Positions 1-64,000 of a DNA stretch of 64,000 nucleotides are shown piece by piece. Numbering within the stretch: the first letter of the stretch is position 1; each line of letters opens with the position of its first letter. This DNA comes from Methanomassiliicoccales archaeon (GTDB taxonomy: Archaea; Thermoplasmatota; Thermoplasmata; Methanomassiliicoccales; JACIVX01). Below the pieces are notes generated by a model. It was not told where the DNA came from. It did not search any database and worked only from the letters and a program-made list of their open reading frames with translations. The stretch spans positions 41,902 through 105,901 of the forward strand of contig JAWCLO010000002.1 of NCBI GenBank assembly GCA_038850735.1, in the 5' to 3' direction. The position numbers and the translations under genes were made by a program.

Positions 1-294
<294 letters not shown>

Positions 295-319
295 TCAAAC
301 GTCTCCGAGCTCAAAGCAT

Positions 320-568
320 TTAATCTTCCTTTGATGAGAGTGCAAGACTATTTAGTTTATTCAGAATCGGAATGGCACCTTCAATGATTTCATCATCTAC
401 AACTAGAATAGGAACATTTCTGTTGAGGATTTCGAAATACGCAGCCTCTGCGAGACCTTCAGGCGAGGCCGTATCTACAATATTTACACTGAGATTCCTA
501 GGTATTCGTTCTTTGACAAATTCGCATTTTTGGCAACCCGGCTTCGTAAACAATAGAATCTCTGGCAT
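320..568 (-). CDS. Glutaredoxin/thioredoxin-like small redox protein
   Basis: This 82-residue protein has a thioredoxin-type fold signature: a beta strand, then P-G-C-Q-K-C (active-site C12 and C15), a helix, and the likely cis-proline region NVPILVVDDE (P53) before the last strands. The length fits an archaeal glutaredoxin-like protein. It lies 31 bases upstream of kae1 on the same strand, so the two may be cotranscribed. The physiological dithiol partner cannot be told from sequence. Confidence 0.82.
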   Translation of the reverse strand: MPEILLFTKPGCQKCEFVKERIPRNLSVNIVDTASPEGLAEAAYFEILNRNVPILVVDDEIIEGAIPILNKLNSLALSSKED

Positions 569-884
569 CTAGATCAGGTGAGTGAAATCTGCTCATTACA
601 TTAATATCTTGCGATGCTGAGGCATAATGGTAGCTTTTTTCTGGAATTCTTTACAACACCACGTACCATGAAGTCGTGTTTTTCCATTCGAGAACGCGTT
701 AAGTGATGAATATGAACCATCGGGTTGACACAAAGAAATCTTGAATCGCTGCTTAGACCTAAGCTAGCATGGTTGTTCTGGGAGGTTAAAACCCTGTCGA
801 TGTGCATATCCACGAGGTAAGGATTAGTCCTTCTTTCAAGGGCGAAAGGAATATAGCATCGAATTAATATTTTCCAAAGCCAAA
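569..884. other. Intergenic region without a supported gene
   Basis: About 315 bases lie between the glutaredoxin-like gene and tRNA-Val. A 70-codon frame on the minus strand (601-813) shows no recognisable family or domain, so I do not call it. The stretch probably holds the promoters of the two flanking transcripts, but I cannot assign individual elements. Confidence 0.4.
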
Positions 885-978
885 GGGCTCATGGTCTAGT
901 GGTTATGACGTCGCCTTGACATCCTCTTTTTGGAGGTCAGAACGGCGAAGTTCCCCGGTTCGAATCCGGGTGAGCCCA
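885..978 (+). tRNA. tRNA-Val (GAC) with an intron at 37/38
   Basis: Acceptor GGGCTCA (885-891) pairs with TGAGCCC (971-977); the discriminator is A978 and no CCA is encoded. The T arm is CCCGG-TTCGAAT-CCGGG. Anticodon stem TCGCC/GGCGA encloses TTGACA, giving anticodon GAC at 918-920. A 21-base intron (922-942) interrupts the loop after position 37. It forms a canonical bulge-helix-bulge: outer helix GCC/GGC, bulge CAT, central helix TTGA/TCAG (one wobble), bulge AAC, inner helix CCTC/GAGG. The spliced loop is TTGACAC. Confidence 0.95.
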
Positions 979-1172
979 CTTACAGCAATTCAGAAAGATC
1001 CTTGAATTCCTCATTTCCTTGTGATTGGATAAATGCTATTGTTGTATCTACACAACTTGATCTGGACTAGCATATTTGCATCCCTTATAGAAGGAAACGC
1101 CTATATCTTTTACGAGAAAGTGGAATGAGAGGCTGGTTCATAAAAGCTCGCCAATGAAATTAATCAAAATGA

Positions 1173-1245
1173 TGGACCGGGCGAGATTTGAACTCGCGAC
1201 CTCTACCATGCCAAGATAGCGATCTTCCAGCTGATCTACCGGCCC
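1173..1245 (-). tRNA. tRNA-Ala (GGC)
   Basis: On the minus strand the 73-base cloverleaf begins GGGCCGG and ends CCGGTCC plus discriminator A. The third acceptor pair is G-T (G3:U70), the alanine identity element. The anticodon loop is TTGGCAT (anticodon GGC) on stem CTATC/GGTAG. The T loop is TTCAAAT. No intron and no encoded CCA. It lies about 180 bases downstream of purF on the same strand. Confidence 0.95.
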
Positions 1246-1422
1246 ATGCAACTGCTCCAATAGGATTTTCGATATTAAACTTTATCATCGCGTACCACGA
1301 ATTCATTAGCCAGTTATTGTGTAAATAATGCTTGTTTAATGATGACATTGTAATAAATGAAGATTTCATTCATCCTGAGGTACTCGATCAAGATAAGCGG
1401 AAACATTTTTTGCAGCTGATAA

Positions 1423-2829
1423 TCAATTCACTTCGATATCCAACTTCTTCTGAAATCTCATCTTCTCGCCAGGAATGTTCGTTGGGTATTCGGCTGTGAG
1501 GCAGCCAAGACATAATTCTGTTTCAGGAATCTCCAGGGCCTCCACAAGACCCTTTATGCTTATATAGCCAACACTGTCCGCTGTTATTATTTTAGAAATC
1601 TCCTCATACGATCGGTTGACAGCTATAAACTGATCGCGGGTCTTCATATCAATACCATAATAGCAAGGTGCACGAATCGGAGGGCAACCAACACGTACGT
1701 GGACTTCTTTAGCACCTGCCCTTCTGACCATCTGTACAATTTTCCGCATCGTTGTGCCGCGCACAATGCTGTCATCGACGATGACCACTCTCTTCCCTTC
1801 CATCGTCGATCTAATTGGATTCAATTTGAGAACGACACCTTCATCTCTTTGATTTTGTTCTGGCATTATAAAAGTCCTCTCAATATACCTATTCTTCATG
1901 AATCCTTCTTCGTATCTTATTCCAGAATGCTCCGCAAACCCGAGGGCGTGCCCTCTGCCAGAATCTGGAACCGCGACAATGACGTCCGCATCAACTGGCT
2001 GTTCCTCTGCTAGTTTTCTTCCAATGCGCTTCCTTACACCGTAGACCTCTTTCCCGTCGATCACAGAATCAGGACGCGCAAAATACACCCATTCAAACAT
2101 ACAGTGGGCACTATGTGCGGCACTTGGGAATTTAGTAGAAGTAAAGCGCTCAGGCAATATTTCGATGATCTCTCCTGGCTCGACATCTCTTATAAATTCC
2201 CCGCGAAGAATATCGAAAACAGCGCTTTCAGAAGCTATTGCAAATCCATTGTGGACCTTTCCTATACAAAGGGGTCTAAAACCATATGGATCCCTCACGC
2301 CAAAGATACGCCCACTAATGATTAGCACCAGAGAATATGCGCCATCGATGATTCTCATCGTGTTTTTTATCGCCCTTATAGGATCACCATACTGAGCTAA
2401 TTCGTTAGCAAGGATTCTGATTATGATTTCAGAATCTGTGTTGGTCAAGAAGGCCCAACCCTCTGACTGGAGTTTCTTCCTTACCTTATCTGCATTTACA
2501 ATATCACCATTGTGGCCTATCGCCAGCTCACCTGCAGAAGTCGAAACAACGAGAGGTTGACAATTCTCAATGCTCGAAGTACCCGTAGTTGAATATCGCA
2601 CATGTCCGATGCCCACATTCCCTTTCAACGAGTCGAACTCTCTACCAACTAGCACTTCATGTACTAGCCCCATTCCTCTAACATATTTAATACCGTCATC
2701 ATAAACTGCAATGCCAGAGCTTTCTTGACCGCGATGCTGAATTACCCGAAGCGCCCTCTTTAGCATTGGAGCCACATTTCCATTTAAAGCGGCTGCCACG
2801 ACCCCGCAGCTGTGCTCGGGTTTGTCCAT
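1423..2829 (-). CDS. purF: Amidophosphoribosyltransferase
   Basis: First committed step of purine synthesis: PRPP plus glutamine gives phosphoribosylamine. The 468-residue protein has an N-terminal Ntn glutaminase domain whose nucleophile Cys8 follows a seven-residue propeptide (HSCGVV), then a phosphoribosyltransferase domain with the PRPP loop VVIVDDSIVRGTT at about 348-360. Cysteines 243, 389, 440 and 443 match the spacing of the four [4Fe-4S] ligands of the Bacillus-type enzyme, so this is the iron-sulfur class. A GAGGTGA ribosome-binding site precedes the ATG. The gene follows rpl37e by 18 bases, so lsm, rpl37e and purF probably form one transcript. Confidence 0.97.
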   Translation of the reverse strand: MDKPEHSCGVVAAALNGNVAPMLKRALRVIQHRGQESSGIAVYDDGIKYVRGMGLVHEVLVGREFDSLKGNVGIGHVRYSTTGTSSIENCQPLVVSTSAGELAIGHNGDIVNADKVRKKLQSEGWAFLTNTDSEIIIRILANELAQYGDPIRAIKNTMRIIDGAYSLVLIISGRIFGVRDPYGFRPLCIGKVHNGFAIASESAVFDILRGEFIRDVEPGEIIEILPERFTSTKFPSAAHSAHCMFEWVYFARPDSVIDGKEVYGVRKRIGRKLAEEQPVDADVIVAVPDSGRGHALGFAEHSGIRYEEGFMKNRYIERTFIMPEQNQRDEGVVLKLNPIRSTMEGKRVVIVDDSIVRGTTMRKIVQMVRRAGAKEVHVRVGCPPIRAPCYYGIDMKTRDQFIAVNRSYEEISKIITADSVGYISIKGLVEALEIPETELCLGCLTAEYPTNIPGEKMRFQKKLDIEVN

Positions 2830-2847
2830 AAGGCTTTCACCTCAGAC

Positions 2848-3015
2848 CTAATGGATTTTGGCCCAGCTGTAGGATCTCAATTTTGCACTCCTACCGTAAC
2901 CACAAGAGGCGCAGTATCCTTCTCTAACATTATACGCTTTCTTCCCGCACCTGCGACAAGGGATGTGGGTCTTTCGGTTTGCATGCTTGCCTTTTGAAGG
3001 TGTACCTTTAACCAT
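2848..3015 (-). CDS. rpl37e: Ribosomal protein eL37
   Basis: A short gene of 55 codons plus TAG. The product starts [10 protein letters not shown] and carries a four-cysteine zinc ribbon: PCRRCGKK at about 19-26 and YCASCGYG at about 34-41. It ends SWAKIH. Length and motif order match archaeal eL37 of the large subunit. The position between lsm and purF is a common archaeal arrangement, and lsm-rpl37e adjacency supports the call. Confidence 0.96.
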
Positions 3016-3052
3016 TTATTCTTCTCTCCCTTTTATGATCATCTAAATGCCA

Positions 3053-3268
3053 CTATGGCGAAATGTATATGACATTATCGCCTCTCACAATGGCGATGTC
3101 CAATTTTCTCACGACCTCTTTATTGACAAGCTCTTCTACATTTCGCAGTACGAGGTTCATATGAGGATCATATCCGTCTAGTATTCCGCGGTATTCTCTG
3201 TTTGCCTTAAGTTCTACGATGACAGGCTTGTTGATAGCCTGATTAAGAACTGTGAGAGGTTTCTGCAT
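3053..3268 (-). CDS. lsm: Sm-like RNA-binding protein (archaeal Lsm)
   Basis: The 71-residue protein is a single Sm fold: N-terminal helix, Sm1 motif with the [13 protein letters not shown] segment, and Sm2 motif ending [11 protein letters not shown]. Archaeal Lsm proteins form heptameric rings that bind U-rich RNA. A GGTGAC element sits seven bases before the ATG. An AT-rich GATTAAAATAG stretch about 38 bases upstream could be a TATA box, so this gene may start its own transcript with rpl37e and purF downstream. Confidence 0.93.
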
Positions 3269-3334
3269 ACTCTGTCACCAGTGTGCCCGATTACGCCCAG
3301 ACTATTTTAATCTTTGCGTTTATTTCGATCGATC

Positions 3335-4468
3335 TCATACATACGCACCAATTGTCGGTGCATCCAGTAAATCCATGTCGAAGAAAATAATGGCTTCTTT
3401 CATCAAATTTTCGTCAAGTTTACCTCCCTTGATCCTGATGAGCAATGAGCTACGAAATAGAAGATCCAAGAGTGCTGTGCCTATAATTCCAAAGTACACA
3501 TTGGAAAGAAAGTCCTCATACTTGTATTGGTCGACTAAGTAGCAAGCATATCCAAAAGTGCTGTCTCTTTTATTTAAGATCGAGAGATACCATGCGAGAA
3601 TTCTCTTTGCACTGGCATCAGGAAGTATTAATTCAACGTCTCTTGGATCAATTGATTCCGTTTGCTCTAAAGATCCATCATCATTTAGTCGATACCAGAT
3701 GATCTTTTTATTTTTCAAGTAGAATACATTCCAATTACCCTCCTCATCACAATATATGGGCGCATCCACGATTCTAGAGACCCCAATCGAACCGAGAGTT
3801 GCCTCCATAGCTGCATCTACAATATCATCATATTTGATATCCTGATCACTTTTATTAACTTCTACAATGCTTAATTCCGACTTCTCAATAGTCATGTCCA
3901 GCATTCTCGCCAGGAATTTAACATCCAACAATCTGTCAAATGATTCGTCAATTTCCTTCTGCAATTCAACAGGTTTCCTCCATATCCCCGCATCTACGCA
4001 ATTTGAAACGAAATCACAATATACGACCCTGGAATCATCCAAAACCTCAATTAATGTGGCTAGATTACTATTGGCCATTTCTAGAGCCATTGCCTCTAAA
4101 TCTTCTCCATAATTGGTCCACACACCTCTACAAGAAAGATCGACAATTATCTGGATTCTGTTAAGAACATGAAAGTGCGTCGGAAACTGTCGACAAAAAT
4201 AAGGTCTCATGTCATAGATGCTACACTTTCTATTGTTGAGAAATGAGCAAGGCCCTTGCCCTTTTTGAAGCCGAATAGCATAATGATCATGGGGGATTGT
4301 TTTCCTGCAAACCAAGTTTGAATATTTTTTGAGGAACATATCAACCTCATTCCCAGCAAGTTCAGGTTGACAGAGGCAGCAAAGTTGGCATCTATCAAGA
4401 CATTTAAATTTGACTCCTCGGAGGAGCGAAGTGTCAACGCTTTGACTTATGCTTGGGTTCCGCGACAT
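3335..4468 (-). CDS. YkgJ/UPF0153-family cysteine-cluster protein
   Basis: The N-terminal quarter carries the family's metal-cluster cysteines: C23, C27, C30, C31 and C33 (KCLDRCQLCCLC), then GPCSF, KCSIY and YFCRQFP near residues 74-95. This matches the YkgJ-type zinc/iron-chelating domain, often annotated as Fe-S oxidoreductase. The remaining roughly 270 residues have no domain I recognise. The chosen start lies 35 bases inside the end of pyrC; no convincing later start keeps the cysteines, so the overlap is probably real. Function is unknown. Confidence 0.8.
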   Translation of the reverse strand: MSRNPSISQSVDTSLLRGVKFKCLDRCQLCCLCQPELAGNEVDMFLKKYSNLVCRKTIPHDHYAIRLQKGQGPCSFLNNRKCSIYDMRPYFCRQFPTHFHVLNRIQIIVDLSCRGVWTNYGEDLEAMALEMANSNLATLIEVLDDSRVVYCDFVSNCVDAGIWRKPVELQKEIDESFDRLLDVKFLARMLDMTIEKSELSIVEVNKSDQDIKYDDIVDAAMEATLGSIGVSRIVDAPIYCDEEGNWNVFYLKNKKIIWYRLNDDGSLEQTESIDPRDVELILPDASAKRILAWYLSILNKRDSTFGYACYLVDQYKYEDFLSNVYFGIIGTALLDLLFRSSLLIRIKGGKLDENLMKEAIIFFDMDLLDAPTIGAYV

Positions 4469-5708
4469 TCACACCCATCCTTTCGCCAATAATTGAGTTT
4501 TCTTCTATGATCGGCATTCCGCGCAAGATTACAGCATATGGAAAAATTGCTTCTCGTCCCTCATATACAGTCCACCCGCATTTGCTGTGAAGCATCTCGG
4601 CTTTGATTTTATCAATTTTCTTGAAATCTACCACCATCAGATCGGCATCAAAGCCTATATCAATTCTTCCCTTACGAATTCCAAAGATCTCTGAGGGGGC
4701 TTCACAAGCACTGCGCATTAGAACCTTAATATCAACTAGGTCCCGTTTCACGAGAGCGAGCATCAGAGGAATTGATGTCTCAACACTCGGCATGCCACAA
4801 GGGGCTTCGCTAAAGTCCTCATTTTTTTCCTCAATCGTATGCGGAGCGTGATCTGATGCTAGAACATCGAAGCGCCCGTTTACAAACGCAGAAAAAAGTC
4901 GAGTTCTTTCTGCTTTTGTTCTCAGGGGAGGATTGACTTTCGCGAAAGCACCATGACCACATTGATTATCCAGCAGTAAGTGATGTGGGGTCACCTCTGT
5001 GGAATATTTCGTCCCTTCAAGCGCTTCCAGGTCCTTTGAGCTTGAGATATGACAAATATGAACGCCCTTCCCCGAATATAATGAAACAATCTTTTTTATG
5101 GCTTTCACCTCAGCATCTATTGGCCTGCTGCACTCGTGATCGACAAGATCGGATGCTTGACCATGAGCAATTAGATTCTCGTCCTCTGCATGAATGCATA
5201 GAGGCTTGTTTGTCTTTATTACAGCCCTCAAGATATCCCCAATCTCTTGCTCATCTTTCACCAATAATGGTCCAGAAACCGAGCTCATGTACAATTTGAA
5301 ACCAACAACTAGATCTGAGATCTGCTGGGGGTCTGCATCGGAGCTACAACCCCCAAAGATTCCAAAATCGACCCATGCCTTTTTAGAAATGATGTTAAGT
5401 TTCTCCTTTGCCGCATCAATGGAGATCACGGGGGGGATCGTATTTGGCATATCGAAAACACATGTAACTCCGCCGAAGGCTGCTGAAATACTACCACTCT
5501 GGAAGTCTTCCTTGTGCGTTAACCCTGGATCTCTGAAATGAACATGAACATCTACGGCTCCTGGCAATATCACTTTTCCGCTGTAAGTGATACGCTTATC
5601 TCCTTTGAGAATTTTCTTTATGGATACAATTCGTCCTTCATCTATTCCGAGGCAACATTCGATAAAATTCCCTTTGTATAGTACCTTCCCCTCAATGACT
5701 GTTTCCAT
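4434..5708 (-). CDS. pyrC: Dihydroorotase
   Basis: This amidohydrolase closes carbamoyl-aspartate to dihydroorotate in pyrimidine synthesis. The 424-residue protein has the metal-binding DVHVHFRDPG at about 53-62, a GFKLYMSS segment with the lysine expected to be carboxylated, ICHISSS, and the catalytic ASDHAPHT. Length and motifs fit type I dihydroorotase. It starts five bases after the AMMECR1 stop and overlaps the YkgJ-like gene by 35 bases, indicating an operon. Confidence 0.95.
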   Translation of the reverse strand: METVIEGKVLYKGNFIECCLGIDEGRIVSIKKILKGDKRITYSGKVILPGAVDVHVHFRDPGLTHKEDFQSGSISAAFGGVTCVFDMPNTIPPVISIDAAKEKLNIISKKAWVDFGIFGGCSSDADPQQISDLVVGFKLYMSSVSGPLLVKDEQEIGDILRAVIKTNKPLCIHAEDENLIAHGQASDLVDHECSRPIDAEVKAIKKIVSLYSGKGVHICHISSSKDLEALEGTKYSTEVTPHHLLLDNQCGHGAFAKVNPPLRTKAERTRLFSAFVNGRFDVLASDHAPHTIEEKNEDFSEAPCGMPSVETSIPLMLALVKRDLVDIKVLMRSACEAPSEIFGIRKGRIDIGFDADLMVVDFKKIDKIKAEMLHSKCGWTVYEGREAIFPYAVILRGMPIIEENSIIGERMGVNVAEPKHKSKR

Positions 5709-5712
5709 AGAA

Positions 5713-6306
5713 TCACTTTAAAGTCTTCCTCACGATCGCTCCATAGGGTTCTTTTTCTGCAAATATCTCAGCTTGAAATTTCAGAAATCGCGAACGTTTG
5801 TCAAGCCAGCAATCAGGAGTTAATCCTGCCTTCATGCACGTGTGTTCGAGGAATTCTTCTGCATTCCAGCCATATTCAACCGGCACTTGTGGCAATAAAA
5901 GACCGCGAAATGGGCCAATTTCGACTATCAATCCGTCTTCGCCAACAGTAATCAATTCTGGCAGTTTTCTGGGATCGTCGGTTTCAATCGGCTGAGGTGG
6001 AGTAAGTACGCTCACCTCGACAACGATGTGCATAAGCTCTTCCTCTCGCAGCGGAGGAAATCTGGGATCATGGCATGCCGATTCGGCGGCCAGAACCAAT
6101 GCTTTTGCAAGCGGATATATTGGTTCAGGATAGCCAATGCACCCCCGCAAATCGTGCTCAGGATAGGTCGATAGCGTCACAAACACCCCTCGCTTATCAT
6201 TAAAGCTCTCTGGCATTTCAATATTCTTGGGTTTCTGAAATCTTGCCACAGAATCAACAACTTTTCTGGCAATCTGTACTGCAATTTCCCCTTCTTTATT
6301 ATCCAT
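5713..6306 (-). CDS. AMMECR1-domain protein
   Basis: The 197-residue protein is a complete AMMECR1 domain; the hallmark LRGCIGYPEP lies near residues 54-63 and HDPRFPPL near residues 79-86. The family is universal in archaea and eukaryotes. Its biochemical role is unresolved, although it often neighbours a MEMO-family protein and a radical SAM enzyme, neither of which is here. It is the first gene of the minus-strand run into pyrC. Confidence 0.93.
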   Translation of the reverse strand: MDNKEGEIAVQIARKVVDSVARFQKPKNIEMPESFNDKRGVFVTLSTYPEHDLRGCIGYPEPIYPLAKALVLAAESACHDPRFPPLREEELMHIVVEVSVLTPPQPIETDDPRKLPELITVGEDGLIVEIGPFRGLLLPQVPVEYGWNAEEFLEHTCMKAGLTPDCWLDKRSRFLKFQAEIFAEKEPYGAIVRKTLK

Positions 6307-6475
6307 TCAAGTCACATCTCCTTCAATCTCATTTTCTTGAACGAATTTATCACTTGCGAATCTAACTCAAAAGAGAATCGGAAATTGGGGTAATAAAATC
6401 AGATTCTTGTATTGAAGTCTTCGAAGCTGCGTATGTTCAAAAAGAATTTCTACCTTCACAGACTATCATATAACC

Positions 6476-7033
6476 ATGAGCAGCAGGGGAGACGACATAC
6501 TCGTTGAAGAGATCATGACGAAATCGCCAGTGATCGGCAATCCAGAAATGACGGTGCAAGAAGCAGCTAAAGTTATGAGAAATGAAAAGGTTGGAAGTCT
6601 GGTTATAGTCCAGGATGGCGAAGCTATTGGGATAGTGACAGAGCGAGACATTGTCAACAAAGTTGTGGCCGAAAACAAGGTGCCTTCAAAGATCAAAGTA
6701 AAGGAGATCATGTCTTCGCCGTTGATAAGCATTGGTCCCAAGGAAAGCGTTGCTTCTGCTGCAAAGAAAATGTCGACATTGAAAGTGAGACGGTTGCCTG
6801 TGGTCAAGAATGGAAAATTGATAGGTATAGTAACCGAGAATGACATTCTGAAGTTATCTCCATCTCTGATCGAAATCACCAGAGAGTGGGCACGCATAAG
6901 GAGCGGAACGAAATCCGATTCGACACCAAGAACCACAGAAGGCTACTGCGATAACTGCGGGTCATATTCGAGCGAACTGCGATTCCACGAAGGACAACTT
7001 CTATGCTCGACTTGTTACGATCAAACACTATGA
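6476..7033 (+). CDS. Tandem CBS-domain protein with C-terminal zinc ribbon
   Basis: Two CBS repeats occupy about residues 9-64 and 74-128; each has the GIVTERD / GIVTEND signature. A short linker leads to a zinc ribbon with C158, C161, C177 and C180. CBS pairs usually bind adenosine nucleotides and act as energy-state sensors. No effector is fused, so the target is unknown. The stop overlaps the tail of the convergent aldehyde oxidoreductase gene by six bases. Confidence 0.88.
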   Translation: MSSRGDDILVEEIMTKSPVIGNPEMTVQEAAKVMRNEKVGSLVIVQDGEAIGIVTERDIVNKVVAENKVPSKIKVKEIMSSPLISIGPKESVASAAKKMSTLKVRRLPVVKNGKLIGIVTENDILKLSPSLIEITREWARIRSGTKSDSTPRTTEGYCDNCGSYSSELRFHEGQLLCSTCYDQTL

Positions 7034-8902
7034 TTCCAATGAACGACGATCAATCTCAGTTTTGTTCCAATTAATCAGATGATTAAGTCCAAGTTGTGCT
7101 AGTTTCTCCTTCGTTGGAATTCCTTTCAGATCCCAACCACGAGCAATAAAGTATTCTGAGAGCATCTCCTCTGCCTCTTTTTCCGTCAGCACCGCTCCCT
7201 TGGATGCACCTGAAGAAATTGGTTCGCATGTAATTCTCTTTGGCAGGCGATAGCTTTCCCTTCCGATCCCAGCCCGTAGATTGAAGATTTGCTTGACATT
7301 GTTAATCCGTTCACCGATGAGCAGAAGCTCTTCTTCAGTGTATGATTTTCCGATTGCCACACTTATGAGATCAATGAAGCCCTCAATTTTGAAAAACCCC
7401 CTCGAGAATTTACAAATTCCAAGGCAATCATAGATCATCATAAAATCTTCCATGGCTTTGACCATTATACCCTTATCCTTTGTGGACAAACGATCTACAC
7501 CTTCAAAACGCCAAAATTTTCCAGTAAGATCGAGAGCGTAAAATCCTGATCTAAGGTGACATGCACCCCTTGATGATGTCATGAAACCAAGACCCATTCC
7601 CTTTAACCCTCTTACATCGTACGCGGGGGGTTCCATACCTTTGACATGCAATGCGTAGTCTTCACTATCACCTCCAATTGTCTTGGCTATTCGAGCGACA
7701 CCTTCCCCGAAGAGCGCCCCCAATCCCTCACGTTTGCCGATCAACTCGACCATCTTCGGAACTGCCTCGGAATTTCCAAATCTGCAATCAATTCCTATAT
7801 CTTTCACACTAAGAAGACCTCTTTCAACGAGCTCCATCACAAACCCTATAACAACCCCGGTTGAAATTGTATCAATACCGAACAGATCACAGAGCTCATT
7901 TGCTTTTGCAAGTGCCTCGATATCGGGGTTGCCACATTGCCCACCGAGGGCATAAAGAGTCTCATATTCAATACCATCTAATAGCGTTCCAGCGTAGCGT
8001 CCCTCACGTATGACAAATAGCTTTCCACATGCCTTCGTGCATGCAAAACATGCCTTGTTCTTGAGACTATATTTAGGGGCCCAATAATATGGATCGATCT
8101 CCTTTCTTTCGTCAAAAACAGACTCCTTCCAATTCTTTGTTGGGAATACACCGCGCTCTGAATTCACCCATTCCAGAAACTCTCCACTGCCATACTTTGT
8201 ATCCTCGATAAATGCGTTGCTCTTTTCCATGATTTCTTGCCATTTTAACGCTAGAGAAATCAGGCGCTCGGCATCATAAACTGGAAGATCGCCGTTTCCT
8301 CTGACCCCGATTGCTTTCAAATTCTTGGATCCGAGTACGGCACCTATCCCTGCCCTCCCTGCTTGCCTACCCTCACAGTCAATACACGCATACCTAACAA
8401 GAGTCTCGCCAGCTGGGCCAATCGTTGCCACCACGTAATCCCCATGATCGTGCTTTATAGCCATCTCGGCTTCCCTCGTTGAAAGTCCCCAATATTTCGA
8501 TCCACTCTCAAAAATGACGCTGCCGTTATCAATGAGTAGTATGACTGGTTCCTTAGCTTTCCCCGTAATTCTGATTACATACGCACCCGTCATTTTCATT
8601 TGAATGCCGATGCCACCGCCCATGATCGATTCTGCAATCGTCCCAGTAAGTGGAGATTTTGAAACAAATGCGGTTTTACTAGCAGTAGGAATGGGCAATC
8701 CAGTCAATAGACCTGGTGCAATCACTACGGGATTTCGAGGGCTGAAGGGGTCGATCTTTGGATCTGCCGCATCTGTGAATAATTTCACGGCGAGCCCCTC
8801 ACCACCGAGGTAATTTGCTTTCAGATCATCAGCAATTTCCGTTCTCGTGAAACTCAAATCAGAAAGATCAATGTCTAGCAAATGCCAGCAGTGCTCTTTC
8901 AA
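7028..8902 (-). CDS. aor: Tungsten-containing aldehyde:ferredoxin oxidoreductase
   Basis: The 624-residue protein fits the AOR family. Visible are the N-terminal domain with GGEGLAVKLF, the [4Fe-4S] ligands C285, C288 and C292 (ACFACTKAC), and a fourth cysteine in DCLGICKF (C497). The DCEGRQAGRAG segment resembles the pterin-contacting region. Such enzymes oxidise aldehydes to acids and reduce ferredoxin, using a tungsten bis-pterin cofactor. Translation starts at TTG in a four-base TTGA overlap with the upstream polyferredoxin gene, so the two are coupled. The exact aldehyde substrate cannot be read from sequence. Confidence 0.93.
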   Translation of the reverse strand: MKEHCWHLLDIDLSDLSFTRTEIADDLKANYLGGEGLAVKLFTDAADPKIDPFSPRNPVVIAPGLLTGLPIPTASKTAFVSKSPLTGTIAESIMGGGIGIQMKMTGAYVIRITGKAKEPVILLIDNGSVIFESGSKYWGLSTREAEMAIKHDHGDYVVATIGPAGETLVRYACIDCEGRQAGRAGIGAVLGSKNLKAIGVRGNGDLPVYDAERLISLALKWQEIMEKSNAFIEDTKYGSGEFLEWVNSERGVFPTKNWKESVFDERKEIDPYYWAPKYSLKNKACFACTKACGKLFVIREGRYAGTLLDGIEYETLYALGGQCGNPDIEALAKANELCDLFGIDTISTGVVIGFVMELVERGLLSVKDIGIDCRFGNSEAVPKMVELIGKREGLGALFGEGVARIAKTIGGDSEDYALHVKGMEPPAYDVRGLKGMGLGFMTSSRGACHLRSGFYALDLTGKFWRFEGVDRLSTKDKGIMVKAMEDFMMIYDCLGICKFSRGFFKIEGFIDLISVAIGKSYTEEELLLIGERINNVKQIFNLRAGIGRESYRLPKRITCEPISSGASKGAVLTEKEAEEMLSEYFIARGWDLKGIPTKEKLAQLGLNHLINWNKTEIDRRSLES

Positions 8903-9348
8903 AATGAGACCTCCATCATTGCAAGGATCTTTCGAAAATTCTCTTTCTTTATCTCCTCATACTTAATGGCGCCGAAGGGGCAAAACTTCACGCAAAGCGG
9001 ATCGCCGCCGCACAGGTCACATTTCCTCGCCACACCACTAACCCTTATAACTCCATATGCACACGCCCTTTCGCACAATCCACAGCCAGTGCACCTTACT
9101 TCATCGACAACGAGTGCTTTTCCATCAAAGAAAATCGCATCTTCAGGGCAGACTTCCGCGCAGCACTTGTTCTCCTCATTTTGACACTGAGCACACACAA
9201 AAGGGATGTCTGTTGCGATGTCTTTCCGCACAACTCTCAACCTAGCTTTTTCCAGGCTCACTACTCTTTCATGCGAAAGCGAGCAAATGATCTCACAAAA
9301 CCTGCAACCTGTGCAGTTCTCGGGATAAGGAACAAGACACATCGGCAT
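8899..9348 (-). CDS. Polyferredoxin partner of aldehyde oxidoreductase
   Basis: The 149-residue protein has sixteen cysteines grouped as four [4Fe-4S] motifs: CTGCRFCEIIC, CAQC with CCAEVCP, CTGCGLCERAC and CDLC with CVKFCP. This arrangement resembles DMSO-reductase FeS-subunit and HycB-type electron carriers that sit beside AOR genes. Translational coupling to aor indicates it takes electrons from that enzyme. No signal peptide is seen, so it is cytoplasmic. Confidence 0.92.
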   Translation of the reverse strand: MPMCLVPYPENCTGCRFCEIICSLSHERVVSLEKARLRVVRKDIATDIPFVCAQCQNEENKCCAEVCPEDAIFFDGKALVVDEVRCTGCGLCERACAYGVIRVSGVARKCDLCGGDPLCVKFCPFGAIKYEEIKKENFRKILAMMEVSF

Positions 9349-9498
9349 TCAAATCCCGAGGAGGAATTGCCTCATAAAATAAAATAGTTAATTGATTATC
9401 TCGTGCTTACTCCAACTGGTACGACTTTTTTCTTCGAATTTCAATTACAAAGCAAAGTAATTGAATAGGAACATTTTAATGGTGAAGAGTATCGCAAA

Positions 9499-9801
9499 TC
9501 ACTCGAGGTCAATTTTCTTAACAGTTCGTTCTCCCTTTTGAACAGTTTCTATAGTTTGCAGGTTTGCATCAATTATGCTTTTCAGCATGAGAAGAAATTC
9601 CTTCTTGGCTGCAAGATAATGCCTTCTCGCTTCTTTTGGAATTCTAGACTCTGGAATCATAGCATCCAATGCAAGCAACATCTCAGCACCAGCCTTCACT
9701 AAATGGCTACGAGCTTCCTCTGAAATAATTGATTCTCGAAATCCCTCTCGCCCCCCACTACCAGTTTCTTCCTTTCTCTCATCTTCAGGCATTTTCTTCA
9801 C
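9499..9801 (-). CDS. Small helical protein coupled to the ArsA-type ATPase
   Basis: This 100-residue, highly charged protein starts within the last 17 bases of the ATPase gene. The N-terminal 25 residues are polar and glycine rich; residues 28-85 look like two or three amphipathic helices. GTG at 9801 or ATG at 9792 could be the start; a GGAGGAG element precedes both. I do not recognise a family. Context suggests a partner of the ATPase. Confidence 0.65.
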   Translation of the reverse strand: MKKMPEDERKEETGSGGREGFRESIISEEARSHLVKAGAEMLLALDAMIPESRIPKEARRHYLAAKKEFLLMLKSIIDANLQTIETVQKGERTVKKIDLE

Positions 9802-10981
9802 TCCTCCTAAACCTGATGAGCAGTCGACCGTTTCTGAACTCTGCCCTTTCAGCCTCCTTCTTGATAAGCGAATAAGGTAGAGTTATCGAGCGGCGATATG
9901 CACCAACCTGCACAATTAATGAGTCTTCAGATTTATATAATTCTACTTGTTCTTTTGTCGAAAAGGGCAATTTTAGCGAAAGCGTTTCGACGCCATTGTC
10001 CTCAAAGATCTCCATCGGCTTTTCTTTTGAATATATTATGGTAGGATCAGAGTCATCAAAGAGCATTTTACCAAGCGCATTAAGCGATTCCATGCCAACG
10101 AGTTCAGTTCGCATTTGAGTAGCTTTAAGTATTTTCAGCGGACTGAAAGCTTCCTCGATCAATTCCATGTAGCAGCGCTGTTCCTCCAGTTTCTCTTTGA
10201 AGTAATCATCGCTACAATCTGGCAGTATCTTATTTACAACTAGACACTCAACTGTCAAATCGTAAAGACAGAGATAGGTGAAGGCCCGCTTCGTTTCATT
10301 AATAACCATTTTCTCTGGGTTAACAACTAACCTTACTGTGGTGATGTCGGGATTTGTCAAAATTCCTCGTATAGAGTACATTCTAGCCCTGAGTTCATCG
10401 ATGTCTTTTAGTACCGCCTCAGACGGCAGTGGAGTTTTCATCACTTTGCCGACGGTGGCCCTTGCAAGCTTCAAAAGATTTCTAAAGACCTTGTACAACT
10501 TATCAAAGTACCAATTGGATATCTCGGGAAAACTCAATAGTCTCAGGGTATCTGCTGTCGGCGCGGTATCAATAACAACAACATCATAAGCGTCCGTCCT
10601 TTGGAAATCCCACAGATAGAAAAGAGCTGACATCAAATCCATTCCGGGCCATATTGCCATTTCCTGGGCTGCAACGCCTTCGACGCCTACAGCCTCCAAA
10701 AAATCAGAGAGATATTTCTGAATCTCCTTCCAACGGTGCTCAAGCTCATAAAGAACATCCACTTCAATTGCATCAAGATTGCTTTCGATTTTACTGATCT
10801 TACCAGAAAGCTGCATATTAAATGAATCAGAAAGGGAATGAGCGGAATCCGTGCTCATCACGATCGTCTTATATCCATGCCTCGCGGACTTCAGCGCTGT
10901 TGCGGCAGCAACAGACGTTTTACCGACGCCGCCTTTGCCTGTATATATTATTACCCTCACGCAACCCAACTCCGATGCCAC
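9785..10981 (-). CDS. ArsA/Get3-family ATPase
   Basis: A deviant Walker A, TGKGGVGKTS, is at residues 14-23; STDSAHSLSDSF (switch I type) and VVVIDTAPTADTLRLL (switch II) follow. The last 80 residues form a small beta-rich domain (KLPFSTKEQVELY ... RRSITLPYS), like the HSP20-type domain fused to many archaeal ArsA proteins. The family inserts tail-anchored membrane proteins (Get3) or drives arsenite pumps; no arsenic genes are nearby, so Get3-like is favoured. The start is GTG at 10981; a GTG at residue 8 is an alternative. Confidence 0.88.
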   Translation of the reverse strand: MASELGCVRVIIYTGKGGVGKTSVAAATALKSARHGYKTIVMSTDSAHSLSDSFNMQLSGKISKIESNLDAIEVDVLYELEHRWKEIQKYLSDFLEAVGVEGVAAQEMAIWPGMDLMSALFYLWDFQRTDAYDVVVIDTAPTADTLRLLSFPEISNWYFDKLYKVFRNLLKLARATVGKVMKTPLPSEAVLKDIDELRARMYSIRGILTNPDITTVRLVVNPEKMVINETKRAFTYLCLYDLTVECLVVNKILPDCSDDYFKEKLEEQRCYMELIEEAFSPLKILKATQMRTELVGMESLNALGKMLFDDSDPTIIYSKEKPMEIFEDNGVETLSLKLPFSTKEQVELYKSEDSLIVQVGAYRRSITLPYSLIKKEAERAEFRNGRLLIRFRRSEENA

Positions 10982-11002
10982 TTCATTATTGAGAAATGTA
11001 GT

Positions 11003-11025
11003 ATTTTCGGTACGTAATCGAAAAT
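11003..11025. promoter_or_regulatory. Inverted repeat upstream of the ArsA/Get3 ATPase
   Basis: ATTTTCG (11003-11009) and CGAAAAT (11019-11025) are perfect inverted arms around a nine-base spacer, ending 22 bases upstream of the ATPase start. The position fits an operator close to the promoter. No regulator can be named. Confidence 0.35.
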
Positions 11026-11658
11026 GATCATAAATAATAATTGATTTTGAAATGATTCAATACAGAATATATTCGAGTGCCATACCTGGAACCCAATTTA
11101 ACCAAATCAAATATGTCATTTTACTTTTCCTTGTAAGAAAACTGAAACATAATATGCCTTATGAAACATCAATAAAAAATACAAATGGAATGCAATAATC
11201 TGAATGAATGAGCTAGTGGAAATTAGGGCATGCCTGTTCTTAATGAGAGTGGTAACATGTGATATTCCTGCCAAAACTGAGATCATGCAGTCATTGGCGT
11301 TTTGATGATGAAGTTCTTCGAGCTACTATGAATTAGATCTTGTGCCATGCATTCACTTAGCAGAAGAAAATCGGAATATGACAGCCAATTAATGCTAGCA
11401 ATTGCTCCAATATCCCCCCCCTCCCTCACCTTCAACGGGCCATGCGAGTTCTGCGGTTCATCTGCGTCGCTCCAAAAAATTATTTTTTCGTCTTCTAATC
11501 AATTTTGTTTCCCGTCAAATGGTCGGTAAATAATAGCTCCGATTATAATATTGTCGCTGGCTTCAATCAATTCGATTTTAGTTTTCGGCGACGACCAAAA
11601 TAATCTAAAGGTTTTAGACACGACTATGAATATACGAAACAAGTAGATTATGATTTAG

Positions 11659-11687
11659 AATAAAGCCCAAATGGGCCTTTATTTTTC
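11659..11687 (+). terminator. Hairpin followed by T-run in the long gap
   Basis: AATAAAG-CCCA and TGGG-CCTTTATT pair with one bulged base around a two-base loop, and TTTTT follows directly. It resembles a terminator, yet no plus-strand gene precedes it, so it may end an unannotated RNA or act on the minus strand. Confidence 0.4.
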
Positions 11688-11854
11688 CTCTCAATTAGAT
11701 CCAGTAGCATGTTGTCGAACATCCTCAGATTGTGAACATCTCTGATGAGGCCTAGAACATTCGTTATAACATTTGATTTAATAGAATCTTGATGATCCAG
11801 CAGTGATCAGTAATGATCATTCGCTACATGTGACACTCGTTTCTCCTTCACTGA

Positions 11855-12955
11855 TCAATTCATGGAAGTAGCAGGAAGAGTGGTTTCAACCGTTCTGTTC
11901 AACGTAATTTCAGCAATATTCTGGCAATACTCCATTATTCTTCTAGAGGCGTCAAGCATGAGCCCCAAAACAAGTGTCACTTTAGGGTCCATGCGCTTAC
12001 CAAATAGCGCAAGAGCAATCTTCCTTTCCGAAGCAGCACATTCGTCTAGTTGTGAGAATATCTTGTCTGCCTCGCGATAGTCTCCTATGAACATCGCTTT
12101 TAATGTAAGATCAAACATCTTGTGCATCGAAAAACAAAAACTTGTGATTTGAGAATATATCTCTTTGTCTATATCTATCTCTGAATAAGAGCTCCCCTTC
12201 TTGTCAAACTTCATGACTGATGCGACATTCTTCGCTACATTCAATGCATTATTGGAAATATTCCTGATATCATTAATGACTATACGATATCCAAGAAACT
12301 CTTTTTTGCTCTTGAATCCCAGATCCTTGTAAGAATTTCGCTCTAAATGGTATTTTAATTGGCGAATAACGTACAGATCCAGTCTTTTTATGTCACTGTT
12401 GAAATTAGTAATATTTTGTATGAAATTAACATTCTCGTTCTTCAGGGAAAGAATCGCCTCTTTATTGGCCTCTAGGGCGAGAATCGCCATTCTTTTAATT
12501 GCTGCTTCAACAGAGAGGTTTGGATGGTTGACGAGAATTTGGATTATAATTTCACTTTCGCACTCGTCAATAATTTCTGCACCGAGAAGCTCCACTTTTG
12601 TCAATTCATTCACGGATTTGCGATGTTTCTTGAAACATTCTTCATTTTCGAATTTTAGACGTATCATATCTGCACCAACAGCATATAATGAAGTTATTTT
12701 CCGACATAAGGAAGAAGTATCATCTTCGTACCTGACGCGAACGCAGTATTCCTTTGTATTAGCTTTGTTTAAAGATACGCTGTCATCAAATTTTCTAGGA
12801 ACAAGAAGGGCAGAGCCATCATCGAGAACATTGAATGTTATTTCGCTTCCCTTTGCAAGCTTCGATTCCAATACCCAGTCCTTTGGCAGGGATACTATAT
12901 ATGAGCCCCTTCCAACACATTGAATTCTTCTTGAACCAAGATCCTTCTTATTCAT
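11855..12955 (-). CDS. PhoU-like phosphate uptake regulator with AbrB-type N-terminus
   Basis: The N-terminal 50 residues (SRRIQCVGRGSYIVSLPKDWV) are an AbrB/SpoVT swapped-hairpin domain, followed by a long helical region with PhoU-like repeats (AAIKRMAILALEANKEAI). This fusion is typical of archaeal PhoU regulators. I chose the ATG at 12955 because a GGAG lies nine bases before it; a TTG at 12964 is possible. An AAATAAATAAATT element about 30 bases upstream is a likely TATA box. No pst transporter genes are nearby. Confidence 0.85.
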   Translation of the reverse strand: MNKKDLGSRRIQCVGRGSYIVSLPKDWVLESKLAKGSEITFNVLDDGSALLVPRKFDDSVSLNKANTKEYCVRVRYEDDTSSLCRKITSLYAVGADMIRLKFENEECFKKHRKSVNELTKVELLGAEIIDECESEIIIQILVNHPNLSVEAAIKRMAILALEANKEAILSLKNENVNFIQNITNFNSDIKRLDLYVIRQLKYHLERNSYKDLGFKSKKEFLGYRIVINDIRNISNNALNVAKNVASVMKFDKKGSSYSEIDIDKEIYSQITSFCFSMHKMFDLTLKAMFIGDYREADKIFSQLDECAASERKIALALFGKRMDPKVTLVLGLMLDASRRIMEYCQNIAEITLNRTVETTLPATSMN

Positions 12956-13022
12956 ATATCGCAACTCCGTTAATACATAATTTATTTATTTCTCTATGGT
13001 TAGGAGGTTATCAATTACGCGA

Positions 13023-13031
13023 ATATAAATA
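13023..13031 (+). promoter_or_regulatory. TATA box of the glt operon leader gene
   Basis: ATATAAATA is centred 29 bases before the ATG at 13056. That spacing predicts transcription starting at or next to the start codon, that is, a leaderless mRNA. Confidence 0.55.
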
Positions 13032-13055
13032 CTTTTGATCAAAGATATATAAAAT

Positions 13056-13523
13056 ATGCTAGATTATGTGAAACCTACGGTGCGACAAATGAAAATAGGA
13101 AATATCAAAAATGTAACTATTTGCACGATCAGCAAGGGTCATACAAATTCAATGTCCTGTCTCGATGATGAGGTACCAATAATTACGAATATAAAAAGAA
13201 AAAATTTTAACGATTATTGTGGTAAGAATCAAAATTTGAAGATTCATTCAGGAAAGAGTAAGCTCTTAGATAAGATGAAAACGGAACACAAGACTTACAA
13301 TCTATTTCCATTGTTCAAACTAGATGAAATTGGAAGCACAAATGAATTTACTCCAAATGAAAATAGAATAGCCACAATAAATAATCGATATGCCCATTTA
13401 CTAATCTTCAACAGGAAAAACGGCGAATGGTTCATACATGCTCATTCTATCCATAAGGATCCGAAGATAAGATTGGATATAAACAAAGAACTTATTTTTC
13501 ACAATAAGGGAAAATCAAAGTAG
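13056..13523 (+). CDS. Hypothetical protein leading the glutamate synthase operon
   Basis: I do not recognise this 155-residue lysine- and asparagine-rich protein. It has few charged-acid stretches, no membrane segment and no cysteine motif; the C-terminal half (RYAHLLIFNRKNGEWFIHAHS) looks like beta strands. A well-placed TATA box precedes it and gltB1 starts 22 bases after its stop, so it is probably the first gene of the operon. Base composition is more AT rich than its neighbours. Confidence 0.6.
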   Translation: MLDYVKPTVRQMKIGNIKNVTICTISKGHTNSMSCLDDEVPIITNIKRKNFNDYCGKNQNLKIHSGKSKLLDKMKTEHKTYNLFPLFKLDEIGSTNEFTPNENRIATINNRYAHLLIFNRKNGEWFIHAHSIHKDPKIRLDINKELIFHNKGKSK

Positions 13524-13545
13524 GCTTGACTATGAGGTGGTATAG

Positions 13546-14691
13546 ATGAGTGGCAAATTGGATTGTAAAAGACAGTTTCCTGATAAAATAATCAGCTCCT
13601 GTGCATTATTTGGAGTTATCAATCTTGACGAGGAAAGATTTGGCTCAGCAGATCCCGTAAGAGCGATCTCATTGATGCGTGAGCGTGGAAATGGATTAGG
13701 GGCCGGATTTGCAATATATGGCATATATCCAGAATTCAAAAATGATTATGCAATGCATTTGATGTATACAAATTCATATGCAAAAAAGATAACTGAAAAG
13801 TATTTGTCGAAAAATTTCCGAATATTAATGAGCGAGGAAATTCCAATAGAGAATAATCACGCAATTGGCAAAGCTCCTATTTTTTGGAGATACTTTCTTG
13901 AACCAAGCATATTTGCAGATAAATTAGGAAAAATGGGGGAGGATGATTTAGTTGTTGAAGCAGTCATGCGAATAAACGCTCGCATAGATGGTGCATTTGT
14001 GATGTCAAGCGGAAAGAATATGGGAGTATTCAAAGGAATCGGATTTCCTGAAGATATTGCTAGCTTCTTCTGTCTTCATGAATATCGTGGCTACATGTGG
14101 ATCTGCCATGCTAGATTTCCAACAAACACGCCAGGGTGGTGGGGAGGAGCTCACCCATTCAGTCTTTTGGATTGGTCTGTAGCTCATAACGGCGAACTCT
14201 CATCATACGGAACAAATCGACGCTATCTAGAGGCACATGGATACAAATGCACTATGCACACTGACACTGAAGTAATCACATACGCGTTTGATCTCCTGAG
14301 CAGAAGAAGTAAACTGCCAATGAGTCTTGTAGCAAGAGTCATGGCACCACCGTATTGGACAGAAATCGATCTAATGGAAACAAGAAAGAGAACGCTGCTG
14401 ACCACACTCAGAATTATGTATGCTAGCTTGATGCTAAATGGTCCCTTTTCAATTGTGGTAGGACACCACGGTGAGATGATCGGTCTAACAGATCGGAAGA
14501 AGCTGAGACCATTGGTTGCAGGTAAAAAGGATAATGTCTTTTATGTTTCCACAGAGGAATCTGCGATTCGCCTCATATCTCCTGTACTAGATTCAATCCA
14601 GCGACCATCTGGCGGAGAATTGATTGCCGTGAGATCTAATCGATTGTTTGTTCCAGAGACTTCCTCAATAGAAGGGGCGGTGTTGGTTTAA
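13546..14691 (+). CDS. Glutamate synthase, glutaminase-domain subunit (archaeal GltB1 type)
   Basis: The 381-residue protein is a class II glutamine amidotransferase. C19 in SSCALFGV is the expected nucleophile, implying removal of 18 residues or use of an internal cysteine. Later motifs include CHARFPTNTPGWWGGAHPFS and the oxyanion-region VAHNGEL, then HTDTEV. In archaea the large glutamate synthase subunit is split into three genes; this is the one releasing ammonia from glutamine. A GAGGTGG site precedes ATG 13546. Confidence 0.92.
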   Translation: MSGKLDCKRQFPDKIISSCALFGVINLDEERFGSADPVRAISLMRERGNGLGAGFAIYGIYPEFKNDYAMHLMYTNSYAKKITEKYLSKNFRILMSEEIPIENNHAIGKAPIFWRYFLEPSIFADKLGKMGEDDLVVEAVMRINARIDGAFVMSSGKNMGVFKGIGFPEDIASFFCLHEYRGYMWICHARFPTNTPGWWGGAHPFSLLDWSVAHNGELSSYGTNRRYLEAHGYKCTMHTDTEVITYAFDLLSRRSKLPMSLVARVMAPPYWTEIDLMETRKRTLLTTLRIMYASLMLNGPFSIVVGHHGEMIGLTDRKKLRPLVAGKKDNVFYVSTEESAIRLISPVLDSIQRPSGGELIAVRSNRLFVPETSSIEGAVLV

Positions 14692-16203
14692 GTGAAGAGC
14701 CATCTAATCTCGGAGTACTCTATCGAAAGGGATTATTCTAAGTGCACAGATTGTGGAATCTGTATAGGACAATGTTCTTACAATGTGCATTATCGTGATG
14801 TAAAGGAAAACAAGATCTTGAGTCGTGACGAACATTGTGTTAATTGCCTGCGGTGTGTTGTGTTTTGTCCCGTGAAAGCGATTTCCGTCAGAAATAATCC
14901 AAATGCATACAAAAGCAATTTCCATTGGACTCATGATACAATTATCGACATCAAAAAAAGAGCCGAATCTGGCTGCGTAATTTTGAGTGGTATGGGAACT
15001 GATAAACCCTATTTAACTTATTGGGATAACATCCTGTTGAATGCATGCCAAGTTACGAATCCCCCAATAGATCCGATAAGAGAGCCGATAGAGATAAGAA
15101 CCTACTTAGGCAGAAAGCCGCAATCAATGGAGTATGAATATGATGGCGGGGAGACATGCTTGGCATCAGGATTTTATCCACAGCTTTGCCTCGAAACGCC
15201 AATTCTGTTCGCTGCTATGTCTTACGGTGCTGTGAATTTGAATGTTCAAGAGACATTGGCAAGAGCTGCTATGGAATGCGGTACATTATTTAATTGCGGT
15301 GAAGGTGGACTCCATCCAAAACTTCACAGATATGGAAAACACGCCGTTGTACAAGTTGCATCCGGGCGCTTTGGTCTTGATTTGAACTACCTTAATATAG
15401 GATCCGCCATCGAAATAAAAATTGGCCAAGGGGCTAAACCTGGAATTGGCGGACACCTACCTGGTGAAAAAGTTACAGAAGATGTCGCAACTGTGAGGAT
15501 GATACCAGCTGGAACAGACGCTATATCACCCGCTCCCCACCACGACATATATTCAATTGAAGACTTAAATCAGCTAATCTGCGCTTTAAGGGAGGCAACC
15601 GATTATACTAAACCGATAGCCGTAAAAATAGCCGCAGTACATAATTCAGCTGCTATTGCTTGCGGTATTGCGCGTGCTGGAGCCGATATTATTGTCTTGG
15701 ATGGTGTGCGCGGTTCAACGGGAGCTGCACCCAAAGTGATAAGAGACAACGTGGGCATCCCCGTTGAACTGGCACTCGCCGCGTCAGATGAGAGACTCAG
15801 GGAAGAGGGAATAAGAGATGAAGTCTCGATCATAGCCGCGGGTGGCATCAGAAGCAGCGGAGATATACTGAAAGCAATCGCCCTTGGTGCAGATGCTGTC
15901 TATATAGGTACGGCAGCACTTGTTGCAATGGGGTGCACCCTCTGCCAAAAATGTAATACCGGGAAATGTCCGTGGGGTATCGCTACTACAAGACCTGAAC
16001 TGGTAGTAAGATTGAATCCAGAAGAGGCAAGTCAAAGGCTCGTCAATCTCATCAATGCATGGAATGCAGAAATAAAAGAATTGTTGGGTGCAATGGGGAT
16101 GGATTCAATTGAGAGTCTTCGTGGTAATCGTGAGCAATTAAGAGGTGTTGGTTTACAGGACCATGAACTTAAGATCCTCGGCATAAGAGCCGCAGGAAAT
16201 TGA
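14692..16203 (+). CDS. Glutamate synthase, ferredoxin/FMN synthase subunit (archaeal GltB2 type)
   Basis: The N-terminus has two [4Fe-4S] ferredoxin motifs (CTDCGICIGQC and CVNCLRCVVFCP, residues 20-65). The rest is the FMN-binding synthase barrel: CGEGGLHP, GQGAKPGIGGHLPG, and AAGGIRSSGDILKA. A cysteine group CTLCQKCNTGKCPWG near residue 415 matches the glutamate synthase iron-sulfur site. It transfers ammonia to 2-oxoglutarate, probably with ferredoxin electrons. Translation starts at GTG immediately after the gltB1 stop. Confidence 0.95.
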   Translation: MKSHLISEYSIERDYSKCTDCGICIGQCSYNVHYRDVKENKILSRDEHCVNCLRCVVFCPVKAISVRNNPNAYKSNFHWTHDTIIDIKKRAESGCVILSGMGTDKPYLTYWDNILLNACQVTNPPIDPIREPIEIRTYLGRKPQSMEYEYDGGETCLASGFYPQLCLETPILFAAMSYGAVNLNVQETLARAAMECGTLFNCGEGGLHPKLHRYGKHAVVQVASGRFGLDLNYLNIGSAIEIKIGQGAKPGIGGHLPGEKVTEDVATVRMIPAGTDAISPAPHHDIYSIEDLNQLICALREATDYTKPIAVKIAAVHNSAAIACGIARAGADIIVLDGVRGSTGAAPKVIRDNVGIPVELALAASDERLREEGIRDEVSIIAAGGIRSSGDILKAIALGADAVYIGTAALVAMGCTLCQKCNTGKCPWGIATTRPELVVRLNPEEASQRLVNLINAWNAEIKELLGAMGMDSIESLRGNREQLRGVGLQDHELKILGIRAAGN

Positions 16204-16206
16204 TAG

Positions 16207-17010
16207 GTGATTTTGGTGTTCGGAAAGCACAACACAGAAATCGCTTCTGCAGGTAGTGTGCTGAAAATTGATGAAAATTCAGCTAGCATAGACGCAAATG
16301 GAATGCATTACAGACAGTTGAATGCTCTTCTTAAAGAACTTGAACGTGGCGGAATTGAAGAAATAAAAATCTACAACGTGTACGGCCAGAGATACATCGG
16401 AACAGGACTAAAAGAATCCACTGAGATTAAGATATACGGCATACCAGGGAACGATCTAGGGGCCTTTATGAACGGACCGCGAATACATGTTTACGGCAAT
16501 GCACAAGACGGAAGTGGAAACACGATGGATAATGGACTGATCATTATACACGGAGATGCTGGGGATGTAACTGGTTATTCCATGAGGGGAGGAAAAATAT
16601 TCATAGAGGGCAATGCTGGGTTTCGTACTGGCGTTCATTTGAAACAATATGGTAATAAGAATCCCACGATACTCATAGGTGGATGCGCTGGTGACTTTCT
16701 CGGAGAGTATATGGCCGGAGGAAGAATCATACTTCTGAATATAGGTAAGAGCAATTTCAATGATGTGAAACACATGGGCATAGGCATGCACGGTGGTGAA
16801 ATCTTCATCAGAGGTGTCATTAGGCAATCTGGGAATATGGCGGGATGCGTTACTGAAGCTAGTGAATTTGACCTTCGATTGATCGAAGAGCTAGTTAGCG
16901 ATTATCTGAAATACTTTGACAAAAGAATATCAGTAGATAAAATAATGAGCGATAGATTTACAAAAATAATTCCTTCTTCTTCAAGACCATTTAGAAGATT
17001 ATATCATTAA
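16207..17010 (+). CDS. Glutamate synthase, GXGXG-domain subunit (archaeal GltB3 type)
   Basis: The 267-residue protein is the right-handed beta-helix with repeating G-x-x-x-G units (GNAQDGSGNTMDNG, HGDAGDVTGYSMRGG, GNAGFRTG) seen at the C-terminus of bacterial GltB and in formylmethanofuran dehydrogenase subunit C. Position after GltB2, three bases downstream, fixes the assignment. It is structural in the complex. The start codon is GTG. Confidence 0.93.
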   Translation: MILVFGKHNTEIASAGSVLKIDENSASIDANGMHYRQLNALLKELERGGIEEIKIYNVYGQRYIGTGLKESTEIKIYGIPGNDLGAFMNGPRIHVYGNAQDGSGNTMDNGLIIIHGDAGDVTGYSMRGGKIFIEGNAGFRTGVHLKQYGNKNPTILIGGCAGDFLGEYMAGGRIILLNIGKSNFNDVKHMGIGMHGGEIFIRGVIRQSGNMAGCVTEASEFDLRLIEELVSDYLKYFDKRISVDKIMSDRFTKIIPSSSRPFRRLYH

Positions 17011-17469
17011 TTTTGGGCAAATAAATAAAATCGATGATATCCAATAGTACGTAAAAAGCTATCAGCTTGATTATCTTTCGCCACGAAATTCTATTCAATC
17101 AGTTCATGCTAATAGTTCATGCAAAAATCGATGAATCACACTGTCTCGATATCGTACTACCAGTCGGAGGAAAACAACTTTGGGAATAAGGGTTAGGATT
17201 AACACAAGAATACACTTATCCTAATGCCTCGAACTTTGCATTCATTGTGCAAAAACCTTCAATTTTCAAGAGTTTCATCATGAATCGTCAATATTGTAAT
17301 CATAATGCGATAAAAGCACTGATCAAACATTTGTGCCACATTCAATCTACGAGATTATGTCCTTTCACGAAAATTTTGTTATCTAAAGCTGCAAGGACTC
17401 TCGGATTTTGGCAAAAATACGACTGATAATTTACTCCTACAGATAGAATCCACAAGTTGAGAAAAGCGG
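17011..17469. other. Intergenic region after the glutamate synthase operon
   Basis: About 460 bases between convergent transcription units. No reading frame with family features, no tRNA and no clear hairpin terminator was found. It presumably holds 3' ends of the glt transcript and the eS1/tRNA-Met transcript. Confidence 0.4.
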
Positions 17470-17574
17470 TGCCGGGGACGGGGTTCGAACCCGTGACCTT
17501 CGGATATCCCTGGTGGTCATCACGAAGTAAAGACCCTATGAGTCCGACGCTCCACCAGGCTGAGCCACCCCGGC
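17470..17574 (-). tRNA. Elongator tRNA-Met (CAT) with an intron, overlapping the eS1 gene
   Basis: On the minus strand the acceptor GCCGGGG pairs with CCCCGGC, discriminator A at 17470. The T arm is CACGG-GTTCGAA-CCCGTG. Anticodon stem TCGGA/TCCGA encloses CTCATA plus A, anticodon CAT. A 31-base intron (17506-17536) follows position 37; its junction has outer helix GGA/TCC and a short central CTC/GGG helix, so the bulge-helix-bulge is relaxed. The first 39 bases are also the last 13 codons of the eS1 reading frame. A CAU-decoding tRNA-Ile is the alternative, but the acceptor and intron site match archaeal elongator Met. Confidence 0.92.
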
Positions 17575-18309
17575 TTTGAGTTCTTTTTCATTCGGTGCCG
17601 AAGCATTATCTGCAGATTGGGGGGTAACATCCGCTGTAGTTTGCTCTGATCCACCAGTTACAGATACATGTGTTTCCGCGGCAGCTTCAGATAGAGCAGT
17701 CTCTGGAATCGGCGTTCCCATTTCAAGAACCTCAGTCCTACGAATCTCCATCCTCTTTATCGGCACTATGATTTTACAAGCTTTGGAGAGCTCTTTCGCC
17801 AAATCTCCCGATATTATGGAGCGAACCAGGTCTGAAATCGTCATTTCTCCTACCAGCTTATTGATGGTATCAGTCATTATCGCCCTAATTGCCGTTTCTT
17901 GAGACGATTGGATTCTCTTTTCCGTAACGCTCATTGGCTTAATACGCACCAAATAACCGTCTTTCGTTCTCGCATCAACAACATGATCCGTCTTGGTTCT
18001 TCGGCGTCTAGTTAATCGGCGCACATAATCACTCGTTAAGTCCTGGCCAACAAATACAGTTTTTGCATCAAAACCATTGATTTCACTTATTCTAAATTTA
18101 AGCTTGACATGCATCTTCGAAAAGTCGCCAGTAAGGTCGTGGACAGTTACCTCTGTGGTTCTGCCCATTAGCAAACTGGGATCCGCCGCAGGAGTTTCAC
18201 CTATTTGCATCTCATTGAACATTTTTGGAGCGTAAATCTTGTACCACTCCTTTGCTTTCCATCGATCCTTAACTTTTCTGGTCGCCGTTTTCGTTTTTTT
18301 CGAGACCAT
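17536..18309 (-). CDS. rps3ae: Ribosomal protein eS1 (S3Ae)
   Basis: The core (VKDRWKAKEWYKIYAPK, then the RRRRTKTDH segment) is typical archaeal eS1 of the small subunit. From about residue 205 the protein is an Ala/Thr/Ser-rich tail of low complexity. No stop occurs before the downstream tRNA-Met: the last twelve residues, beginning Ala-Gly-Val-Ala, are encoded by the tRNA 5' half, and the TAG stop is made of tRNA bases 36 and 37 plus the first intron base. I start at the second ATG (18309) because GGAGG is six bases before it; the ATG at 18315 abuts that site. Confidence 0.93.
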   Translation of the reverse strand: MVSKKTKTATRKVKDRWKAKEWYKIYAPKMFNEMQIGETPAADPSLLMGRTTEVTVHDLTGDFSKMHVKLKFRISEINGFDAKTVFVGQDLTSDYVRRLTRRRRTKTDHVVDARTKDGYLVRIKPMSVTEKRIQSSQETAIRAIMTDTINKLVGEMTISDLVRSIISGDLAKELSKACKIIVPIKRMEIRRTEVLEMGTPIPETALSEAAAETHVSVTGGSEQTTADVTPQSADNASAPNEKELKAGVAQPGGASDS

Positions 18310-18315
18310 TAACAT

Positions 18316-18813
18316 CCTCCGCCTTGGGCAAGTTCCGAAATGAGTCTTTATATTAATAAGTTTGCCAACAGTTTATCCTCTGGTAATTAAGAGAGACAAT
18401 AAAACTTCTCTACATTAATATCTTTCAAGTTAGCGAGGTGTGGCGAATTTAATAAGAAACTACTTTTGTATGCATCCTGCATAAATAATATAATGAGGTC
18501 AAACCGAAATTTTGACAAATTTCAAATGATAAATATTTAACAAATTCAAATAAAGATTGTTATCGCTTAAGATATGTTCATTTCTTATGATCTTTCACTT
18601 TGAGTTTCGATATACGGGAGGTCAACGTATAGTATAAGGGCTGAGAAATATGCCATATTTAAATTAATGAAATTTGAATGCTTTCATCATATATTTCCGA
18701 AATTAGCTAAGAAAAATTCTAAAACCGAATAATTGCAATTATATTTTTGCGAATAACCGAATTATATGAGGCAATTTTTTTTAGAACGATCAGCTATTTC
18801 TCAGCGATCAACT
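18316..18813. other. Divergent intergenic region between eS1 and the larA-like gene
   Basis: A strongly AT-rich region of about 450-500 bases. It holds the eS1 TATA box, an inverted repeat GTCAAA-N7-TTTGAC (18498-18516), and two direct copies of AACCGAAT (18723-18730 and 18755-18762), 32 bases apart, on either side of an AATTATATTT stretch that could be the larA TATA box. These look like regulator sites for the larA operon. Confidence 0.45.
18347..18360 (-). promoter_or_regulatory. Likely TATA box of eS1
   Basis: CTTATTAATATAAA on the minus strand is centred about 44 bases before the eS1 ATG, giving a predicted 5' leader of roughly 15-20 bases that contains the GGAGG site. Confidence 0.45.
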
Positions 18814-20055
18814 ATGAAGATTTCTATACCATACGGCAGGTGCGGTAAACAGGAATTTGAGATACCTGACAACAATTTCATGGGGATAATTTGTCCAAAT
18901 GAAGTTGACGTCCACGACGAAAGAAAAACGATTAAAGGCGCAATCGACTCTCCTATCAATCTTCCTTGCCTCGAGAAATTCCTATCTGGTGCCAAGAACG
19001 TCGTTTTTATCGTGAACGATGCGACAAGACCGACCCCTACGTCTAAGGTACTTGACGTACTGGATGAGATTATGGATCTTGAGGCGGCGAAGTACCTCAT
19101 CGCAACAGGGAGCCATCGATCACCAACGCCAGAAGAGTACAATTTCATCTTTGGACGGCATTTCGAAAGACTCGCGCAAAAGATACACTCCCATGATTCA
19201 AAGAAGGACGAAATGGTCTACATCGGAAGGTCGAAGAATGGAACAGAAATGTGGTTGAATCGCATTGTTATCGACGCAGACCGTTTAATCGTAATTACCA
19301 GCGTGGAACCGCATTATTTTGCTGGTTACACGGGCGGGCGAAAGTCTTTTTTTCCGGGTCTTGCCGCTTATGAAACGATTGAACAGAACCATAAGCTCGC
19401 CATGCGCCCAGAAGCTAAGATTCTTGCCCTCGAAGGCAACCCCGTCCACGAAGATATGATGGATGCTTTATCCGCATTAGATCTAAAAAAATTTTTTTCA
19501 ATTCAGCTTGTCCTTGATAGACACCAAAGAGTCTACCGTGCTGCAGCGGGCGACCTCAACATTGCATTTAGACAAGCAGTCGAATGGGCGAACGAGGTAT
19601 TTGTAGTGCCTATCAAGACCAAGGCTGATGTTATCGTCAGCGTGGCCCCATATCCAATGGATGTCGATTTATATCAATCCCAAAAAGCCCTTGACAATGC
19701 CAAATGGGCGCTCAACAAAGGTGGGATAATAATCCTTGTCTCCCAGTGTCGATCCGGTGTGGGACATGATACTTTTTACAAACAGCTCACTCTTTCCGAC
19801 GACCCCCATAAGATCCTGGAGAATCTATCGAAGGACTACAAGCTCGGCTATCATAAGGCTGCGAAAATCGCTGAGATGCTTCTAGAATCCCAGTTATTTG
19901 CGGTGACGGATCTCGATCCTGATCTGCTGAGAAAAGCTAATATAACGCCTTTCAATAGCGTTCAATCTGCCATCGATGCAGCCCTCAACGTGAATAAAGA
20001 TGCAAAGTTCCTTGTCCTGATGGATGGCAGTGTGACTGTCCCAAAGGTGAGTTAA
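18766..20055 (+). CDS. LarA-family nickel-dependent racemase
   Basis: Family motifs are complete: NDATRPTPT (84-92), TGSHR (114-118), and EPHYFAGYTGGRKS (181-194) with the lysine (K193) that in lactate racemase carries the nickel-pincer nucleotide. LarA interconverts D- and L-lactate; relatives act on other 2-hydroxy acids. The cofactor makers LarB, LarC and LarE are not in the window. The first 16 residues are doubtful; M17 at 18814 matches the family start better, so the true start may be there. The next gene begins one base after the stop. Confidence 0.85.
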   Translation: MRQFFLERSAISQRSTMKISIPYGRCGKQEFEIPDNNFMGIICPNEVDVHDERKTIKGAIDSPINLPCLEKFLSGAKNVVFIVNDATRPTPTSKVLDVLDEIMDLEAAKYLIATGSHRSPTPEEYNFIFGRHFERLAQKIHSHDSKKDEMVYIGRSKNGTEMWLNRIVIDADRLIVITSVEPHYFAGYTGGRKSFFPGLAAYETIEQNHKLAMRPEAKILALEGNPVHEDMMDALSALDLKKFFSIQLVLDRHQRVYRAAAGDLNIAFRQAVEWANEVFVVPIKTKADVIVSVAPYPMDVDLYQSQKALDNAKWALNKGGIIILVSQCRSGVGHDTFYKQLTLSDDPHKILENLSKDYKLGYHKAAKIAEMLLESQLFAVTDLDPDLLRKANITPFNSVQSAIDAALNVNKDAKFLVLMDGSVTVPKVS

Positions 20056-20056
20056 T

Positions 20057-21172
20057 ATGGCTGAAATAATTGAAGCACAACATCTAAGAAGCAAATTGAA
20101 GACCCTTTTGACCTGCACATACTGTGGCTTCTGCAAGAGTGTCTGCCCTGTTTTTGAGGGTGTCGGTTGGGATCCCAGCGTGGCAAGGGGGCGAATGATC
20201 CTCTCGTACGGTTTGCTGCAAAAGGAGATACCTGCTGATCCGTCGGTTGTTGAGGCGCTCTTCCAATGCACCACTTGCAAAGACTGCGAGAGAAGGTGCC
20301 CGTCTAGCATAGAGGTGGTTGAAGTTGTTGAAAATGCCCGAAAGGATCTCGTAGCTAACGGAATCATTTTGCCGTCTCATAAAAAAGTGATCACCAATAT
20401 TCTGTCCTACGGCAATCCTTATGGTGAGCGGGATTCGGTAGCTCAACGGATTGGTATAAAACCGAGAAACGCGGAAGTGGGGTATTTCATTGGCTGCACC
20501 TCAGCGTACAGAAATAGAAAAAGCGCTGATGCGACAGTTTCCTTATTGCATAAACTAGGTGTAAATTTCACATTGCTCGATGAGGTGTGTTGCGGGAGCG
20601 TTATGCAGAGAATAGGATGGAATGAAGATGACCTCATATCACTCATGGAGAGAAACCTGAAGGCAATAGAAGCAAGTGGCGCTGATGAAGTGATTTTCTC
20701 GTGTGCTGGTTGCTATCGTATGTTTAAGGAAGAATATCCAAAATTTCTAAAAATCAATTTCAAAGTCAAGCACGTTTCTGAATTCCTGTCTGAAAGAGAT
20801 TTGAAGTTACTTCCCTTGAGCGCTACAGCCACTTATCACGATCCATGTCATCTTGGAAGACACTGCGGCGTTTTCGATCCGCCGAGAAAAGTCCTATCTA
20901 TGATACCACAACTCATTTACAAGGAGATGCCAAGGAGTAAGGACACTGCGAGATGCTGCGGTGGTGGAGGCGGAGTGAGATCTGCCTTTCCTGACTTGTC
21001 CGCAAAGATAGCAGCACGAAGAGTTGCGGAAGCTAGTTTCGCAGAATACCTCATTACATCATGCCCATTTTGCGTTAATAATCTCAGCATGGGAAAAGAA
21101 TTGACTCAAGCAACTGTAAAGGTTATAGATCTCGTGGAATTTGTAGATTTGTTGTTAAAAGGTAGAACATGA
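20057..21172 (+). CDS. CCG-domain iron-sulfur protein (GlcF / HdrD type)
   Basis: Two N-terminal [4Fe-4S] motifs (CTYCGFCKSVCP and CTTCKDCERRCP) are followed by two CCG domains. Signatures are DEVCCGSVMQR with FSCAGCYRMF, and YHDPCHLGRHCG with RCCGGGGGVR and CPFC. Such subunits move electrons from a FAD-linked 2-hydroxyacid dehydrogenase, or to heterodisulfide. Position after larA suggests lactate or similar hydroxyacid oxidation; the GlcD-type oxidase at 57456-58880 is a plausible partner though unlinked. Confidence 0.88.
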   Translation: MAEIIEAQHLRSKLKTLLTCTYCGFCKSVCPVFEGVGWDPSVARGRMILSYGLLQKEIPADPSVVEALFQCTTCKDCERRCPSSIEVVEVVENARKDLVANGIILPSHKKVITNILSYGNPYGERDSVAQRIGIKPRNAEVGYFIGCTSAYRNRKSADATVSLLHKLGVNFTLLDEVCCGSVMQRIGWNEDDLISLMERNLKAIEASGADEVIFSCAGCYRMFKEEYPKFLKINFKVKHVSEFLSERDLKLLPLSATATYHDPCHLGRHCGVFDPPRKVLSMIPQLIYKEMPRSKDTARCCGGGGGVRSAFPDLSAKIAARRVAEASFAEYLITSCPFCVNNLSMGKELTQATVKVIDLVEFVDLLLKGRT

Positions 21173-22344
21173 TCGCTCGCATAAGGTCTTATGCATCCCT
21201 TTGCGAAGCTCAAGATGAATTATCCCGGCTTGGCTTTGAAAATTGTATAAAAGATGTTGAGGATGTAGATGGCCTAATATTCTGTTTTGTAGAGGACGAG
21301 AGAGAGCTACCAAGCTCTAGTGAATTCGAGAAAATCGCAAGAACGCATAGTTGTGTGGTTGGAAAAAGCAGATCTAGAAAATTTTTCAGGTATCTTATGA
21401 TTGGCTCCCCGAGCGCCTATCGTGAAATGCTTGATCATCACGCTGATAATGAAGTGATTGCACATATCAACATTGCCCTGAAGAATTTCAAATCGTCTAA
21501 AGTGGCACCAGTCCCACTTATGAGACATCAGCTATCGTTTGAAAGAACACTTGTAATGGGTATCCTTAATGTGACTCCTGATTCTTTTTTTGATGGCGGA
21601 ACGTATATCGATAAAGAAAAAGCCGTTAGAAGGGTCTTTGAAATGGTTGATGAAGGCGCTGACATCATAGATATCGGCGGCGAGTCTACACGACCATTCT
21701 CAACCCCAGTTCCTGAAAACATCGAACTTCAAAGAGTCATGCCAGTTCTTCAGGAGATCGTTCCGTGCATATCGATCCCAGTTTCGATAGATACGCGGAA
21801 ACCTCGTGTTGCGGAGAAAGCTATTGAACTCGGTGCGGAAATCATAAACGACGTATCAGGGCTCCGAGATCCCCAAATGCTTGAGGTTATTAGCGAAATG
21901 GGGGTGCCTGTCATAGTCATGCATATGCTTGGAGATCCTCAAACAATGCAATTGAATATCCATTATGAAGACGTAATCGGAGAAATTGCATATTTCCTTG
22001 CAAAGAGTATGAAAGAGGCAGAAAAGAGAGACGTTGATACTCGAAAAATCATCATCGATCCTGGAATAGGCTTTGGTAAGGAAACAGAGCATAATCTTGA
22101 GATCCTTAGGCGGCTCAAAGAACTTCGTTGTCTAGGTCGTCCAATCCTCGTTGGAGCTTCGAGAAAGACATTCATCGGAAAAATCCTCGATTTGCCAAAG
22201 GAGGAGCGGCTCGAGGGCTCTCTAGCTTCTGCGGCTATCTCAGTAATGAATGGAGCAGATATCCTGAGAGTGCATGACGTAAAGGAAACTGTGAGAGTCT
22301 GCAGACTCGTTGATGCTGTGTTCAAGTCAAGCTGTTCGAAATAG
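21169..22344 (+). CDS. folP: Dihydropteroate synthase with N-terminal extension
   Basis: Residues 129-385 form a canonical DHPS barrel: VMGILNVTPDSFFDGG at 129-144, DIIDIGGESTRP at 165-176, SIDTRKP, INDVSG, and a C-terminal ILVGASRKTFIG. It condenses the pterin diphosphate with an arylamine to form the pterin cofactor; in archaea the acceptor may differ from p-aminobenzoate. The first 120 residues are an archaeal extension I cannot assign. It overlaps the CCG gene by four bases (ATGA), an odd partnership metabolically. Confidence 0.9.
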   Translation: MIARIRSYASLCEAQDELSRLGFENCIKDVEDVDGLIFCFVEDERELPSSSEFEKIARTHSCVVGKSRSRKFFRYLMIGSPSAYREMLDHHADNEVIAHINIALKNFKSSKVAPVPLMRHQLSFERTLVMGILNVTPDSFFDGGTYIDKEKAVRRVFEMVDEGADIIDIGGESTRPFSTPVPENIELQRVMPVLQEIVPCISIPVSIDTRKPRVAEKAIELGAEIINDVSGLRDPQMLEVISEMGVPVIVMHMLGDPQTMQLNIHYEDVIGEIAYFLAKSMKEAEKRDVDTRKIIIDPGIGFGKETEHNLEILRRLKELRCLGRPILVGASRKTFIGKILDLPKEERLEGSLASAAISVMNGADILRVHDVKETVRVCRLVDAVFKSSCSK

Positions 22345-22382
22345 AATTTTGTAGCCTCTTAGGATTCCCTTTCGATTTTTTC

Positions 22383-22583
22383 TCACGCCATAAGGTAACT
22401 AATCACACCAACAATTACTACAACTAAAATAGCAACAACATAAAGGATTATGAGATGCTTTCTTTCTTTTTTTATTTTCCCTTCATACGCCACCTTGCAC
22501 TCATCGGAGCAGTATTTCATATCATCAGGTATGGGCGAATTACAGTTTTGACAATGGGTATGTGGAGGGAGAGGAATTGACAC
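22383..22583 (-). CDS. Small zinc-ribbon protein with one membrane segment
   Basis: Starting at GTG 22583, which has GAGGTGATT just upstream, the product has 66 residues. It carries CQNC then a CSDEC-type second pair (a treble-clef or ribbon of the DUF2116 type), a lysine-rich linker, and a C-terminal hydrophobic helix of about 22 residues. It is probably a tail-anchored membrane protein. Upstream codons to 22631 remain open but overlap the M20 peptidase gene. Confidence 0.65.
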   Translation of the reverse strand: MSIPLPPHTHCQNCNSPIPDDMKYCSDECKVAYEGKIKKERKHLIILYVVAILVVVIVGVISYLMA

Positions 22584-22608
22584 GGCAATCACCTCGATTT
22601 GCAGCGTT

Positions 22609-23802
22609 TTACTTAAGTCTATCGGAGACATTTAAACGCCTGGTAATTCGATCCGATGCAAAAAACATCTCAACAGCCCTTTCGAGGATGTCTGCACACT
22701 TCAAGACGCTATCGATTTCCACAAACTCCCCAGCTTCATGACCCTTGCAACCGCTAGGGCCGAAAACAACAGAAGGTATTCCAGAGAGATTTAAGACCCC
22801 GGCTTCAGGCCATGGCGCCATACCGCTCACCTGAGGGGTAATGCCCAAATCTGTGAAGGCTTCGATTAGGGCTTGAACTATTCTTTCATTGCGAGAAATC
22901 TCGGTGGCAGGTCTGAAAAATTTTTTCTCAGTATCGATGACGATTCCCTCACTTTCCAATTTTCTTACAATAGCATCAAACTCCATTTCAATCGATTGCT
23001 CCGTTTCGTCTGGGAGTGTGCGTCGCTCAACTTTTAGGATGCATTTGGAAGGATATGTTGACCATCCCTCTCCTCCATGTATCTCTGATGCGTGCAGGGA
23101 TGCAGCACCGAGAAGTGGATGACATTTCCGCATAAGCGTTTCATTGAGTTTAACGATCTCATTGATCAGTCTAGATGCATTGAAAATCGCATCAATTCCT
23201 CCGATAAAGTCACTTCCATGTGCTGCCCTTCCCTTTACAATGAACTCCTGCCACAGAAATCCCTTATGCGCGATGATGATTTTGAGATCAACAGGTTCCA
23301 TAACTATAGCTGCGTCAGCCTTGATATCAGCAACAAGTTTTTCTATTCCCTTTGCTTCAAATTCTTCATCAACCGTCGCCGCAAAAATCAATTCTCCTTT
23401 GAAGTGGCGCTTTTTTGACAACCGAGTAAGAACCTCGAGTGCGATAGCTACTCCACTCTTGTCATCGGCAGACCCGCGGCCATAAAGTCTATTGCCCTCA
23501 ATTGTTGGTTCAAAAGGTGGAATGATCATCGAATCTACGCCAACGGTGTCCATATGAGCAACTATTAGTAACTTGCCTTTATCCTCCTCGCCTTGCAGGA
23601 CGCCGATGACATTACTCCTCGCATCAATTACCTTCTGCATCTTAACATTAGCACCTATCGAGCTGAGATAATCACCAATGAAAGTTGCAATTTCTTCTTC
23701 TCCTTTACCGGATGGTGCTAGACTTGGATTGACGCTTTCTATTGAGACGAGTTTCTTCAACAAGTCGATTAAATTGTCAGAGCCCTCATTCATCATTTCC
23801 AC
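22609..23802 (-). CDS. M20-family metallopeptidase (ArgE/DapE type)
   Basis: The 397-residue protein has the di-zinc ligands of family M20: VAHMDTVG (H83), GRGSADDKSG (D113) and the catalytic glutamates in VDEEFEAKG (E146/E147); a C-terminal VFGPSGCKGHEAGEF holds the last histidine. Members remove acyl groups from amino acids in arginine or lysine synthesis or cleave peptides; the substrate is not decided. The start overlaps the end of the cysteine synthase gene by 17 bases. Confidence 0.88.
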   Translation of the reverse strand: MEMMNEGSDNLIDLLKKLVSIESVNPSLAPSGKGEEEIATFIGDYLSSIGANVKMQKVIDARSNVIGVLQGEEDKGKLLIVAHMDTVGVDSMIIPPFEPTIEGNRLYGRGSADDKSGVAIALEVLTRLSKKRHFKGELIFAATVDEEFEAKGIEKLVADIKADAAIVMEPVDLKIIIAHKGFLWQEFIVKGRAAHGSDFIGGIDAIFNASRLINEIVKLNETLMRKCHPLLGAASLHASEIHGGEGWSTYPSKCILKVERRTLPDETEQSIEMEFDAIVRKLESEGIVIDTEKKFFRPATEISRNERIVQALIEAFTDLGITPQVSGMAPWPEAGVLNLSGIPSVVFGPSGCKGHEAGEFVEIDSVLKCADILERAVEMFFASDRITRRLNVSDRLK

Positions 23803-24724
23803 ATCCCTTGAAAAGATCTGTGGAGAAGTATCGCATTCCGGTATCTGGAATAACAGTAATGACCTTCTTCCCCTTCCCTAAGTCTTTTGCAACTCTAATC
23901 GCTGCGACAACGTTTGCACCAGCAGAAATTCCACAGATGATCCCTTCTTCTCTTGCCAATCTCCTCGCCATGAGGATTGCCTCTTCGTCGCTCACAAGTT
24001 CAACCCTCGTTATTAGTTCCGTGTCAACGATTTTGGGTATGAAACCATCGCCAATTCCCTCAATTCTGTGCGGTCCCTTCTTTCCCTTTCTAATTACTGA
24101 GCACTCCTCAGGCTCAACCGCTACAATCTCCGCATTTATACCTATTTTTTTAAAGTATCTTGCAACACCCATCAAGGTGCCCCCAGAGCCTATACCTGCA
24201 ACGAAGGCATCAATGTCTTGACCAACTTGTTTGATACACTCAGGACCTGTTGTCATTTCATGGGCGATTACGTTATCCATCGAGGTGAACTGCCCTGGAA
24301 CCCATACCTTAGGATCTGACTCTCGTATCCGCTCGACGATTTCTACGCATTTATCAACATCGATCTCCGAGCCGGGAGCATAGATAATTTCTGCACCAAG
24401 AGCCCTTAGTATTTTCTTCCGCTCATCGCTCATGCCCTTTGGCATAACAATTGTCACAGAATAACCCTTGACAGCACCAGCTAGCGCGAATGCAATCCCT
24501 GTGTTCCCGGTGGTTGCCTCTACTATGCGGTATCCTGGTTTAAGCTCTCCTCGTTTCTCTGCCTGCTCGATCATGAAGGCGGCAATTCTATCTTTGACGC
24601 TTCCCGAGGGGCTAAAATATTCTAGCTTTGCAAAAATTCCAGCAGACCCTTCTGGTGCAACTTTGTTCAGCTTTACCATGGGCGTATTGCCTCGTAATTC
24701 CAATACATTGTTGACAGCTTCCAT
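23786..24724 (-). CDS. cysK: Cysteine synthase (O-acetyl- or O-phosphoserine sulfhydrylase)
   Basis: A PLP fold-type II enzyme of 312 residues. The PLP lysine is K44 in SPSGSVKDR; EATTGNTGIA binds substrate carboxylate and GIGSGGTLMGVARYF the cofactor phosphate. It makes cysteine from an activated serine and sulfide. Archaeal homologues may prefer O-phosphoserine, which cannot be decided here. It heads a minus-strand run into the M20 peptidase. Confidence 0.92.
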   Translation of the reverse strand: MEAVNNVLELRGNTPMVKLNKVAPEGSAGIFAKLEYFSPSGSVKDRIAAFMIEQAEKRGELKPGYRIVEATTGNTGIAFALAGAVKGYSVTIVMPKGMSDERKKILRALGAEIIYAPGSEIDVDKCVEIVERIRESDPKVWVPGQFTSMDNVIAHEMTTGPECIKQVGQDIDAFVAGIGSGGTLMGVARYFKKIGINAEIVAVEPEECSVIRKGKKGPHRIEGIGDGFIPKIVDTELITRVELVSDEEAILMARRLAREEGIICGISAGANVVAAIRVAKDLGKGKKVITVIPDTGMRYFSTDLFKGCGNDE

Positions 24725-24918
24725 TTAAATCACGGACCTGCAGATAGATCTCAATTAGCATTTCCATGAAGACATTTTTCTAAATATTTCTATTGATGAC
24801 ATTATTGATGTTAAATGCGAATATCTTCCAATTATGGACAGGGTAAGCATCTTTTCTTGTTTCAATTGAGTACGATTCTCGATATGTTATCGCAAATTTC
24901 GTAAAGATTGCCCGAGCA

Positions 24919-24930
24919 CTTTCGCGAAAG
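24919..24930. promoter_or_regulatory. 12-base perfect palindrome upstream of the ferredoxin/oxidase operon
   Basis: CTTTCGCGAAAG is a perfect palindrome immediately upstream of an AATTAAAGA stretch that could be a TATA box, 85 bases before the TTG start at 25015. The placement fits an operator. Confidence 0.35.
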
Positions 24931-25014
24931 AATTAAAGATAACAACATTAATTAACCTCAGCCAATTCCGAACTCAGCATGAAACTCTTGTCTTGCGAAG
25001 GGAGGTAGCTTAGG

Positions 25015-25542
25015 TTGAAAAAAAGGGTTGTAGTGAAATTCGATAAGTGCATTGGCTGCAGATCCTGTGAAGTTGCGTGCGCACGCGAGCATTCTCAGAA
25101 ATTAAGAACTGAAGAAAGAATTACCGCGGATACTAATAAACCGGTTTCCCGCATCGCAATTAAACCCACTTTTTCTGATCCGACAGAGTGTGAAGAATTA
25201 AAACCAATAAAGGGTCAATCAAGGAATGATATTAAGACAGGAAAAGCTTATCCAATACGATGTCGACATTGTGACGATCCAAAATGCGTCGAAGCATGCA
25301 TGTCGGGGGCTCTTATGAAAAACGATGAAGGCGTTGTTGTACATAATCCAGATAAATGTGTCGGCTGTTGGATGTGCATCATGGCTTGCCCATTTGGCGC
25401 GATAAAGCGGGATGTAAAGAACAAGATTATAGTGAAATGCGATTTATGTCCCCATAGAGAAACGCCCGCATGCGTGGAGGCGTGTAAGACTGGTGCTATT
25501 ATTTTTTTAAGAGAAGAGGAGATTCCTGAATGGGGTGAATAG
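25015..25542 (+). CDS. CooF/HycB-type polyferredoxin
   Basis: The 175-residue protein has four cysteine groups: CIGCRSCEVAC, CRHCDDPKCVEAC, CVGCWMCIMACP and CDLCPHRETPACVEAC. This fits the four-cluster electron-transfer subunits of CO dehydrogenase and hydrogenase systems. It starts at TTG with GGGAGG upstream and ends directly at the start of the flavoprotein gene, a pairing seen elsewhere as ferredoxin plus NADH-oxidase-like protein. No catalytic CODH gene is in the window. Confidence 0.9.
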   Translation: MKKRVVVKFDKCIGCRSCEVACAREHSQKLRTEERITADTNKPVSRIAIKPTFSDPTECEELKPIKGQSRNDIKTGKAYPIRCRHCDDPKCVEACMSGALMKNDEGVVVHNPDKCVGCWMCIMACPFGAIKRDVKNKIIVKCDLCPHRETPACVEACKTGAIIFLREEEIPEWGE

Positions 25543-26832
25543 ATGCCTTTGGATTTTCAATTCAAATACGTAATAATCGGAAATAGCGCCGCAGGAATAG
25601 GATGCGTCGAGGGCATAAGGAGAATCGACAAGAGGGGGACCATAGCCATTATTTCGGAAGAAAAAATGCACACTTATTCTCGCTGTCTCACATCATATTA
25701 CATCGCTGGCCATGTCGACGATGAAAAAATATTGTTTAGACCCAGGGATTACTATGAAAGAAAGAATGTCACCCCAATTCTCGGAAAAAAAGCCGTGAAG
25801 ATCTTTCCGAACGAGAATTATATTGTGCTCAATGATGGAACTAAGATAGGATATTCATCGTTGATGATCGGAACCGGCGCATCGCCTGTAGTTTACGATA
25901 TCCCAGGAAACAATAAACCAGGGGTTTTTGTGCTGAGAACATACGAAGATGCACGCAAAATATCCGAAGCAGCCTCTGCTGGAAAAAGAGCTGTGATCAT
26001 GGGTGGCGGACTGGTTGGCCTCAAGGCAGCTGATGCACTTCATGCTCGAGGCATGGAAGTATGGGTAATAGTCACCTCTCCTCAAATAATGTCACAGACA
26101 ATGGATAAAGAAGGGGCAGAGATCCTGAGAAAACAACTCGAAGAGAACGGAATTAGAATTCTTACAGAAACAAATGTTGAGGAGATTTGTGGCGATAATA
26201 AAGTAGAAGCTGTGAGATTATCAACAGGCCAGAAGCTATCCTGTGATATTGTTATCTTCGCAAAGGGTGTACGGCCAAATATCGGTCTTGCCAAGGAAGC
26301 TGGCATCCAGACAGATTATGGCATTCTGGTAGACGCTCATATGAGAACAAATGTACAAAATATCTACGCGGCAGGAGATGTTGCAGAAGCCAAGGATTTC
26401 ATCACGGGCGAGAGATATGTTCATGCTATTTGGCCAAATGCAGTAGAACAAGGCCAAATTGCTGGCCAAAACATGGCAGGAGCCGATGTCGAATACAATG
26501 GTGGCATAGCGATGAATTCTGTGGACCTATTCGGTCTCGCTTCAATTGCAGTCGGCCTCACCAGACCTAGGGCAAAGGACGGTGGATACGAGATTATAAG
26601 CAGATCGGTTCCGGATAAGAAATTTTACAGAAAATTGGTATTGAAGGACGGAATAATTGTTGGCGCAATTTCAATAGGTGCAGTTGAAGCAGCTGGAATT
26701 TTAACAGGTCTGATCAAGAATAGGGCAAATGTCTCGAAATTCAAGGAATTGCTGCTTAGTGAGGATCTCGATTATGCAAAAGTGGTGGGATTAGGTATAG
26801 CGAGTGATGCAACCAAGATGGCAACCGCCTGA
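25543..26832 (+). CDS. NADH oxidase-like FAD/NAD(P)-dependent oxidoreductase
   Basis: The 429-residue protein has two Rossmann motifs: VIIGNSAAGIGCVEG (FAD, residues 9-23) and VIMGGGLVGLKAADAL (NAD(P)H, near 150). IYAAGDVAEA is the second FAD signature. YSRCLTSYY near residue 45 holds a cysteine where coenzyme A-disulfide reductases and NADH oxidases place theirs. It probably passes electrons between NAD(P)H and the adjacent polyferredoxin, or removes oxygen or disulfides. The start is an ATG directly after the ferredoxin stop. Confidence 0.88.
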   Translation: MPLDFQFKYVIIGNSAAGIGCVEGIRRIDKRGTIAIISEEKMHTYSRCLTSYYIAGHVDDEKILFRPRDYYERKNVTPILGKKAVKIFPNENYIVLNDGTKIGYSSLMIGTGASPVVYDIPGNNKPGVFVLRTYEDARKISEAASAGKRAVIMGGGLVGLKAADALHARGMEVWVIVTSPQIMSQTMDKEGAEILRKQLEENGIRILTETNVEEICGDNKVEAVRLSTGQKLSCDIVIFAKGVRPNIGLAKEAGIQTDYGILVDAHMRTNVQNIYAAGDVAEAKDFITGERYVHAIWPNAVEQGQIAGQNMAGADVEYNGGIAMNSVDLFGLASIAVGLTRPRAKDGGYEIISRSVPDKKFYRKLVLKDGIIVGAISIGAVEAAGILTGLIKNRANVSKFKELLLSEDLDYAKVVGLGIASDATKMATA

Positions 26833-26905
26833 CAAACCAACAACGACTAATACAGGATGTTCGCGCGGAATATTTTATTTATCGTAAGAATATTTTGGCT
26901 TCAGC

Positions 26906-27274
26906 ATGTGGAAAATATTCGGCGTTGAAACTCCAATTGTTAGATGCGGGGACATATGGAAAGAAAGACTAATAGAGCTCTCAAAGAGAAAAAAAGATCG
27001 TGAAAAATTCGTCAAATTACTAGCCACTGCCGAAATTGACTATTGGTTTGATTCTTCGAGAGAAATTCATGCATTTTACGTAAAGTTTCCTGAAAATACT
27101 GATTCCAAAGATCTTCAATTTTTCAAAGATTTCATCGATAAAATCCGCAAAAGTGCAAAGTTCCCAATGGTTGAGATGGATGGAAAACCACAGGAATACA
27201 GAATCGTACTGACGTCTAGCGAGGAAGAAGATGTGTACAAAGAAAAGAGAAATTCTATAGCAGAAGACTGTTGA
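26906..27274 (+). CDS. Hypothetical protein, 122 residues
   Basis: I do not recognise this protein. It begins MWKIFGVETPI, is charged, contains aromatic-rich segments (IDYWFDSSREIHAFYVKF) and has no membrane helix or metal motif. A TTTATTTATCG stretch about 30 bases before the ATG resembles a TATA box, which favours a real, separately transcribed gene. Confidence 0.6.
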   Translation: MWKIFGVETPIVRCGDIWKERLIELSKRKKDREKFVKLLATAEIDYWFDSSREIHAFYVKFPENTDSKDLQFFKDFIDKIRKSAKFPMVEMDGKPQEYRIVLTSSEEEDVYKEKRNSIAEDC

Positions 27275-27585
27275 AAGGAAAAAATCTGATTTTGAAAGTT
27301 TTGTTCACCAATCTCTTTTCTGTCGATTATTTAAATGAGCATTCAAGAAGTTATATTATCACAGGTACGACAATTCTTTACAAAGAAAATTCATTATCAA
27401 TCGAAGCCAGCAACTGATGATCAAAATGAGCATACCATATATAAACTCGTATAGTTGCTCCCAACAGTTGTTCGACACTTGTCGTATTAGTTAAATACTG
27501 TTAATTCTATATTAGGTATGTTGCGAATTAGAAAAGCTTTCAGTCATAATCTTTGACGCTCTTGGAGATGTTGGAGGGAAACGAA
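27275..27585. other. Leader and promoter region of acetyl-CoA synthetase
   Basis: About 310 bases without a supported gene. It holds the candidate TATA box at 27448-27457, the inverted repeat at 27473-27484, and the GGAGG ribosome-binding site at 27573-27577. Confidence 0.4.
27473..27484. promoter_or_regulatory. Inverted repeat in the acetyl-CoA synthetase leader
   Basis: CGACA-CT-TGTCG lies about 25 bases after an ATATATAAAC box (27448-27457), that is, close to the expected transcription start and about 100 bases before the ATG. It is a candidate repressor site. Confidence 0.35.
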
Positions 27586-29562
27586 ATGAATCAAACGAAG
27601 TTTATCGAGAAGGTTATGGAGGAAAAGAGACGCTTTCCTCCACCGCCGGAATTTGCCCTTAATGCATATATTGGGAGCATTGAGCAATACCAGCAAATGT
27701 ATGATGAATCGATTTCGGATCCAAACGGATTCTGGGAAAAATGGGCAAAGGAACTCGATTGGTTCAAAAGATGGGATGAAGTTTTAAGTTGGGATCCAGA
27801 AAATTTGAAAATAGAGTGGTTCAAAGGGGCGAAATTAAACGCTTCATATAATTGCCTTGACCGGCACACAAGAACGTGGCGGAAGAACAAAGCTGCGATT
27901 ATATGGCAAGGCGAGCAAGAAAATGATGTAAAGGTGTATACCTATCATCAGCTTCTGACAGAAGTATGCAAGTTCGCAAATGTTTTGAAGAAAATGGGAG
28001 TCAGGAAGGGCGATAGAGTCGCAATATACCTGCCTATGATTCCTGAGTTACCTATTGCTATGCTTGCCTGTGCGAGAATAGGTGCCATACATAGCGTCAT
28101 CTTCGGAGGATTTAGTTCAGAATCTCTTAAGGATCGCATCAGAGATAGTCATAGTAAAATTCTGATAACAGCAGATGGCTCGTTCAGAGGTGGAAAACTC
28201 ATAGCACTTAAGAGCAATGGGGACGTGGCCATATCAAAGGAAGAATACGTTGAGAAAATGATTGTCGTGCGGCGGACTGGGATACCCGTGGAAATGAAGG
28301 AGGGACGAGATCTATGGTGGCATGAGTTGATGGAAGAATCTGAGTGTGAATGTCCTGCCGAGCCAATGGACGCAGAAGATCCGCTTTTCATTCTGTATAC
28401 GAGTGGATCGACTGGGAAACCTAAAGGTGTTTTGCATACGACTGCAGGTTATCTTCTATACGTTCTTTTGACTTTCAAATGGATTTTCGATTATCACGAA
28501 GAAGACACGTATTGGTGTACTGCAGACATTGGATGGATAACTGGTCATAGTTACATTGTTTATGGTCCTCTAGCCGCAGGCGCGACCGTGGTTATGTTCG
28601 AGGGCATTCCAACATATCCATCTCCAGATAGATATTGGCGGATAATTGAAAAATTCAAAGTAACAATCTTTTACACAGCGCCAACCGCGATTCGCTCATT
28701 AATGCGCGAGGGAGATCATTGGCCTCGTTCAAGAGATTTATCAAGCTTGCGACTGTTGGGATCTGTCGGTGAAGCAATTAACCCAGAAGCTTGGATATGG
28801 TATTATAACGTGATCGGAGGTGGCCGATGTCCTATTGTAGATACTTGGTGGCAAACTGAAACGGGCGGAGTTTTGATTACACCGTTACCTGGTGCAATTA
28901 CCCTCAAGCCAGGATGTGCAACAAAACCTTTCTTTGGTATTGAACCAGCCATATTAAGAGAAGACGGATCGGAGGCTGATACGAATGAGGGTGGCTATCT
29001 TGTTATAAAGAAACCCTGGCCTGGAATTATGCGTACCGTCTATGGCCAACACGAACGGTTCAGAGAGATCTACTGGTCAAAATTCCCAGGGTTCTATCTA
29101 ACTGGAGATGGGGCAAGAAAGGATGAAGATGGGGATATTTGGATTATGGGACGGGTGGATGATGTCATAAAAGTATCAGGTCATAGAATAGGCGCAGCAG
29201 AGGTTGAAAGCGCGCTAGTAAGCCACAAGGATGTTGCAGAGGCTGCAGTTGTTCCGATCCCACACCCAATAAAGGGCGAAGCGATTTTCGCATTCGTTAC
29301 ATTGAAGACGGGTGTGAAAGAAAGTGAAGAGCTGAAACGAGAACTCGTGGGGCATGTGAGACAACAGGTAGGTCCAATAGCAGCGCCTGAAATAATCCAA
29401 TTTGCGGGTGCCCTCCCAAAAACTCGTAGTGGAAAGATCATGAGACGCATTTTGAGAAAAATTGCATCGGGTTCGGTGGAAGACTTGGGTGATACGACAA
29501 CGCTTGCTGATCCTTCGGTTGTTGAAAAGTTAATTGCATCCAGGAGGGAGCTGATAAAATGA
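27586..29562 (+). CDS. acs: Acetyl-CoA synthetase (AMP-forming)
   Basis: An ANL-superfamily enzyme that activates acetate (or propionate) through acyl-AMP. Signatures: [54 protein letters not shown], and the C-terminal [12 protein letters not shown] whose lysine is the catalytic and acetylation site. I start at ATG 27586 (658 residues), preceded by TTGGAGGGAA; an open frame continues eleven codons upstream without such a site. The next gene overlaps the stop by four bases. Confidence 0.95.
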
Positions 29563-30254
29563 TTGCATTAATAAGATTATACCCAGGAAATAAGGAAGAT
29601 GCCCAGGAAATTTGGAAGTACATTGAAGAACGCGTAGGGAATGCTCCGAGAAAGGGTATCAAATCTCTTTTCATATCTATGCAGTCTAAAGCAACATTCG
29701 TCTCGCTCTTTGTTCAAGCTGAAGACGTCGAGAGTGTAGGAGATTTGCTGGTAAATGAAATCGGGGGTTGCAAGCACATTGTAGACACAAGAACATTCCC
29801 TCTTCTTAAATTCGCTTTCTTGCCAACACCGAAGAAAAAGGTCGAGAAGGCGAAAAGATATAGCATTATGATCAAAACAAAACCATCGGAATATTATAGA
29901 GTTTACAAAGAAGTTCTGGATATTCGTCCAAGCCAAGACGCATTTATCGGATTTGTTGGCTTCCTACTTGGGGATTACGATGTTCTTGTTTCTCTTGTTT
30001 CGAATTCCCAGAAGAGAGCAGAAGAGTTCGCAAGGGACAGGTTATCGCAAATAAAAGGCGTAGAAGACATCAGGATCTTTCCCATCAAGAAATCGCAACT
30101 TTTGATCTCTCTCGATGAATGGAGAATGTTCCAACGGGCTCTCCTGTTCGTGCCTTCATGGATCACAGATGAAATCAAAGATGAATTCGCTTTTGGATCC
30201 TACATGACGGATGAGGATATTCACCTTAGTGGTGCAATGAAAGATGAAGCTTGA
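29559..30254 (+). CDS. Tandem Lrp/AsnC-like (RAM/ACT) ligand-binding protein coupled to acs
   Basis: The 231-residue protein seems to contain two alpha-beta repeats of the Lrp/AsnC effector-domain type: residues 1-85 and 95-185. The second ends with the characteristic [10 protein letters not shown] strand. No DNA-binding helix-turn-helix is present. The ATGA overlap with acs indicates translational coupling. I infer a small-molecule sensor or regulator acting with acetyl-CoA synthetase, but no such role is proven. Confidence 0.65.
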
Positions 30255-30456
30255 TCAAGTATGGGACATTTAATGAGATCTTCGATGGAGCGTGCTGAGC
30301 TGTTATCTACTCGGCAAGAGCATCACAATGCAACCAAATTCCTTAATTAATCTTTCAGCCGGCAGTAGATATCTGTTTTGCTCTTATTAGAGGATACTTC
30401 ATCGAAATTAGTGATAAAAAAATCAGAGATGGATAAAAAAATTATGGGTGAGAGCT

Positions 30457-30684
30457 CTAATCCTCTTCTTCGTTCTCTTCATCCCCCTCGCCTTCTTCAT
30501 AGTCCTCTTCTTCGATTTCCTCATAGCCTAGAAACTCTTCCAGTGCGTCCCTTGCTTCAGCGAGAATACTGAGTGCTCTCTTGCTTCGTCCCTCCTCAAT
30601 AAGATCCATAGCCTTCTCGATGTTCTCCAGGATCTCATCAAGATCATCACTCATCTCATCAAAATAATCGCCAAGACTTCTCAC
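30457..30684 (-). CDS. Small hyperacidic helical protein
   Basis: Starting at GTG 30684, with GGTGAT just upstream, the product has 75 residues. Residues 5-50 are a heptad-like helix (ILENIEKAMDLIEEG); the last 20 are almost only Glu, Asp, Gly and Tyr. I recognise no family. The ribosome-binding site and strong composition bias argue for a real gene; the acidic tail could bind basic proteins or RNA-free ribosomal proteins, which is speculation. Confidence 0.55.
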   Translation of the reverse strand: MRSLGDYFDEMSDDLDEILENIEKAMDLIEEGRSKRALSILAEARDALEEFLGYEEIEEEDYEEGEGDEENEEED

Positions 30685-30772
30685 CGCTATCACCCATCAG
30701 CGATTTCAATATTGTAGCAATAGGTATAAATGGTCTTCCTCAAGTGAATTCTGACTTGGATGCATTTGTACG

Positions 30773-31465
30773 TCAGCGAGCTCTCGATTGGACACGAGGC
30801 TCGATGAGCGTCCAGAGCCAATCAGCAAATTCCCTCGGGTTCTTTGTCTGTATCAAGACTTCGCCAGGGCCCCTGATCCGCGTGACCAAGCCCTCACCGC
30901 TCAGAACAGTCTCCTTGATGCCGCCAAATTTTTCAACTCTGTAAGAGCATGAATCACTGAATGCAACGATATGGAAATTATCAACAACTAGTTCCTCTTC
31001 AGGTCTTAAAACATGCCTGTCGATTGCTCCAAACGTATTAATGAAGAGCTCCCCTGTACCTGTTGCCCTTATCATGAACAATCCTTGACCAAAGAGCCCT
31101 TTTGTAAACCCTTCCCATTTGATATCGAGATCGACCGTGGGTGAAGACGCTACGTATGATTCTTTTCGAATGATCCAGCCACTCATACCCTCAAGTCTGA
31201 TATGTTCTATATCCCCTATAGGTGCAGAAACGAAAGCAACCTCACCAGGACCACCTCTTGCAATAAAATCAGTAACCCAGAACGACTGACCACCTAAGAC
31301 TTTCAATGCCAGTGATCCTAGGACACCTGATCTAGCTCTTGTTCTCACTTCAATATTGGGTGTCATGTAAGTCATTGCGCCAGATTCACCAACAACGGAT
31401 TCTCCATCCCTTAATCTCAAAACAACCATAGAATATGAAGGCTTATATTTGATTTCATAATCCAT
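30773..31465 (-). CDS. AIM24-family protein
   Basis: The 230-residue protein is a full AIM24 (TIGR00266) beta-barrel protein: VVGESGAMTYM near residues 24-34, GGPGEVAFVSAP, and GLFMIRATGTGELFINTFG. Family members are widespread in archaea and bacteria, and a yeast homologue is mitochondrial, but biochemical function is unknown. A TATA box 26-30 bases before the ATG suggests a leaderless single-gene transcript. Confidence 0.92.
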   Translation of the reverse strand: MDYEIKYKPSYSMVVLRLRDGESVVGESGAMTYMTPNIEVRTRARSGVLGSLALKVLGGQSFWVTDFIARGGPGEVAFVSAPIGDIEHIRLEGMSGWIIRKESYVASSPTVDLDIKWEGFTKGLFGQGLFMIRATGTGELFINTFGAIDRHVLRPEEELVVDNFHIVAFSDSCSYRVEKFGGIKETVLSGEGLVTRIRGPGEVLIQTKNPREFADWLWTLIEPRVQSRAR

Positions 31466-31487
31466 GGTATATCAAGAAGAATAACGG

Positions 31488-31496
31488 ATATAAATA
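31488..31496 (-). promoter_or_regulatory. TATA box of the AIM24-family gene
   Basis: TTATTTATATCC on the minus strand is centred close to 27 bases before the ATG at 31465, the spacing expected for a leaderless archaeal transcript. Confidence 0.55.
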
Positions 31497-31664
31497 ACTC
31501 TGGGCAGATTGAGCTGGCTCCAACTACCATAGTAATGTGACAGTTGTCAAGATATTTTCTATGATTCAAACTTGAAAATTCCATGAGTACATCATATCCA
31601 TTTGACTGCTCAAAAAGCCCTGACATTGAATTGGGCAATCAAATTGGATAACTATACAATTAGA

Positions 31665-31737
31665 TGGGTCCGTCCAGATTTGAACTGGAGTCACCAGCAC
31701 CCCAAGCTGGGAGGATTCCAAGCTACCCCACGGACCC
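31665..31737 (-). tRNA. tRNA-Pro (GGG)
   Basis: On the minus strand acceptor GGGTCCG pairs with CGGACCC; the discriminator is A. Anticodon loop TTGGGGT (anticodon GGG) sits on CCAGC/GCTGG; T arm CCAG-TTCAAAT-CTGG. 73 bases, no intron, no CCA. It begins 17 bases after the rpoN stop, so it is probably the 3' end of the ribosomal operon transcript. Confidence 0.95.
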
Positions 31738-31754
31738 ATCGATAAGATGAAGAA

Positions 31755-31946
31755 TTAACCGAGCGGAATAATCTCATCGATCAATTCTGCGTGAGAAATG
31801 ATCATTCGCCGGCAGCAGTAACGCTTCACACCGAGATCATCGAGGACCTGTTTTGGGTCTTCGCCAAGCTGTACTCTGCGGATGAATGTCTGATATATAC
31901 TTCCTATGACCTTTCCACAGGTAAAACATCTTACCGGTATTATCAT
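31755..31946 (-). CDS. rpoN: RNA polymerase subunit N (Rpo10)
   Basis: The product from ATG 31946 has 63 residues and begins [12 protein letters not shown]; the zinc site is completed by YCCRRM near residue 45. This is the archaeal homologue of eukaryotic RPB10, part of the Rpo3/10/11/12 assembly platform. GGTGAT lies just before the ATG; the frame stays open for 14 codons upstream into uS9 but lacks a site there. It closes the eL18-uL13-uS9 operon. Confidence 0.96.
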
Positions 31947-31953
31947 GTCTGCA

Positions 31954-32355
31954 TCACCTGTAAGATTTTTGTCTCTTCTTCCTCGCACCGCGTCCGAGCG
32001 GTTTCTTCGGCAACTTTCTTCGCGGGTCGCTGATCAATAACGAGCGGTCATATTGTTTGAACATCTTTGCTAGATCTTCATCTCCAAAAAACTGAACAAG
32101 AGCCTTCGCTATAGCCGTTCGAGACGCTTCCGCCTGCCCCATCACACCTCCACCTTGAACATTTACCTCGATGTCAACTGTTGATGCTTTCTCTCCCACA
32201 AGGATTAGGGGTTCCATGATTTTCAGTCTTGCCATTTCGGGTGAATAAATATTGAGCGGTATGCTATTGATTCTGACAATCCCAGAACCCTTTCTGATCA
32301 CAGCTCTAGCGATCGCAGTTTTTCTCTTACCAGTAGTATTTATAATGTCAACCAT
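31954..32355 (-). CDS. rps9: Ribosomal protein uS9
   Basis: 133 residues with [13 protein letters not shown] at the N-terminus, [19 protein letters not shown] in the middle and a basic C-terminal tail ending KKRQKSYR that reaches the P-site tRNA. Length and motifs match archaeal uS9. It starts four bases after the uL13 stop. Confidence 0.97.
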
Positions 32356-32359
32356 CGGG

Positions 32360-32776
32360 TCACCTCACATTAGAACCAAGATAGCCTGAAACTTCTGATA
32401 AAGTTACAAACTTACCAGTGATCTGCTTGACAGCTTCGTCGATTTTCTCCATCGGAACTGATGCGAATTCCTCTGGAATGCCCACGTATACCTTAAGCCG
32501 ACGATATGCCTCTTTACCACTAGGCTTATTGTAAGGAATCATGCCACGAACAACCCTCTTCAAGATCAAATCTGATCTTCTTGGGTAGTATGGACCGCGA
32601 AGATTCTTGCCTCTTTCTCTCTTCTGCTTATATTGTGCAAAAACCATTTCTTTTTTCCCCACAATCACAGCTTTTTCAGCATTAACGACGACAATTTCTT
32701 CACCATTCAGTAGTCTCTCTGCTATGTTGCTACAAAGTCTTCCAAGCACATGTCCCTCAGCGTTGATGACTGCCAT
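32360..32776 (-). CDS. rpl13: Ribosomal protein uL13
   Basis: 138 residues beginning MAVINAEGHVLGRLCSNIA, with GPYYPRRSDLILKRVVRGMIPY in the middle; both are typical of archaeal uL13. Located between eL18 and uS9 in the conserved archaeal order, four bases after eL18. Confidence 0.97.
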   Translation of the reverse strand: MAVINAEGHVLGRLCSNIAERLLNGEEIVVVNAEKAVIVGKKEMVFAQYKQKRERGKNLRGPYYPRRSDLILKRVVRGMIPYNKPSGKEAYRRLKVYVGIPEEFASVPMEKIDEAVKQITGKFVTLSEVSGYLGSNVR

Positions 32777-32780
32777 TTTC

Positions 32781-33146
32781 TCACCCCATTATGACAACAT
32801 CGCTACCATCAGGATGTTCGCTGATCAGTTGCTCTATAGTCATGCTCTTTCCACCTGCTTCGCGAATCTTCTTTTCTGCTGATGAAGAGAATCTATAAGC
32901 AGCCACTGTCACTTTCTTGGTTATGTTGCCAGCACCGAGTACCTTGCCCGGAACAACGACTACAGATCCTTCCTCGGAGTACCGTTCGAGCTTGCTGAGA
33001 TTGACTTCTGCCCAGTTTCTTCTTGGCTTCTCAAGCCTCTCGGCAATGTCTCGCCAGATTTCCACATCCCTCTCCCTTGAGTGCTTTTTCAGCGATTCTA
33101 TGAGGAGAACGAGATTTGGATCGGTTTTCTTAATTTTCTTCATCAT
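32781..33146 (-). CDS. rpl18e: Ribosomal protein eL18
   Basis: 121 residues with the family features WRDIAERLEKPRRNWAEVN and VVVPGKVLGAGNITKKVTVAA. It is the first gene of the eL18-uL13-uS9-RpoN operon. In many archaea uS13, uS4, uS11 and rpoD precede eL18; they are absent here and a TATA-like box lies directly upstream, so the operon is shortened. Confidence 0.96.
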   Translation of the reverse strand: MMKKIKKTDPNLVLLIESLKKHSRERDVEIWRDIAERLEKPRRNWAEVNLSKLERYSEEGSVVVVPGKVLGAGNITKKVTVAAYRFSSSAEKKIREAGGKSMTIEQLISEHPDGSDVVIMG

Positions 33147-33475
33147 TCTGACTCTCCCGACATTGGTAAAAGGCTTTAATGGGGACTCCTTTTATAAAGT
33201 TTTGCTCACACGTATTTGGTGGAAATCGTTCCAGGCGATCGGTCACGGCGTTTTGTTCTTTCGAGTACATTCTGTAGGCTTGAATTTTAGTCTGAAAACC
33301 AAAGTTTGAACTGACTTTGATTGCAATTAAAAAAGGAGGACCTATCAGCACCGACAGTTCATAAGTTGGATTATCCTTAATATATCACTAATCAAAGTGA
33401 CGGATAAAATTTATTCTATCTTGATACAATTAAATACGACTTATTTCATAATCTTGCGATACCCGGAGGCGCATA
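33147..33475. other. Divergent promoter region between eL18 and the endonuclease IV-like gene
   Basis: About 330 bases. The left part holds the eL18 TATA box. The right part is AT rich, with ACAATTAAATACG about 45 bases before ATG 33476 as a possible TATA box and GGAGG nine bases before that ATG. No supported reading frame. Confidence 0.45.
33189..33200 (-). promoter_or_regulatory. TATA box of the eL18 operon
   Basis: ACTTTATAAAAG on the minus strand lies about 48 bases before the eL18 ATG, followed by a GGGAG element before the start. It supports independent transcription of eL18-uL13-uS9-RpoN-tRNA-Pro. Confidence 0.5.
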
Positions 33476-34510
33476 ATGATTCGGTTTGGTCCGGCTGGGA
33501 TTCCTCTTTCTTGCAAAGGTAGAACCTTAAAGGACGGTATTGAAGACGTGCATACACTAGGTCTCAATGCAATGGAAATCCAAATGGTAAGAGTTAACGT
33601 CATTGATCGTCCACCAGAAGAAGAAGAAATAGGATCGACGCCAATGAAGCTCGAAAATGATCTAGTAGTCGGCATAATGAGAAAAAAGGGCAAAAAGGAA
33701 ATTATGATAGTAGATCCTTTCGAAAAGATCAAACCAGATGATGATTTGGTTGTACTTGCATCGGGTCTTGCACAGAATTTCGAAGAACTATCAATTCTGG
33801 GCAAAATGGGTAAAGAACTTGACGTTCAACTATCAATGCATACGCCGTATTACATGGACCTCATAAGCAATAATGAGATGACAGAGAAAAGCATCAATAG
33901 CATGAAATGGGCCGCTACGATGACGAATGTGTTAGAGGGACAGATGGTCGTAAGCCATATTGGACTTTATGGAGAAATGGGTAAGAAAAAGGCGCGTGAA
34001 AATGTCTTGGCGAATCTCTACAAACTGCTTGAATGGTGGAAAGATATGGAAATTAGACCGTCCCTCGGGCTTGAAACTAGCGGGAGACAAGAAGTATTCG
34101 GAAGTTTGGAAGAGATTTTGGATATTTGCGATGAACTTAAAGAGATCGTTCCCGTCGTGAATTTTGCACACCTCCATGCACGTGAGAATGGAATACTGAG
34201 AGAGCCTCAAGACTTCGCAGAGGTTTTTGATTCGACGAGCGGTTACGTCAATGGGCATCACTATGTTCATTTTGCCGGCGTAGAACATGAAGGAGGAAAT
34301 GAAAAAAGAGTAACTCCTATCAAAAAGGGCGATTTGAGATTTGAACCGCTCGCAGACTATTTGGCAGAATGTATGCCCAATGTCACCATAATCTCGAGTT
34401 CGCCCCTACTCGAGCATGATGCAATGTACATGAAAGTCATCTTTGAAAGGGCTCTCATGAAGAAACTGATGAAATCCAGTAAGGCGAAAAAGACCGAGTG
34501 CGAGGAGTAA
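33476..34510 (+). CDS. Endonuclease IV-like TIM-barrel protein
   Basis: The 344-residue protein belongs to the xylose isomerase-like AP-endonuclease family: MIRFGPAGIPLSCKG at the start, HTPYYMDL, VVSHIGLYG, LETSGR, HLHAREN and HYVHFAG carry the metal-ligand His and Glu positions expected of Nfo. A role in abasic-site repair is plausible; a sugar isomerase relative is possible since the next gene is a sugar phosphate isomerase. A GGAGG site precedes the ATG. Confidence 0.8.
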   Translation: MIRFGPAGIPLSCKGRTLKDGIEDVHTLGLNAMEIQMVRVNVIDRPPEEEEIGSTPMKLENDLVVGIMRKKGKKEIMIVDPFEKIKPDDDLVVLASGLAQNFEELSILGKMGKELDVQLSMHTPYYMDLISNNEMTEKSINSMKWAATMTNVLEGQMVVSHIGLYGEMGKKKARENVLANLYKLLEWWKDMEIRPSLGLETSGRQEVFGSLEEILDICDELKEIVPVVNFAHLHARENGILREPQDFAEVFDSTSGYVNGHHYVHFAGVEHEGGNEKRVTPIKKGDLRFEPLADYLAECMPNVTIISSSPLLEHDAMYMKVIFERALMKKLMKSSKAKKTECEE

Positions 34511-34517
34511 GATAGCC

Positions 34518-35063
34518 GTGGAATTAACCGATGTAATTTCATATATCACTAAAGAAGTTCACGAGACGCTCGAGAAGATTGATCCACAAACTGTAGAAGA
34601 AGTTATTAATTCGATCATCAACGCGGAGAAGGTATTCATCTATGGAGTAGGGCGATCTGGTCTTGTTGGTCAAGGGTTTGCAGTAAGACTTGTCCAAATG
34701 GGACTTGACGTTCATTTCATAGGTGAGATGACGACACCAATCGTTGAAGAGCGGGACGTTGTCATAATCGTATCGAATACGGGCGAAACAATGTCTGCAA
34801 TTCAAACAGCAAACATCGTGAGAAGAGTCGGCGCAAAGGTTATTGCTGTAACCTCCAACATCCATTCAAAATTGGGTCAGGCAGCAAACCTTATTGTGGA
34901 AATTTCGCCAAAAAAGGATGAACAGCGCAAGAAACTCGCACCCCTTGGGACGCTATTTGAAGATGCTGCATTTATATTCTTTGACTGCATAGTGCCTCTT
35001 TTGATGTCAAAACTGGATCAGAATGAGACATCACTCCGTCGGCGACACGCGATTTGGGTTTGA
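34518..35063 (+). CDS. hxlB: 6-phospho-3-hexuloisomerase
   Basis: A SIS-domain protein of 181 residues: FIYGVGRSGLVGQGFAVRL and VIIVSNTGETMSA are the sugar-phosphate binding loops, and the C-terminal LGTLFEDAAFIFFD is family-specific. It interconverts hexulose 6-phosphate and fructose 6-phosphate in the ribulose monophosphate pathway that many archaea use to make ribose. The hexulose phosphate synthase partner is not in the window. GTG start. Its 3' end overlaps the convergent JAMM gene by 33 bases. Confidence 0.9.
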   Translation: MELTDVISYITKEVHETLEKIDPQTVEEVINSIINAEKVFIYGVGRSGLVGQGFAVRLVQMGLDVHFIGEMTTPIVEERDVVIIVSNTGETMSAIQTANIVRRVGAKVIAVTSNIHSKLGQAANLIVEISPKKDEQRKKLAPLGTLFEDAAFIFFDCIVPLLMSKLDQNETSLRRRHAIWV

Positions 35064-35693
35064 CTTAATTACTTTTTTTCTTACGCAAGTTCCGTAATAT
35101 GGATTTTCGTATTCATCCCAATAAATTGCAAAAATTCTATTTTTTATTCGTTTCCCTTCAAGGTAAAATGCCTTGATTTCCATATTCATGGGGTCGATAA
35201 CAATTGCTGAATGGGCACGATCACCAAAATACGTCCTTTGGGTATAGAGATCCGTACTGGACATGAAACAGCCATGTCCTGGATGCGAGTGGTACCAACC
35301 CGTAACAATGTAATTGAACCCTGCATCTTCGAGCGCTTGGAATAATTTTTCGAAAGCCCCTCTGTCAAATCGCACGTTCACAAACGTTGACTCGAGATCA
35401 GTCGTAACGATATCCTTTACGAGACTATAGATTCTGCCATTCTCTTTGTATACCCATCCAAGAAGAAGCCCCATCGCCTCCTTTTGTTCACCAGCATATC
35501 TTATTGAATGATTCCTCATTTTCTCCTCGGCAATTCTCGAAACGTACAATTCAAATCCATTCCTTTCCTGCGTAGAGTACTCTCTCAAGTCTTCCTCGCT
35601 TAACCATTTGTGTGGCTTTATTCGCTCGAGGGGTGGTGCTGCTCTCTCCTCTATCTCGATGCTTTCCGCATTCAAAATACGCGGAGTTTTCAA
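35031..35693 (-). CDS. JAMM/MPN+ isopeptidase, Rpn11-like, of the ubiquitin-like cassette
   Basis: The 220-residue protein has a complete JAMM zinc site: E72 in KEAMGLLLG, H135 and H137 in WYHSHPG, S145 and D148 in MSSTD, with the exact H-x-H-x7-S-x2-D spacing. The stretch HSHPGHGCF closely resembles Rpn11/CSN5, including the cysteine before the serine. It presumably cuts isopeptide bonds after the modifier's Gly-Gly. Residues 1-47 are an unassigned extension. Last gene of the cassette; overlaps E2 by four bases (ATGA) and hxlB tail to tail by 33 bases. Confidence 0.93.
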   Translation of the reverse strand: MKTPRILNAESIEIEERAAPPLERIKPHKWLSEEDLREYSTQERNGFELYVSRIAEEKMRNHSIRYAGEQKEAMGLLLGWVYKENGRIYSLVKDIVTTDLESTFVNVRFDRGAFEKLFQALEDAGFNYIVTGWYHSHPGHGCFMSSTDLYTQRTYFGDRAHSAIVIDPMNMEIKAFYLEGKRIKNRIFAIYWDEYENPYYGTCVRKKVIKSNPNRVSPTE

Positions 35694-36199
35694 TCAGATT
35701 TCACCACTTTGGGTAAAGGCGAATAGACAATCGGTGGTATCCTTATCTTCGAATGATTGAAATACGCCGCAGCTGCGGTGCAACTCTCAGTTCCAAATGG
35801 ACTTGAAGGATTTGGCGAAATCAAAAGGGCTTCGATACCTTTGATGAATGATAACAGTGTTGAATTGAAGCTCCATTCATCCAGCAATTTTGTGCAGAGA
35901 TGACCCCCGTCATCTGGCATCATGATATTAGGATGAAAAATCGGCGTCTTCCACCTTACCATAGGTTTCTCAAAAGGATAATTTCTCCCGATCAGAATGT
36001 TGAAACGGTGCTCATACCGCGTCTCTATTCCGTCATCTGTAAATACAAGTCCAGGAACCCCTTTAAGTTCAATTTCAATTTCAATAGGAAAAGAGCGGAG
36101 ATCACCGTCAGGCAGCGCGATAGGGCGTCTCAAATAACGAGCACAAACACTGAGCTCGTTTAGTAATCTTGCCTTCAAGATGTCAGGTGGGAGGGACAT
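35690..36199 (-). CDS. E2-like ubiquitin-conjugating enzyme
   Basis: The 169-residue protein is a UBC fold with canonical features: YPFEKPMVRWKTPIFHPN with the HPN triad at 89-91, catalytic C102 in GGHLCTKLL, the conserved tryptophan of DEWS (W109), and LLISPNPSSPF (126-135) of the post-active-site helices. This is far closer to eukaryotic E2 layout than to divergent bacterial UBC domains. The ATG follows the modifier's TAA without a gap, so the two are translated together. Confidence 0.94.
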   Translation of the reverse strand: MSLPPDILKARLLNELSVCARYLRRPIALPDGDLRSFPIEIEIELKGVPGLVFTDDGIETRYEHRFNILIGRNYPFEKPMVRWKTPIFHPNIMMPDDGGHLCTKLLDEWSFNSTLLSFIKGIEALLISPNPSSPFGTESCTAAAAYFNHSKIRIPPIVYSPLPKVVKSD

Positions 36200-36439
36200 T
36201 TATCCGCCCTCTGGATCTGGTATCAGTTCAAGTTCATCATTGTTCAGAAGACCTGCTTCGGCCACGGTTTGCTGTCCCCGCAGTAGCCTTTTGCCTCTTC
36301 TCAAAACATACGCTCCTGCATCTTTTTCCCAATAGCCAGCGGCTCCCTCTATGATATCGTCAATCGTGTTTTCGCTTTCTAGTTCCATCTCAACAGTTGC
36401 ACCCGACTCCGCATTTCGCACTTTGACCCTCAACGACAT
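36200..36439 (-). CDS. Ubiquitin-like modifier ending in Gly-Gly
   Basis: From ATG 36439 the protein has 79 residues and a beta-grasp layout. MSLRVKV matches the first ubiquitin strand, ENTIDDII the helix start (ubiquitin DTIENV), and LRRGKRLLRG the K48 loop. It ends LIPDPEGG with no residues after Gly-Gly, so no maturation is needed. Lysines are only at 6, 39 and 50; 6 and 50 align with ubiquitin K6 and K48. GTGAT precedes this ATG; an in-frame ATG at 36475 would add twelve residues. Confidence 0.93.
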   Translation of the reverse strand: MSLRVKVRNAESGATVEMELESENTIDDIIEGAAGYWEKDAGAYVLRRGKRLLRGQQTVAEAGLLNNDELELIPDPEGG

Positions 36440-36504
36440 TATATCACAGACAGTTGGAAGTTCTAAAGTCACCATTAAAACTTTTCATCACAGTTAATTA
36501 TTCG

Positions 36505-36522
36505 ATTCTCACAGATGAGAAT
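36505..36522. promoter_or_regulatory. Hairpin between the E1 and modifier genes
   Basis: ATTCTCA (36505-36511) and TGAGAAT (36516-36522) are perfect arms around a four-base loop, in the 120-base gap before the modifier's likely start. An AATAATTAACTG stretch on the minus strand (36491-36502) could be an internal TATA box. Together they could let the modifier be made in excess of E1. Confidence 0.4.
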
Positions 36523-36559
36523 ATCCAATTTCCACAAGTAAATAACAATAATGCGCTGT

Positions 36560-37345
36560 CTAAATGTGAACAGGGCAAGAGGGGTCACGGGAAACCTCAA
36601 GCATCTCATACCTGTTTCGCAGTCCGTCATAGTAAAAAACGTTTGTGATGCAATCTTTGGTTTTGCCGCTGAGGATCTTGAGCCCTTCTCTCACCTGGAT
36701 AGCTCCAATAATACTTGTTGTTGTTATTTCTGCAGCCGTCTTTGGAATATAGACGGAAACTTCCGATCCCGTGCAACTATACCTCACATTCAATGCTCTT
36801 GAATGCGAAAGGTTCATTGTGCACTGCAAACAAGGAGTGTGTGGAGAGATAACAACCTGGACCTTTCCGAGTGTTCCATCCATTCCTCCGTCTATATATG
36901 GTACTCCTTCCCTATATGCATAGGCGTTAAGATGCAATCGAGCTGATATATTGTCAAGGCACCCAAATACTACAGCGAAATTATCTAGAAACTCTAGATT
37001 CATATCCTCCAGCTTCATAACAATAGGATCAATTACCACATAAGGATTAAGTTCTCTTGCTCGCTCTGCTATGACAATCGCCTTTGCTCTTTTGACCGTT
37101 GCGTCATCATCTCTGAAAAATATGCACCTATTCAAATTTGACCGCACGACGAAATCCATATCGACCACGGTGATTGATTGGACGCCTGATAGAACAAGAT
37201 TTTTTACGACTTCATTACCAAGAGCGCCAGCTCCTACGACTAAGCAGTTCGATGCTTTCACTCTATCGAGATTTATCCATCCTATTCGTTTTGCTCTGTC
37301 AAATCGATCATCATCAGTTCTCCCTGGTTTAATCACTGCCGTCAT
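36560..37345 (-). CDS. E1-like ubiquitin-activating enzyme (ThiF/UBA fold)
   Basis: From ATG 37345 the protein has 261 residues. The nucleotide fold shows VVGAGALGNE (GxGxxG at 38-43), an aspartate plus RSNLNR (68-73), and CLDN (129-132). CLQC (172, 175) and C257-P-V-H260 likely bind zinc as Cys3His instead of Cys4. C191 in RYSCTG lies where UBA3 has its catalytic cysteine. Residues 210-225 (TTSIIGAIQVREGLKIL) match the E1 C-terminal helix. I chose this start because a TATA box is 27 bases upstream; ATG 37390 is the alternative. Confidence 0.92.
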   Translation of the reverse strand: MTAVIKPGRTDDDRFDRAKRIGWINLDRVKASNCLVVGAGALGNEVVKNLVLSGVQSITVVDMDFVVRSNLNRCIFFRDDDATVKRAKAIVIAERARELNPYVVIDPIVMKLEDMNLEFLDNFAVVFGCLDNISARLHLNAYAYREGVPYIDGGMDGTLGKVQVVISPHTPCLQCTMNLSHSRALNVRYSCTGSEVSVYIPKTAAEITTTSIIGAIQVREGLKILSGKTKDCITNVFYYDGLRNRYEMLEVSRDPSCPVHI

Positions 37346-37365
37346 CGGAGAACCTAATTCTAGCC

Positions 37366-37376
37366 AAATTAATAAA
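37366..37376 (-). promoter_or_regulatory. TATA box of the ubiquitin-like cassette
   Basis: CTTTATTAATTT on the minus strand is centred 27 bases before ATG 37345, predicting a leaderless transcript for E1. If ATG 37390 were used, this box would lie inside the gene. Confidence 0.5.
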
Positions 37377-37408
37377 GAAAATTCTTCCATTTCGAAATAT
37401 GATAATAA

Positions 37409-37445
37409 GACGCCCCTGCGTCATCACGAAAAGAAAACGGTTTTC
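37409..37445. promoter_or_regulatory. Two inverted repeats upstream of the ubiquitin-like cassette
   Basis: GACGC-CCCT-GCGTC (37409-37422) and GAAAAC-G-GTTTTC (37433-37445) lie 33-80 bases upstream of the cassette TATA box, between E1 and the divergent trpS. They are candidate activator or repressor sites; no factor can be named. Confidence 0.35.
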
Positions 37446-37684
37446 GATGAAAACGCACCTAGACTGGATGATTGCTAAAATAGAACATGCTGTCATGCTG
37501 TCGATTTAAGCCATTCTATCTGCCAACAGAGAATAGGATTACAAACTTTCCGCCGTGGCGTGTCGTTAAGGTGCCACTAAGAAATGAGATTTGCAACACT
37601 ATCAACCCTCAGCGAACGGAATAAGTGCTAGTAGTTGGAAAAATTCATTACACATTAAGCGGTTCGTCGAAAATCGGTGCCCAC

Positions 37685-38812
37685 ATGAACAATAATTTCA
37701 CGGTGACTCCTTGGGAGGTCTCAGGAGAGATCGATTACGACTTACTGCTTGAAAAATTTGGCACAAAGAGAATCGACGAGGAAATGTTGACAAGATTATC
37801 AAGATATGGAAACCTACATCCAATGCTTCGTAGAGGCATTGCATATTCCCATCGGGACCTTGACTGGATTCTTGATAGATACGATAATGGGGAGAAATTT
37901 ATTTTATATACCGGTAGAGGACCTTCTGGAAGTACACATATCGGTCACCTTGTCACGTGGATGTTTACAAAACATCTCCAAGATATTTTCGGCGCAAAGC
38001 TCTATTTCCAAATGACTGATGATGAGAAGTTCCTCTTCAATGAGAATCTCACGCTTGATGATACCAAAAAAAACGCATACGAGAACGCCTTAGACGTGAT
38101 CGCTCTTGGTTTTGATGCCAAACATACTAAAATATTCCTTGATACAGAATTTATTAGGACAATATATCCAATCGCACTCAAGGTTGCGAAAAGAGTGACT
38201 TTTTCGACCGTCAAAGCCGTTTTTGGATTCGACAATAGTTGTAATATCGGTTCGATTTTCTACACTAGTATTCAAGCAGCTCCTGCCTTTCTCGAATCGG
38301 AATTGCAGGGAAGAAATATCCCTTGCTTGATACCATGTGGTATCGACCAAGATGCTCACTTCAGGGTTGCAAGGGATGTAGCACCGATCCTTGGATACTA
38401 CAAGCCAGCTCTAATCCACAACAAGATGTTTCCAAGCCTTATGGGCGGGGATAAGATGTCATCTTCGCAACCTGAAACAACAATTTTCACCACCGATAAC
38501 GCTCAAACTGTGAAAAGAAAGATTGCCAATGCATTTACTGGCGGTGCTGTATCTGCTGCAGAGCAAAGAAAAACAGGTGGAAAGCCAGATATATGTTCAG
38601 TTTTCAAATATGAATATTTCCTATTTGAGCCCGACGATAAAAAGCTGGAGGATCTCATACATGAATGCAGGTTGGGAAAGATCCTTTGCGGTGAATGTAA
38701 GAAGAAATTAGCGGACAAAATCGTCAAGTTTTTGGAATTACATCAAAAGAAAAGGGAGGAGGCACGGCAGAAACTCGAGGATTTCATGCTAAGGGATTTC
38801 GATGGAAATTAA
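37685..38812 (+). CDS. trpS: Tryptophanyl-tRNA synthetase
   Basis: Class I synthetase charging tRNA-Trp. GPSGSTHIGHLV is the HIGH-type motif and GGDKMSSSQP the KMSKS motif; PCGIDQDAHFRVARD is the archaeal/eukaryal TrpRS signature. I start at ATG 37685 (375 residues); the frame stays open to GTG 37625 but those residues are not family-like. It overlaps trmO by eleven bases. Confidence 0.95.
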   Translation: MNNNFTVTPWEVSGEIDYDLLLEKFGTKRIDEEMLTRLSRYGNLHPMLRRGIAYSHRDLDWILDRYDNGEKFILYTGRGPSGSTHIGHLVTWMFTKHLQDIFGAKLYFQMTDDEKFLFNENLTLDDTKKNAYENALDVIALGFDAKHTKIFLDTEFIRTIYPIALKVAKRVTFSTVKAVFGFDNSCNIGSIFYTSIQAAPAFLESELQGRNIPCLIPCGIDQDAHFRVARDVAPILGYYKPALIHNKMFPSLMGGDKMSSSQPETTIFTTDNAQTVKRKIANAFTGGAVSAAEQRKTGGKPDICSVFKYEYFLFEPDDKKLEDLIHECRLGKILCGECKKKLADKIVKFLELHQKKREEARQKLEDFMLRDFDGN

Positions 38813-39182
38813 ACCGATTGGATATGTAAAGAACGCTGCGGAAGATGATACAGATTTCGATGAACTGATATCAGAAGTCATCATATTACCAGAATATGCA
38901 GACGGGCTATATAGGATCGAAGAATGCGATGAGCTGGAAATAATATTTTATTTTCACAAATCCGAATCATACAAGCTGAGAGTTCATCCCCATCATGATC
39001 CGACCTTACCTGAAGTGGGTGTTTTTTCATCGAGGAGTCCAAAAAGACCAAATTTCCTTGGACTCACGCGTGTGAAATTAATCGATCGCAAAGGAAATGT
39101 CATCGTAGTCAAAGGGCTCGATGCTTTTAACGGCACGCCTGTAATTGACATAAAGCCAGCGGCGAGGAGAGACCAACGTTAA
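38802..39182 (+). CDS. trmO: tRNA (N6-threonylcarbamoyladenosine37) methyltransferase, TrmO/TsaA family
   Basis: The 126-residue protein is a compact TsaA-like beta barrel: MEIKPIGYVKN at the start, HPHHDPTLPEVGVFSSRSPKRPNFLGLT in the middle (SAM-binding core) and DIKPA near the end. Bacterial TrmO uses SAM to methylate t6A37; archaeal members are shorter and less studied. Linked to trpS by an eleven-base overlap and, notably, in the same window as kae1, which makes t6A. Confidence 0.88.
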   Translation: MEIKPIGYVKNAAEDDTDFDELISEVIILPEYADGLYRIEECDELEIIFYFHKSESYKLRVHPHHDPTLPEVGVFSSRSPKRPNFLGLTRVKLIDRKGNVIVVKGLDAFNGTPVIDIKPAARRDQR

Positions 39183-39394
39183 AGTTCGAAAAATTATGAA
39201 CTCTTTCAGTAAACCAAACTATACTAGTTGGACGAAATAATTGAGTGGAGCAGCATCATGAATAAATGAAACAATGTACTCAATTTTCCGCCACGCAAAT
39301 GAAATTGTCTACTGGCAGAGTAACTTTCCTTAAAGAGATTGAAAAAGACGCATGCAAAAACGAAAAATAGTACTCTAGTTTTTATCCCATCTGC

Positions 39395-40915
39395 ATGACA
39401 ATCCGAGACATACTGGAAAGTCTTAGTCCTAATGAGAAACGCGTCTTGACAATTCTCAGGAACACCAATGCTCCATTGACGCCAGAGGAAATCTTAGGTA
39501 AGGGTAACTTCAAACAGCTTGTAGAGGTTATGAATGCGGTTTCATGGCTACAATCAAAAAACCTCGTAGTGGTGAATGAGAGTGTTACGAAGATTTACTC
39601 GATTAAAGACAAAGAAATTGTAATGAAAAGGCTACCGGAACGAAGAGCTCTGGAGATAATTGTTGCCTCTGGTGGCAGACTTGATACGAACGAACTTCAA
39701 AAGGCAATGAGCAGAGATGAACTACCGATTGCCATAGGATGGCTTAGAAGAAAGGGACTTGCTACGATTGAAAAGCAAGACAATAAAACGATAATCTCGC
39801 TTACGACACAGGGCTACGAAGTACAAAATTCTAAGATGCGTGACGAGGAAATTCTTGAGATTCTCTCAGAAAGAGATCTAAAGGAAAATGAGATCGACAA
39901 GAAACTCGTCCAGGAACTAAAATCGCGACAAGACCTCATCACGGAAAGGCTTGCAATAAGCAGGAATATAGCACTCACGCAGTTGGGCGCTGAAGTTGCA
40001 CAATTGATCGAAGAGGTCAAGGAAGAAATTGGACAACTCACGCCAGAAATTTTGCAGACGGGCAAATGGAGAAATGTCTATCTTCGAAAATATGACATTA
40101 GAGCGTTCGCACCATCAGTCTATCCAGGTAAGAAACATCCGATTACGAGGATGGCAGCAGAAGTTCGAAGGATCTTCGTCCAGATGGGATTTAATGAAAT
40201 TGATGATGAATATATTCAGGCAGCTTTTTGGAATATGGATGCGTTATTCACACCGCAGGACCATCCTGCGAGGGATCTCCAGGACACTTTCTACCTCAAG
40301 AAACCAATGAAGATTCCGCTCGAAGATGAAGAAACGATAAAAAAAGTTAAAGCGATGCACGAAAATGGAGGATGGACTGGTTCAACAGGTTGGCGGTACT
40401 CTTGGAGAAAAGAAGAGGCTGAGAAGGCTCTTTTGCGAACCCATACCACAGTGGCAACGATTCGGTATCTAGCCAAACATCCAGATCCTCCAATTAAAGT
40501 CTTTTCCATTAGTCGAATTTTCCGCAATGAATCGATTGATGCAACGCATTTGCCAGAGTTCATGCAGATAGAGGGGATCGTCGTTGAGGAAAGTGCGAAT
40601 TTTGACATGCTCTGTGGTATCCTTAAAGAGTTCTATCGTCGGATGGGATTTGAGAAACTCCGCTTCCGACCTGGATACTTTCCGTACACTGAACCATCGC
40701 TCGAAGTTGAGGTGTTTTATAACGGGAAATGGATGGAGCTGGGAGGTGCGGGAATCTTTCGGCCTGAGGTGACCGCACCATTTGGAGTTAAGTGCAATGT
40801 GCTTGCATGGGGATTAGGGTTTGAGCGCCTTGCTATGCTTCGTTGGAATCTGTTAGATATCAGGGATCTTTATATCAGCGACATTGACCTATTGAGGGGC
40901 AGCCCTTTTTTCTGA
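39395..40915 (+). CDS. pheS: Phenylalanyl-tRNA synthetase alpha subunit
   Basis: 506 residues. The N-terminal third contains winged-helix repeats as in archaeal/eukaryal PheRS alpha. The catalytic class II core has PGKKHPITRMAAEVR, MDALFTPQDHPARDLQDTFY (motif region 2) and GAGIFRPEVTAPFG with LAWGLGFERLAMLR (motif 3). The beta subunit is not in the window. The tail overlaps the convergent wHTH-TPR gene by 41 bases. Confidence 0.96.
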   Translation: MTIRDILESLSPNEKRVLTILRNTNAPLTPEEILGKGNFKQLVEVMNAVSWLQSKNLVVVNESVTKIYSIKDKEIVMKRLPERRALEIIVASGGRLDTNELQKAMSRDELPIAIGWLRRKGLATIEKQDNKTIISLTTQGYEVQNSKMRDEEILEILSERDLKENEIDKKLVQELKSRQDLITERLAISRNIALTQLGAEVAQLIEEVKEEIGQLTPEILQTGKWRNVYLRKYDIRAFAPSVYPGKKHPITRMAAEVRRIFVQMGFNEIDDEYIQAAFWNMDALFTPQDHPARDLQDTFYLKKPMKIPLEDEETIKKVKAMHENGGWTGSTGWRYSWRKEEAEKALLRTHTTVATIRYLAKHPDPPIKVFSISRIFRNESIDATHLPEFMQIEGIVVEESANFDMLCGILKEFYRRMGFEKLRFRPGYFPYTEPSLEVEVFYNGKWMELGGAGIFRPEVTAPFGVKCNVLAWGLGFERLAMLRWNLLDIRDLYISDIDLLRGSPFF

Positions 40916-42203
40916 TCAATTGTAATTTGTCGACGATCTCAGCAGATTTCTCATTCATCCCGAGTATTTTGTATGCCTCCGAAAGTGCCTCCAGAATGTC
41001 AGCGGATTGAGCGCTACCTGCAAGACCCATGCTTTTGCTCAGATATCTAATAGCATCTTGTCCATTACCCATTTTTAAGTAAGCCACCCCGAGCTGGTAA
41101 AGGGCGCGATCGAGCAATTCGGGATCTTGCTTTTTTGTTTTGAGAGATATCACCTTCATTAGTACTTCTCTTGCCTCATTGAGTTTGCCTAGGCCAATTA
41201 ATGCGTCGGCGATATCACAGTCAAGTTCTGCGTTCTGATCATTTTCACCAAACCGCTGCCTAGCTTCTCGCAGTAATTCTAGCGCACCGTTTAGATCTCC
41301 CTTTGATAATAATATTCGACCTTGTATGATCTTTCCCAGGATTACATCCTGTAGATTGCCTTGCAATGCGAGCATGTTGAGTGCTTTCTCCGCGTATTCA
41401 AGATGTCCAGTTTTCCTTGCAACTTCCGCAATAAATAACCAAATCTGCCCCGCATATTTCTTGGAAGGATCCGCAATCCCGTTGAGAATTGATAGAAGGT
41501 CCTCGTCTGCGTTTGCAAGCAGATCTTTGCTCCTGCTTGTGATTAGCATTTCCACTTCCCGTTTACGTCCAGCGTTGATCAAATGATATAAGCGTTCTTT
41601 ATAGTCTCCTTCTTTTAACCAATAGTCTGCTGCAAAACTATGGTAACGTTTAAGGTCAGAAGGATCTACAATTTTCTGAATATACTGTCTAATATTTTGG
41701 GGGATCTCGACCAAACCCTTTTCATCCATGGGAAGAATAGGAACGGTGGTATCTGGTAGAGCGCTCCGTCTGAATGGCTTTCTGAATACGCATGCCTGGG
41801 CAAGTATTGGTCTGAGTTCGGCGTCTGTGGCGTTCCATAGCTCTTCGCCCTTGCATTTGCGAAGATCAAGCAATGGGCCAATTGCGATACCTTCTTTTTC
41901 TGCAAATTCCCTTATCTTTTGTGCGCGCTCCTCTCCACGGGAGGTGAGAAAGTAAACTTTTCGTTTTGTTTTCCCCCTTTTGATGTGTGAAAGTTTTTCG
42001 ATAACTTCGCCACTTTCTTTTAGTTTCTTGAGCTCGATTGCAGCATGAGCTCTCGAAATCCTTATCGCAAGGGCTATACCGTCTTGACTCACATCAGATG
42101 GAACATCATATTCATTTTGATATTTGGAGTACTGAGATAGATGCAGTATGATCCTTTCGGACACCGTGAGATATGGAGTCATCAAGCCAGATTTAGAATA
42201 CAT
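40875..42203 (-). CDS. Winged-helix protein with TPR-like repeats
   Basis: 442 residues. Residues 8-75 form a winged helix-turn-helix (ISRAHAAIELKKLKESGEV, then a basic wing RGKTKRKVYFLT). Residues 185-430 are helical repeats of the TPR kind (GDLNGALELLREAR, GKLNEAREVLMKVI, LYQLGVAYLKMGNGQDAIRYL). This architecture is common in Thermoplasmata and suggests a transcription regulator with a protein-interaction arm. M8 is an alternative start. No target is known. Confidence 0.82.
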   Translation of the reverse strand: MYSKSGLMTPYLTVSERIILHLSQYSKYQNEYDVPSDVSQDGIALAIRISRAHAAIELKKLKESGEVIEKLSHIKRGKTKRKVYFLTSRGEERAQKIREFAEKEGIAIGPLLDLRKCKGEELWNATDAELRPILAQACVFRKPFRRSALPDTTVPILPMDEKGLVEIPQNIRQYIQKIVDPSDLKRYHSFAADYWLKEGDYKERLYHLINAGRKREVEMLITSRSKDLLANADEDLLSILNGIADPSKKYAGQIWLFIAEVARKTGHLEYAEKALNMLALQGNLQDVILGKIIQGRILLSKGDLNGALELLREARQRFGENDQNAELDCDIADALIGLGKLNEAREVLMKVISLKTKKQDPELLDRALYQLGVAYLKMGNGQDAIRYLSKSMGLAGSAQSADILEALSEAYKILGMNEKSAEIVDKLQLIRKKGCPSIGQCR

Positions 42204-42436
42204 CTATATAGATGTGCGCTGGTGATTATTATGCATGATAATCAGCAATGAATTCACACCTATATCGACGAATCTGACCTTTCTTGCTTCGATTGAGCAT
42301 GAAGATCGTCCTCCGTGTCAATATGGCCATAAATGTGAAACGATAGTGTCACAATCGGGTACTCAATCGGTTCCCTCCTCGCAAATTTCAATAGCAGTTA
42401 AGGGATGAAGGAATTCTGTCATTGAATGATGATCCC

Positions 42437-43264
42437 ATGAAACTGATTGTCTGTAGCTTGCAGGACAAAGCGAGCATCAATATTAGAAATTCTATTTTTT
42501 CAAGCTATAGATGGTCATATGAAGGCGAGTTTGACGATAATGAGGTCTATTCGAATGGAGAAAACCTTTTAGTTAGCATAAATGAACTCCACCTTAATGC
42601 CGATAACATTGAAAAGGATATTAGTGAAAAGATGGGTTATGAGGTTGAAGAGATCATTTTTCTTTCCAGACATAAAGCAGCATCGGGGATCCATACTCTA
42701 ACTGTGCACCCGATCGGAAATTATCTTACAGCAGAATATGGAGGTCTAGATCGGACACTTGTTCCGGCCATGCCTCGAAGAATGACTCAAATGCTCAGAG
42801 AAATGAAGCGGTTGGCATCTAATTTAGACTTCGAAGTGAGCTTCGAGGTAACCCATCATGGCCCCTACGCAACAAGACCCACGTGTTTTATTGAAATAGG
42901 AAGCGACCAATCTATGTGGGATAATTTAGAGGCTGCGGGAGTAATAGCGAAAAGCGTAATGATAGCAGAAGTTTCTGATGATCCGGTCGCTATCGGTATA
43001 GGCGGTGGGCATTATGCACCTCGATTTTCAGAAGTTGCACTCACAAAGAAGATTTCCTTTGGCCATATGATACCAAGCTACGTACTCGAAAAACTTGACG
43101 ACGAAGGAATCGAAAGAACTCTTAGAATGGCAGCTGAAAATACACCCAATGTAAGATATGCGTACATTCACAGAAAGGCGATGAAACGATCTGACGTCAC
43201 AAAAATGCTAAGTCTGCTCGCTAAAATCGGTCTAGAAATCGTCGATAGTCAATCGCTCCCCTAA
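42437..43264 (+). CDS. dtdA: Archaeal D-aminoacyl-tRNA deacylase
   Basis: The product (275 residues from ATG 42437) matches the DtdA/GEK1 family: MKLIVCSLQDKASINI at the start, IIFLSRHKAASGIHTLTVHPIGN, EVTHHGP, IEIGS and the GIGGGHYAP metal-site motif. It hydrolyses D-amino acids from mischarged tRNA. TTG 42422 would add five residues; I prefer the ATG, which matches the family N-terminus. Confidence 0.94.
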   Translation: MKLIVCSLQDKASINIRNSIFSSYRWSYEGEFDDNEVYSNGENLLVSINELHLNADNIEKDISEKMGYEVEEIIFLSRHKAASGIHTLTVHPIGNYLTAEYGGLDRTLVPAMPRRMTQMLREMKRLASNLDFEVSFEVTHHGPYATRPTCFIEIGSDQSMWDNLEAAGVIAKSVMIAEVSDDPVAIGIGGGHYAPRFSEVALTKKISFGHMIPSYVLEKLDDEGIERTLRMAAENTPNVRYAYIHRKAMKRSDVTKMLSLLAKIGLEIVDSQSLP

Positions 43265-43271
43265 CCTCACT

Positions 43272-43961
43272 CTACTTCAGGCGAAAGCCGCAGATGGGAC
43301 AAACAATCCAACCCTCTTCAATAGGAGATCCACAGTTAGTGCATTTCAGTTCATCCTTTTTCTTTTTCAAATTTCTATCAACCCCGGCTCCAGAGATCTG
43401 GTTGTACCTAGGCCTGATTTCTTGCCGAGCAGGAGACCAAGCCGTCACCGAGCGATGTAGATTCAAATGGTTGAATAGTAGTAATAAAGACCCAGAGAAA
43501 ATGAGTACCGAGGCAAATGCTGCCAGGAATATTGCTGAGCCATACTTCATTCCCGCAATAATGCCGACTGAGTAGTCCTCTGTTATCCAGAGAACTGTCA
43601 TCGTAATAAGAATAATACAAACCATCGCAAATAGGAACGACAGCAGGGACCACACACCGATATTAAATTTGATTTCCCTTCTAGCAAGAGCAACTTCTCC
43701 AAGTGCCACTAAAAGTAATGCTACGGAAACCGCGATGATTGCAAAAATAATCCAATAACGATCTGAGAAATCTAATAAGTCGTTTACAATGATCGCCTCC
43801 GTTGCACCTGGACTTCGATATACCTCAAGCCAAGGGAGAAATGCTGTTGAGATAATCATCAGCGATCCAACGATACAAAAGATCGCTCCGATTATTTGCA
43901 GAATAGTTGTCTTTCCCTTCGCAACTCGTATTGGTTGAGGTTTTAGAGTCTGTTTATTCAT
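43272..43961 (-). CDS. Four-helix membrane protein with C-terminal zinc ribbon
   Basis: 229 residues. Hydrophobic helices lie near 24-46, 70-92, 102-127 and 138-163. A basic linker (KKKKDELK) leads to a zinc ribbon CTNCGSPIEEGWIVCPICG at the C-terminus. Ribbon-tagged membrane proteins like this are frequent in Thermoplasmata; function unknown. The ribbon is predicted to be cytoplasmic by the positive-inside rule. Confidence 0.75.
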   Translation of the reverse strand: MNKQTLKPQPIRVAKGKTTILQIIGAIFCIVGSLMIISTAFLPWLEVYRSPGATEAIIVNDLLDFSDRYWIIFAIIAVSVALLLVALGEVALARREIKFNIGVWSLLSFLFAMVCIILITMTVLWITEDYSVGIIAGMKYGSAIFLAAFASVLIFSGSLLLLFNHLNLHRSVTAWSPARQEIRPRYNQISGAGVDRNLKKKKDELKCTNCGSPIEEGWIVCPICGFRLK

Positions 43962-44171
43962 ACAAACATCCCTTCTTTCGAGGCAAATTTCTCAACAAGG
44001 AACATAATTGTATCCAATGCTATTTAATCTGATTCTGGCAGTTCTATGCGAATTTCATCCTTACCATGGTAAACTGTTCGGCACGTTCACCACGGCGATT
44101 TCAGCCCGTTTGAGCTCAATATCGATTTTAATCCGTTGAAATTAGTAACTGCCGTCGGAAATCCACCTCGA

Positions 44172-44855
44172 TCAGTCTGAAACTATTGTACCTTTGATCT
44201 TATTGCCTCTAACTGCGCTTTCCAAATCTCCGAGATCCCGCCCATTCACAATATAAACTGGGATATTTGACTCCATGGCGATTTGAGCCCCTAATTTATC
44301 AAATACATCTGATGGTCCAGCTTGATGATCCCCCTTATCTACGAGTTTGATTAGCTCCTCAAATGTAAGTTTTTGATATCTTATTGCATTGCGCACCTTT
44401 TTTGGATCGGCAGAATAAGCCGCATCGACGGAAGTAGCGTTCACGATTCTAGCAGAGGAAGACTCTCTCGCTACCATTGCTGCAACAGCATCGGTTGTAT
44501 GACCTGGTACAGTACCTCCCATTACCACCACAGGATAACTAGACATCAAAACAGATGCTTCTCTTGATGTCGTTGGGATACTCGGTGGTACAATATCTTT
44601 AAGAAGGGTTTGCAGAAGCTTAGCATTGAGACGTGTCACTACAATCCCAAGCTCATCTTGTTCCTCTCTGCTCATACCTAGGCTCCTAGCAACCGATATG
44701 TAATACCGTGCAATCTTTCCCCCTCCACAAACTATACACAATCTATATTCTTTCGAAAGGGCTCGAATCAAATTCACCAATTTTCTGATGAATTCCGCAT
44801 CCTCGTCGCCTGGAACCAAAATCGAGCCTCCGATCGAAATCACGACAGATTCCAT
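44172..44855 (-). CDS. pyrH: UMP kinase
   Basis: An amino-acid-kinase-fold protein of 227 residues, the archaeal UMP kinase length. VVISIGGSILVPG near the start binds phosphate, CIVCGGGKIARYY follows, and VVVMGGTVPGHTTDAVAA is specific to archaeal PyrH. It makes UDP from UMP and complements pyrC in the window. A GGTG element precedes the ATG. Confidence 0.94.
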   Translation of the reverse strand: MESVVISIGGSILVPGDEDAEFIRKLVNLIRALSKEYRLCIVCGGGKIARYYISVARSLGMSREEQDELGIVVTRLNAKLLQTLLKDIVPPSIPTTSREASVLMSSYPVVVMGGTVPGHTTDAVAAMVARESSSARIVNATSVDAAYSADPKKVRNAIRYQKLTFEELIKLVDKGDHQAGPSDVFDKLGAQIAMESNIPVYIVNGRDLGDLESAVRGNKIKGTIVSD

Positions 44856-44912
44856 ATGGACACCAACAGATTTAGATAGTGTAATTTCTTTTGGCCTACA
44901 AAAAAGAATGGG

Positions 44913-46172
44913 TTGCTTGAAAAGATGGAATCGACAGCTGCGGTCGATAGACTAACGGATAAGCAAAAATACGATTTTAAGAGGGCACTAGAGGAGCTCA
45001 AGCAGCTGCACGGTCGCGGGACCGAACTCATCTCACTTTACATTCCGCCAGAGAAGCAAATTTATGATGTTGCTGCATATCTTAGGAATGAATATTCGCA
45101 GTCCTCTAACATTAAATCCCAGAGTACACGTAAAAATGTCCAGGGAGCAATACAATCGATCTTATCACGGTTAAAGGTTTATAAAAAACCGCCTCAGAAC
45201 GGTCTTGCAATCTTCGTTGGTGAAGTGGCTGTAGGAGGCGATCAAACAAGAATGACGCAGTTTGTGCTTGAGCCGCCGGAGCCTATCACGACATTTCTCT
45301 ATAGATGCGATTCAGAATTCTATCTAGAGCCGCTCTTAGAAATGTTATCGGAAAAGAAAGCTTATGGATTGATAGTCATTGATCGAAGTGAGGCAACTAT
45401 TGGGATTTTAAGAGGGAAAAGGGTTCAAGCGATCAAGAATATCCAATCGCTAGTGCCAAGTAAACACCGTATGGGTGGACAGTCAGCGTTAAGATTCGAA
45501 CGTCTTATTGAAATTGCAGCCCACGAGTTCTTTACAAAAGTTGGCGAGACAGCAAATGAGATTTTTCTCAACATGAAAGACCTTCACGGAATCCTTATTG
45601 GAGGACCTGGTCCTACGAAGGATTATTTTTATGAATCTGGATACCTTCATCACGAAATCCAGAAGAAGGTCATTGGCACATTTGACACCGGATATACAGA
45701 TGAGTATGGCCTGAAAGAGCTGATGGAAAAGGCAAAAGAAAAGCTTGAAGACCTCGATCTAATGAGGGAGAAGAGATTGATGCAACGACTTTTCGAAGAA
45801 ATTCGAAAAACTGACGGCGGACTAGCGGCATATGGTGAGGAAGAGGTAAGAAGAAACCTCATGATCGGAGCTGTCGACACGCTTCTGGTTTCAGAGGGAT
45901 TGAGAAAACGTAGAATCACTATTAGTTGTCCCTCATGCGGTTATAGTGAAACGATCACCGCAGATAGTGAGCCACAAAATCTTCAATGTCCTAAGTGCAA
46001 AGGACAGGCATTAATTTCGGCGAATGTTGATTTTATCGACGAACTATACGAACTTGCAAGTAACGTGGGAACTAAGGTTGAACTCATTTCTGAGGACTCG
46101 GAAGAAGGAGAAATGCTGCTCAAGGCATTTGGTGGCATTGCTGCGATACTCCGATTTAGAACTGGAGGATGA
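44913..46172 (+). CDS. prf1: Peptide chain release factor aRF1
   Basis: Homologue of eukaryotic eRF1, recognising all three stop codons. The codon-reading NIKS motif is at 66-69 and the peptidyl-hydrolysis GGQ at 188-190 (KHRMGGQSALRF). The C-terminal domain carries a zinc ribbon, SCPSCGYS ... CPKCKG. TTG 44913 is the longest start; ATG 44925 is possible. argS begins in a four-base overlap. Confidence 0.96.
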   Translation: MLEKMESTAAVDRLTDKQKYDFKRALEELKQLHGRGTELISLYIPPEKQIYDVAAYLRNEYSQSSNIKSQSTRKNVQGAIQSILSRLKVYKKPPQNGLAIFVGEVAVGGDQTRMTQFVLEPPEPITTFLYRCDSEFYLEPLLEMLSEKKAYGLIVIDRSEATIGILRGKRVQAIKNIQSLVPSKHRMGGQSALRFERLIEIAAHEFFTKVGETANEIFLNMKDLHGILIGGPGPTKDYFYESGYLHHEIQKKVIGTFDTGYTDEYGLKELMEKAKEKLEDLDLMREKRLMQRLFEEIRKTDGGLAAYGEEEVRRNLMIGAVDTLLVSEGLRKRRITISCPSCGYSETITADSEPQNLQCPKCKGQALISANVDFIDELYELASNVGTKVELISEDSEEGEMLLKAFGGIAAILRFRTGG

Positions 46173-47893
46173 AAACGATGGATCCCCTAGAACCATTCAT
46201 AAGGGAAATAGAGACCTCGATTCTCCACATATTGAGGGAGACTGGTATTGATGGAGCTTTTACATTAGAGGTTCCTCCAAATGAGATAGCAGATTTCGCG
46301 CTTCCATGTTTTCATTTCGCAAGAACGATGAAAAAAGCGCCAACCATAGTAGCTGAGGAAATCCGATCTAAATTACCAGATATGGATTTGATTTCAAAGA
46401 TCTGGGTGGCAGGGGGATATGTTAATTTTCAATTAAAATATGATACACTTGCTAGACTTACCCTCCAGACTATTATTAGCGAAAGAGATAATTATGGATC
46501 CTTTCCAAGAAAGAATTTTAGGATTCTGCTCGAACATACATCAGTGAATCCAACTGGACCGATTCATGTGGGGAGGGCAAGGAATCCATTGATTGGAGAT
46601 ACTTTGGCCAGATGTCTGCGGATGGGAGGATATGACGTCCAAACAGAATACTATGTAAATGATGTTGGTAAACAAGTCATCCTGCTTGTATGGGGCGTTG
46701 AAAACATCCCAGAGGAAGATATTAATAAAGGCGATCGTGAAAAGGCTGATCATCGCCTGGTCGCATTTTATCAGAAGGCCAATGAACTCATGGAAAACGA
46801 TCCAAGAATAAGTGCTGAGATCTCGGAAATGCTGCGCCGATTTGAGATGGGAGACGAAGCGATTGTGAGAAGAGTGCGTGAAATCACCCAACAGATTCTC
46901 GATGGAATTAGTCAAAGTTTGAAGGAAGTTAATGTTGAAATTGACAATTTTGTCTGGGAATCACAATTTATTCTCGACGGGAGCGCGAAGCAAATCGTCA
47001 AGAAATTGAAAGAAACAAAGTTTGCAAGGGAAGAGGAGGGAGCCTACTATCTTGACCTTGAGGAATACGGAATCGAAGGGCGGGATTCCAAGTTCTTTTT
47101 CACAAGAAGTGACGGTACGACTCTTTATACAACCAGAGATCTCGCATATCACCTTGATAAGTTCAAGAGGGCAGACCACGTGATCAATATCCTCGGCGAA
47201 GATCAAAAGCTTGGTATGGCACATTTAGAAGCTGCCCTGAGGATTTTGGGGATCAATGAAGCGCCGGAGAACGTATTTTACTCATTTGTATCTCTTCCTG
47301 AGGGGCGCATGTCTACGAGAAAGGGGAGAGTAGTCACTCTAGATGATCTGATCGATGAGGCTGAAGAAAGAGCTCTTGAAGAAGTGAAAAAAAGAAGAAC
47401 AGACCTATCAGAAAGTAAAATGGTTGAAATCGCACGGGAAATCGGGCTAGGTGCAATTCGATATAATATCATAAGAATCCAGGCTGAGAAGCCCATTGTC
47501 TTTAAGTGGCATGAAGCTCTCAATTTTGAGGGCAATAGCGCACCATTCGTCCAGTACGCACATGCAAGGGCGTGTAGCATATTGAAAAAAGCAGGTCACT
47601 ATGATCACGTTATTGATCCGTTATTGCTCTCAGATCAATATGAAATAAGACTAATCAAAGTACTCGCAAGATTTCCTAGCGTCATAAGAGAAGCAGGAGA
47701 GAAAAGAAGAATTCACCTTCTGCCAGCGTATGGACACGAACTTGCTTCGGCGTTTAATCAATTTTATACTTATGTTCCTGTTTTGAAAGGGGGAGAAAGA
47801 ATCAACGCTAGGCTAACACTCGTAGAGAGTACTATGTGGACATTGAGAAATTGCCTAAATGTCATGGGGATCGGATCGCCGGAGGAGATGTAA
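46169..47893 (+). CDS. argS: Arginyl-tRNA synthetase
   Basis: Class I synthetase of 574 residues. HTSVNPTGPIHVGRARN is the HIGH region; GRMSTRKGRVVTL replaces KMSKS; FVQYAHARACSIL lies in the anticodon-binding helical domain. The ATG overlaps the prf1 stop by four bases, and an ATG three codons downstream is a possible start. The stop overlaps the GNAT start by one base (TAATG). Confidence 0.96.
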   Translation: MKTMDPLEPFIREIETSILHILRETGIDGAFTLEVPPNEIADFALPCFHFARTMKKAPTIVAEEIRSKLPDMDLISKIWVAGGYVNFQLKYDTLARLTLQTIISERDNYGSFPRKNFRILLEHTSVNPTGPIHVGRARNPLIGDTLARCLRMGGYDVQTEYYVNDVGKQVILLVWGVENIPEEDINKGDREKADHRLVAFYQKANELMENDPRISAEISEMLRRFEMGDEAIVRRVREITQQILDGISQSLKEVNVEIDNFVWESQFILDGSAKQIVKKLKETKFAREEEGAYYLDLEEYGIEGRDSKFFFTRSDGTTLYTTRDLAYHLDKFKRADHVINILGEDQKLGMAHLEAALRILGINEAPENVFYSFVSLPEGRMSTRKGRVVTLDDLIDEAEERALEEVKKRRTDLSESKMVEIAREIGLGAIRYNIIRIQAEKPIVFKWHEALNFEGNSAPFVQYAHARACSILKKAGHYDHVIDPLLLSDQYEIRLIKVLARFPSVIREAGEKRRIHLLPAYGHELASAFNQFYTYVPVLKGGERINARLTLVESTMWTLRNCLNVMGIGSPEEM

Positions 47894-48384
47894 TGTTTAG
47901 AATCGAGTCTTTGAAGGAGGAAGATAGAGGTGCCGTGAGAGCGCTCGAACTGTTTTGTTTAAGAGAGACTTTGGAGAATTCACTGACGAAAAAATGGAGT
48001 GAACTTTCACAGGAGCTTATCGACCAGCTTGGAGCTTCATCGAAAACTTCCTTCGAACACTATTTGCGACAGGGGTTGAGTTATGTGGCAAAAGAGGATT
48101 CGATGATTGTTGGGTTCATCTTTGCTCAGATGATTCCGCACATACTCAGTCTTCCCAGCGTTATATGGATCGAGAATCTTGGAGTTCATCCCGAGTTCAG
48201 AAGGAAGGGTATAGCATACAAGTTGTTGAAGACTGTTGCTAGCGAGGGTAAGAAGCTCGGTGCTAAAGCTATTTATAGTACGATCATGCCTGACAACATC
48301 AGATCGATCATGCTTCATAAAAAGCTGGGATTCTTCGTCGACAGTAGAAAGATCGCCCTCTTAGACCTCGATCGTTTTGAGTGA
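47893..48384 (+). CDS. GNAT-family acetyltransferase (RimI-like)
   Basis: From ATG 47893, preceded by GGAGG, the protein has 163 residues. The acetyl-CoA loop is ENLGVHPEFRRKGIAYKLL (V-x-P-x-x-R-x-x-G), followed by KAIYSTIMPDNIRSIMLHKKLGF as in N-terminal acetyltransferases. The position directly after argS suggests the ribosome or proteins as target, but RimI-type specificity cannot be proven. Confidence 0.85.
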   Translation: MFRIESLKEEDRGAVRALELFCLRETLENSLTKKWSELSQELIDQLGASSKTSFEHYLRQGLSYVAKEDSMIVGFIFAQMIPHILSLPSVIWIENLGVHPEFRRKGIAYKLLKTVASEGKKLGAKAIYSTIMPDNIRSIMLHKKLGFFVDSRKIALLDLDRFE

Positions 48385-48387
48385 TCA

Positions 48388-49122
48388 TCAAAGGAGTTTG
48401 TACTCTGCTCGTCCATATTTATCTGCGATCAGCGCGGAAATCATTCTTTCCTCGAAGTAAGTCAGTACACCTTTGACCATTTCCACTTGAAATTCTTCGG
48501 CAAAAGCCCGCACGAGCGCTCTCTTGACCTCATCAATTGATGGCATTCGCCTGAGTTCTCTGGTGAGGGATGTCATATCCTCTGATGATCTAATCCTCTT
48601 TCTCCGAGTCTTCAGAATTCGAAACATCATGTCAAAGTCAGCGTCTATAATCAATGTACCATGCTGTAGGACTACGTCCCATTTTCTTATCTGAAAGCTT
48701 CTGGATATTCTTCTTCCTTTAACAACGATATCGTTGATGGGTTTAAATTCAGCCTTTATGCCCATATAACCGAGCGCTTTGACAATTGCCTCACATATCA
48801 CTTCATATGTTTCCTCAGGCTTTTCTGGGATAGTGTCTGTACTTACCACTGTAGAGTATAGAATTTGATCCTGATTTACAAAAAATGCTCCCCCACCACT
48901 CGCCCGTCTAACAATGGCAACGTCATTCTCCTTGGCAACTTCAAGATTGATATCTTCATCGATATTTTCTGAGCAACCCAAAGTTACCGTTGGACGATCC
49001 AGACGATACAAGTGAAGTGTGTTAGGCACCATATTCTTGTGTCGAGCTATCATCATTGCCTCGTCGGCAGCGACAGTGAACTCGGGAGATGCTAGATCAG
49101 TATCGATCAGGCGCCAAAGCAT
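48388..49122 (-). CDS. lplA: Lipoate-protein ligase A, catalytic domain
   Basis: From ATG 49122 the product has 244 residues: LYRLDRPTVTLGCSEN, RRASGGGAFF (the RRxSGGG lipoyl-AMP loop) and NDIVVKGRRISRS with the catalytic lysine. Archaeal LplA is often split from a separate accessory domain, which could account for the region after residue 180. The frame is open 38 codons upstream into the surface-protein gene, but a TATA-like TCTATTTATT 29 bases before ATG 49122 favours that start. Confidence 0.88.
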   Translation of the reverse strand: MLWRLIDTDLASPEFTVAADEAMMIARHKNMVPNTLHLYRLDRPTVTLGCSENIDEDINLEVAKENDVAIVRRASGGGAFFVNQDQILYSTVVSTDTIPEKPEETYEVICEAIVKALGYMGIKAEFKPINDIVVKGRRISRSFQIRKWDVVLQHGTLIIDADFDMMFRILKTRRKRIRSSEDMTSLTRELRRMPSIDEVKRALVRAFAEEFQVEMVKGVLTYFEERMISALIADKYGRAEYKLL

Positions 49123-49146
49123 ATAGGTTCGAAAATAATTCGGTAC

Positions 49147-49155
49147 AATAAATAG
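49147..49155 (-). promoter_or_regulatory. TATA box of lplA
   Basis: CTATTTATT on the minus strand is centred 29 bases before ATG 49122, fitting a leaderless start. It overlaps the region just past the stop of the surface-protein gene. Confidence 0.45.
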
Positions 49156-49183
49156 ATTTAGATAAAAAATTAAGGAAAGGAGC

Positions 49184-52126
49184 TTATTTTTTGTCTTTCG
49201 CTCCTTTTTCTGGTTTTGTTTCTGGCTTTGTCTCACCCTTTGTCTTTCTGCTAATCCTCGGCAGACGCTTCCTCATATAAATGAGGACGATTACCACAAT
49301 GATGACGGCGAATATGCCTCCATAAATCGCTATGGCCTTCCATCCAGCTTCCTTGACGCTGAGCGTCGTAGTGAGACTGTTATCTTTCTTATTAATTTCA
49401 TCACTTGAGACGACCTCTACATAGATCGTGTAATTTCCCTTGATGTCTGGTTTCCACTGGAATGTGATGATCCCCCAATTCCCAGGCAGCAGAGATCCTC
49501 CGACCGTTCCATTTAGCGTACTCGACGTACCGAGTGCAATTTTCTGACCTGTTATTGTAACTTTATAGAAAGTCGCTATGATGTTTGTAGCATTTGCATT
49601 CCCTACGTTGGTGACGTTCAGTTTCATCGTACCTAATTCTCCCTCTGTAAAGATGCTCGGTTCAAACACAACCGATGTAACACGTAGGTCGGGTCTCGGA
49701 GAAGAAGTTATTACAATCTGTTTTGTCAAATTCGCTGAGTTTCCGGACTTGTCTGTCACAGTCAATTTTACACTGAAGGTCCTTATTGCTGAAAATTGGT
49801 GAGTAACGTTCATACCGGTAGCATTAGTTCCGTCACCGAAGTCCCATCTAAATGTAAGATTTTGCAGACTGTCGACGTTATCTCTAGTGGAACTCGCATC
49901 GAAGATCAGTGTCTCGTTTTCTGTTGCAGTCATCACAGGGTTGTATTTTGAATTTAAAATGTTGAAGGATATGATTGGTGCACTAGTGTCCTTTACGACA
50001 ACCGTTAACTGCGTAATAGCGTAATGACCTACAACATCAGTTACGTTGAGTTTTACAATATAACTGCCTGCCATTGGATATGCATGCGAAACATTCTGAT
50101 TTTCTCCCCTTAGTACTGTAGTTTGATTTCCGTCACCGAAATCCCATTTCCAGGAGCGAATTACCCCTTTTTCAGCATCCTGTGAGGAATTCGTATAGTC
50201 ATACGAGGCCCCTCCATTGAATTTCAACGCCTCTGACTGATTTGCATAGACCTTGTTGTTCTGCAGCTGCTTACCGTACACATTTATGATTGGTGTGGGG
50301 TTAACAGAATCAATGCGCACCTTGAAGTTTGCTGAATCCTGCAAACCTGCGACATCTACCACCGTCAGAGTCACGATGAGCTCATAAATCTTCACCGAAT
50401 ACGCATGTTTAGTTGTCGTCGTGATCACTTCTGTTGTGTTGCCGTCTCCAAAATCCCATTTGTATTTCAAGGGATTCCCGTTAGGATCGTAAGATCCACT
50501 TGCACTAAACGTGATTTCTTTATCCTTTGACACAATGTAGTAAAGTAGCGTAGAATTTGCGTCCCTCACATCATATACATGATCGCCTGTAATCAACGAT
50601 GCAATAGCCTTGGGTGAAACTGATTTTTGGAACGTTGTTGTGACTTGCCCGAATGAACTCAATGCATACATTTCTGGTTCCAACGTTATGTTGATGTAAC
50701 CATAGACTTTCACATATGATGTACTGGTCGCGTTAGCGGTCAATTCATAATTGGTCGGCAATTTGATATTATAAGTATAGTTAACTGCAGCAGTGTCGTA
50801 AGCCACGTAAAACTTCCCAGCATAGGATGCTCCTCCAAGGGGTATTTCGACAACCGAATCATAGCGAGTCTTAAAAACTGCTGAGTACTGGTCCGTGACA
50901 TTTACGAATCCTAAAAGACCTGCATATTCAACTGATGAAAAACCTTCTGCCTGAGCGATATACTTTGTTTCATTGATTTTTACCAGCCATTCACTCGTAA
51001 CGTTCTGCGGGCCAAAAGACCAAATTTTTGAAATAAATGCCTGATACTCCGTTTCATCCACATAACCATCAGCATTACCAAGCGCAAAATCGATCTGCAT
51101 TCTGATATTTCTTAGATAACTTAGAGGGAGACATGCTATGGTTGCATCGTAATCCATTATTACAGTAGTGGTGAGATTAAAATGATTCCAATCTTCCTCG
51201 TAATATTCTATTGAGTAACTAATCGTCTGGGCTGATTGAGAAGTCAAGTTCACCATGACTGTTTTAGTAGCAGTAATAACAATCCGAGTTATGTTTGCCT
51301 TTGCGTTCGAGGCATCAACGATCAAGAAAAATTCACCAGGATACGCGTCGAATTCAAAGTAATTCGTTCCCAAAATTTTGGGCTTGACGATTCTTTTTTC
51401 GAGATCGAGCAAGGGTGAAGCTGATACGAGGATGGCAGTAAGACCCTTTGAAACAGGTATCCCATTCAGATAAACATAGCCTCGCAGCACTGTTGATCTA
51501 TCCATGTATATTGTCATTGTTTTGTTTGCATCCATCACAACAGTGGTGACGTTTGTAGCATATCCTGCGCAGGAGACAACGAGTTTGAACGTAGATGAAT
51601 ACGTAGAAATTACAAAGGAACCATTTGGTGAAGTCGAATTATAAACTTCTTGTAAATTATTTTCGATGTCAATGACCCTGAGTCTTACACCGAGTACAGG
51701 GCTGCTCGTCCCATTTTCTAGAACATCTACACTCAGTGTATAGTTCGCCACAGGCATCTCACTAAGCACGATAAGATTGAGCGCAAGGGAAGCCATTCCC
51801 TCAAATCGGATTATCTGGGGATAAACGCTATCAAAATACCCCGACTTAGTCAACCTCAATTCATAATATCCAGGCAACGGAGTGAAAGTAACAAGACCGC
51901 TTGAATCACTCGAGTTCGTATAGCGCTCAAGAGTGTGAACTTCTGTCAGCGTTGCTCGGACTCCAGTCACAGGTTTTCCTTCTTCATCTACAACATTAAA
52001 TGCTATCTGGCTGGATGAACTGGTCGCGACAGCGGCAGGTACTGGCAAGAATGCCAGTGACGAGACCAGAATCGAAATAACCAGCAATCCTGTTATAATC
52101 TTTGCTCCATTAATCTTGTTCACCAT
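49184..52126 (-). CDS. Large membrane-anchored surface protein with PKD domains
   Basis: 980 residues. An N-terminal signal peptide (hydrophobic core about 12-33) is followed by two or three carboxypeptidase-regulatory-like beta domains (35-290). A middle region contains NADGYVDETEY, an EF-hand-like calcium loop. Three PKD domains are each marked by WDFGDG (around 515-830), then a CARDB-type domain (830-930), one transmembrane helix near 940-962 and a lysine-rich cytoplasmic tail. Many N-x-S/T sites suit an archaeal glycosylated surface protein. A GGAGGG site precedes the ATG. Confidence 0.88.
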   Translation of the reverse strand: MVNKINGAKIITGLLVISILVSSLAFLPVPAAVATSSSSQIAFNVVDEEGKPVTGVRATLTEVHTLERYTNSSDSSGLVTFTPLPGYYELRLTKSGYFDSVYPQIIRFEGMASLALNLIVLSEMPVANYTLSVDVLENGTSSPVLGVRLRVIDIENNLQEVYNSTSPNGSFVISTYSSTFKLVVSCAGYATNVTTVVMDANKTMTIYMDRSTVLRGYVYLNGIPVSKGLTAILVSASPLLDLEKRIVKPKILGTNYFEFDAYPGEFFLIVDASNAKANITRIVITATKTVMVNLTSQSAQTISYSIEYYEEDWNHFNLTTTVIMDYDATIACLPLSYLRNIRMQIDFALGNADGYVDETEYQAFISKIWSFGPQNVTSEWLVKINETKYIAQAEGFSSVEYAGLLGFVNVTDQYSAVFKTRYDSVVEIPLGGASYAGKFYVAYDTAAVNYTYNIKLPTNYELTANATSTSYVKVYGYINITLEPEMYALSSFGQVTTTFQKSVSPKAIASLITGDHVYDVRDANSTLLYYIVSKDKEITFSASGSYDPNGNPLKYKWDFGDGNTTEVITTTTKHAYSVKIYELIVTLTVVDVAGLQDSANFKVRIDSVNPTPIINVYGKQLQNNKVYANQSEALKFNGGASYDYTNSSQDAEKGVIRSWKWDFGDGNQTTVLRGENQNVSHAYPMAGSYIVKLNVTDVVGHYAITQLTVVVKDTSAPIISFNILNSKYNPVMTATENETLIFDASSTRDNVDSLQNLTFRWDFGDGTNATGMNVTHQFSAIRTFSVKLTVTDKSGNSANLTKQIVITSSPRPDLRVTSVVFEPSIFTEGELGTMKLNVTNVGNANATNIIATFYKVTITGQKIALGTSSTLNGTVGGSLLPGNWGIITFQWKPDIKGNYTIYVEVVSSDEINKKDNSLTTTLSVKEAGWKAIAIYGGIFAVIIVVIVLIYMRKRLPRISRKTKGETKPETKPEKGAKDKK

Positions 52127-52330
52127 TTTCCCTCCTCATGACCAAAGCACAAAAACGTGCCCTGAGACTAGGGTATTGGTGCGGAATATATTAGGGCTTT
52201 ATAAAGGTTGTCTTAATGGATTCAATAACTGGCATTCCGAAAACTAAGCGCTACACTTTGGGAAAACGAAAGATAATTAACGAGCATTCTGTAAGAATTA
52301 GATTCTAGAATCTCTAAATCTCAAATATAA

Positions 52331-53491
52331 TCAAGTCACGATTTCTTTTAATTTCCCTTCTTCGATCGCTCGCCTTACCTCAAGCGCAAGCCTTCGACCA
52401 GTACTCATATTCTTCCTCCATAATGTGTTACCATAAGGATGACCGAGTGACATGTGAATATTCGTTCCTCCGCCAACACGAGGTGCAACATCATAAATAA
52501 TGAAGTTAAGATCCTTATCTACACAGGTCTGAAGGCAGAAAGGTCCGATAATACCTGGAGAGAAATATTCCTGAGTTGCTTTCACATATTTCTCAGCGAG
52601 CCTAAATGCTTCCTCAAGAAGAGATTCTCGCAATGTCGCGGCATTATGTCCGCAAACCGTGTATTCTGGCAAAATGCCTGCCCTGTCGAGTGAAAGCTGC
52701 TGGGCGGCGGGCAGTCTCACATATCCGTCGAGAGAGCTCTCAAAGCGCCAATCGATTCCGAGTAGCTCGATCCTTTCCCCCTCGACTTCAAGAGGAGAAT
52801 AGAAGAAGTCAAGATTGAACACGGGTCCAATAATATATTCTTCCATTCTCGCTTTGGAAAGATCGTCCGCATCGATAACACCTTGTTCGATTAACTGTCG
52901 TGCTTTTTCTCTGTATTCGCTCGGCGAGGAGGCCGTGAAGAATCCTCTCTCAAGTTTCTTTTTTGCATGATGCATTTTTATTATTGTCAGCGAATTTATA
53001 TCATTGGGCGTCTCGACCTTTCGTGGAAACGGTAATTTAGCTTTTTCCAGAAGCCAGTAATAATCGCGTTCCATCCCCCTTTCTTCTGTACGCAATAAAT
53101 TCCTGCTACCGACTAAGGGTACTCTAAACTCGCTCTCAATAGCATCAACGCCGCAGTAACTCGTGAGCGAACGATTTGGCACAAATAAAACGCTTTCATC
53201 GATCAATTTGTTCTGAATGGACGGATTTAAAATATCCCTAAATTTCTTAAGGGGTAAGATTTCATCAACGACACCACGTCGAATATCACCGACGTCGTTT
53301 CGAATAGCCTTCATATATTTCGAGTATGTTAAATCTCTACCCTCCTGGCAAACAACAAAAGTCCTGAATCCTTCCTCAACCGCACCGTCGCATATGTCAA
53401 GCGCTGAGTGAGAGCCCAGAGTGCCTATTTTAATCTCGTGTTTCTTATAAGATTCCATGATTTCGAAGATAATTTCCCTGCTGATCATCGA
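52331..53491 (-). CDS. purP: FAICAR synthetase, archaeal PurP
   Basis: An ATP-grasp enzyme that formylates AICAR with formate and ATP, the archaeal replacement for PurH transformylase. The start IKIGTLGSHSALDICDGA matches the family, as do PLVGSRNLLRTEER, NLDFFYSPL, IDWRFESSLDGYVRLPA and VAPRVGGGTNIHM. The chosen ATG 53491 (386 residues) has GGAGG six bases upstream; the frame continues open 16 codons further. Complements purF. Confidence 0.95.
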   Translation of the reverse strand, partial: SMISREIIFEIMESYKKHEIKIGTLGSHSALDICDGAVEEGFRTFVVCQEGRDLTYSKYMKAIRNDVGDIRRGVVDEILPLKKFRDILNPSIQNKLIDESVLFVPNRSLTSYCGVDAIESEFRVPLVGSRNLLRTEERGMERDYYWLLEKAKLPFPRKVETPNDINSLTIIKMHHAKKKLERGFFTASSPSEYREKARQLIEQGVIDADDLSKARMEEYIIGPVFNLDFFYSPLEVEGERIELLGIDWRFESSLDGYVRLPAAQQLSLDRAGILPEYTVCGHNAATLRESLLEEAFRLAEKYVKATQEYFSPGIIGPFCLQTCVDKDLNFIIYDVAPRVGGGTNIHMSLGHPYGNTLWRKNMSTGRRLALEVRRAIEEGKLKEIVT

Positions 53492-53567
53492 TTTCCTCCT
53501 TAAGAGGTGAATTGAGATATAGATAGATATTAACTTCATTCAAAAGAGGCAAAATTAAGATGGAAAA

Positions 53568-54746
53568 TCAAGCAACTCCAAACAGTATCATGACCTCCAT
53601 AAGAAAAAAAGCGCCGACGAAGTCGATTGAGGATGATGTCAACGGAATGCTATGGTTATCTGGATCCAGTGAAAAACGATAGGTGATGACAGCGATGTAG
53701 TAAGAAATGACCATGAGCACGATTATTGTTAGGAAGCCAGCAACGAGGGATATCAATATCATCAGCGAAAGGCCAGGCGAACTTAGATTTAGGAGCATGG
53801 AAACAAAGTGCGCAGAGATTCCAACAAGCGTGAAAACCCAAAGCGCTAATATACCTATTATAATGAAATTCTCGATTTCAATCTTCCCGGGCAATTTCCG
53901 CGATCTAATTATACCAACGTGTAACATCGAGGAGAGCCTCGATGTGAGTATTCCACCGAGCGCATTTGCATCTTCAAGAAAGGGAGGTATCAATACCAAA
54001 AGTGCAGGGAATGCAACAAGTTCCTCAAGTTTATGTTCTATTGATATTCCAGCACCTATATCTAAAATGATGCACAGCGTCAAAACCGGTATACTTTCCT
54101 TCATTATTCTTTTCTCGATTTCTCCCCTCTTTCTCAAAGCTATCGAAAGCGCTACAGCAGTGATAATGATAAAGATGATACTGAAAACATGAATCAATAG
54201 TTCTGGAGCATTGATGACGATGATTGCAGATAAGAATAGCATTGGTAGAGTGACTATATCCCCCGCTGCTGTTATTATAGGGGCAGAAAAATTATCGATG
54301 TCCCATCCTCTCTTGAATCCCACATAAGCAACCAGTATATTGACGCACATAAGTACGAGCCCGGCAAGAACTCCACCCAGAATTGAAATGAAAACAAACA
54401 TAGAAACGGAGATGCTCTGGAAGCCGAGCAGTTCTGTTATTAACTTCGCTAGTATTCCCATCAACAGAGAAATCGCAAGGGTTAGAAATATCGAGGCTTC
54501 GAGATTTTGTCTGAGGACGCTTCCCCTTTTCAAAGTCATTTCGAAGGTACCTAGGTGCATTGCTGTTCCAAGCCTACTCCCGAGAGCGCCATATATATTT
54601 CCGCGCATCCCAATTGCTGGTGGTATCAAGACCATTAGACCTGGCAAAATGGAAAGAGTGTCGGTCATGAAACCGAGGGTCGCTCCAGCCAAGAGATCTC
54701 CTAAAGATGAGATAATGTTTGCAATCATACCATGAGCGAAAACCAC
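53568..54746 (-). CDS. MgtE/SLC41-family divalent cation transporter
   Basis: 392 residues with about ten hydrophobic helices in two homologous halves. Each half has the family motif: LPGLMVLIPPAIGMRGNIYGALGSRLG (first) and FPALLVLIPPFLEDANALGGILTSRLSS (second). The cytosolic N and CBS domains of bacterial MgtE are absent, as in SLC41 and archaeal members. Likely moves magnesium. Divergent from two PhoU/TrkA_C genes that may regulate it. Confidence 0.88.
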   Translation of the reverse strand: MVFAHGMIANIISSLGDLLAGATLGFMTDTLSILPGLMVLIPPAIGMRGNIYGALGSRLGTAMHLGTFEMTLKRGSVLRQNLEASIFLTLAISLLMGILAKLITELLGFQSISVSMFVFISILGGVLAGLVLMCVNILVAYVGFKRGWDIDNFSAPIITAAGDIVTLPMLFLSAIIVINAPELLIHVFSIIFIIITAVALSIALRKRGEIEKRIMKESIPVLTLCIILDIGAGISIEHKLEELVAFPALLVLIPPFLEDANALGGILTSRLSSMLHVGIIRSRKLPGKIEIENFIIIGILALWVFTLVGISAHFVSMLLNLSSPGLSLMILISLVAGFLTIIVLMVISYYIAVITYRFSLDPDNHSIPLTSSSIDFVGAFFLMEVMILFGVA

Positions 54747-55121
54747 CCTATTTCTCGATATGAATGCCCGGATGATGCGTATGCCCCCGAGATTTAATTA
54801 CGAGGATACGAGATTGAAAATATAAAATATCTATCGCTCTGGAAGTACTAGAGTAGCCATTTTAACTTAAAATACTATTTGATTTTTTGGTATCTTTGAT
54901 GAAATGAGAAGAGAGGTCTTTTAGTGTCAATGACTTCTACCAGGTTATTTCTAGAAGTCTAGAAAAAATTGAAAGTTTGATATTGCTATAATACAATAAT
55001 TAGAGAGGATAAGAATGGAAAATTGCAATAAAAACAATAAGGACGTCACAAGTACGTTTTATAGAGGGACGCTCCGCAGGAATTTGAGTAATAATCGAGT
55101 CTAATAGGGCAGGGATACAAA
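54747..55121. other. Divergent promoter region between the MgtE-like gene and the PhoU/TrkA_C pair
   Basis: About 375 AT-rich bases with no supported gene. Several TATA-like stretches occur (for example ATATAAAAT near 54818 on the plus strand), and the shared region would permit joint control of both transcripts. Confidence 0.4.
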
Positions 55122-55754
55122 TTGAAGGAACATTCTCCTGAAAAAATCGAGGGGGTCTCTGGAACCGTTAGAGAGTTGCTCACGAAAATGAAGGACACTT
55201 CAGAGGTCATCGTTGATCTTGCCTATGCAGCGTTGATGTTTGATAGCAAGGAAATCGCCGAAGAGGTAAGCAAGCTGGAGGAGGAAATGGATACACTGCG
55301 TTATGAAATAAGAATCAGGACGATGCTTGCCGCTAGAACGAAACGAGATGCTATTCAGCTGTCTGGCCTTCTACAGATTGCATCTGCCGCCGCGACAATT
55401 TCTCACGCCGCTGCCGATATGGTTAGATTGCTGGATCTAGATATAGAGAAACGCCCCTTCCTTTCTTTTGTTTTGCGGGAAGCTGAGGAAAAAATCAGAA
55501 TGGTCAATCTCTTAGAACGCTCTGATATGGTCAACAGAACAATAGAGGATTTGGGTGTGGACTACAAGACGGGAATGAGAATCATAGCCATTAAGAGGGG
55601 CAAAAGATGGATTTATGATCCAGAAGATAACGTAAGGTTGAAAGCAGGCGATATTCTAATTGTTAGGGGCACAGAAGATGGATATGAGAAATTGAATAAA
55701 TATGCAAGTGGCGAGATGCCATGGCCCGATGACCTACAATATGAGGGAGGGTAA
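55122..55754 (+). CDS. PhoU-TrkA_C domain protein, first copy
   Basis: 210 residues from TTG. Residues 15-115 are PhoU-like helices (KDTSEVIVDLAYAALMFDSKEIAEEV); residues 125-195 are a TrkA_C/RCK_C domain (GMRIIAIKRGKRWIYDPEDNVRLKAGDILIVRG). This pair of domains regulates potassium or magnesium transport systems by ligand binding. It is a paralogue of the next gene, which starts at its 3' end. Confidence 0.85.
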   Translation: MKEHSPEKIEGVSGTVRELLTKMKDTSEVIVDLAYAALMFDSKEIAEEVSKLEEEMDTLRYEIRIRTMLAARTKRDAIQLSGLLQIASAAATISHAAADMVRLLDLDIEKRPFLSFVLREAEEKIRMVNLLERSDMVNRTIEDLGVDYKTGMRIIAIKRGKRWIYDPEDNVRLKAGDILIVRGTEDGYEKLNKYASGEMPWPDDLQYEGG

Positions 55755-55758
55755 TAAC

Positions 55759-56337
55759 TTGGAAGAGCTCGAAAAGATGTTCTTGGAAGCTAAAGATACC
55801 TCAGAACTAATGATAGACCTTGCGTATTCCTCCCTCTTGTACAATAACAAGGAAATAGCCGAAGAGGTCTTCGTCATGGAGGAGATGGTTGATGAGCTCA
55901 CCAGCCGTCTTCAGGAGGAAGCTATCAAACGGGCGATAGATGACAAGAATGTGCATAAAGCCCTTGCAGTGATTAGACTTGCAACTTCGATCGAAGAGAT
56001 CTCAGATGCTGCGATGCAGATAGCGGACATCGTTTTGAGAGAATTGCAACTACACCCAGTAGTTCACCTCAGTCTTAAGGAATCAGACGTGATCATAACC
56101 ACGGCAAAGGTCAGTGAAAAATCAGAACTTGTGAACAAGACTTTAGAAGAAATCAAATTGCCATCAAGAAGTGGGATGTGGCTTGTAGCCATTAAGAGAG
56201 GAAAGAAATATATTTACGGCCCTGACAAACACGCCGTAATTCAGCCTGATGATATTCTGATCGCACGAGGGCCTCCAGAAGGCGAAGGGTATTTCAAGTG
56301 TCTAGCGGCCGGCGATCAAAACGAGCAATTCAGTTAA
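55759..56337 (+). CDS. PhoU-TrkA_C domain protein, second copy
   Basis: From TTG 55759, preceded by GAGGGAGGG, 192 residues with the same layout as its neighbour: KDTSELMIDLAYSSLLYNNKEIAEEV aligns with the first copy and GMWLVAIKRGKKYIYGPDKHAVIQPDDILIARG with its RCK_C domain. The open frame extends to 55702 inside the previous gene, but the parallel with copy one supports the TTG. The two probably form a heterodimer beside the MgtE-like transporter. Confidence 0.85.
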   Translation: MEELEKMFLEAKDTSELMIDLAYSSLLYNNKEIAEEVFVMEEMVDELTSRLQEEAIKRAIDDKNVHKALAVIRLATSIEEISDAAMQIADIVLRELQLHPVVHLSLKESDVIITTAKVSEKSELVNKTLEEIKLPSRSGMWLVAIKRGKKYIYGPDKHAVIQPDDILIARGPPEGEGYFKCLAAGDQNEQFS

Positions 56338-56409
56338 TAGCGGAAACCTCTGAAGCTTTTTTTGAAAAAAAAATGATTTAGAGCCACCTAGATAGAAATC
56401 TTTTTAAAG

Positions 56410-56482
56410 TAGCCCCGGGCAGATTCGAACTGCCGTCGCAGGATCCAGAGTCCCGCATGATTGACCGCTACACCACGGGGCT
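56410..56482 (-). tRNA. tRNA-Gln (CTG)
   Basis: On the minus strand acceptor AGCCCCG pairs with CGGGGCT; discriminator A. Anticodon loop CTCTGGA gives anticodon CTG, on stem CGGGA/TCCTG; T arm GGCAG-TTCGAAT-CTGCC. 73 bases, no intron, no CCA. Confidence 0.94.
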
Positions 56483-56674
56483 ATAAACAGTTGCGAAAAA
56501 ATCTGCTTGAATTTAATTCTTTTGCATCGAATCCGGAATTTTCCGTAATCGTACGCAGCACCTAATACTGAATGGAAATAATTTTCTTAGATCCATAAAT
56601 AAGAGTTATAATGCGATTTTGCTGTCTCGCGCTCCTTCATAAGTTCCTTTCATAAGTTCAACAGATGTCGTTAT

Positions 56675-57319
56675 TCACTGAATGCCTGAAACGGCGTTTC
56701 GAATTCTTTCAAAAACTTCTTCGATTGATCCTTCTCCATCAATATCAATTAAAAGACCCTTTTTTTGATAGTAATCAATCAATGGCATTGTCGCATTCCT
56801 ATAAGTTTCGAGACGCTCTCTTATAACCTCTTCTGAATCGTCTGATCGTTGAAAGAGCTCGCCACCACATTTATCACATCGACATGTAGTGGAAGGTGGA
56901 TTTGTTTCTAAATTGTAGACTGCGCCACATTGCTTGCATGTCCGCCTTTTTGTAAGTCTGCTCAGTATTACTTTTTCGCTGATATTGAGATTTATAACTC
57001 CCTTTACTACGACGATTTCATCAAGCAATTTTGCCTGTGCCAAATTCCTTGGGAACCCGTCAAAAAGAAGTGTACCATTGGATTTTGATGCTTTGTCCCG
57101 TATCAACTCTATAACAACTTCATCAGGCACCAGCTTTCCAGAATCTACAAAAGACTTCGCCTTCAAGCCTAGGGGCGTCCCTTGCTTTATCGCTTCTCGA
57201 AGCATATCTCCTGTCGAAATATGTACTAGACCCATTACCCTAGCTAATTGCATCGCTTGCGTTCCCTTTCCAGAACCAGGAGGTCCAAGTAATACGAGTG
57301 CAGGTTTCACGATTCCCAT
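56675..57319 (-). CDS. adk: Adenylate kinase, zinc-lid type
   Basis: 214 residues, bacterial-type long-lid adenylate kinase: P-loop LLGPPGSGKGTQA near residues 10-22, STGDMLREAI, FDGFPRNLAQA, and a lid with four zinc cysteines (CKQCG ... CRCDKCGG). It interconverts ATP, ADP and AMP. Many archaea use a different trimeric enzyme, so this form is informative about lineage. GGGATG precedes the ATG. Confidence 0.95.
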   Translation of the reverse strand: MGIVKPALVLLGPPGSGKGTQAMQLARVMGLVHISTGDMLREAIKQGTPLGLKAKSFVDSGKLVPDEVVIELIRDKASKSNGTLLFDGFPRNLAQAKLLDEIVVVKGVINLNISEKVILSRLTKRRTCKQCGAVYNLETNPPSTTCRCDKCGGELFQRSDDSEEVIRERLETYRNATMPLIDYYQKKGLLIDIDGEGSIEEVFERIRNAVSGIQ

Positions 57320-57455
57320 GGTATAATTTCATCCCTATAGATTTTTTCCTAACCTCCCAGATAAAGATGTCTAAAAGAAACTTTTTTCCTTAATTTGAGT
57401 TGCAGTATGCATAAATATTTTTTATCGGTGCCATCATTTCCCAATTGGTGTCGAC

Positions 57456-58880
57456 TTGGAAACGCAACTACTGGATAAAATAAAAGATATTGTGGGAGAT
57501 GAGAACTGTTCAACCCGCATAGCTGACCTATACACCTACGGCTTTGATGCATCAATACATCATAAGACCCCAGATCTAGTGGTTCAACCTCGAACAACGG
57601 AAGAAGTGTCACAAATACTGAAGCTGGCGAATGATAGCAAAATACCAGTGCTTGCAAGAGGTGGAGGTACCGGGCTGTGCGGGAGTGCGGTTCCTGTATG
57701 GGGCGGTATTGTATTAGATATGACTAGGATGAACAAAATTAAAGAGATTAGAGTAGAAGACCTCTATTGTGTTGTAGAACCTGGTGTAGTTTATGACAAA
57801 TTGAACGAATCTCTAGCGCCATACGGCTTCTTCTTTCCACCGACACCAGGAAGCGGGGAAGCATGCACGATCGGCGGGATGGTAGCCACAAACGCATCAG
57901 GAATGCGTGCTATAAAGTATGGCGCAACGCGAGATTATGTGCTTGGCCTTGAAGTAGTTCTAGCTAATGGGGATATAATAAGAACGGGCACGCGGACTAT
58001 GAAAAATTCATCAGGATATCAGTTGGAGCGGCTGTTCGTCGGCAGTGAGGGGACACTTGGAGTTATAACAGAAGTCATACTCAGGATTGCACCGAAGCCA
58101 AGAAAGTCAGCTATGGCCGTTGCAGCGTTTGATTCGCTTGAGAAAGCTGGTAGATGTGTCTCTGCAATCATCGCGAAACCTTTAATTCCATCAGCTATTG
58201 AACTCATGGATAAGATTTGTATCAAAGCCGTCAATAAGACCATGAATGTCGGTTTTCCAGATTGTGAGGCGCTTTGTTTAATAGAGGTTGATGGTGATCC
58301 GAAAGTTGTTGAGGATGAGGTTAGAATTGTTCATACAATCTGCAAGGAAACAGGCGCTTTGAGCGTGGAATTTTCAACAGATGCTAAGCAGATGGCGAAA
58401 TGGACTGCTGGAAGAAAGGCAGTCCTTCCCGCACTCAGCAGATATGGTGATGAATACGTTTCTGTCTCATTGGCTGACGATATGGCCGTTCCGATATCAA
58501 AAATTCCAGAAACCGTTGTGGCTTTTCAGAAAATAGCAGAACGAAATCATGTGATTATTGGTACATACGGTCACGCGGCCGATGGAAACCTTCACACAAA
58601 GATGCTGTTAAATCCGCTATCTGAAGAATCGTGGAAAAATGGGGAAAAGGCAGTGGCAGAGATCTTTGATGCGGTTATTGCTGTCGGGGGAACGGTTACC
58701 GGCGAACACGGTGTCGGAATTTCAAAGGCCCCGTATATGCAAAAAGAAAGAAGGGATACGTTGGCATTAATGAAAACCATCAAACAGGCACTCGATCCAA
58801 ACAATATCCTAAATCCTGGAAAGTTGATGGAGTGGAACGGGAGTATCATAAAATATCTCCGATATCCTGCCAACCCTTAG
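57456..58880 (+). CDS. FAD-linked 2-hydroxyacid oxidase, GlcD type
   Basis: 474 residues from TTG. A PCMH FAD domain (PVLARGGGTGLCGSAVP near 68-84, and CTIGGMVATNASGMRAIKYG) precedes the FAD-oxidase C-terminal domain, with the histidine motif YGHAADGNLHTKM and GGTVTGEHGVG. Such enzymes oxidise glycolate or D-lactate and hand electrons to a CCG iron-sulfur subunit. No glcF is adjacent; the gene at 20057 is a possible partner. Confidence 0.92.
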   Translation: METQLLDKIKDIVGDENCSTRIADLYTYGFDASIHHKTPDLVVQPRTTEEVSQILKLANDSKIPVLARGGGTGLCGSAVPVWGGIVLDMTRMNKIKEIRVEDLYCVVEPGVVYDKLNESLAPYGFFFPPTPGSGEACTIGGMVATNASGMRAIKYGATRDYVLGLEVVLANGDIIRTGTRTMKNSSGYQLERLFVGSEGTLGVITEVILRIAPKPRKSAMAVAAFDSLEKAGRCVSAIIAKPLIPSAIELMDKICIKAVNKTMNVGFPDCEALCLIEVDGDPKVVEDEVRIVHTICKETGALSVEFSTDAKQMAKWTAGRKAVLPALSRYGDEYVSVSLADDMAVPISKIPETVVAFQKIAERNHVIIGTYGHAADGNLHTKMLLNPLSEESWKNGEKAVAEIFDAVIAVGGTVTGEHGVGISKAPYMQKERRDTLALMKTIKQALDPNNILNPGKLMEWNGSIIKYLRYPANP

Positions 58881-59163
58881 TAACTGAGAAATTATGTGAT
58901 CTCTTTCAAGATCATTGAAAAATAGATCGTTAATGTCTTCGAGGCGAATGCACTTGCTTTTGTCCGTGGTAAGAACATGATCACCAGAAAATTCTAGACT
59001 TTGAGGCGTCCTCGGCAAGACCAGACCGCGTAAGCGATTGATTTTGCATGAAATTGCATGCTAGCGAGTCTTCAAATTATTGGATTCAGCGATTGGGTCT
59101 GATACACTTGCCCCAGATAGAAAGTCTGAGAGCATGCTCAGAAAACGAACTTTCAACAAAGTT

Positions 59164-59817
59164 CTAGAAAACCAGACCCAAGGAAAACACCAGCAATACT
59201 ATCGTTATCGCGAAGACAACTACAAAAATAGGCACATTCCACCTTACAATCTTCGAGCCATCAAGAGGCGGAAGCGGAATCATGTTGAAAACTGCCAGGA
59301 ATAGATTTATCACACTTACCCACCTAAATACAAATGCGGCAATGGATAAAGGGGGCGAAACAAACCACAGCCCGTAGAAAACTGCTCCGAGCGCAAGATT
59401 TGTTGAGGGACCTGAAAGACTGATGATGCCATTTTGTCTGCGGGTCATGTTGCCTTGAATGTAAACTGCACCTGGTGCAGCGAACACAAATCCAAAGAAT
59501 GCAAACGCCAAAGCAAGTATCAATCCGAATGGATAAATCCTAAACTCAGCCCATGCGCCCCTTTTTTGAGCTGTGAATTTGTGAGCTAATTCGTGCAGAA
59601 GAAATCCAGTAAGAACGACGAGAAATGAAATTCCGAGAGAATATCCGAAAGCTTCCGTAATAGATACCTTCAGCTGGTAAGCCGTCGAATCCACGAGAAC
59701 AATGCCAAATGCCAAAGTAAGTACAGCGACGGCAATCAGGATATGGATGATTTCCGTTCTCCCAAATCTTGTTCGCCGATATCCGTATGGCAAATAAATC
59801 GAATATTCATCAAACAT
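59164..59817 (-). CDS. M50-family intramembrane metalloprotease
   Basis: 217 residues with about five hydrophobic segments. The zinc site is HELAHK (HExxH, near residue 75), and the second motif is NMIPLPPLDGSK near residue 188, replacing NPxPxxDG. This fits the short archaeal site-2-protease group without PDZ or CBS domains. It cuts transmembrane substrates, none of which can be named here. Confidence 0.9.
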   Translation of the reverse strand: MFDEYSIYLPYGYRRTRFGRTEIIHILIAVAVLTLAFGIVLVDSTAYQLKVSITEAFGYSLGISFLVVLTGFLLHELAHKFTAQKRGAWAEFRIYPFGLILALAFAFFGFVFAAPGAVYIQGNMTRRQNGIISLSGPSTNLALGAVFYGLWFVSPPLSIAAFVFRWVSVINLFLAVFNMIPLPPLDGSKIVRWNVPIFVVVFAITIVLLVFSLGLVF

Positions 59818-60040
59818 CTAAATCACGAATCTAAATCCCGAGCTCCAAACATTTATTTCTAGCTTATGCATCGTGGCTTGTAGATATCTCAGTCCGAATT
59901 ACCTGGAATATTACAAATTAAGACCCATGATAGATTGTCATATCGAACCTAAATCCATTCCTACATCCTTTGATCCTTTATGTTTCGCCAATTACTTTAA
60001 ATAAAACATTATATAAAAACAGTTGGGAGGCTAACAAGCA

Positions 60041-61960
60041 TTGACGAACAGTGTGAATAAAAAGAAAGCAGCTCGGAAGGCATTCAAACATGGTAAAATT
60101 ACCTTCAAGTGGTGTAGAAACTGCGCGACACTGATTTTAGGGGAGAAATGCAGTGTGTGCGGAAATACGGGCAGAACGTTCAGCGTCACCATGCCTGGGG
60201 ATCTAAGACCATGCCTTGATGAGGGCAATTTAATTATCAAAAGACTCTTCGAAAAGCACTTTGATATACCGAATCCCTTTAACGGTCTCCAGATCCTTCT
60301 TAACAAGATTCCTGGAATAGACAGAGCTGATGAAATTATTGTCGATGGTTGGCTAATTGGCACGATTAGCTTTGATCCAATTATAGACGACTTTAGACTG
60401 GAATTAAAGGTCGATGGCGCCCGCGCACTTGTCGACGTAGCCAAAAGTGGGATCATTGAGATTAGACCACCTGGCGGACACATGAAAGGAAAGACAATCT
60501 CCGGGAAATTCGTTGAGCGTGTTCACGGTAAATTCGATGTCAATGATCCTGTTATCGTCGTTGCTGGTGACTATATTTGCGCAGGAATAGCTAGGGCGTC
60601 AAGCAATAGGATTTTTGACGCTGAAAAGGGTGTAGGTATCAGAGATGTTGGAAAAGGGCGTGTCGTATTTTCAAAAAAGAAAACCTGTTGGTCAAAATTC
60701 ATTCAAGCAAACATCGATCACTTCAAGTATCTAGAAAGTAAAGCGGTCAGTGATGTCAAATCGTATCTTCGGAACAATAGTAATATCCCAGTAACTCTTT
60801 CATTTAGCGGAGGAAAGGATTCTCTTGCTTGCTACGAGATTATGAGAAGAACATCTATTGATTTCTCACTGCTTTTTGTAAATACTGGTCTGGAATTTCC
60901 TGAAACCGTGAAATACGTACGATGCTTTGCAGAAAAGTGCGGTTTGAAATTACTCGTTGCAGATGCGAAAGACGAGTTTTGGAAAAATGTCGATTTTTTC
61001 GGTCCACCAGCAAAAGATTTTAGGTGGTGCTGCAAGGTCTGCAAGCTTGCGCCCTTAACATCCCTCATTGAGAGTCATTTTCCAAACGGAACAATCACGA
61101 TAGAGGGCAACAGGATTTTTGAATCCTTTGCAAGAGCAAGAATTGCTTTTGTTGACGCGAATCCATTTGTCCCAAATCAAATCATCCTAAATCCAATTAG
61201 AGAATGGAGGGCGATTGAAGTCTGGGGATATATATGGTGGAGGCATCTTGATTACAATCCGCTTTACGAAAAAGATTATGAAAGGATAGGCTGCTATCTG
61301 TGCCCTGCTTGCCTCGCAAGCGAGTGGAAAATAACCAGAGAATTGCATCCTGATCTTACGAGATCATGGGAAAAGTATCTAATGCACTGGGCGTCGAGAT
61401 TTGGGTTGCCCATGGAATTCGTGAGGTATGGATTCTGGCGATGGAAAATACTACCCAGTAAGATGAAGAAATTTGCAGCAGTTGTGAATCTTCCCGTCTC
61501 CCATACCAGATCCGATGGTATTCAAATGAAAATGGCGCCTGGTGCATCCCCGTGTATTAGCGGAGGATATACCATAGAAGGCGTACTCAACATCCCCCGA
61601 CGGAGGAATTTTTCGAAAATTGCCGAGCTCTTAAAGACGATCGGTTCAGTAAGATACTCAGACGAATACCAGATAGTTATGGTAAGAAATAAAATTGGAA
61701 ATGCAAAAGTCTTTGGAGGGGGACAAATCGTTTCCACTGCTAGTTGCCCAACAGATGCTAAGAGGTTATTTGAAGCGACGACAAAGGCGCTACTGCGTTC
61801 TCAACTCTGCACAGAATGCGGTGTTTGTGTAAGAAGCTGCGGTATGAAGGCAATCACACTTGATGATGGTCCGTTGATTTCTGATGAGAAATGCACTCGG
61901 TGCGGAAAATGCTCAGACGTATGTGTTGTTGCGCATTACTACGATAAACTCGTTTCTTGA
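60041..61960 (+). CDS. PAPS-reductase-like protein with zinc ribbon, PUA-like and ferredoxin domains
   Basis: 639 residues from TTG, with GGGAGG upstream. Domain order: zinc ribbon (WCRNCATLILGEKCSVCG, 24-41), a region with a PUA-like RNA-binding stretch (about 140-205), a PP-loop ATPase domain (LSFSGGKDSLACYE, near 252) with WCCKVCK and a second cysteine group CYLCPACLASEWK, and two C-terminal [4Fe-4S] motifs (CTECGVCVRSCG, CTRCGKCSDVC). The family is known from archaea but the reaction is unclear; a tRNA sulfur-transfer role is suggested by PP-loop plus PUA. Confidence 0.82.
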   Translation: MTNSVNKKKAARKAFKHGKITFKWCRNCATLILGEKCSVCGNTGRTFSVTMPGDLRPCLDEGNLIIKRLFEKHFDIPNPFNGLQILLNKIPGIDRADEIIVDGWLIGTISFDPIIDDFRLELKVDGARALVDVAKSGIIEIRPPGGHMKGKTISGKFVERVHGKFDVNDPVIVVAGDYICAGIARASSNRIFDAEKGVGIRDVGKGRVVFSKKKTCWSKFIQANIDHFKYLESKAVSDVKSYLRNNSNIPVTLSFSGGKDSLACYEIMRRTSIDFSLLFVNTGLEFPETVKYVRCFAEKCGLKLLVADAKDEFWKNVDFFGPPAKDFRWCCKVCKLAPLTSLIESHFPNGTITIEGNRIFESFARARIAFVDANPFVPNQIILNPIREWRAIEVWGYIWWRHLDYNPLYEKDYERIGCYLCPACLASEWKITRELHPDLTRSWEKYLMHWASRFGLPMEFVRYGFWRWKILPSKMKKFAAVVNLPVSHTRSDGIQMKMAPGASPCISGGYTIEGVLNIPRRRNFSKIAELLKTIGSVRYSDEYQIVMVRNKIGNAKVFGGGQIVSTASCPTDAKRLFEATTKALLRSQLCTECGVCVRSCGMKAITLDDGPLISDEKCTRCGKCSDVCVVAHYYDKLVS

Positions 61961-62059
61961 TAATTCGTGATAGTAATTATGATGAATCGCTTTTTATAGC
62001 GATGTGGTAAAGCGTGGCAATTCCTCATTTTTAAATACTTAAATCAATTCCATCATCAT

Positions 62060-62779
62060 ATGAATACGAATGCCCTCATAGCAGGGTTTCTTGGTTTTGC
62101 CACCTCAATGGTCATGATGTTTTGGACTTTAAGAAACTATACCTATCCGAAGGTCGAGAAACCACTATTTGACGATAGAAAAGCTTTTGGCCTATTTACA
62201 ATAGGACTTGTCATCGGTATCGTGGTATTCAGCGCCCAGAGCTACTTCGACCTAGCATTTGTCTTGGCAGCGCTACTCTTCGCGCTAGGTGAGGAGGCTG
62301 TTAAATTGATCATACTCAATCTGCCAAGATTCCGAAATAGAATTGATACATGTTTTTACGGTCTTGCCCTTGGACTGGGTATAGGAAGTACCATAGCATT
62401 TGCATCTGCGTACTACGCCATGGCATTCATTGAGACAATAAAGCCCTTCACAATGATCACAATAATTATTCTCACATTTCAATTAGTGTTACTTCATGGT
62501 TCAACGGGAGCGACGATTGGCATTGGCGTTGCGAGGGGGTCTCCAGGAAGCATGTTCGCCCAGGCAGCCCTTGTACATATCAGTTACAGTCTTGTTCTCA
62601 TACCCTTTTATTCTCTTGAACTTGGATATGGCATATTTTTCTTTATACTTGCCTTTCTAGGTCTCCTTCTTTACTATTTATATGTTCATTACCGCCTAAT
62701 TCCATCATTCGTTTCCGACGCCATCATGAAATTTGAAACTAAAGAATCTCGTAACCCCACCAATAAAGGTCGATTATAG
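62060..62779 (+). CDS. PrsW-like membrane protein
   Basis: 239 residues, roughly seven or eight hydrophobic helices. The EE..K motif (LGEEAVKLIIL, near 76), YGLALGLGIGSTIAF and LLHGSTGATIGIG (His near 149) fit the PrsW/CPBP-like intramembrane protease family. The ATG sits 60 bases after TTTTTATAGCG, a TATA candidate. Substrate unknown; protease activity is inferred from the family. Confidence 0.75.
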   Translation: MNTNALIAGFLGFATSMVMMFWTLRNYTYPKVEKPLFDDRKAFGLFTIGLVIGIVVFSAQSYFDLAFVLAALLFALGEEAVKLIILNLPRFRNRIDTCFYGLALGLGIGSTIAFASAYYAMAFIETIKPFTMITIIILTFQLVLLHGSTGATIGIGVARGSPGSMFAQAALVHISYSLVLIPFYSLELGYGIFFFILAFLGLLLYYLYVHYRLIPSFVSDAIMKFETKESRNPTNKGRL

Positions 62780-62897
62780 ACGAATTATGAGCATTCCAAA
62801 AAGAATGATCAGAAGAATTATGGACGGTGGAAGCAACTAGATCTCATCTTCCCTTTCAAAATACCGTGAAGACATGGGTGACAGGCCGCAGAAAATG

Positions 62898-63341
62898 TCA
62901 GACTTTTTTATAATACCCAGGTCTCGGTTCGTAGAGAATCCCTTCTGATAGAAGCTTTTCGATCAGAACCTCAGTTATGTGCACATTCCCGATTAATTTA
63001 CTAAGGTCATCTATTGTGAATTCACCCTTCTCTCTGCACAGGTCATCGATCATTTTTACTATCGAAGATTCATCCCGAGGCGTCTTCGCCGGAGCGGTCT
63101 TGGAAAGTAGATATTCATTTTCACCAAGGGATTTATCAATCGAACTTTTGCGATCCGCAACTAGTTGGTAACTAAGCTTCTGCACCGCCACGACGAGTTC
63201 CCTCTCAGATTCGGTTTTAAAATATATGTTGAGTTTCTTGGGATTGATTCTCTTCCCACAAGACGGGCACGTACACTTTTCAGAAAGTAACTTAATACCA
63301 ATCGGCTTATGGCAATGGGGGCATACAACAACGCAAAACAT
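62898..63341 (-). CDS. Zinc-ribbon protein with C-terminal winged helix
   Basis: 147 residues from ATG 63341. CPHCHKPIG and CPSCGKRI form an N-terminal zinc ribbon; residues 90-147 look like a winged helix (FTIDDLSKLIGNVHITEVLIEKLLSEGIL). It could be a DNA or RNA binding regulator. It starts in a one-base overlap with the pdaD stop, so the two are coupled. Confidence 0.75.
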   Translation of the reverse strand: MFCVVVCPHCHKPIGIKLLSEKCTCPSCGKRINPKKLNIYFKTESERELVVAVQKLSYQLVADRKSSIDKSLGENEYLLSKTAPAKTPRDESSIVKMIDDLCREKGEFTIDDLSKLIGNVHITEVLIEKLLSEGILYEPRPGYYKKV

Positions 63342-63811
63342 CAATACTCAACAAATACTAGTGCCGCTATGCAAGCACCATAGTGATCCATTGGTACAGA
63401 TAGTTCTTCAATCTTGTAGCGTATAGACTTAAACTCTACGCCCCTCAGCTTCGCCATTTCGTGCATTTTCCATTCGAGTACTTCTCTAAGCGCCTTCTTT
63501 GTCCCATGCATATGCCCTTCTGCTACGTATCCTCCTTTTCCATCCTTTCGAAAGCCATACGCAATGCCCGCGGAAATCATTTCCCCTTCTCCGCCTCTCA
63601 TTTGCGCGAGAACGCAGTGCGTAATTGCACCCATTGGCAAAGCCCTCTGTGGGACCTGCTTCGCCCCAATCGGGAGAATGGAAGAGACAGACACGATGTT
63701 CAATTCGCCTATCTTCGCCTTTAAAAGTGCTTCATCGAACGCATTGAGATCTGAAACTTTGCTCACTGCCGAGCCTGAAGTTACAAAGAATTTCTTAGGA
63801 ATTATCTGCAT
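63341..63811 (-). CDS. pdaD: Pyruvoyl-dependent arginine decarboxylase
   Basis: 156 residues. The proenzyme self-cleaves between S43 and S44 of IVSVSSILP, turning the second serine into pyruvoyl. GHMHGTKKALRE and the C-terminal DHYGACIAALV are family features. The enzyme makes agmatine from arginine, feeding polyamine synthesis and agmatidine modification of tRNA-Ile. The coupled zinc-ribbon protein is unusual company. Confidence 0.94.
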   Translation of the reverse strand: MQIIPKKFFVTSGSAVSKVSDLNAFDEALLKAKIGELNIVSVSSILPIGAKQVPQRALPMGAITHCVLAQMRGGEGEMISAGIAYGFRKDGKGGYVAEGHMHGTKKALREVLEWKMHEMAKLRGVEFKSIRYKIEELSVPMDHYGACIAALVFVEY

Positions 63812-64000
63812 TAGGCGTCGTATTGATATCGGTAGAATTTAAGCATTTCTATTGTGTTTTCTTATTTCACTAATTGGCAGAACTCGCAATTCCCTTTCCA
63901 GCAACTTCAAATCTCGAGGATTGAGCGTCTGAGGACTGATAGGTATCAGTAGAATAGAATTTGTGACAGCTACGTTTTCATTTAAAAGTTGCACAAATTT

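What the first reader, a model, noticed from the sequence alone, without database searches (positions are those of the whole stretch)
35031..37345. Complete E1-modifier-E2-JAMM ubiquitin-like cassette in a Thermoplasmata-like archaeon
Four minus-strand genes run E1, modifier, E2, isopeptidase with gaps of 120 bases, zero and a four-base overlap. Each has its catalytic residues: E1 GxGxxG plus C191; E2 HPN and C102; JAMM E72/H135/H137/S145/D148; modifier ending in Gly-Gly. Known archaeal E1-E2-ubiquitin sets are from Caldiarchaeum and Asgard archaea; bacterial analogues include the four-gene Bil system. Most euryarchaea have only E1 (UbaA) plus SAMP. I know of no characterised set in this lineage. 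Gene order differs from Caldiarchaeum, and no RING gene is included.
Basis: partly seen in the sequence, partly recalled or inferred. Interest (0 to 1): 0.95.

Follow-up and report, generated by a model that had tools for sequence, protein, structure and literature searches.

The report
Archaeal ubiquitin-like cassette plus RING partner
An order of archaea that includes a cultured gut species carries a compact four-gene set, plus a separate RING-finger gene that is missing from every surveyed member of the order lacking the set's conjugating-enzyme gene, and together these genes likely tag proteins with a small ubiquitin-like protein much as our own cells do.

Summary
Window 35031-37345 (minus strand) encodes E1, a Gly-Gly-tailed modifier, E2 and a JAMM peptidase with the stated catalytic residues. 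ThiF, UQ_con and JAB pass their Pfam cut-offs; the modifier does not, but its profile aligns with human ubiquitin. The cassette is ordinary equipment of the order Methanomassiliicoccales: E2 occurs in 50 of 61 genomes, Methanomassiliicoccus luminyensis included, and in 59 of 292 sampled across the phylum. Beyond the window lies a likely missing piece: a RING-finger gene on another contig, between hdrA and ftsZ/proteasome genes, in 49 of 61 genomes. It is absent from all 11 E2-less genomes, flanks intact, and from one E2-bearing genome (73% complete). A tree needs 6 changes of E2 presence. In other families of the phylum the same RING domain sits in or beside the cassette, though it also occurs without E2. 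Seven modifier-like frames in E2-less genomes all lack the Gly-Gly end. Most likely this is a working E1-E2-RING pathway with an Rpn11-like deconjugase and an unusually small E1; nothing was tested biochemically. The M. luminyensis JAMM was reported as Rpn11-like in 2015; I found no paper describing the whole set.

The parts
36560..37345 (-). E1-like activating enzyme, 261 aa, ThiF/MoeB size; candidate catalytic Cys191 at 36773-36775
   Evidence: ThiF 2.3e-53; G-x-G-x-x-G, R14, R73, K88, D131, C172, C175, C191, C257, H260 invariant in 25 rows; profile matches ubiquitin/NEDD8 E1 (UBA1/UBA3) at 5e-41, MoeB at 1.2e-29
36200..36439 (-). ubiquitin-like modifier, 79 aa, ends PDPEGG (Gly-Gly codons 36203-36208)
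   Evidence: 39-94% identical to the window's in 24 other rows; hhalign 88.8% to human ubiquitin; Pfam ubiquitin below cut-off
35690..36199 (-). E2-like conjugating enzyme, 169 aa; HPN motif and catalytic Cys102 at 35894-35896
   Evidence: UQ_con 2.9e-14 over cut-off; only PF00179 match in its genome; HPN and Cys invariant in 24 rows; best solved relatives UBE2A/Rad6 type
35031..35693 (-). JAMM (Rpn11-like) isopeptidase, 220 aa, TTG start overlapping the E2 stop by 4 bases
   Evidence: JAB 1.5e-10 over cut-off; E-HxH-S-D invariant in 23 rows; profile matches yeast Rpn11 4e-26, Caldiarchaeum Rpn11-like protein 1.4e-21, CSN5 1.8e-20

Best explanation
This is a four-gene E1-modifier-E2-JAMM cassette, conserved through the archaeal order Methanomassiliicoccales, that together with an unlinked RING-finger gene likely forms a ubiquitin-like protein-tagging pathway: the E1 is predicted to adenylate the PDPEGG-tailed modifier and load it on C191, the E2 would take it on C102, the RING protein would help pass it to lysines of target proteins, and the JAMM would trim precursors and remove the tag. 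Shown by sequence: gene order, catalytic residues, strong purifying selection on the modifier, RING and E2 absent from the same genomes of the order, and no Gly-Gly end on modifier-like frames where E2 is gone. Inferred: every catalytic step, the RING's ligase role, and the fate of tagged proteins. The genome has two proteasome-family subunits, so degradation is possible but untested.
For: (1) E1-modifier-E2 in the same order in 49 of 49 other order genomes that have E2, a JAMM frame in 47, one of these degenerate. (2) In 97 modifiers distinct over their last 60 residues PDPEGG is kept in 96 and PDPQGG in 1; 49 end at GG and 48 carry further residues, which would need trimming (two tails ending GGG and one extension holding its own GG re-read by eye). 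(3) The modifier evolves slowest: dN to G001 is 0.043, against 0.165 (E2), 0.217 (JAMM) and 0.279 (E1). (4) E2 in 50 of 61 genomes, RING in 49 of 61; all 11 E2-less genomes lack RING; the one discord, G003, is 73% complete. Of seven further order genomes listed in the phylum sample two have both and five neither. (5) In 11 of 11 E2-less regions hdrA, rnp and psmA flank the spot and RING is missing; RING is there in 43 of 47 E2-bearing regions, and the other 4 fetched regions do not reach it (sites). (6) The tree of 57 genomes needs 6 changes of E2 presence, at least 4 on well-supported branches; RING went with E2 in 4 of 4 independent pairs. (7) The RING domain sits inside or next to the cassette in families f17, f31 and f34, and is fused to a JAMM in f41. 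(8) Modifier-like frames were found in 7 of 11 E2-less genomes and none ends in Gly-Gly. (9) Two E2-bearing genomes without a working JAMM (G011 degenerate, G020 none) have modifiers ending exactly at GG.
Against: No conjugate, thioester or structure was seen; structure prediction was off. The modifier fails the Pfam ubiquitin cut-off. The window genome's RING is below Pfam cut-offs (PF14446 20.3 against 29.1 bits; PF13639 20.8 against 27.3); of seven RING proteins scanned only L187 passes PF14446. Of 49 distinct order RINGs 38 have all eight zinc ligands; the 11 that fail the pattern are all of family f6, M. luminyensis included, 9 of them by a Cys replaced by Ser or Thr. In 292 phylum genomes RING occurs without E2 in 19 and E2 without RING in 9, so the domain also has other uses. 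The co-loss sign test on independent pairs cannot reach 0.05 (p = 0.125); the Fisher value 2.9e-11 ignores kinship. Joint losses could reflect general gene loss. Five of the seven modifier-like frames of point 8 are weak matches (E 2e-9 to 1e-5 for four, 4e-11 for one) and need not all be relics.
Confidence: 0.8

Rival explanations
1. E1-E2 conjugation is real but needs no RING; the RING/zinc-ribbon gene is unrelated and was lost alongside by general gene loss in some lineages.
For: RING is unlinked to the cassette in the order regions read; all 11 RINGs of family f6 fail the eight-ligand pattern; RING without E2 in 19 of 292 genomes and E2 without RING in 9; the phylogeny-aware test is underpowered.
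Against: 11 of 11 E2-less genomes lack it with flanks intact, at least 4 supported changes, no counter-example in the order but one 73%-complete genome; the RING is physically in the cassette or fused to a JAMM in other families.
Confidence: 0.2
2. The set is a sulfur-carrier or cofactor pathway (ThiS/MoaD/SAMP type) with a vestigial E2.
For: E1 has MoeB length without a separate Cys domain or ubiquitin-fold domain; modifier weak in Pfam.
Against: E2 HPN and Cys invariant; E1 profile closer to UBA1/UBA3 than to MoeB; E1 is far under the UbaA cut-off (94.7 of 450 bits), while the genome has another ThiF protein with 220.7 bits to the same model; JAMM Rpn11-like.
Confidence: 0.07
3. It is an anti-phage system like the bacterial Bil or Bub operons.
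For: Same four activities; PADLOC E1-E2 models match the E1 (best 2.1e-13) and JAB models the JAMM (best 4e-6).
Against: The best PADLOC E1 match covers only positions 323-444 of a 593-position model, and the E2 has no match better than 0.062; neighbours look like housekeeping genes (named by eye); order-wide presence with clustered absences, not the scattered pattern recalled for defence islands.
Confidence: 0.04

Closest known systems
Caldiarchaeum subterraneum / Asgard ubiquitylation operons (PMC5654768 and PMC6043591; passages read)
   Same: Modifier, E1, E2, RING and an Rpn11-type JAMM; tails after Gly-Gly occur in some relatives here as in the Caldiarchaeum pro-ubiquitin.
   Different: Here the E1 is 261 aa, without room for the C-terminal ubiquitin-like domain that the 2017 paper discusses for archaeal E1s; the JAMM is in the same operon and strand; the RING is unlinked in this order; the tail is acidic PDPEGG.
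Rpn11-like JAMM of Methanomassiliicoccus luminyensis WP_019177758 (PMC4453063, section 10 read) and group 'JAMM-3' (PMC6043591, passages)
   Same: Very likely the same JAMM family as here (inferred from the species; the accession was not compared).
   Different: What I read describes the protease by itself or as a cluster; no paper I found describes the modifier, E1, E2 or RING of this order.
SAMP/UbaA system of Haloferax
   Same: E1-activated small modifier in a euryarchaeal archaeon.
   Different: E2 and E3 are not required there (PMC11354881, passage); E1 here is not UbaA.
Bacterial BilABCD (PMC11354881, passages)
   Same: Modifier, E1, E2, JAB in one operon.
   Different: BilA has two tandem ubiquitin-like domains and BilD two adenylation domains; here one of each.

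Membership tests
Caldiarchaeum/Asgard-type ubiquitylation operon | Modifier with C-terminal Gly-Gly | tested here: met
   PDPEGG in 96 of 97 distinct modifiers, PDPQGG in 1
Caldiarchaeum/Asgard-type ubiquitylation operon | Modifier of ubiquitin fold | tested here: inconclusive
   hhalign 88.8%, Pfam below cut-off; structure prediction off
Caldiarchaeum/Asgard-type ubiquitylation operon | E2 of UBC family with HPN and Cys | tested here: met
Caldiarchaeum/Asgard-type ubiquitylation operon | E1 with C-terminal ubiquitin-like (UFD-like) domain | tested here: not met
   E1 261 aa, the Pfam ThiF match ends at residue 259; 252-274 aa in the relatives, starts chosen by script
Caldiarchaeum/Asgard-type ubiquitylation operon | RING gene in the operon | tested here: not met
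   None in the window by two patterns; candidate on another contig; in-cluster only in other families
Caldiarchaeum/Asgard-type ubiquitylation operon | Rpn11-type JAMM | tested here: met
   Rpn11 4e-26
Caldiarchaeum/Asgard-type ubiquitylation operon | Conjugation activity | not testable with these tools
   needs biochemistry
BilABCD | Tandem-domain modifier and two-domain E1 | tested here: not met
   79-aa single-domain modifier, 261-aa E1
SAMP/UbaA | UbaA equivalog E1 | tested here: not met
   94.7 bits against cut-off 450
Prok-RING_1 (PF14446), for the RING gene | Score over the curated cut-off | tested here: inconclusive
   L187 30.2 against 29.1 passes; window genome 20.3 does not

The most novel reading that the evidence does not exclude
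A complete eukaryote-style tagging pathway (activator, conjugator, RING ligase, Rpn11-type deconjugase) is an ancient, vertically inherited trait of many Thermoplasmatota outside the Asgard and Aigarchaeota lines. It runs on a stripped-down E1 with no ubiquitin-fold domain. In one order the ligase gene stands apart from the operon in the proteasome/ftsZ neighbourhood. The pathway is present in a cultured gut methanogen, so it can be studied in living cells.
Probability: 0.6. Interest if true: 0.9.

Novelty: new variant of a known kind. Interest (0 to 1): 0.8.

Why it matters
Archaeal E1-E2-RING tagging has been reconstituted from an uncultured thermophile (PMC5654768) and inferred in Asgard archaea. 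This set is widespread in another major archaeal group and occurs in Methanomassiliicoccus luminyensis, a gut species known in culture (recalled), so the biology of a non-eukaryotic ubiquitin pathway could be tested in cells. The small E1 bears on how E2 transfer arose before the ubiquitin-fold domain. Repeated natural losses give a built-in experiment on what the pathway is for. The window modifier's acidic PDPEGG tail would leave a 25-residue stub after trypsin, so standard diglycine proteomics would miss it.

Tried and rejected
A first RING pattern over the window and the cassette loci found nothing; the Pfam model on ten whole genomes and then a looser ligand pattern found the family. Frames between E1 and modifier in L113, L115, L117 and L118 showed no evident accessory gene by eye. 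'E1 UBL JAB E2' (L090) and 'E1 E2 UBL JAB' (L130) are artefacts of sorting stop-to-stop frames, not new gene orders. In one search my RING table took a wrong zinc domain for many proteins; one search replaced it. A link to Bil-type defence and to UbaA/SAMP was considered and rejected. The promoter and terminator scan gave 9 and 3 sites against 6.1 and 2.1 expected; it uses bacterial consensus and was not used. No tree with Asgard, Caldiarchaeum or Bil proteins was built: no listed hit bore such a name (capped lists: 80 of 337, 120 of 622 and 120 of 247; most proteins unnamed). PAN ATPase, a SAMP/MoaD gene and the fate of E1 in E2-less genomes were not searched.
Full report
OBSERVATION. Searches confirm four minus-strand genes in the order E1 (36560-37345), modifier (36200-36439), E2 (35690-36199), JAMM (35031-35693), with gaps of 120, 0 and -4 bases. 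Pfam accepts ThiF, UQ_con and JAB over their cut-offs and not the ubiquitin model. No NCBIfam match shown reaches its cut-off (25 of 34 shown for E1). The E2 is the only PF00179 match in a 1.66-Mb genome that is 98% complete, and none of 14 control genomes has one. The genome holds one further ThiF protein, which is closest to MoeB/UbaA-type models.

LINEAGE. G001, of the same genus, has its locus on a 7,991-base contig, as does a Methanomassiliicoccales archaeon record found by E2. The E2 of G028 is 100% identical to a protein named for Methanomassiliicoccus luminyensis. The genome-contig scan found 337 loci coding for a relative; the 80 kept bear Methanomassiliicoccales, Methanomassiliicoccaceae, Methanomassiliicoccus, Methanomethylophilaceae, Thermoplasmata, Thermoplasmatota, Euryarchaeota/euryarchaeote or plain archaeon titles. 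The other 257 were not seen.

CONSERVATION. E2 occurs in 50 of 61 genomes of the order sample and in 59 of 292 genomes of the phylum sample, 5 of the 59 being weak partial matches. I read the loci of the 49 other order genomes with E2. E1, modifier and E2 are present in 49 of 49 and a JAMM frame in 47: L019 ends at the contig edge, L052 has none, and the JAMM in L051, counted among the 47, has lost its HxH motif. In 153 loci, some of them records of the same genome and two of the window's own, the order E1-modifier-E2-JAMM is found in 121 and modifier-E2-JAMM without nearby E1 in 21. ATP-site, zinc and catalytic residues of E1 are invariant in 25 rows, HPN and Cys of E2 in 24 rows, and the JAMM residues in 23 rows (the degenerate L051 was not in that alignment). 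Residue roles are recalled from known E1, E2 and JAMM enzymes.

WHAT THE PARTS RESEMBLE. The E1 profile matches UBA3, UBA1 and UBA2 (5e-41 to 1e-36) ahead of MoeB (1.2e-29) and ThiF, yet the protein has MoeB length and so lacks the Cys-domain insertion and the C-terminal ubiquitin-fold domain of eukaryotic E1s (domain names recalled). The JAMM profile matches yeast Rpn11 at 4e-26, the archaeal Rpn11-like protein of entry 6fjv (taken as Caldiarchaeum's; species recalled) at 1.4e-21 and CSN5 at 1.8e-20. The E2 profile matches UBE2A/Rad6-type E2s at 1.5e-13. The modifier profile is only weakly ubiquitin-like in the PDB search: single ubiquitins score near 0.01-0.1, and the lower values there come from summed repeats of polyubiquitin. 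hhalign against human ubiquitin gives 88.8%.

THE MODIFIER. Among 97 modifiers distinct over their last 60 residues, 96 keep PDPEGG and one has PDPQGG. Forty-nine end exactly at GG, like the window's own, and 48 have further residues (with three tails re-read by eye). The modifier is the slowest-evolving of the four genes. In E2-less genomes a modifier-like frame was found in 7 of 11 (G019, G029, G041, G047, G050, G053, G055). None of the seven ends in GG. G019 is a clear match (7.9e-23); the other six are weaker (4e-12 to 1e-5), and those of G029 and G050 lie in longer frames. The frame of G019 sits between the SIS-domain-like gene and the tRNA-ligase-like gene (names by eye), the place of the cassette in the window. 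So in these genomes the tail is kept where E2 is kept and is not found where E2 is gone.

THE RING. A PF13639 scan of ten genomes gave matches at E up to 0.1 in all ten, only one over the cut-off; the window genome's was sub-threshold (7.8e-5) at G000 contig 1, about 251.8-252.5 kb. The protein has 230 aa: a C-x2-C ... C-x-C-G-K-x-F-H-x2-C ... C-P-x-C finger followed by zinc ribbons. It lies next to an ftsZ-like gene and close to psmA-, SBDS- and exosome-like genes (most named by eye; psmA). With a 13-row domain alignment I scanned the same 61 genomes: 49 have it. The 12 without it are the 11 without E2 plus G003, a 73% complete genome. Fisher p is 2.9e-11, not corrected for kinship. Seven further order genomes are listed in the phylum sample: G296 and G305 have both, G227, G233, G236, G312 and G316 neither. 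I then fetched the psmA region for 58 genomes, 47 with E2 and 11 without (G002, G003 and G004 had no usable one). In 43 of the 47 the RING is in its place beside hdrA and ftsZ/rnp/psmA; the other 4 fetched regions do not reach the RING found. In all 11 E2-less regions hdrA, rnp and psmA are there and no RING is.

INDEPENDENT LOSSES. A five-marker tree of 57 genomes needs 6 changes of E2 presence, at least 4 on well-supported branches. RING goes with E2 in 4 of 4 independent pairs, sign test p = 0.125, which is the floor for 4 pairs. The tree itself cannot tell gains from losses; the modifier-like frame at the cassette site of G019 and the intact flanks point to losses.

RING BEYOND THE ORDER. 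In 292 phylum genomes (E2 at 1e-3, RING at 1e-4), 50 have both, 9 E2 only, 19 RING only and 214 neither. In G065 and G076 (family f17) the finger ends a protein of over 3,000 aa, coiled-coil-like by eye, lying between E1 and the modifier; in G093 and G099 (f34) it ends a long frame just before E2; in G081 (f31) the order is RING-E1-modifier-E2; in G133 (f41) it is fused to a JAMM. This physical linkage is the strongest sign that the finger belongs to the pathway. Against a simple story, of 49 distinct order RINGs 11 fail the eight-ligand pattern. All 11 are of family f6, M. luminyensis included, and in 9 a Cys is replaced by Ser or Thr. A hydrophobic segment before the finger is found in 31 of 49 but not in the window genome's protein.

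MECHANISM. Most likely E1 activates the modifier, E2 carries it, RING promotes transfer, JAMM trims and removes. Every chemical step is inferred. The natural JAMM losses (G011, G020) occur with modifiers that need no trimming, which fits a processing role but is only two cases from one genus.

PRIOR KNOWLEDGE. PMC4453063 (passages and section 10 read) named the M. luminyensis JAMM WP_019177758 and the Caldiarchaeum one as the two archaeal Rpn11 orthologs. PMC6043591 (abstract and passages) defines 'JAMM-3' and says that JAMMs closer to Rpn11 lie in operons with Ub, E1 and E2, without naming taxa in what I saw; it may already include these proteins. PMC5654768 (abstract and passages) reconstituted the Caldiarchaeum cascade and mentions a third cluster in a supplement I could not read. 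PMC4327156 (passages) reports archaeal Ub components in Aigarchaeota, Crenarchaeota and one marine group II genome; its main text holds no 'Methanomass' or 'Thermoplasm'. Passages of PMC11188069, PMC11354881 and PMC9071458 say nothing of this set. Ten paper searches listed no paper that, by title, abstract start or the passages opened, describes the full set in this lineage; most listed papers were not opened, and subscription papers are largely outside the library. Public annotation already names the E2 of M. luminyensis 'ubiquitin-conjugating enzyme E2'.

VERDICT. Real, conserved, and a new variant of a known kind: archaeal ubiquitylation with a minimal E1 and a likely unlinked RING partner, in a lineage with cultured members.

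Noticed in passing
L184:6288-6980 (-), G000 contig 1, outside the window: RING plus zinc-ribbon gene between hdrA and ftsZ/psmA, present and absent together with E2 across the order sample.
   Followed up: yes
L185:1164-10631; L199:1619-11170: Proteins of more than 3,000 aa, coiled-coil-like by eye, with a C-terminal RING, lying between E1 and the modifier in two Thermoplasmatota genomes.
   Followed up: partly
L186:5941-11031: 1,696-aa membrane-type protein ending in a RING followed by a JAMM domain; the neighbouring 1,309-aa protein also ends in a RING.
   Followed up: partly
L051 and L052 (G011, G020): JAMM degenerate or missing while E1, modifier, E2 and a weaker RING match remain; modifiers there end exactly at GG.
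   Followed up: partly
L194:472-903 (G000 contig 24): A second, sub-threshold JAMM-like frame in the window genome, on a 5.5-kb contig that also carries an integrase-like frame (by eye).
   Followed up: no
L123 and L124: One Thermoplasmata genome (SG225.bin14) with two E2 genes standing alone, without modifier, E1 or JAMM found in the fetched stretches.
   Followed up: no
L198:1140-2342: An exosortase-like membrane protein fused to the same RING domain.
   Followed up: no
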